Part shown: positions 1 to 21,769 of the stretch, one piece after another
Numbering within the stretch: the stretch's first letter is position 1
Layout: every line of letters starts with the position of its first letter
DNA from: a virus
Length of the DNA: 21,769 nt
Reading direction: 5' to 3' (one strand)
IMG/VR virus record: IMGVR_UViG_3300017748_000171
Span: 1-21,769 of that record
The notes under the pieces: model-generated
What the model was told of the DNA's origin: nothing
Database searches by the model: none
Seen by the model: only the letters and a program-made list of their open reading frames with translations
Position numbers and translations under genes: made by a program

Positions 1-18
1 AAGCCGAGGTTGAAACAC

Positions 19-426
19 ATGTATGAATACAACTGCAAGATTGTGAGGGTAATTGATGGAGACTCCATTGTATTGGATATTGATCTTGGGTTTGGTTTGT
101 GGGTTCATGGTGAGTCTATCCGTCTTTTTGGTTTGGATTGCCCCGAGTGTCGTAGCCGAGACAAGGCGGAAAAAGCGGCCGGACTCTTGGCAAAAAAGTT
201 TGTCCAAGAAGCGCTGCATGTCGGCGAAATTTACACACTTACCACCAAAGAAAAAGGAAAGTTCGGACGATACCTCGGAACGATTAACCTGACCGACAAA
301 ACCTCGATAAACGACGTCCTTATCAAAGAAAGACTTGCCGTTCCTTATTTTGGTCAAAGTAAAGTAGCGGTAAAAGAAGCGCACTTAGCGAACAGATTAT
401 TTTTAAAAGAAAAGGGAATGTTATGA
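19..426 (+). CDS. Staphylococcal-nuclease-like (TNase/SNc) endonuclease
   Basis: This small, probably cytoplasmic nuclease has the staphylococcal-nuclease fold and is expected to cleave nucleic acid phosphodiester bonds with a divalent metal. Family signatures are visible: VIDGDSIVLDI near residues 11-21 (metal-binding Asp region), IRLFGLDCPE near 34-43 and GKFGRYLG near 80-87 (catalytic Arg region). At 135 residues it is about the size of a bare SNase domain. No signal peptide is seen, so it is not an obvious secreted nuclease. The ATG at 19 is preferred over an in-frame TTG at 10, because GAGG at 6-9 sits nine bases before the ATG. Its stop overlaps the start of the next gene. In a phage it could help degrade host DNA or process replication intermediates; that role is inferred. 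Confidence 0.85.
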   Translation: MYEYNCKIVRVIDGDSIVLDIDLGFGLWVHGESIRLFGLDCPECRSRDKAEKAAGLLAKKFVQEALHVGEIYTLTTKEKGKFGRYLGTINLTDKTSINDVLIKERLAVPYFGQSKVAVKEAHLANRLFLKEKGML

Positions 427-608
427 CAAAAGAACAAATCACCAACAAAAAGCCTTGCGAATCTTGCCATGCGATGATCCGAGCCACTAAAGGCAGTACC
501 TTTTGCGATAAATGCGACAGCTTAATCCAACTGCTAAATCAATACTGGAAGACACACGAGCAAAATAACCTTGACCCAAATGCTTGGTTTAAGTACTTTA
601 GGCGGTGA
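423..608 (+). CDS. Small zinc-ribbon protein, unknown function
   Basis: The 61-residue product has two CxxC pairs, CESC near residue 12 and CDKC near residue 28, the pattern of a small zinc ribbon. An amphipathic tail rich in Asn, Trp and Lys follows. Its ATG overlaps the stop codon of the upstream nuclease (TTATGA junction), and GGGA lies five bases before it, so the two genes are translationally coupled. I do not recognise a named family. Binding to DNA or to a protein partner through the ribbon is plausible. The gene is the last of this rightward unit and is followed by three tandem hairpins. Confidence 0.7.
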   Translation: MTKEQITNKKPCESCHAMIRATKGSTFCDKCDSLIQLLNQYWKTHEQNNLDPNAWFKYFRR

Positions 609-651
609 GAGAATGTTCTCTCATTCTTATTAACAATCTATGCTGATTGTT
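607..651 (+). repeat. Two tandem hairpins downstream of the zinc-ribbon gene
   Basis: A perfect inverted repeat GAGAGAA-TG-TTCTCTC at 607-622 starts inside the stop codon. A second one follows: AACAATC at 632-638 and GATTGTT at 645-651 with a six-base loop, then TTTTGG. Both lie just ahead of the strong terminator at 669-695. They may form a structured 3' end, a weak first terminator or RNase barriers. Confidence 0.6.
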
Positions 652-668
652 TTGGTTGCAAATGCTTG

Positions 669-695
669 AACCCCGCCATTGGTGGGGTTTTTTTT
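669..695 (+). terminator. Rho-independent terminator of the nuclease/zinc-ribbon unit
   Basis: The stem AACCCCGCC (669-677) pairs with GGTGGGGTT (681-689), nine pairs with one G-T wobble, closed by the three-base loop ATT. It runs into eight T residues at 688-695. Orientation and position fit the end of the rightward transcript. The T tract lies only on this strand, so it should act in one direction. Confidence 0.9.
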
Positions 696-720
696 GCGCT
701 TTTTACCCATATCCCACGGT

Positions 721-1245
721 TTACGGGTAATTTTTCCCGTCAAAATACTCATGTATGTTATTTATCCACCAGATAAACATCTCCTGACCCAAGGTGTGCT
801 TCATCAAATTTACTCTGGATGCAACTAACTGTACGTTTTCTCGTACGTAAGGGCCTTTAGGATTTATTCGGTCTATCGAGGCGTTGAATTCTTTTGGCTT
901 CTTGTCGCCGTAGGTGCCGTCTCTCTGATGGGTCATGAGAACGCCAGAAAGAGCGCACTTGCCGTTTTGAGCATTCCAGAGATCTATTACTTCTTCGATA
1001 GTTAAGTCGTACTGGATGCCTTGTTTGAGACGCTGAGATCTTAACTGCGTGTTTAAGACCCGGATGTAGGATTCAGGAGTAGCCGAGGTTTTTTTTGATC
1101 GTTGCAGAGTCACGCAATGCCGACAGACGCCCCGTATCTGCCCTTCTTTAAAATGCTCAAATTGGGATAACGTTTTAACTTTGTTGCACGAAGTGCATAA
1201 TCGCGAACCCTGCGAATCGGGCTTTACTTTAGTTTGTCTAGGCAT
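721..1245 (-). CDS. HNH endonuclease with N-terminal zinc ribbon
   Basis: This 174-residue protein is a probable DNA nicking or cleaving enzyme of the HNH type. An N-terminal CTSC...CRHC pair of Cys pairs (about residues 17-43) looks like a zinc ribbon. The central to C-terminal part carries CALSG (about residue 98), then SIDRINPKGPYVRENVQLV and VNLMKHTL, the usual pattern of free-standing phage HNH enzymes. The ATG at 1245 is chosen; an in-frame TTG at 1251 is the only upstream alternative before a stop at 1290-1288. No Shine-Dalgarno sequence is present because the start abuts the T tract of a strong terminator. The gene therefore seems to depend on read-through. Such genes are often mobile homing elements, so recent insertion is possible. 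Confidence 0.85.
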   Translation of the reverse strand: MPRQTKVKPDSQGSRLCTSCNKVKTLSQFEHFKEGQIRGVCRHCVTLQRSKKTSATPESYIRVLNTQLRSQRLKQGIQYDLTIEEVIDLWNAQNGKCALSGVLMTHQRDGTYGDKKPKEFNASIDRINPKGPYVRENVQLVASRVNLMKHTLGQEMFIWWINNIHEYFDGKNYP

Positions 1246-1249
1246 AGGC

Positions 1250-1297
1250 AAAAAAAACCCGCGGGAGCCAATTCGTGGGAGTGCGCTCTACCGCGGG
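1250..1297 (-). terminator. Strong leftward rho-independent terminator
   Basis: Read on the minus strand, CCCGCGG (1297-1291), a TA bulge and GAGC (1288-1285) pair with GCTC (1268-1265) and CCGCGGG (1264-1258) around a 16-base loop. Eight T residues follow (1257-1250). The 11 GC-rich pairs make it one of the strongest hairpins in the window. It ends the unit of the 59-residue gene at 1366-1545 and stops just before the HNH start codon. Confidence 0.85.
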
Positions 1298-1311
1298 CTA
1301 ACGTCCTTCTC

Positions 1312-1327
1312 AAGGGATACTACCCTT
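1312..1327 (-). repeat. Short hairpin in the 3' untranslated region before the terminator
   Basis: On the minus strand AAGGG-TAGTAT-CCCTT forms a five-pair stem with a six-base loop. It lies between the stop of the 59-residue gene and the strong terminator at 1250-1297. Together they form a structured segment of about 75 bases that could be a 3' UTR or the body of a small RNA. Confidence 0.4.
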
Positions 1328-1365
1328 TTGAAGCTAATGCCTTAAACCAACGTTGTCAACTCCCC

Positions 1366-1545
1366 CTAGTGAAAAGGATCTTTAGGAAAACCTTCGTTGC
1401 GCGCCTCTTGTACAAAACTGGCAAGAGTCTTTAATAACATTTCCGGGTCTTCCAGATGCTCCGTAAGAAGATCTGCAATTTTTCTTATATCTTTCTTCCA
1501 AATCTCGCTAAATGATTTATTTAAAACGGGTTTTAATTCTGACAT
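1366..1545 (-). CDS. Small helical protein, unknown function
   Basis: The 59-residue product is mostly predicted helix with many charged residues (SEIWKKDIRKIADLLTEHL, then LLKTLASFVQEARNEG). No Cys, signal peptide or membrane segment is present. The ATG at 1545 is chosen over a GTG at 1572 because AAGGAG (1560-1555) lies nine bases upstream. It forms a complete unit, with its own promoter at 1580-1608 and a strong terminator at 1250-1297. The promoter is back to back with that of a helix-turn-helix gene, so this product may belong to the same regulatory switch, for example as an anti-repressor or host-takeover peptide. That role is inference only. Confidence 0.7.
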   Translation of the reverse strand: MSELKPVLNKSFSEIWKKDIRKIADLLTEHLEDPEMLLKTLASFVQEARNEGFPKDPFH

Positions 1546-1579
1546 GTAATATTTCTCCTTATTTGAATACACATTAAAT

Positions 1580-1608
1580 ATGATATTAGAGATAAAATCA
1601 AGTTGTAA
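1580..1608 (-). promoter_or_regulatory. Leftward sigma70-like promoter of the 59-residue gene
   Basis: The minus strand shows TTACAA (1608-1603), a 17-base spacer and TATCAT (1585-1580). This places a start site about 30 bases before the AAGGAG ribosome-binding site. The -35 hexamer is the reverse complement of the -35 used by the opposing promoter. Confidence 0.55.
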
Positions 1609-1631
1609 CTCACATCATTTTCTTATATTAT
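1603..1631 (+). promoter_or_regulatory. Rightward sigma70-like promoter of the HTH gene
   Basis: TTGTAA (1603-1608), a 17-base spacer and TATTAT (1626-1631) fit a sigma70 promoter. Transcription would begin near 1638, and the HTH start codon is at 1662 with AGGA at 1651-1654. The -35 hexamer is the same six base pairs that serve the leftward promoter. Confidence 0.55.
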
Positions 1632-1661
1632 TTGTGTTTAACCAACCAACAGGAAAACCTA

Positions 1662-1826
1662 ATGGAATTACATCACGCGGCAAAATATTCTTTTGAAATA
1701 GTCACGGCTGTCCGCTATGCTCGAAACGTAGAAAAACGCTCTGTTAAATGGATAGCAAAACATTATGACATCCCCATTGATACCATTAGAGATTGGTTGT
1801 ATCGAGGTAGACGAGCCAACGATTGA
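1662..1826 (+). CDS. Small helix-turn-helix DNA-binding protein
   Basis: The 54-residue basic protein consists almost wholly of one helix-turn-helix. Residues 27-51 read RSVKWIAKHYDIPIDTIRD followed by WLYRGRR: helix WIAKHYD, turn, then recognition helix TIRDWLYRGR. It resembles homeodomain-like or sigma region 4-like HTH peptides and probably binds DNA as a regulator. The ATG at 1662 follows AGGA at 1651-1654; an in-frame TTG at 1632 overlaps the -10 region and is rejected. Its gene is the first of a short rightward unit that diverges from the 59-residue gene across a shared -35 box. Control of that intergenic region is the simplest hypothesis. Confidence 0.75.
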   Translation: MELHHAAKYSFEIVTAVRYARNVEKRSVKWIAKHYDIPIDTIRDWLYRGRRAND

Positions 1827-2022
1827 CGACGAAGCGCAGTTATTTTGCTGTTCACGTTGCGATAAACGGTTTTTAGCTTACGTGGAGGTAATAAACGGAG
1901 AAACCGACAAAATGCCGGTAGTTGAGCTAATGCTGTGTACCGATTGTGAAGAATCGTTGAATGAGGCTAATCGTTACCTTCTTTGGCTGGATTGGAACAA
2001 TGCTGAGGATAAGATCCATTAG
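1765..2022 (+). CDS. Cys-rich (zinc-ribbon-like) small protein, start uncertain
   Basis: The frame encodes up to 85 residues with a FCCSRCDKRF knuckle and a later LCTDCEESL pair, together a CxxC...CxxC zinc-ribbon pattern. The C-terminus is acidic and aromatic. The annotated ATG at 1765 lies 62 bases inside the upstream HTH gene and has only a weak GGAT before it. Translation might instead begin near 1820, where GAGGT precedes an in-frame ATT, or by coupling to the HTH stop. The Cys region downstream of 1820 is the safe part. The gene ends the rightward HTH unit, and its stop codon lies in the loop of a terminator. Confidence 0.6.
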   Translation: MTSPLIPLEIGCIEVDEPTIDDEAQLFCCSRCDKRFLAYVEVINGETDKMPVVELMLCTDCEESLNEANRYLLWLDWNNAEDKIH

Positions 2023-2107
2023 TCTTATCTTTTAGCTTTTTATACTCAAGAATAAAAGCAATAAGCTCTTCTATATCGGTATCCTCAAGCTCTACTGTTA
2101 TTTTCAT
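1967..2107 (-). CDS. Small acidic protein, unknown function
   Basis: This 46-codon frame starts at an ATG with AAGGA five bases upstream. The N-terminal half (MKITVELEDTDIEELIAFIL) looks like a beta strand followed by an acidic amphipathic helix, as in many small phage proteins. Its start overlaps the end of the 56-residue gene at 2085-2255, so it fits the leftward operon. The C-terminal 18 residues overlap the convergent Cys-rich gene, which lowers confidence. No family is recognised. Confidence 0.5.
   Translation of the reverse strand: MKITVELEDTDIEELIAFILEYKKLKDKTNGSYPQHCSNPAKEGND
2008..2041 (+). terminator. Weaker rho-independent terminator of the HTH unit
   Basis: GATAAGA (2008-2014) pairs with TCTTATC (2023-2029) around an eight-base loop that contains the stop codon of the Cys-rich gene. 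A T-rich tail TTTTAGCTTTTT (2030-2041) follows. The stem is AT-rich, so termination may be incomplete. Confidence 0.6.
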
Positions 2108-2255
2108 TCTTGTCCTTAATTTCTTCTCTAAGTTTAATCATTTCTGACCAAACCTTAGCTTTATCGACAGAAGACTTGGAAACGTTTTCAGATTCCATCT
2201 CTTTCTTTAATTTTAAGAGAGCCTCTTTCATACCCTCTTCTATCGAGCTACTCAT
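2085..2255 (-). CDS. Small charged helical protein, unknown function
   Basis: The 56-residue product is highly charged and helical (IEEGMKEALLKLKKEMESEN, later MIKLREEIKDKNENNSRA). Its ATG overlaps the stop of the upstream ribbon-helix-helix-like gene in an ATGA junction. GGAG lies eight bases before the start, a good ribosome-binding site. A short coiled-coil role is possible. No family is recognised, but the coupling and ribosome-binding site support a real gene. Confidence 0.65.
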   Translation of the reverse strand: MSSSIEEGMKEALLKLKKEMESENVSKSSVDKAKVWSEMIKLREEIKDKNENNSRA

Positions 2256-2482
2256 CTTGTAAACTCCGGGCGGGGCCGACCTTCTTCTATGCGTTTGTTT
2301 TCCATTTCTTCTAAAAGGTATGCTTTGTCTTTCTGACTAAGGTTTTCCCCTACCCAGTAATCAAAGATAAGCCTAAGCTGCCCGCTAAGCGTGCGCCCCT
2401 CTACTTTAGAAACGATGTATAGCTGGTCATACACTTCACGCGGAAGCAAAACCGATTTCCATTTGTTAGTATCCAAAACCAT
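2252..2482 (-). CDS. Ribbon-helix-helix-like (Arc/CopG-type) protein
   Basis: The 76-residue product begins with a strand-like segment WKSVLLPREVYDQLYIVSK followed by GRTLSGQLRLIFDYWV. This resembles the strand-helix-helix of Arc/CopG-type DNA-binding proteins, which act as dimeric regulators. The tail is charged. The ATG at 2482 has AGGAG only one base upstream. A TTG at 2476, two codons later, has the same AGGAG at a seven-base distance and may be the true start. A promoter within the end of the polymerase gene (2506-2533) can express it apart from the replication operon. The fold call comes from sequence pattern alone. Confidence 0.65.
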   Translation of the reverse strand: MVLDTNKWKSVLLPREVYDQLYIVSKVEGRTLSGQLRLIFDYWVGENLSQKDKAYLLEEMENKRIEEGRPRPEFTR

Positions 2483-2505
2483 TCTCCTAAACCTTTATGT
2501 ATGAG

Positions 2506-2533
2506 ATTATATAATACTACACAGTAATTTCAA
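2506..2533 (-). promoter_or_regulatory. Internal leftward promoter at the end of the polymerase gene
   Basis: The minus strand has TTGAAA (2533-2528), a 16-base spacer and a perfect TATAAT (2511-2506). It overlaps the last codons and stop of the DNA polymerase gene. It lies 24 bases upstream of the ribbon-helix-helix-like start codon. Confidence 0.6.
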
Positions 2534-4436
2534 CAAATTCTCCCCAATTAGGGCCCATTTCTATGTCGCATTTGCTTGGAACAACCAGATCTACTGCGCT
2601 AGTCATGATCTCAGATAGTTTCGTAGCCTCTTCCTTGTCTTTAACGCTAAACGCCAGTTCGTCATGTACCTGAAGCATAGGCGTCTTACCTGCCCGGTAA
2701 CAGTCCAGCATCGCTTGCTTGGTCATGTCGGCAGCACTTGCTTGGATAAGCCTGTTTAACGCCTTATAAGTAAAAGCTCTTTTGAGCCGGGTCGTTGGTC
2801 CGTAGGCCGCGGCGGCTTCTTCGTAAGGCATGGCCTTGTTCATCTCGAAGCTATCGGGCTCCCACAGATCAAACCGGCACTTACGCCCCTTAATACTTCG
2901 TATAGAGCCTGGAGAGCGTGGGTCTTCGAGGTGGCGCTGTATGCCTTGGGTCAGCCCTTTAACGAAAGGAACGCGGTTGTGGTATTTCTTAACTAGGGCC
3001 TTGGCCTCATCCAATGTAATGTCTAACTGAGCCGCTAGTTTCTGTGCTCCCATGCCGTACATCATCGCCAGGTTGATCACCTTCGCTTGTTTACGGGGAA
3101 TGTCCGCCATCTCAGCTACCATGGTGTGAAAGTCCATGTCGGGGTTTTCGTTGTACGCTTTAACAAACTCTTCGACACCCGGCATGTTTAGCTTACGGTA
3201 GTCGCCGAACACTTTGGCATAATGGGTCAAGATGCGTGGTTCCTGCTGCGAGAAGTCTATTGCCGCCCACTGCTCACCTTCTTCCGGCAGAAACAGTTTG
3301 CGAATCAAAGGCCCGATAGTAGGATCACGGCTCGGAATTTGTTGCATGTTCGGGTTGTTCATCGAAATGCGGCCTGAGACTGTCCCGCCTTGATCAGAAC
3401 GCACTTGATTGATATGACTGTGTATCCTACCGTCGCGCGCTACGTGTTTAATTAGCCCGTCGATGAAGCTGCCCTGGGTTTTATTTAAGTTACGCGCCCT
3501 GACTATAGACTGTGCCAGTTCGTGTGGGTGCTCGCTCAAGAAAGTTTTGGTAAAGCTCGGCGCTCCTTTTTCTGTCCGAGGGTAGCTTATGCCTACCTTG
3601 TCGAACGCTTTAGCGATGGATGCCGCGGCCCAGATTTCTACGTCAGAACCCGCAAGCCGTTTAATATCCCGTCGGGCTTCCTTTTCTTGCTTCATCAGAT
3701 ATTGTTTCGTTCGCTCGGCCTGGTCTACATCAAAACGTATACCCTTCTCTGTCATCTCGACTAAGCAAGGCAGCAAGTCTGTCTCAAGGTTCCATATGTC
3801 CCATAAGTCTTCTTTGTTAAGAAGATTCTTAAAGTGGTTCCACAACTCTAATGTAATCTCTGCATCAACCTCCGCGTAAGGGCCCACGTACATAGCGGGC
3901 AACTTCCACATTTCAGCCTTCGGATCTACGCCAAACTCAACAGCCGCAGCGGTCAGCGTCTGCTCAGACTTTGTCTTGCCCAGGTACTCGTAGCACAGTG
4001 CGTTAAGGCTGTAACTAAAACGGTTCTCGTCTAGCAGCGCAGCGGTCAACATCGTATCGATGACACGTCCCTTTACTTCAAAGCCCATAGCACGTATCCA
4101 CCCAAGGTCGTATTGGGCGTTGTGCATTATCTTATCGCCTGGCGCTTCAAACACTTTCTTAAGCCATTTGTTTATTTGCCGGGCGTCCATATTGCCGCCG
4201 CCAAGATGGTTGACCGGGAAGTAACCTTTCCAACCGGGTATGGCTATAGCGTAACCCACTACCTCACCATTCTTAGTTGGCCAGCCTGGACCAAACGTTT
4301 TAAGGTCCGGGTCGCGTGTCTCGACGTCTATGGCTATTTCTTTTGCTTCTAAGACAGCGTCCGGAAAGGGATGCTCTGGCGGCAACCAATCGGACTGTGG
4401 CGGAAACATAGCCATCTGTAATTTGTTATTGGCCAT
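2517..4436 (-). CDS. Family-A DNA polymerase with 3'-5' exonuclease (PolA-like)
   Basis: This 639-residue replicative polymerase has an N-terminal proofreading exonuclease and a C-terminal polymerase domain, without the 5' nuclease of bacterial Pol I. Exo motifs are IDVET (D37, E39), HNAQYD (N106, D110) and YAEVD (Y187, D191). Polymerase motifs are GRISMNNPNMQQIP (355-368), motif A IDFSQQEPR (D394, E399), motif B RKQAKVINLAMMYG (R448, K452, Y460) and motif C VHDE (D592, E593). The residue matching E. coli Phe762 is Leu456. The ATG at 4436 is chosen because GGAGAG precedes it at good spacing. A longer start at 4508 would run 83 bases into the upstream zinc-ribbon gene. The two genes still overlap by 11 bases, suggesting coupling. 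Confidence 0.97.
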   Translation of the reverse strand: MANNKLQMAMFPPQSDWLPPEHPFPDAVLEAKEIAIDVETRDPDLKTFGPGWPTKNGEVVGYAIAIPGWKGYFPVNHLGGGNMDARQINKWLKKVFEAPGDKIMHNAQYDLGWIRAMGFEVKGRVIDTMLTAALLDENRFSYSLNALCYEYLGKTKSEQTLTAAAVEFGVDPKAEMWKLPAMYVGPYAEVDAEITLELWNHFKNLLNKEDLWDIWNLETDLLPCLVEMTEKGIRFDVDQAERTKQYLMKQEKEARRDIKRLAGSDVEIWAAASIAKAFDKVGISYPRTEKGAPSFTKTFLSEHPHELAQSIVRARNLNKTQGSFIDGLIKHVARDGRIHSHINQVRSDQGGTVSGRISMNNPNMQQIPSRDPTIGPLIRKLFLPEEGEQWAAIDFSQQEPRILTHYAKVFGDYRKLNMPGVEEFVKAYNENPDMDFHTMVAEMADIPRKQAKVINLAMMYGMGAQKLAAQLDITLDEAKALVKKYHNRVPFVKGLTQGIQRHLEDPRSPGSIRSIKGRKCRFDLWEPDSFEMNKAMPYEEAAAAYGPTTRLKRAFTYKALNRLIQASAADMTKQAMLDCYRAGKTPMLQVHDELAFSVKDKEEATKLSEIMTSAVDLVVPSKCDIEMGPNWGEFVEITV

Positions 4437-4608
4437 TGGCGGCTCTCCAAGTTTTCTCTCTGAGTATCGCTTCTGAAAAATGTTGACACTTAGCGCAGTA
4501 CCAGCCAAGTCTTTCGTTTTTCTGCACGTTTACTACGGCAGTTGCTTCCTTATCACCGCATGATAAGCAGGCGTTATAATACATAGGATCGAAGTCTTGT
4601 TTTTTCAT
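4426..4608 (-). CDS. Small zinc-ribbon protein between helicase and polymerase
   Basis: The 60-residue product carries CLSC (about residue 14) and CAKC (about residue 38), a compact zinc ribbon, followed by a basic helix ending RAANGQ. Its ATG overlaps the stop of the SF1 helicase gene (ATGA), and its stop overlaps the start of the polymerase gene. It is therefore translated from the replication mRNA between the two enzymes. A role as an accessory DNA-binding factor of the replisome is plausible but unproven. No named family is recognised. Confidence 0.75.
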   Translation of the reverse strand: MKKQDFDPMYYNACLSCGDKEATAVVNVQKNERLGWYCAKCQHFSEAILREKTWRAANGQ

Positions 4609-6107
4609 AAAATGTAAGCTCTAGAGAAATCTTCGGGTTCAATAATAAAAAGGTTTTCCATGGTGCGAGTGACACCAACGTAAAATACGCGGTGCAGATC
4701 ATCGCCGGGATTATCCATAGCGGCTCGAGTCAGGTCCGTGATAAGAACCACGTTCTCAGCTTCCCCGCCTTTTGTTCCGTGGATCGTGGACAGTCTAATG
4801 CGAGGCACGGCGTTAAACTTCTCGCCCCTGCGCAATAAAGCGGTTATATATATTGTGTCGTTAGCGGGTATTTTATCCAGAGCGTCAAACCAGGCCATGT
4901 CTTTTGGGGCTAACAATCCGTGGTTTTCTACTAACATTTCAAAAGAAAGCAGGTCATCGTCTTTACCCACTATTCTTTTTTTACCGCGCTTGATCCTTTC
5001 ACCGTTGCTAGACATGTACTTATAAATTATACGAGCAGACTCTACGTGAATTAAACCACCCTTACGCACGCGCTCCCAACTGTTTACCGCAGTGGATAAA
5101 CTATTAGAGATGCTTCGTGCGCCGTTACGCTCGAACAAATAACCCATAGACTTAAGGTCATAGGCTATATCCGTGAGCATATAGTTTGCCTGACCCATCA
5201 CGAGCCACGAGCCCTGAGACATGTCTATAGCTCTTATGTCGGAGATTCGCTGGACGGTTCCTTGCTCTTCTCGGGGATTGTACTGTTTGGGGAAACGGTG
5301 ATGGATACGGTTGACGATGGTTTCAGCGAGACGATGCACTGCCCCAGGGACGCGGTAGCTTTGACTGAGAACTTCGCTTCCTCCTGGGAGGTTGATGAAG
5401 TGGTCAACGTCTGCCCCAGCCCAGCGGTAGATGGCTTGATCGTCGTCACCTGCACAGTACATTCGTTCGGATTTTTTATCGATGGCATGAGCTATGTCCC
5501 ATTGTAGTGGTGAAAGGTCTTGTGATTCGTCTAAGAAAGCCAGTTTAAAAGGCGGGCAGATACGATCGTAGTTTTCTACAAACAACTTCAGCATGTCCGT
5601 ATAGTCTACCAGCCGGTTAGACGATTTGTAGGTTGAATAGCATTCGGACACGTACAAAACTTCATCCCAACTGTTAGGTATGTTGCTTGCGTTGTACTCT
5701 GTTCGAAGGTCTGTCTTTTTTAATCGAGCTAAGTTAATGATCGACAGAATAGGATGTTCCGTGATCCCTGATTTACCGTCTTCTACGTCTACATTTTTAA
5801 TTGTGTTTAACTGAAACCCAATGCGTTCGCTGAGCTCTTGGAACTGTGGGCCACGCATTAAGTCTTTTTCTTTTAGGTTAAGCATCTTGTACGTCAGACT
5901 ATGTAGAGTCCTAAAATAAAACAGGTCTGTGTCTGGGTCCAAGTCAAATCTTTTAGCGGCTCTTTCTTTTGCTTCGGCAGCGGCCTTACGAGTAAAAGCA
6001 AGAAACGCAATGTCCTGGGGATTGACCCCATTCGAAAGCGCCTGATCTACCATGTTCAATAGTTTAGTGGTCTTGCCTGTACCGGGTGGTCCAAAGATAC
6101 GAAACAT
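4605..6107 (-). CDS. SF1 DNA helicase, UvrD/PcrA-like
   Basis: This ATP-dependent helicase presumably translocates on single-stranded DNA and unwinds the template. Motif I is GPPGTGKTT (6-14), Ia is AFTRKAAAEAKERA (37-50), motif II is LDESQD (192-197), motif III is GDDDQAIYRWAGAD (220-233), motif IV is QSYRVP (249-254), motif V is TIHGTKGGEAENV (441-453) and motif VI is FYVGVTRTMENL (475-486). The set is complete, including the Gln and Arg residues expected for ATP sensing. At 500 residues it is shorter than UvrD (about 720), closer to phage Dda-type helicases. Its ATG overlaps the primase stop (TAATG), and its stop overlaps the next zinc-ribbon gene. It is a candidate for the main replicative helicase, since no DnaB-like gene is seen here. 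Confidence 0.95.
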   Translation of the reverse strand: MFRIFGPPGTGKTTKLLNMVDQALSNGVNPQDIAFLAFTRKAAAEAKERAAKRFDLDPDTDLFYFRTLHSLTYKMLNLKEKDLMRGPQFQELSERIGFQLNTIKNVDVEDGKSGITEHPILSIINLARLKKTDLRTEYNASNIPNSWDEVLYVSECYSTYKSSNRLVDYTDMLKLFVENYDRICPPFKLAFLDESQDLSPLQWDIAHAIDKKSERMYCAGDDDQAIYRWAGADVDHFINLPGGSEVLSQSYRVPGAVHRLAETIVNRIHHRFPKQYNPREEQGTVQRISDIRAIDMSQGSWLVMGQANYMLTDIAYDLKSMGYLFERNGARSISNSLSTAVNSWERVRKGGLIHVESARIIYKYMSSNGERIKRGKKRIVGKDDDLLSFEMLVENHGLLAPKDMAWFDALDKIPANDTIYITALLRRGEKFNAVPRIRLSTIHGTKGGEAENVVLITDLTRAAMDNPGDDLHRVFYVGVTRTMENLFIIEPEDFSRAYIL

Positions 6108-7654
6108 TAGAAAGGAGCCTCTTCTTGCCGGGTTTCTAAGTTAGGCGTCTTGATAGCTGACGAGTAACCCTGGAATGCAGGGATCGTCCACACGCGGGTA
6201 GCCTTGCCACTAATCTTAATAGAAACAGATTTACCGTCTATGTCACGCAGACGTTGAGCAATCTTATGCGACTTAAAGTCAAAGAAACGATTCTTGTGTA
6301 AGTACGCAGTAAAATCTTTTAAGCGGAAGTACGTGCGGTTCTCTTCTTCGTCCGTGTACGGACGGCGCAACAGCATCTCTTCTTTAGTTTCAGCCTTCTG
6401 CATGTCATTACAGAATTCTTCTAACAGGTCATAGAACTGACCAGAGATGCTAGCGTCTTGCGACACTTCTACAATGGAACCATCGGTATCGGACATTTCG
6501 GTCAATAACTGATTGATGCGAGATTCCCAAGATGCTTTTGGCGCGGACTTCGGCATGAAATTTAACTGCTCTACGCACGCACGCTGAAACGCAATCTGAT
6601 TCATTAAGGCATCCGTGTCCAGCTCTAGCGGCTGACCGTTTACATCCATGAACCACACCGGTGGCGTTGAGTTGTACTTGCGTAGATTTGCGATGGTCGC
6701 ACCCGACACTGCGGCTTCAATACCAAACTTCCGTGTTTTACACACGTCGGCATTGCAGTAATCACAGATCGGGGCGTCTTTGCACTTGTAAGCGTAGTCT
6801 TTCTTGCCTAGTTGCTTCGCTACAAGGTTGACCTCATTAAGAGGCAACGGAGGGTCCAGATACTTAGCGTTATGTATTAAGATCTCTGATTCCCAACTGT
6901 CCGGGTATGCCTTGCGTAGATAAACGCCGATGTTAAACAGGCCATTATTCCTGCCGCCTTCGCTTATCCTTTGCGTACATAAAGTCTGAAGGCACGGAGG
7001 GCCGTCCTTCACAATAATATTAGAGTCAGATTGATCTTCAATAGTAAGAGCCGAGACTTGCTCGGGTGTCTGTACATATTGATTATAGAGCTCAAAAAAC
7101 TCTTCAAGGGTTGCCGATTGGCCGTTGTCTTTTATACCGTAACGCAAACCATCTTCAGCATCGTAGTAAGGCATATTCAAGAAGTTGCCCACGTCGCCAC
7201 GTTCTAAAGATAGTTTTATCTGCTTCGGAAAAATCTCGCATCCGCCGTAGCCCAGGGCCGCAGCAATATGTTTAAGAGTCTCCTGCATTTCTTTGGCAGA
7301 AATCCATTCGCTCGTAAAAAGAAAACAATGCGCACCGCCGGACTTACTGCGACACACAACCATCGGCAGCTTCATCCTACGTATCTTTTGTATTAACTCT
7401 TTATGGTCTAGCGGGTATTGATCAACGTCGATACAGCCCCATTTGCAGCTATTATCTTCATTGATCGGAATGATTCCTATAGCATCACCCTTACCAGAGA
7501 GGTGTCCTTCCCACGTCTCCTGCGTCCTAGGGTTTTTAACTACACCGGCCTTGCCTTGCTGCTTCCCGTTGGGAGCAGCCCGGTCAATACGGTATGTTCC
7601 GTAAGCCAGCTTTAGGCCGTCAAATATCCCCGCAAATGTTTTTGCGTGTTCCAT
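6107..7654 (-). CDS. Archaeo-eukaryotic-type primase / primase-polymerase
   Basis: The N-terminal half resembles AEP/PrimPol enzymes, which make primers for DNA synthesis. It has the metal site CIDVDQY (D76, D78), the nucleotide-binding SKSGGAHCFLF (S105-H109) and GNFLNMPYYD (156-165). The middle part has EGGRNNGLFNIGVYLRKAYP (232-251) and a Cys cluster (C291, C297, C300, C305) before RKFGI, like primase C-terminal modules that bind zinc or an Fe-S cluster. The last 200 residues have no clear motif. The ATG at 7654 gives 515 residues. An earlier ATG at 7681 lies in the loop of a hairpin and is less likely. Either start has only a modest ribosome-binding site. The enzyme sits directly upstream of the SF1 helicase in the operon. 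The nearest named relatives may be the TOTE-type primases. Confidence 0.85.
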   Translation of the reverse strand: MEHAKTFAGIFDGLKLAYGTYRIDRAAPNGKQQGKAGVVKNPRTQETWEGHLSGKGDAIGIIPINEDNSCKWGCIDVDQYPLDHKELIQKIRRMKLPMVVCRSKSGGAHCFLFTSEWISAKEMQETLKHIAAALGYGGCEIFPKQIKLSLERGDVGNFLNMPYYDAEDGLRYGIKDNGQSATLEEFFELYNQYVQTPEQVSALTIEDQSDSNIIVKDGPPCLQTLCTQRISEGGRNNGLFNIGVYLRKAYPDSWESEILIHNAKYLDPPLPLNEVNLVAKQLGKKDYAYKCKDAPICDYCNADVCKTRKFGIEAAVSGATIANLRKYNSTPPVWFMDVNGQPLELDTDALMNQIAFQRACVEQLNFMPKSAPKASWESRINQLLTEMSDTDGSIVEVSQDASISGQFYDLLEEFCNDMQKAETKEEMLLRRPYTDEEENRTYFRLKDFTAYLHKNRFFDFKSHKIAQRLRDIDGKSVSIKISGKATRVWTIPAFQGYSSAIKTPNLETRQEEAPF

Positions 7655-7672
7655 ATTATTGTCTCGGGGAAA

Positions 7673-7689
7673 GGGGCGCATAGCGCCCC
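7673..7689 (-). repeat. GC-rich hairpin between the ssDNA-binding and primase genes
   Basis: GGGGCGC (7673-7679) and GCGCCCC (7683-7689) form a perfect seven-pair stem with a three-base loop. On the transcribed minus strand it is followed by TTTCCCC, too short a T run for a strong terminator. It may be an attenuator, an RNA-processing site or a translation control element, since one possible primase start codon lies in its loop. Confidence 0.65.
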
Positions 7690-7693
7690 ACGG

Positions 7694-8464
7694 TTACCAC
7701 GGAATGTCGCTGCTGTTTGTTTCTTCGTTGTCATGCTTGACGTTGACTTCACCCTTCGCAATAGACTGAGCGAAAGTTTTAGCCGTTTTATAAACGTTAG
7801 CGTCTTTAATGGGTCCGTCTAACGAGACTTCCCAACCATGCCACGATCCTTTTGAGTTTTCTTCAGAGACAGTCTTAAGATGATAAACGTGCGAGAAACG
7901 TGGTGGAGTAAACGATCCGTTCGCACCAGTCATAACACGAGACTGAATCATTGAGTTCCATTTACGAGACTTTTTCATCTGCGTGCTCTTCATTGTAATC
8001 AAAGCAGTTTGCATGGTCTTGTCTTCGTTAACGATCACAACAAAGTGTTGATGTGTCTCTTCTAGGTAAGAGCCATTACCGCCTACTACGTATTCCCGGT
8101 TGTCATCTGAGCTGCGTTCTGTTTTAGGACGTTGCTCTTCAGGCGTAAAGATATTGACCGGAGCACCGGAGCCTGTTCCGCGTGGAGCCCATTCGATGTA
8201 TCGTCGCTGATACACGCAAGGAATGACACGGCACCCTTCTTTACCTTTATAGATGTCACCGGTCACGGTGTTGTAGATGTCACCGGCTTTAGCGTTCTCA
8301 AGATCGTCAAGTGTTGGGTCCTGACGACTAAGTACTTTGAGGAACGGAAGGGCAAGATCTTCTTGTCCCATGTTTTCAAGGCCTAAGCCCTGGTCTTGCT
8401 CGAACATAGTAGGATCAAATTCAATTATTTCTGCTGCTTTCTTTTCTGCTACATCTTTAGTCAT
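7694..8464 (-). CDS. Putative single-stranded-DNA-binding or recombination protein
   Basis: The 256-residue product has an acidic N-terminus (about 1-35), then a beta-rich core including LALPFLKVLSRQDPTLDDLE, GDIYNTVTGDIYKGKEGCRV and YIEWAPRG, and ends in the acidic tail EETNSSDIPW. An acidic tail ending in an aromatic residue is typical of ssDNA-binding proteins that recruit partners, such as bacterial SSB (...DIPF) and T7 gp2.5. The core resembles a widespread phage protein family often placed beside replication genes, but I cannot name it with certainty. It follows the coiled-coil gene by two bases and has AAAAAAGG before its ATG. Its location at the head of the replication operon agrees with a strand-protecting role. 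Confidence 0.6.
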   Translation of the reverse strand: MTKDVAEKKAAEIIEFDPTMFEQDQGLGLENMGQEDLALPFLKVLSRQDPTLDDLENAKAGDIYNTVTGDIYKGKEGCRVIPCVYQRRYIEWAPRGTGSGAPVNIFTPEEQRPKTERSSDDNREYVVGGNGSYLEETHQHFVVIVNEDKTMQTALITMKSTQMKKSRKWNSMIQSRVMTGANGSFTPPRFSHVYHLKTVSEENSKGSWHGWEVSLDGPIKDANVYKTAKTFAQSIAKGEVNVKHDNEETNSSDIPW

Positions 8465-8466
8465 GA

Positions 8467-9039
8467 TTATTTACCTTTTTTAATGTTTGCACGTTGACCA
8501 ACGAAGGCCCCGAATAAGTCCATAGGAAACTCGTCACCAATCTCTACACGCTCTCTAACAAAAGCTTTAAGAGTAGAGGGGTGAACTTCCTCCTTTTGAT
8601 CTGCATGAACGCCTTGTTCCGCAGCTACCTTTAAGAACTGCTCAGCCTGGGAATCTTCGCCGCGGCCGAACACGCAGGACACGGTGTTCTTAATGATGTC
8701 GTCAAAACCATTATCACGCAGCCAGCCAAAAGCCTGAGATCGATTATCGACCTTTATATGCGCGCCATAAGTGGGTTTGAGTTCGACCTTGCTTCCATCT
8801 TCTAACTCGAACTTAGTCAGGCCGATTTCATGGAGCAGGGCAGGGAGGTCTTCGTCGGTAAGCTTAAGAAGCTTTTTCTTTTCTTCTTTAAGCCTGTCTT
8901 CCAACTGTACAACCAATGCGTCTTGCGCAGTTACGGCACGAGCCATTTCTGCGACAGTTTGCAAGCCTTCTGTATTTATAGAGTCTAGCGCGGAAACATC
9001 GGCTTGATCTGCTTCCATCTCTTCGAACAGGTTTGTCAT
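8467..9039 (-). CDS. Coiled-coil protein, first gene of the replication operon
   Basis: The 190-residue product has an acidic start (MTNLFEEMEADQADVSALDS), a coiled-coil segment near residues 30-60 (QLEDRLKEEKKKLLKLTDED) and a mixed alpha/beta remainder with FELEDGSKVELKPTYGAHI and a basic end. No catalytic motif is seen. The ATG at 9039 follows GAGGAG at good spacing; a longer frame from 9087 would include the 5' leader and part of the promoter and is rejected. The gene precedes the putative ssDNA-binding gene by two bases, so they are probably co-translated and may work together. No named family is recognised. Confidence 0.75.
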   Translation of the reverse strand: MTNLFEEMEADQADVSALDSINTEGLQTVAEMARAVTAQDALVVQLEDRLKEEKKKLLKLTDEDLPALLHEIGLTKFELEDGSKVELKPTYGAHIKVDNRSQAFGWLRDNGFDDIIKNTVSCVFGRGEDSQAEQFLKVAAEQGVHADQKEEVHPSTLKAFVRERVEIGDEFPMDLFGAFVGQRANIKKGK

Positions 9040-9059
9040 AGGTCTTCTCCTCGTGGTTA

Positions 9060-9078
9060 AAGTGCGTTTTAAGCACTT
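9060..9078. promoter_or_regulatory. Inverted repeat in the divergent early promoter region
   Basis: AAGTGC (9060-9065) and GCACTT (9073-9078) flank a seven-base AT-rich centre. The repeat lies at the start of the predicted leftward transcript and overlaps the possible -35 regions of the rightward promoter. An operator bound by a dimeric phage or host regulator is the likeliest reading; an RNA hairpin in the leader is the alternative. Confidence 0.45.
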
Positions 9079-9103
9079 GAGGAACACACTATAATCATAT
9101 AAT
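9067..9103 (+). promoter_or_regulatory. Rightward promoter of the SNF2-like gene
   Basis: Two perfect TATAAT boxes occur, at 9090-9095 and 9098-9103. The first has TTTTAA (9067-9072) 17 bases upstream. The second has TTGAGG (9077-9082) at 15 bases. The -35 matches are modest, so a regulator or a phage factor may help. The start codon follows at 9126. Confidence 0.5.
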
Positions 9104-9116
9104 ATTAGATATGCAA
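9088..9116 (-). promoter_or_regulatory. Leftward promoter of the replication operon
   Basis: The minus strand has TTGCAT (9116-9111), a 17-base spacer and TATAGT (9093-9088). Transcription would start near 9081, about 42 bases before the ATG at 9039. It overlaps the rightward promoter, so the two may compete. Confidence 0.55.
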
Positions 9117-9125
9117 GGAGATAAT

Positions 9126-10577
9126 ATGAAAAACTATAAATTTAAGACGAAGCCTTATGATCACCAGTTGGAGATCTGGGAAAAGTCCTGGTTCGAGCCG
9201 TACTACGCGTTGTTTGCGGAGATGGGCACCGGCAAAAGTAAGATTGCCATCGATACCATTGGCGCTTTATACCTGAACGGGGAGATAGATACGGCACTAA
9301 TTCTGGCTCCCAAAGGTGTCTTTGACAACTGGGTCAAAGGAGAGTTCCCCACTCATTTGCCAGAAGGAATAGAATACAAGATTGTGCGCTGGCAGCCAAA
9401 TTGGACTAAGAAGTATACCGCAGAAATTAAAGAAGTTGCGATACGAGGTGACTCTAAAGCGCTAAATATATTAGTAATGAACATAGAAGCACTCAGCACA
9501 GCTAAAGGCGCGGCTAGTGCCAAGAGGTTCCTGGAGCGTAACCCGGACAATATGACACTAATAGACGAGTCTACTACTATAAAGAACCGCCAAGCTCAGC
9601 GTACTAAGACCGTCCTAGATTTGACGCGAGTGTCAAAATTCCGTCGTATCTTAACCGGAAGTCCAATTACTAAATCGCCTATGGATTTGTATGCTCAGTG
9701 CGCTTTTCTGTCTCCAGAAGCCCTGGGATTCAAAAGTTTTTATGCTTTTCAAGGCCGCTACGCTGTAATCCAGCGCAGAAACATGGGCCACCGTAGCTTT
9801 CAGCACATTGTAGGCTATCGAAAGTTGGAAGAATTAAGTGAAAAGTTAGACAAATTCTCGGTCCGCGTGCTCAAAAGCGAATGCTTAGACTTACCCGACA
9901 AGGTTTACACCAAACGTGACGTACCTTTGACGCCGGAACAAACGAAAGTTTATAACGAGATGAAGGAACTGGCTTTAGCGCAGTTAGAAGACGGACAGTT
10001 ATCCACAACTGCCAGTGTTTTGACTCAGATAATGCGCTTGCAGCAGATTACATGCGGTTTTTTACAACCGGATGACGGCCCTATCCAGGCGCTAAAGAAC
10101 AACCGCATGCCTGAATTGATGAATGTAATCGAAGAAGCGCAAGGGAAAGTCATTATTTGGGCTACCTGGACGCATGACATCATAGAGATATCCACAGCTT
10201 TATCCACAGCCTATGGCGAAGACTCGGTGGCCGCGTACTACGGAGAAACACCGCAAGATGAGCGTCAGAAAATAGTTGATCGCTTCCAAGACCCCGATTC
10301 ACCGCTCAGATTTTTCGTAGGACAACCTCGAACAGGTGGATACGGCATTACTTTGACTGCTGCGCACACGATGGTCTATTACTCAAACAGTTACGATTTA
10401 GAAATTAGATTGCAATCGGAAGACAGAGCGCACCGCATAGGTCAGACAAAGTCCGTTACGTACGTGGATTTGATTTCACCTGGGACGGTAGACGAAACAA
10501 TCCTCACCGCACTGCGAAACAAAATCAACATTGCTTCGGCAGTGCTTGGCGAGGACGTTAAGGACTGGTTACGATAA
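9126..10577 (+). CDS. SNF2-like SF2 DNA translocase/helicase
   Basis: This 483-residue ATPase of helicase superfamily 2 probably moves on double-stranded DNA or remodels protein-DNA or branched structures. Motif I is AEMGTGKSK (31-39), Ia LILAPKG (58-64), motif II LIDEST (145-150), motif III LTGSP (176-180). The second half has KVIIWATW, then FVGQPRTGGYGITL and RAHRIGQTKSV, close to the SNF2 signature RxxRIGQ. No long insertions typical of eukaryotic SNF2 are present. The ATG at 9126 is chosen because AAGGAG ends five bases before it; an ATG at 9111 overlaps that site. It is the only rightward gene between 2022 and the right edge. Its last nine bases overlap the 3' end of the late operon. Confidence 0.93.
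   Translation: MKNYKFKTKPYDHQLEIWEKSWFEPYYALFAEMGTGKSKIAIDTIGALYLNGEIDTALILAPKGVFDNWVKGEFPTHLPEGIEYKIVRWQPNWTKKYTAEIKEVAIRGDSKALNILVMNIEALSTAKGAASAKRFLERNPDNMTLIDESTTIKNRQAQRTKTVLDLTRVSKFRRILTGSPITKSPMDLYAQCAFLSPEALGFKSFYAFQGRYAVIQRRNMGHRSFQHIVGYRKLEELSEKLDKFSVRVLKSECLDLPDKVYTKRDVPLTPEQTKVYNEMKELALAQLEDGQLSTTASVLTQIMRLQQITCGFLQPDDGPIQALKNNRMPELMNVIEEAQGKVIIWATWTHDIIEISTALSTAYGEDSVAAYYGETPQDERQKIVDRFQDPDSPLRFFVGQPRTGGYGITLTAAHTMVYYSNSYDLEIRLQSEDRAHRIGQTKSVTYVDLISPGTVDETILTALRNKINIASAVLGEDVKDWLR
9999..10208 (+). other. Cluster of DnaA-box-like sites inside the SNF2-like gene
   Basis: Two exact TTATCCACA boxes occur at 9999-10007 and 10200-10208. A one-mismatch copy, ATATCCACA, lies at 10188-10196, three bases before the second, giving a direct repeat TATCCACAGC-TT-TATCCACAGC. 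All are on the same strand. They match the host DnaA consensus, but they lie in coding sequence, where the second pair encodes a repeated Ser-Thr-Ala. Confidence 0.4.
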
Positions 10578-13500
10578 CGAGCCTATTCCCTGTCTGATAA
10601 CACCGCTGGCAATGTCATTAGGGAACATAGCCGCGTAGCGTGCTCTTTGATTCGGGCTTGACGGTGCCGCTGGAGCGGGAGCGGGAGCCGCGGGCCGTGG
10701 GGCTTGTGCCACTGGAGGTGGTGTGGGCCTAGGCGCTGCCGCTTGTGGGGGCGGAGTTGCCGGTTGCGGGGGCGGAACTATGGTTGGCTGGACACGACGT
10801 GGGTTTGTCCTTTGCGGTACGATAGGCGCGGCCCCCGCTTCTTCGCGCTGAGCTTGTCTTTCTTCAGGAAGGGTACGACCGTAATAGTTACTACCAAACT
10901 CTCGGAAGCTCATTCCCGCGGGTACAAGGCCTCCACCTAATAAGAACGTATACATACGTTTTAGTTGGTCAGTCGGCAATTTAGTAAACACCCCCGGCTT
11001 GTAATCTTTAGTCATCTCTAAGATTTCACCCATGAGCCTTGGGTTTTTTAACATCTCGGTCATCAATTGCTGAGCAAGAATAGCGGGATTTTTAGTCACA
11101 ACATCTCTCGCTACTCGAGCACCAAGAGCAGACGCAATCAAAGATCCCGAACCACCAACTATGCCTGCACGGGCAAGTAAACCGTAAAAGTTAGAAGCTA
11201 TGCCCGCGCCAAACGCGCCAACGCCTGCTTCGGCTATTTGCATTTGAACGCGTTTTACTAACTCAGGGTTTGCAATGTTGCCCAATTCGTCACTTCTAGC
11301 CGAACTCATCGCTTGTTGTATTTTGTCCATCTCGTCCAAGACTTGAGTGATTTTAGCTAGATGTGCATCACCTCCGTCTAAAACACCGGTGTCTTTAAGT
11401 ACATCCACCACGGTAGTTCGACGCCCAGGAACCATAGGAGTAAACAAATATTGGCGTAATTTATCGGGGCTAAAAGAATTTACACCGGTTTGTGGGTTTA
11501 TTGGAGACCCGCCACCGGAATAAGCGTAGCCATGATTTAAAATTGTGTCTAAAAACCCTTGAATTACTTTGGGGTCTTCCGAACTAGCCACGGCTCTAGC
11601 TATCTTTGATAAATCTTGTATCGGATTAGCCCTAGTCATTGTCCGTTCGCCAGGCGTTCCAATGATGGCTTGAACAACTTCAATGGGGTTGTCGTAAACA
11701 CCTCTAAACAAAGTTGTAAAAGCGTCCGAGCTTTCCAAAGATTTATTTAACAAGCTTTCTTCATTGCGGAAAGTTTCAAGCAAAGTTCTAGTCTTGGCAA
11801 TGTCGCTTAAGTCCGCTTGTATCTCGGGGAAGTACTCCGTCAAAATCCTTTGAGTAACAGGGTCGTTGATAAAGTTATCAAAAGCCGCAGTAGTTTCTAC
11901 TACGGTTTCGCCCGTGAGCTCCCCAAAAGAATCTCTTACTGGAACTTGGTTAAAGTAAGTACCCTCGTTAAGGATACCCCTAAGAACTTTTTGTTGAGCA
12001 CTGCGAATGACGGGGACGTTCCCGTTATCAATTAGCTCTACTTCTTGTCCGGCTTCTATAAGGTTGTTGGCTTGTGCGAACTCATTAGTAGCTTCTAACG
12101 TGCCCATGTTTCGGTTGTTGTAAGACGTCAAAAAATTAGCAGCATCATCCATTTGTTGTAGACGAAGTAAAGTGGGGTTACCCATGCCTCTGAACAAAGT
12201 CATTCCCGCTAACTCAGGAGAGACGCCTGTACGCATTTCCCCTAAAAAAGCATTAGAGAAAACATTACTCGCTTCATCTCTGTATGCAAGATAGTTGTCA
12301 AAGTAACGTGAGAATTGACCGCCTCTTGTTTTCACATTACGGTGATTGCTTACCGCAGAAAGAGTGTTTTTAGCTCCGTTTTCAATATCCGTCAGAAGTT
12401 CTAACAACGGCTGATTACCTGACCTCAAAGCTTGTTTCTTAGATTGATCAATTGCATCTAAGAAATTTAAGAGCTCGTTGGTACTTACAGACTCTTCAAT
12501 TACCTCTACATCCGGTGTAGATACGGTCATGCCGGGTAAGTCTAACTGTTCTTCCTTTGGAAGCTCCGGTACATCGCTTTTTTTGGCATATTTTTCGGGA
12601 TCAACATACCTATCAAACTCTTTAAGCACAACATCCAAGCTAACTAAGTCTTTACCATAACTAAGTCTGGGCCGCTGGCCGCGAATACTCATTTGTTCGC
12701 CAATACGGTTGTACACGTCAACCAGGCCTTCACCCGCTAACTCTTCTGTATCAGGTATGGCTAAAGTTCCGGCAGGAACATCAATGTCTTTAGGAATAAG
12801 GTTTTTAAGTATGTTTCCCTGACGTTGTATGTCTCCGAAAACGCCGCCATTTCCGTCCTCTCCAAACATGGTATTGTACAAAACCCGCTGGGTGTCTAAC
12901 GTCTCACCGCCTTCTAAAGCTTTGTTGACAGCGTTTTGGTAACGATCAAAGGCGTCTGTAAGCCGCTCGTTCATTAACCCGCGATAGTTTTGATCACGTA
13001 AGTCGGCAAACAAACCTAATGATTCTGGCGTATCCATTTCTATTAGATCGGCCAGGAACTGATTAAAGTTTCTTTGCGCTGTTTGGTGTCGCTGTTGTAA
13101 TTCCGGAGAAGGGATGATTTCGTTAGGAACGCCCCTCTTAACTCTTTGAGCTTCTAATCCGGTGCTTTCCAATAAATAAAGAATTGGAACGCCTGTTTGC
13201 AAAGCGGCCGTTCTGTTAGAAAAATCAATTCCCGCCTCATCCAATAACGCAGTGTAATCGTTTCCGGCAAATTGACCATCCCCCGCCATAAGCATTGGAA
13301 TCAGCTCATCGGGGTTTTCTCCAGCTTCTTCTAATATCTTACGTAACCGTACTCCCGCGTTAACCACGCGCTTTTCCGGAGACAGTCCTTCGACTATCCC
13401 TCTAAGGACGGGGACTTTATTAGATATCCCACGACCAATGAGACCAACCGGGTCTAAAAGCACCGCACCCGTTTCAGCCGCCAAATCTAACGCGGCGTTA

Positions 13501-14357
13501 CCCACGCCTCTATCCCCGCGAGCGTATTCCTCTGTGGCCATGCCAATGCCCGCGGCGGTAACTATATCTCGACCTTCGGAAAGACCGTAGCTTAAAGGTT
13601 GGTTCCGTGCCGATTCAAACCCTTGCGTTAAAAACCTTTCTGCTCTAGCCGTACCTTCAGAAATAGGTTTAGAAAAAGGCATCCTACGCAAGTTCTCGCC
13701 AATAAAATTAGACCCTAGGCTTATTACAGAGTCTTTTGCTAACCAAGGAATACTTAAGCCCGGCACGCTGCCGCCGAAAATCTCCCCAGCTACGGCCGCA
13801 CCCGATTTATCTGCATAAGGTAGCTCGGTCTCAGGAGCCATCATGCGACGATAAGAATCTGCGGCTAAGCCACCACCAATACCGCCCACAACAAAGCCAA
13901 TCGGTCCTGCAACCATAGCGCCCGCCGTCGCACCCGGCATAGCCCCCGCCATAAACGTATTGGCAATAGCCGCCTGCTCTGCAAATTGCTGCGTAGGAGA
14001 AAGGTCGCGAACTTTGGCAAACGTAGACAGAATGTCCACGTCCGGAATGCCGGACTCTCTTAGGTTATCGTAGTAACCGGAAGGGAGACTTTGGTAATTA
14101 CCGTCTTTATCCTGATACTTGTAAAGATTTTCTACAAGGTATCGAGCAATCTCAGGAGTTTCTAAACCCGCTCCACGGATCTTTTCGATATCCATTTCTA
14201 CACGATTGTAATCTTGGACTATAGACTCGAAAGCAGCCGGTTTATCCGTGTCCGGAATAGTCAGAGCGTCCATGTAAGGCGTAGCTTGAACCGCAACGTC
14301 GTCAGAAATTGGCGCAGGGGCTTCTTCAATAGAAAAAGGTACTGTGTTTTCGGCCAT
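10569..14357 (-). CDS. Large virion protein, probable internal/DNA-ejection protein
   Basis: At 1262 residues this is the largest gene of the window and the last of the late operon. Two glycine-zipper-like hydrophobic stretches stand out: residues about 135-167 (MPGATAGAMVAGPIGFVVGG and neighbours) and about 1049-1090 (GAFGAGIASNFYGLLARAG, then GSGSLIASALGARVA). Such segments can insert in membranes. Between them is a long, mostly helical region. A Pro/Ala/Gln linker (about 1186-1229) precedes a final segment, NQRARYAAMFPND to GIGSLS. Size and position at the end of a series of growing virion genes recall T7 gp16 (about 1318 residues), but no lytic transglycosylase motif is evident. Function as an ejection protein is inferred. 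A weak AGG lies nine bases before the ATG. Confidence 0.8.
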   Translation of the reverse strand: MAENTVPFSIEEAPAPISDDVAVQATPYMDALTIPDTDKPAAFESIVQDYNRVEMDIEKIRGAGLETPEIARYLVENLYKYQDKDGNYQSLPSGYYDNLRESGIPDVDILSTFAKVRDLSPTQQFAEQAAIANTFMAGAMPGATAGAMVAGPIGFVVGGIGGGLAADSYRRMMAPETELPYADKSGAAVAGEIFGGSVPGLSIPWLAKDSVISLGSNFIGENLRRMPFSKPISEGTARAERFLTQGFESARNQPLSYGLSEGRDIVTAAGIGMATEEYARGDRGVGNAALDLAAETGAVLLDPVGLIGRGISNKVPVLRGIVEGLSPEKRVVNAGVRLRKILEEAGENPDELIPMLMAGDGQFAGNDYTALLDEAGIDFSNRTAALQTGVPILYLLESTGLEAQRVKRGVPNEIIPSPELQQRHQTAQRNFNQFLADLIEMDTPESLGLFADLRDQNYRGLMNERLTDAFDRYQNAVNKALEGGETLDTQRVLYNTMFGEDGNGGVFGDIQRQGNILKNLIPKDIDVPAGTLAIPDTEELAGEGLVDVYNRIGEQMSIRGQRPRLSYGKDLVSLDVVLKEFDRYVDPEKYAKKSDVPELPKEEQLDLPGMTVSTPDVEVIEESVSTNELLNFLDAIDQSKKQALRSGNQPLLELLTDIENGAKNTLSAVSNHRNVKTRGGQFSRYFDNYLAYRDEASNVFSNAFLGEMRTGVSPELAGMTLFRGMGNPTLLRLQQMDDAANFLTSYNNRNMGTLEATNEFAQANNLIEAGQEVELIDNGNVPVIRSAQQKVLRGILNEGTYFNQVPVRDSFGELTGETVVETTAAFDNFINDPVTQRILTEYFPEIQADLSDIAKTRTLLETFRNEESLLNKSLESSDAFTTLFRGVYDNPIEVVQAIIGTPGERTMTRANPIQDLSKIARAVASSEDPKVIQGFLDTILNHGYAYSGGGSPINPQTGVNSFSPDKLRQYLFTPMVPGRRTTVVDVLKDTGVLDGGDAHLAKITQVLDEMDKIQQAMSSARSDELGNIANPELVKRVQMQIAEAGVGAFGAGIASNFYGLLARAGIVGGSGSLIASALGARVARDVVTKNPAILAQQLMTEMLKNPRLMGEILEMTKDYKPGVFTKLPTDQLKRMYTFLLGGGLVPAGMSFREFGSNYYGRTLPEERQAQREEAGAAPIVPQRTNPRRVQPTIVPPPQPATPPPQAAAPRPTPPPVAQAPRPAAPAPAPAAPSSPNQRARYAAMFPNDIASGVIRQGIGSLS

Positions 14358-14367
14358 GAGCTATTAC

Positions 14368-16725
14368 CTAATTAGGGGCGTAGGGCACTGTTGTATTTTT
14401 ACTGAAGATATCATCAAAGGTTGACGCTGGGGTGCTTTGACCACCCGGAGTTGAGCTTTGTAGTTGGATAACAATAGTGTTCAGGTCGTTTAACCTGTCT
14501 CCCAGTTCTCTTCGAATAAAATCATACTTTTGATAATCAGCCTGACTTAACGGCTGAGATAAGAAGCCTTCAACTCTTCTCAAGTCTGTCGTCATTTCAC
14601 CCTCTAGGGCTTTGTATTTACCTAAAGCGTCAGTTTTTGTTGTGGTTGCTTCATTAATGTTAGGTAAAAGCGCTGTTAACACTTGGCGAGACTCATTAGA
14701 CGCTCGACCCGGTCGTGCCGCAAGCATAGATTCCACTACTAACGTGTGGAATGCGGCCAAGCCTTGTTCCGCGTTTGCTTCATCCTGCTCGGGAGCAGCC
14801 GCGGAAGCTGCCTCTGAACCAAGAAGGCCCAACAAAGCAGGAGCGTACGTGTTAAAGGTACGATCAAGCTTAGCCCACGTGCCAAACATGCGCTCAATCG
14901 GATACTCCATTACGGCTTGTTGTATTCCGCTGGGTTCTGCACCCAAATCAGGAAGATTTACTGATTGTATTTCACCTAAGCTTAAAGGCTGAGACGATTC
15001 AAACAGTTGGTCGTATTCAACAGCAGAGACGCTAGAACCTTGCTGAGGTTGAGCGCCTGGTTGAGCGCCCGCGGGCCGTGCTCCGGGCTGCGGCTGAGGT
15101 GAACCCATTCCGCTAGGCATTTGAACCTGAACGCCCTTTTCCCTAGCTTCACGTATTGCTTCGACCCACTGGTCCGGCAAAGGCTGCCCAGGGACATTGC
15201 GGATAACTTCGACACCGTTTTGGAAGTCCCCCGTGGCTATTTCCTTAGGAGTAGTCATTTCGGTAATGGCTAAGTTAAGGCGCGTCAGGTTTGCATCGGA
15301 TACTGAGCCGTCTTTGAGACTGTTCAAAAGGGTGTTGTCTGCGAAGACACCTCTAACGTCTGAAGGTGTCATTTGTAGATCTTCCGGTTTTGGAACCCCT
15401 AGGTCCATTTCCTGAGCACCCTGCGCCATAGCGTTGCGGTAGGCCGCAGCACCGGCCGGAGTGCTTAAATCATGAGTCTGTGTAGACCCGTCAGGAAGCT
15501 GAACACGCTTTATATCCGGACTTTCACCGGCGCCGCGCAACCCAGAAATTTTATCAGTAGGGACAAGAAAGCCTTGCACCACATCTCCAAGGGCCATAGC
15601 AGCAGCTCTGCTTTCGGGGTCTCTCATATCATACGGTTGGCTTAATATTTGACCGTCTTGGCTTATATACTGTTGTATGTCCACTTCGCGGCCTTCCAAC
15701 TCTGCCTTTTTGTTCAATTCTAAAACTTTTAAATCATATTTTTGTTGATTTTCTATCTTTCTTAATCTAGATTCCTCTGCCATTTCAGCTTTCTTTGCCG
15801 CTGTTTTAGCCGCTTGCTCACGATCCGCGCCTACCCTGCCCGCAGCAGACTGTAGGGCCGCGCTGCGTGCACCTTGCTCACCTTTACGTAGTTCGGCTTG
15901 CTGTGCCGCGTAGGTGCCAGGGAGCGTTTGGAATACGTTAGCTAACTGCGAGGCGACGTTGCCCGTGCCACCTGCACCGCCAGCCATAGCTAGGCCGCGC
16001 TGCGCGATGTCAAAGAACAACTGACGTTTAGCCGCATCTCTATCTTGTTGAGTCGGAGCCATTATCTCTTGGAATGTAGCTAGGTCTTCGTTGTAGTAGT
16101 CCTTAAGAGAGCTTCCGCCCTCAGCGAACTTTCCCACAACACCGCCTTGCGCCATTCCCGCCGGTTGAGGTGCCTGGCGAGACATCATGATGTTGCCCAA
16201 GCCCTGACCCATGCGGTTAGGCTGCCCTGGCGCAGAGTCCATTGGCACTTTGCCTGCCACACCTGCCATAAGCTCACCAATACCACTTTCTGCCGCGCCT
16301 TTAGACGTCATCATCAAAGCGGGCTGAACCATAGTCAGGACACTAATCGGCGTAGATGTTGCATCTTGTGGACCAACATATTGAGCAAGCTCCTGATAAC
16401 GCGCTTCAAGGGGCTTTTGATTGCCACGGAATGCGTTAATCATTTGCTCGGGCCCTTGAGCTTGGTCCAATTGCGCCATGGCTTTTTTTGAAACCATAGA
16501 AGCGATGCCTTCGGCGGTCGGCGCTCCGGTAGGGCGAGGAGCCGCCATAGGAGGAGCCGCGGGCCGTGGTGCAGCACCCGGCGCACCCATAGGAGCAGGG
16601 GCAGGTCGCATAGGAGGCATAGCGCCCGGAGAAGCCGCGGGCCGCATTCCTGCGGGGGGCGTGGGCATTGGAACTCGAGCTGCTCCACCTTGCTGCATAA
16701 ATAAAGGCCGATTATATAAATTCAT
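14368..16725 (-). CDS. Virion-associated protein with Pro/Ala-rich N-terminus and coiled coil
   Basis: The 785-residue product begins MNLYNRPLFMQQGG and continues into a Pro/Ala/Met-rich segment (about 20-70). A small motif MAQGGVVGKFAEGGSS (191-206) follows. A charged coiled coil spans about 275-350, where Ala, Lys, Glu and Arg dominate. A second Pro/Gly/Gln-rich linker lies near 550-575, and the C-terminal part is helical. No enzymatic motif is visible. AGGA lies seven bases before the ATG. It sits between the 385- and 1262-residue genes in the late operon, the place of an internal or ejection protein (compare T7 gp15, about 747 residues). The GG-x-AxGG style motif is also found in the 299-residue protein upstream. 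The assignment is by context and composition. Confidence 0.75.
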   Translation of the reverse strand: MNLYNRPLFMQQGGAARVPMPTPPAGMRPAASPGAMPPMRPAPAPMGAPGAAPRPAAPPMAAPRPTGAPTAEGIASMVSKKAMAQLDQAQGPEQMINAFRGNQKPLEARYQELAQYVGPQDATSTPISVLTMVQPALMMTSKGAAESGIGELMAGVAGKVPMDSAPGQPNRMGQGLGNIMMSRQAPQPAGMAQGGVVGKFAEGGSSLKDYYNEDLATFQEIMAPTQQDRDAAKRQLFFDIAQRGLAMAGGAGGTGNVASQLANVFQTLPGTYAAQQAELRKGEQGARSAALQSAAGRVGADREQAAKTAAKKAEMAEESRLRKIENQQKYDLKVLELNKKAELEGREVDIQQYISQDGQILSQPYDMRDPESRAAAMALGDVVQGFLVPTDKISGLRGAGESPDIKRVQLPDGSTQTHDLSTPAGAAAYRNAMAQGAQEMDLGVPKPEDLQMTPSDVRGVFADNTLLNSLKDGSVSDANLTRLNLAITEMTTPKEIATGDFQNGVEVIRNVPGQPLPDQWVEAIREAREKGVQVQMPSGMGSPQPQPGARPAGAQPGAQPQQGSSVSAVEYDQLFESSQPLSLGEIQSVNLPDLGAEPSGIQQAVMEYPIERMFGTWAKLDRTFNTYAPALLGLLGSEAASAAAPEQDEANAEQGLAAFHTLVVESMLAARPGRASNESRQVLTALLPNINEATTTKTDALGKYKALEGEMTTDLRRVEGFLSQPLSQADYQKYDFIRRELGDRLNDLNTIVIQLQSSTPGGQSTPASTFDDIFSKNTTVPYAPN

Positions 16726-16733
16726 ATTGATTC

Positions 16734-17891
16734 CTATCCTACGCCCGCTAGAGCGCCTAGTCCGGCAATGCCGTAGCCGATTGCTTGGCCAAGACCGCTT
16801 TGCTGTGGTGAGGTAGTTGTACCCATTGTGCTTTGGTTAGAGGGCACGCGACTAAGTACGTCGCTCAGATAACCGTAAGACTGGAACGGCAACTGCTGGC
16901 GCTCGACGTTAGTGTTTCGTTGAGCATCCAAAATCTGTTGCTCTAACAACTGCTCTTGACCACCAAAACCAGCCAAGGCGGATACATCGCCACGCATCAA
17001 GTTAGTGGCAGTAGTACCCAGGTTTGCTTCCTGTTGACCAAGAGTAGCAATGCCGCTTCCGATATTGCCCAACAGCTCTGCGTCGCGCTGTGCCAATTGA
17101 CCGAAAGTGTTGCCTAAATTGCCCAGGTATTGACCCCCTTGTAACGCCCTACGTTGTTGGTTTTCTTGGGCTTGGGAGGCGGCGTTTAGTGCTTGCGTGT
17201 AACCCGTCTGGCGCAATTCGCCTAATGCACGAAGCTCTTCTCGATTTAAATTACGAATGGCTTCCTGTTCAGTTACCGCGGCCCTAGAACCTCCATACGC
17301 TCCGGCGTTAACAGCTTGTGACGCCTGTCCTATTTCTTCCAGACGACGAGCCCGATCAAAATCATCCTGGACTTGACTTACAACTGTATCCTCGTAAGGA
17401 TTAAAAAACGCGCTAATACCAGAGCTGGGGTCGGCTAACGTGCCTGGAGTAAAAGCCTCCATTCCGCCTTGGAGGGCTTTAGAACCGGCTTCTTGGTATA
17501 GGTACGGATCTTCTCTCGTCTCGTCTGCTAACAGAGCGGCTTGCTCATACATCCCGCTTCCGCGTTGGATGCCTCCTAGTCCACCTTGTATATACGGCAT
17601 ATAACTGCCAAGGTTTGCTTGAAGCAAATTGCGAGCTTGCGTTTGCTCAGGAGCAAACCCTGCTACTTGATAAGTAGGGGCATAAGCCGGGCCTATGGGT
17701 AACCCGGTTTCCGGGTCGGTTATTGCCCTAGAACCCATAATGGGATTACCGGCGTCGTCTTTTACGCCGGTGTCGTATTGCTCAAAGCCCATTTGCTGAT
17801 TAACAAGATCAAACGTAGACTCAAACAGGCCCCGTTTGTAGGCCTCGGTATACGGGTCTTCTCTTACTATGGATTCGGTAGTGGTAACCAT
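16734..17891 (-). CDS. Tail/ejection-type virion protein with GAYGGSR motif
   Basis: The 385-residue product carries a signature common in podophage tail or DNA-transfer proteins: FFNPYEDTVVSQVQDDFDR (162-180), then NAGAYGGSRAAVTEQEAIRN (195-214). In the family this reads roughly NPY...GAFGGSR...E..RN. The following region (215-330) is Gln/Ala/Leu-rich and helical, and the last 30 residues are Gly/Ala-rich and hydrophobic (LGQAIGYGIAGLGALAGVG), possibly a membrane-active tail. It follows the 299-residue gene by two bases and precedes the 785-residue gene by eight. The ATG at 17891 has an AGGATGG-type site upstream at rather long spacing. Its molecular role is not known; virion assignment is likely. 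Confidence 0.75.
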   Translation of the reverse strand: MVTTTESIVREDPYTEAYKRGLFESTFDLVNQQMGFEQYDTGVKDDAGNPIMGSRAITDPETGLPIGPAYAPTYQVAGFAPEQTQARNLLQANLGSYMPYIQGGLGGIQRGSGMYEQAALLADETREDPYLYQEAGSKALQGGMEAFTPGTLADPSSGISAFFNPYEDTVVSQVQDDFDRARRLEEIGQASQAVNAGAYGGSRAAVTEQEAIRNLNREELRALGELRQTGYTQALNAASQAQENQQRRALQGGQYLGNLGNTFGQLAQRDAELLGNIGSGIATLGQQEANLGTTATNLMRGDVSALAGFGGQEQLLEQQILDAQRNTNVERQQLPFQSYGYLSDVLSRVPSNQSTMGTTTSPQQSGLGQAIGYGIAGLGALAGVG

Positions 17892-17893
17892 GG

Positions 17894-18793
17894 TTACGCC
17901 ATCCTCGATTCTAAGCCGTTCATCATTTGATACATGTTACGAATGCCTTGTTCGCGGCTGCCGTTACCCATGCCTTCAACTGCTTTGGCGGTCATTACAA
18001 ATTCACCATCAGAAAGCATGGCCGGTATATCATCTGAAGTTCCCGTTCCGGGCCCGGATATACCGCCGTTTCGTCGAGGGAAAGCAGAAGGGTCTATATC
18101 ACCGCCTTTAGCATAACCTCGAGCAATGGCGGGTACGCCTATACGATATCTGCCGGGGTTTTGAGTCAGAAGGTCTTGGCCCGTAATGCCACCAAACTGC
18201 TGTACTTGCTGCTGCTCAACCGGGTCAAACGCGCCTGCGGCATATAAACCCGCAATGCCCGCACCCATTAAAGGGCCGTATTTACGCAGCATGTCGGGAT
18301 TGCCCGAGGCGTCCGGCATAAACGCTTGTTTAAGCGCGGCCATGCGTCCACCGTCCCCGCTGACTACATCACCCATAGATTCTAAGAAACCACGGTTGTC
18401 CGTTATCGGAGAAAGTTTTGAAACACTTAAATTTTGAGGAGCTTGCGCTGCTTGCGCGGGTTGCGCGGCCGCGCTAGTCGCCCCGTAAGTTTGCGTTGCA
18501 CCCCCTGTTTTCTCCGCTTTCATCCCAGGAATGTTTATTAGCGAAGCGTTAGCGCCACCCGAAGCAACGTCTTTAACTCCGCCAGAAACCTGTGCCGCGG
18601 GCCCCGCAGCGGGTTGCTTGTTCTTAAAGATATCTAAAGGAGACCCGCCACTTAAAAGCGCCGAGCCTACATTTAGGGCCGCTTGACCTTTAAAAGCGTC
18701 TTCAAAGTCTACGTCTGTGATTAAAGACGTGATACCGGCCTGGACCGCTGTATTTAAAGTGCCTTTAAGAAATTTTGCTAAAAGCTCTTCCAT
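17894..18793 (-). CDS. Virion protein with tape-measure-like SDGEFV motif
   Basis: The 299-residue product ends with a Gly-rich module: GYAKGGDIDPSAFPRRNGG (226-244), GPGTGTSDDIPAMLSDGEFV (247-266), then MTAKAVEGMGNGSR. This GPGTGTSD-IP-LSDGEFV signature recurs in tail tape-measure and tail-associated proteins of many phages. The N-terminal 60 residues are hydrophobic and helical, the middle is Ala/Gln/Pro-rich, and a short hydrophobic run (GPLMGAGIAGLYAAGAFDP) is at about 173-191. GGAG lies ten bases before the ATG, inside an upstream 18-codon frame. It is much shorter than a siphovirus tape measure, so a minor tail or ejection protein is likelier. Function is inferred. Confidence 0.75.
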   Translation of the reverse strand: MEELLAKFLKGTLNTAVQAGITSLITDVDFEDAFKGQAALNVGSALLSGGSPLDIFKNKQPAAGPAAQVSGGVKDVASGGANASLINIPGMKAEKTGGATQTYGATSAAAQPAQAAQAPQNLSVSKLSPITDNRGFLESMGDVVSGDGGRMAALKQAFMPDASGNPDMLRKYGPLMGAGIAGLYAAGAFDPVEQQQVQQFGGITGQDLLTQNPGRYRIGVPAIARGYAKGGDIDPSAFPRRNGGISGPGTGTSDDIPAMLSDGEFVMTAKAVEGMGNGSREQGIRNMYQMMNGLESRMA

Positions 18794-18795
18794 TT

Positions 18796-18852
18796 TTAGA
18801 GTGCTCCTTCCATTAGAATAGGAAAGTTATTCGATATGGTATCACCAGACAT
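18796..18852 (-). CDS. 18-codon micro-ORF in the late operon
   Basis: The frame encodes MSGDTISNNFPILMEGAL. Its ATG overlaps the stop of the 100-residue gene (TGATG), and its stop lies two bases before the ATG of the 299-residue gene. It exactly fills the only gap in this part of the operon and carries the GGAG that serves the next gene. It could be a translational-coupling leader or a tiny virion peptide. It could also be chance, since the gap is short. Confidence 0.4.
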   Translation of the reverse strand: MSGDTISNNFPILMEGAL

Positions 18853-19154
18853 CACGTAATTACCACTGATACAGACCCTAACACACCTAACCCTGATACT
18901 CCTGCCGGATTAGGTGAATTAGCTAAAGTTATCTTTAAAAAACCGTCTTTTTCGTATACGGCACCGACTTCCAAACCCGAATCATTACCCTGTTGTAAAT
19001 TAGTTAAGGTAAGGTCGGTAGCCCGCACGTCGCCAGGGTTTTGAATCTGACGGATCAATGTCTCATACGCTTCCTGAATAGCCGCAATCGTGTCTTGTTG
19101 ATACTCAGTTGGTGGGTTTGGAAAATAGACCCGAGTAAGACGTCTAGAGGACAT
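18852..19154 (-). CDS. Small tail-region protein, unknown function
   Basis: The 100-residue product has a helical N-terminal half (QQDTIAAIQEAYETLIRQIQ) and a beta-rich C-terminal half (GAVYEKDGFLKITLANSPNP, then VSGLGVLGSVSVVIT). Short proteins with this ending occur next to gp10-like genes in marine podophages, as far as I recall, but without a defined role. Its ATG overlaps the stop of the gp10-like gene (TAATG), and GGGAG lies six bases upstream. Its place suggests a tail or fibre-attachment component. Confidence 0.7.
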   Translation of the reverse strand: MSSRRLTRVYFPNPPTEYQQDTIAAIQEAYETLIRQIQNPGDVRATDLTLTNLQQGNDSGLEVGAVYEKDGFLKITLANSPNPAGVSGLGVLGSVSVVIT

Positions 19155-21073
19155 TACCTTCTCCCGTCTGGCCTAATATCTACTCTAGGCGTACCCAGCC
19201 GCCACTGCGTATCAGTCTTATCCGACTCAATCTTTAACGCAAAGGACCGACCTCGTAGCCGTATAAACGTCTGCTCAGTAAATTGTTCCACCGGCGTAGT
19301 GGCTGTCTGCACCACGTTAGAGTTATCACTCTGTAAATAAGCTCCGCCAGGGAAGTTACGGGCCTGCAACGTAAAAGTAGCGTTAGGCGCGTCGGATATA
19401 GAGTTTTCAAAGGTCAGATCAGGGATAAGCTTGCTCAAGAACACAAAGTTGTTGCCTTCGCCTATGCTCATCTGACTGCTTTCAATGTAGCTTGTAATAG
19501 CGCTAGGCGGGTTAGTGCTGCCGTCGTTCTGACCCGTTTCGTGGTTATACAAGTAACCGTCTGTAGACGCCGCAATCGGAGCGTTAAATAATCCCCTGTC
19601 GTGCCACGCGGTGCGCGTCAGAGTGCCCACGGCCCACGTGTTCTCTAAATAATTAAAGACCACGTAGCGATCGTTCTCGTTAGAATTTGCAGACGGGTAG
19701 AACCACCAAACTTCTGAGAAAGTGCTGTTAAGCGCGCAAACCGTCAGCTCTATTTGAGAGTTGTTAATATCGTCAAAGATATAGGCTCTAACCGGGCATG
19801 GAATCTTTTGCGTCTGGCCGGTGTAGACGTAGAAGTCACCGATTCCCATCCAAAAAACCTTATCATCTACCGCAGTAACCGCCGAAGGGCCGACTATGGT
19901 GATGTTTTCCGCAACTTGGGCTAGACCAAAAGTAAACGGCGGACCTAGAAACTGCATTGAATGTAGCGATATGTCGGTAAAAACAAGAATTTGGTTACGT
20001 GTTTCAACCGCAACAATAATTTCTGACCCAGAACCTACTCGAAGATCGCCTGCTGTATTGGTTACTTGAGTATCCCACGTGGTCAGAGACTCCTGTGACG
20101 AAAAACGTATTAACAGGGGGTCTTGAACGCCAATGTTATCCTCAGCATCGCAACCAAACACTACTACGTGACGATCGTTGTCGCTAACCAAGACCTGCTT
20201 GGCAACCGTAGGCGTGCCAGGATCTGCGCCAAAAAGGTCTTTCAAAGCCACTGCCCTGTCTACGACATAGTCGCTGCTGCTCGTATCCCAATAAAAAATA
20301 CCGCCGTCACGGGCGTTAAACAGGAGGTCTTCACCAAAATTGTCTATGCCCCACAGACGCACGTTGTTTACGGTCGTCAAAGTAGCCGACGAGCCCCAAG
20401 TGCCGCGGGACCAAACGCCAGAGCCCCAGCCCGTTCCGGTAACCACCACGCCAAGGCCGGAGTTGATTTGATAAGTGCCTACTACCGCCGCACCTCCATT
20501 ACCTGTGTCTGATCCGTTGGCCGCGACCAAGGTAGGATTAAGCACGCCGTCATCAGTAATAGACGCAATGGTGGAAACCGTACGAGCTTGAATGGTGTAG
20601 TTGTTCTCGTCCACGACGCTGATTTGATATTCTTGATTTAAAACAGCCGCTGTAATAACCCCGCCAAGAGTAGCCGCCCCACTAAAGGTAACAAAATCGC
20701 CCGTAGCCGCACCGTGGTTAGTGTCGGCAACGGCAATAGTAGAGGAGGTGTTGGTCGCGCCAAAAGTCACGTCGCCCGCGGCGGTGGTAGCCCGGATAGG
20801 GGTAATGTCGTAGTAGAAGCCGCCTTCGTTAATATAGAACTTAAACCGCGTGCCCACGGCCATGAGCAAAGAGCCTTGCAGAGTTACGTACGAATGAAGG
20901 GCGCGGCAGGGCGCAAGAAAGCTATAGTCAGACTGTCGAGTCCAACCGCCTATTTTCTCAGGGAATCCAAACCGGAAACGGATCTTATCAGAGTCCGACC
21001 AACCGCCTTCGTTAGAGTAGGAAGTGTTTTCTTTGTTAACGCCGGGTCTGAATTGTAATTTCGCTAAGGGCAT
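19154..21073 (-). CDS. P22 gp10-like tail/DNA-stabilisation protein
   Basis: This 639-residue protein has the start MPLAKLQFRPGVNKENTSYS and the segments SDSDKIRFRFGFPEKIGGW (26-44) that characterise podophage proteins related to P22 gp10, the tail hub/DNA-stabilisation protein. Repeats of beta strands with Trp and Gly (VRLWGIDNFGEDLLF, VFWMGIGDFYVY) suggest a beta-propeller-like body. Residues about 110-163 (TIAVADTNHGAATGDFVTFS, later YQISVVDENNYTIQA) look like an inserted FCCH-type beta domain. The C-terminus RLGTPRVDIRPDGRR is of a type common to the family. GAGG lies seven bases before the ATG. It is expected to sit between the portal and the tail tip. The fold is inferred from sequence pattern. 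Confidence 0.8.
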   Translation of the reverse strand: MPLAKLQFRPGVNKENTSYSNEGGWSDSDKIRFRFGFPEKIGGWTRQSDYSFLAPCRALHSYVTLQGSLLMAVGTRFKFYINEGGFYYDITPIRATTAAGDVTFGATNTSSTIAVADTNHGAATGDFVTFSGAATLGGVITAAVLNQEYQISVVDENNYTIQARTVSTIASITDDGVLNPTLVAANGSDTGNGGAAVVGTYQINSGLGVVVTGTGWGSGVWSRGTWGSSATLTTVNNVRLWGIDNFGEDLLFNARDGGIFYWDTSSSDYVVDRAVALKDLFGADPGTPTVAKQVLVSDNDRHVVVFGCDAEDNIGVQDPLLIRFSSQESLTTWDTQVTNTAGDLRVGSGSEIIVAVETRNQILVFTDISLHSMQFLGPPFTFGLAQVAENITIVGPSAVTAVDDKVFWMGIGDFYVYTGQTQKIPCPVRAYIFDDINNSQIELTVCALNSTFSEVWWFYPSANSNENDRYVVFNYLENTWAVGTLTRTAWHDRGLFNAPIAASTDGYLYNHETGQNDGSTNPPSAITSYIESSQMSIGEGNNFVFLSKLIPDLTFENSISDAPNATFTLQARNFPGGAYLQSDNSNVVQTATTPVEQFTEQTFIRLRGRSFALKIESDKTDTQWRLGTPRVDIRPDGRR

Positions 21074-21085
21074 TCGCTAACCTCA

Positions 21086-21508
21086 TCATAGGTATTCACC
21101 AGTCGCTATCATAGATGCGAGCTCATGTGCGCGGCCTTTTACGTCTCGACTCCACTTTGAATCGAGAAATTCCTTTGCTGCGAGGGTATAATCTGCCACT
21201 TCCATGGCAGCTAATGCGCGTCTGAAACCACGGAGTCGAGTGGCACCAAGGTTAAAACTGATGTCTATAATAGCATCTTTTCGGACATCATCAAGGTCGG
21301 TAAACCACGGATATTCCAAAGAAAGCTCTTTGATTACTCGCGCTATGTCGTTCTCAAGCAGGTAATCGACTTCATCTTCTGACAGTCCTAAACCGGACTT
21401 AGATATATTCCTGCCCACACCAATGGTTTCGTATCCAGCAGAACACAAATAAACGTGAGATCTCACGCCCTCATGGCGTTTGAGCATTTCTAGTAGTTTT
21501 TCGGTCAT
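21086..21508 (-). CDS. GH24 (T4-type) lysozyme, endolysin
   Basis: This 140-residue muramidase should hydrolyse the beta-1,4 bond between N-acetylmuramic acid and N-acetylglucosamine to lyse the host. The N-terminus aligns with T4 lysozyme: KRHEGVRSHVYLCSAGYETIG has the catalytic Glu at 13 and Thr at 28, while the position of T4 Asp20 is Cys22. This E-8-C-5-T spacing is a known variant of the family. Later, YPWFTDLDDVRKDAIIDISF and NLGATRLRGFRRAL are typical. No signal peptide or signal-anchor is visible, so export would need a holin not seen here. The ATG at 21508 has only a weak ribosome-binding site. The upstream neighbour may be a lysis lipoprotein. Confidence 0.92.
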   Translation of the reverse strand: MTEKLLEMLKRHEGVRSHVYLCSAGYETIGVGRNISKSGLGLSEDEVDYLLENDIARVIKELSLEYPWFTDLDDVRKDAIIDISFNLGATRLRGFRRALAAMEVADYTLAAKEFLDSKWSRDVKGRAHELASMIATGEYL

Positions 21509-21550
21509 AGCTGTTTCAACAATAATATCAGTTGCGCAAAGTCGTATAGG

Positions 21551-21769
21551 CTAGTCAGCACTTTTGATTACGCCGTCAGCGGCGTTTTCCTCGACTTCTT
21601 CTTCAGCTACTATGTCATCAATCGTGTCACAAACATCTTCTACTACAGCACCTGTAGTCATTGTAAGCGCGCCACGGCCTACTGCTCGAATGCCTTTGTA
21701 CATACCAGAACAGTAAATCTCTTTGTTTTGGATAACTTGCTCTACAGAGGCGCACGACGCCATAAGCAG
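21551..21769 (-). CDS. Putative lipoprotein, 5' end cut by the window edge
   Basis: The frame is open to the window edge, and the visible start reads LLMASCASVEQV. The MASC segment after Leu-Leu resembles a lipobox, with Cys as the lipidated residue. The visible ATG at 21763 is therefore probably internal, and the signal peptide would start beyond the window. The mature part has YCSGMYKGIRAVGRGALTMT and a VCDT segment with a second pair of Cys, then a very acidic tail. It lies next to the endolysin, which would suit a lysis-associated (outer-spanin-like) lipoprotein, though that is a guess. Confidence 0.6.
   Translation of the reverse strand: MLMASCASVEQVIQNKEIYCSGMYKGIRAVGRGALTMTTGAVVEDVCDTIDDIVAEEEVEENAADGVIKSAD

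Follow-up and report, generated by a model that had tools for sequence, protein, structure and literature searches.

A conserved divergent gene pair and a recurrent CACA promoter element in marine phages as a candidate regulator module

The KorA type of the IncP plasmids (RK2) exemplifies small helix-turn-helix (HTH) proteins that repress the operon encoding them together with several further operons, acting at short operators in the promoters (PMC4889941, PMC3199767). In phages, one DNA-binding protein can act at many genome sites, as does the repressor of the mycobacteriophage L5 type (PMC9283540). Here we analyze a 21,769-base stretch, positions 1 to 21,769 of the IMG/VR virus record IMGVR_UViG_3300017748_000171 and hereafter called the window, in which an HTH gene and a gene of an orphan family, DP, are transcribed away from each other. 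The module shares with KorA the small HTH protein and the action, here putative, at its own and several other promoters. However, KorA has a greater length, recognizes a palindrome and acts together with KorB, whereas the phage module has just CACA as its recurrent element, within the promoter spacer, and an orphan acidic protein as partner. With the L5 type and its stoperators it has in common a single (putative) phage DNA-binding protein and sites across the genome, but the L5 protein belongs to temperate phages, in which it acts as immunity repressor, and its sites block elongation as well, whereas the sites reported here are embedded in promoters and a search for integrases was negative. 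The lambda cI/cro control region likewise has close divergent promoters with a small HTH protein on one side; in lambda, however, both sides encode a DNA-binding protein, whereas no DNA binding is predicted for DP. Finally, the predicted fold of the HTH protein and weak profile matches recall sigma-70 region 4 or the ECF sigma4 domain, but the protein is free-standing with 50–60 residues, has no sigma region 2 and stays below the curated cut-offs. The parts of the module are of known kinds, namely a small global repressor and a divergent autoregulated promoter. For the two families, the promoter-embedded element and the pairing, no match exists in the libraries searched and none was found in a brief literature check.

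Among GenBank phages there is no near match to the window. Its DNA polymerase is 50–58% identical to those of DSL-LC04, 023Pt_psg01 and HTVC023P, and since the genomes of phages with this related polymerase measure about 60 kb, the window probably represents only part of one. DSL-LC04 and the HTVC023P-type phages (HTVC023P, 023Pt_psg01) share the related DNA polymerase and the replication gene block with the window, whereas neither HTH nor DP was found in the stretches of them that were searched. The close relatives fall into clade A (the window and L082–L084), clade B (L085–L088 and L091) and clade C (L089, L090, L092 and L093), and the divergent layout is identical throughout the three clades. 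A tRNA search of the window found none and an Rfam search gave nothing reaching the gathering threshold; two snoRNA matches inside the module block were discarded as chance. Directly 3' of the DNA polymerase gene, a CopG-like ribbon-helix-helix gene (2252–2482, minus strand) is kept in nearly all related phages and has a near-consensus promoter (TTGAAA-N16-TATAAT at 2533–2506, 11/12). The features of the module are collected in Table 1.

Table 1. Positions of the genes, promoter boxes and candidate elements in the window
Feature	Position	Strand	Basis or remark
Predicted small RNA, about 75 nt, with a strong intrinsic terminator at its end	1250–1326	-	fold z = -2.3; one compensatory pair
-10 box TAGCTT of the separate promoter behind the DP gene	1331–1336	-	conserved hexamers, spacing
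-35 box TTGACA of the separate promoter behind the DP gene	1354–1359	-	conserved hexamers, spacing
DP-family gene, 59 aa (stop codon 1366–1368)	1369–1545	-	profile family; 72 aa in sister clades
Left copy of the element (CACAT), immediately downstream of the minus -10 box	1570–1574	+	conserved in relatives
Minus -10 box TTTAAT, better-supported reading, N17 from TTGATT	1573–1578	-	TATTAT in L010/L206/L016
Minus -10 box TATCAT, first reading	1580–1585	-	TAACAT, TCTCAT or ATATGA in relatives
Minus -35 box TTGATT, better-supported reading	1596–1601	-	TTGA here in 12 of 13 related divergent regions
Plus -35 box TTGTAA, HTH promoter	1603–1608	+	sequence, alignment of relatives
CACA, candidate operator, middle copy, 2 bp after the -35 box	1611–1614	+	enrichment upstream of HTH; recurs genome-wide
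Plus -10 box TATTAT, HTH promoter	1626–1631	+	sequence, alignment of relatives
TGTG, right arm of the CACA-N18-TGTG inverted pair that flanks the -10 box	1633–1636	+	12 of 25 clusters
HTH gene, 54 aa, predicted three helices, sigma region 4-like fold	1662–1826	+	profiles, structure model
Cys-rich (zinc-ribbon-like) gene, overlapping HTH in frame +1	1765–2022	+	start ATG 1765 or ATT 1822
Helicase promoter TTGAGG-AACACACTATAATCATA-TAATAT, same class	9077–9105	+	ahead of the helicase gene

A preliminary description of this DNA had read the block ATGATA-N17-TTGTAA-N17-TATTAT as two promoters that use one -35 box. The block itself is exact in the window (ATGATA at 1580–1585). Under a rule of at least 5/6 matches in both -10 boxes and at least 4/6 in the plus -35 box at N17 spacing, it is the single qualifying site in the whole window, and the rule is satisfied by 5 of 2000 shuffles of the 116-nt intergenic region and by none of 60 shuffles of the window. 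A looser promoter scan by itself gave chance level (5 found versus 5.3 expected). The shared -35 box was rejected on conservation. In 13 related divergent regions, aligned on the plus TTG, the plus promoter matches the consensus on average at 3.5/6 (-35) and 4.8/6 (-10), whereas the minus promoter with the shared box (TTACAA/TATCAT) reaches only 1.8/6 and 3.5/6, compared with 4.2/6 and 4.1/6 for TTGATT and a -10 box at N17. Given these scores, the relatives favor two adjacent -35 boxes (AATCAA-G-TTGTAA, 1 bp apart), and the arrangement is better read in this way. TATCAT may still serve as the minus -10 box in the window, because TTTAAT does not have the usual A at the second position. Under either reading the promoters would be too close for two polymerases, which should exclude each other as originally proposed. 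The intergenic region is 71–79% identical between clades A, B and C, with ACACATTA, AATCAAGTTG, CTCACA, TATATTAT and TGTG near-constant and the part from the end of the left block to AATCAA variable. At the same clade distances the four-fold sites of HTH are 61–69% identical, a weak comparison with only 13–18 sites. A CRP-like site at TCACAT was dismissed by eye, as no TGTGA stands at the right distance.

The gene on the minus side had been described as coding for an unknown protein, and DP indeed has no meaningful family match in Pfam, PHROG, PADLOC or PDB. DP is an orphan family of proteins of 57–88 residues; the clade A members have lost about 13 residues compared with those of clades B and C. 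Acidic proteins make up 23 of the 26 members (mean charge -5), and no member matches an HTH family above the cut-off. The structure model consists of two helices (pLDDT 77.6), a PDB fold search with it returned nothing, and DNA binding is not predicted for DP. Peptide patterns had recovered 3 close copies of the 59-residue protein, as if the partner were not kept in relatives. This was overturned by a profile built from seven members and then iterated over 25,418 ORFs, which matched 122 ORFs (49 distinct) with a gap in E from 2e-7 to 0.37; most groups pass in round one or enter in round two, and the L015/L219 group enters in round three. All 122 matches are in loci with HTH. Counted by locus, 121 have both genes, 22 HTH only, none DP only and 89 neither, most loci having been collected through HTH and DP-only loci being detectable only among the others, mainly the 80 found via the DNA polymerase. 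Thus, the synteny expected of a divergent pair is borne out in relatives. Among the distinct cases, only the L159/L185 lineage does not have DP upstream of HTH on the opposite strand; there it lies 3 kb from HTH on the same strand. In several phages other genes stand between the two (0.2–2.2 kb). Judged from these comparisons, the divergent layout is real and older than the window alone suggests.

On the plus side, the proposed HTH and Cys-rich genes are both present as overlapping ORFs that look like an operon, and no toxin family was matched. Weak matches to HTH_28 (PF13518) occur in 19 of 27 HTH members at E ≤ 0.1 and to Sigma70_r4_2 in 12 of 27 (best 1.7e-4, below the cut-off). The protein of the window itself scores 18.7 bits against HTH_28, for which the curated cut-off is 25, and 13.1 bits against sigma-70 region 4 (PF08281/PF04545; cut-off 25.7). 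As no family reaches its curated cut-off, the statement that the protein belongs to no known repressor family stands. The structure model has three helices (pLDDT 79.7). In a Foldseek search it ranked ECF sigma region 4 at the top (TMq 0.66, probability 0.99, but E = 0.2), and KorA (5clv) was among the matches (TMq 0.63). All 27 members are basic (charge +1 to +7). The modeling supports a DNA-binding HTH protein with a sigma4-like shape rather than a member of the sigma family. Searches for HTH in the phage collection found none and those in bacterial genome contigs none that was confirmed. The alternative start ATT 1822 of the Cys-rich gene overlaps the HTH stop, and relatives have ATG there; in several distant relatives the overlap (1816–1830 in the window) is ATGA or similar. 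Since the ATG was changed to ATT or ATA in the clade of the window, the gene needs a non-standard start or ATG 1765. The weak terminator assigned to this unit is present in the window as GATAAGA/TCTTATC at about 2003–2030, but it is not conserved in the sister clades as judged by eye.

The opposite unit had been thought to end in a very strong terminator. A strong minus-strand hairpin with eight T is found there (about 1250–1298), but a promoter of its own precedes it, and it need not close the 59-residue unit. Between the DP stop and the hairpin, TTGAC[AT]-N17-TAGCTT is invariant while its spacer varies (TTGACAAAAAAATCTAAAAGTTC, TTGACTATCCCAGATGAAGCCAT and others), although TAGCTT is a poor -10 box; GTAGTA..CCCTTGAGAAGGA and then the hairpin follow downstream, and one pair of the stem is changed on both sides in L173. 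The ATG of an endonuclease gene directly follows the T run in clades A–C and in L159/L185. A role of the hairpin as endonuclease leader only is weakened by L006/L007, which have the promoter and the hairpin without that gene. Given this and the conserved promoter, a separate RNA of about 75 nt seems more likely than a terminator of the DP unit. An extra ORF of about 65 residues (MIRCFYSGKRTTAKR...; MIRC ORF) is situated between DP and the small-RNA promoter in L089, L087, L093, L159 and L185 and is absent from the window.

The promoter region contains CACA in a recurrent setting. Upstream of HTH, TTG-N5-CACA...TANNNT is found in 11 of 25 clusters versus 0.03 expected from shuffles, TCAA-N8/9-CACA in 13 (0.26 expected) and CACA-N17..19-TGTG in 12 (shuffles: mean 0.20, maximum 2), counts that are not fully independent given the relatedness of clusters W, B, C and L006. 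The left CACAT is conserved in clades A, B and C and in L006, L010, L206, L191, L015, L217 and L063; a perfect CACA is missing at the HTH promoters of the last three. Where DP has a promoter apart from that of HTH (L106, L110, L102, L096 and L143), this promoter also carries the element, for example as TTGTAATCCACATAAAACTCATATATATT in L106, TTGTAATGCACAT in L110 and TTGCCATTCCACAT in L096/L143. Genome-wide, TTG-N5/6-CACA-N9..12-TANNNT occurs at 27 sites, closely related contigs included, in 323 kb of HTH-bearing phages versus 3 sites in 370 kb of HTH-less relatives, whereas permuted cores give 3–9 and 1–9 sites, respectively. A relative of 61.9 kb has 7 such sites, each with an ATG no more than about 100 nt downstream, and 5 of them combine near-consensus TTGAC -35 boxes with CACATA. 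In contig G001 (locus L010), five near-consensus TTGAC-..CACATA..-TANNNT promoters stand on the minus strand of 27767–32888, each before a small unknown gene; this is likely the early region of the 62-kb relative. The window has two promoters of this class, at 1603 and 9077, and TTG-N5/6-CACA also precedes the homologous helicase gene in G001, G003, G005, G007, G009 and G011. Directly before the -35 box of the helicase promoter is an inverted repeat (AAGTGC-GTTTTAA-GCACTT, 9057–9080). Its arms co-vary in relatives (AAGTGT/ACACTT, AAGTTC/GAACTT, AAGAGTG/CACTCTT) and could therefore be a second operator or a leader hairpin at the 5' end of the minus replication operon.

Our preferred interpretation, in which we have about even confidence, is that HTH is an autoregulating repressor of a few early promoters and DP its co-regulated partner. 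A small regulator module of lytic-type marine phages would then be controlled from this region, with two back-to-back sigma-70 promoters and adjacent -35 boxes driving the HTH/zinc-ribbon operon rightward and the DP gene leftward. The 54-residue HTH protein most likely binds the CACA after the -35 box, which has its counterpart in the TGTG that follows the -10 box. It would keep RNA polymerase away and so repress its own promoter, probably also the divergent one, as well as a few further early promoters with CACA such as that of the helicase. DP, being small, acidic and helical, would be co-regulated and is perhaps an antagonist of HTH. Two traits of autoregulating small global repressors are seen: profiles and model agree on an HTH DNA-binding fold, and the same DNA element recurs at its own and several other promoters. 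Several sites have near-consensus -35 boxes, normal spacers and the element inside the polymerase footprint, which favors repression over activation; optimal spacers of 16–18 bp together with good -35 boxes argue for a repressor and not for a MerR-type activator. Still, a specific operator would be expected to have a core longer than 4 bp. In a more specific and clearly tentative version, a sigma-region-4-like HTH protein of about 54 residues would read a CACA tag 2–3 bp after the -35 box and control promoters phage-wide, antagonized by DP. If true, the circuit would serve lytic phages as a switch of timing or dosage and not of lysogeny.

The best-surviving alternative, a minority view to which we still give some weight, is that the element is read by another factor, either a host regulator or a different phage protein, with HTH being one target of this factor and acting elsewhere. 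It would agree with the generic nature of the HTH fold match and with the two HTH-bearing contigs (G012 and G014) that have no site of the strict pattern. Moreover, HTH and the element are confounded by phylogeny, as the phages with and without HTH may belong to different clades. On the other hand, the element reaches its most elaborate form (CACA-N18-TGTG) at the HTH gene in 10–12 clusters, which is the usual mark of autoregulation, and it is largely missing from HTH-less relatives with a similar DNA polymerase. That HTH acts as an activator or a sigma-region-4-like recruiter at promoters with weak -35 boxes (TTGTTT, TTGTAA) appears unlikely to us. The Sigma70_r4_2 and ECF sigma matches and the low mean -35 score of the HTH promoters speak for such a role, but several other sites have near-perfect TTGAC boxes with normal spacers that should need no help, and the position of the element within the polymerase footprint also disagrees with it. 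Even less probable is an accessory cassette with its own promoter, of the anti-CRISPR/Aca-like counter-defence or toxin-antitoxin kind, with DP as effector and HTH as controller. Small orphan acidic proteins beside a small HTH controller and the genes inserted between both in several phages would fit. However, an Aca gene follows its acr gene in one operon, whereas HTH, compared by layout only, is first in its operon and divergent from DP; PADLOC gives two weak matches and nothing more, and the element is also present at the helicase and other promoters. The bistable lysis-or-lysogeny decision module of the preliminary description deserves hardly any credence, since mutually exclusive divergent promoters and a conserved gene pair agree with it but there is a single predicted DNA-binding protein instead of the two mutually repressing ones of the lambda type (the DP model being two-helical), no match to tyrosine or serine integrases (PF00589, PF00239), and hence neither integrase nor resolvase, was found in the HTH-bearing contigs tested (one of 61.9 kb, the others fragments), and a lytic life style is described for HTVC027P, which belongs to the related HTVC023P type (PMC12753301).

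Overall, the module looks like an undescribed phage-wide control circuit and not like a two-state switch between lysis and lysogeny. It comprises two small conserved protein families without a match of meaningful score in Pfam, PHROGs and PADLOC. For abundant uncultured marine phages, hardly anything is known of the transcription programmes; if our interpretation is right, the module offers a signature of promoters, a family of regulators and an orphan family of partners, all testable from DNA alone, and early promoters would become predictable in phages without a cultured host.
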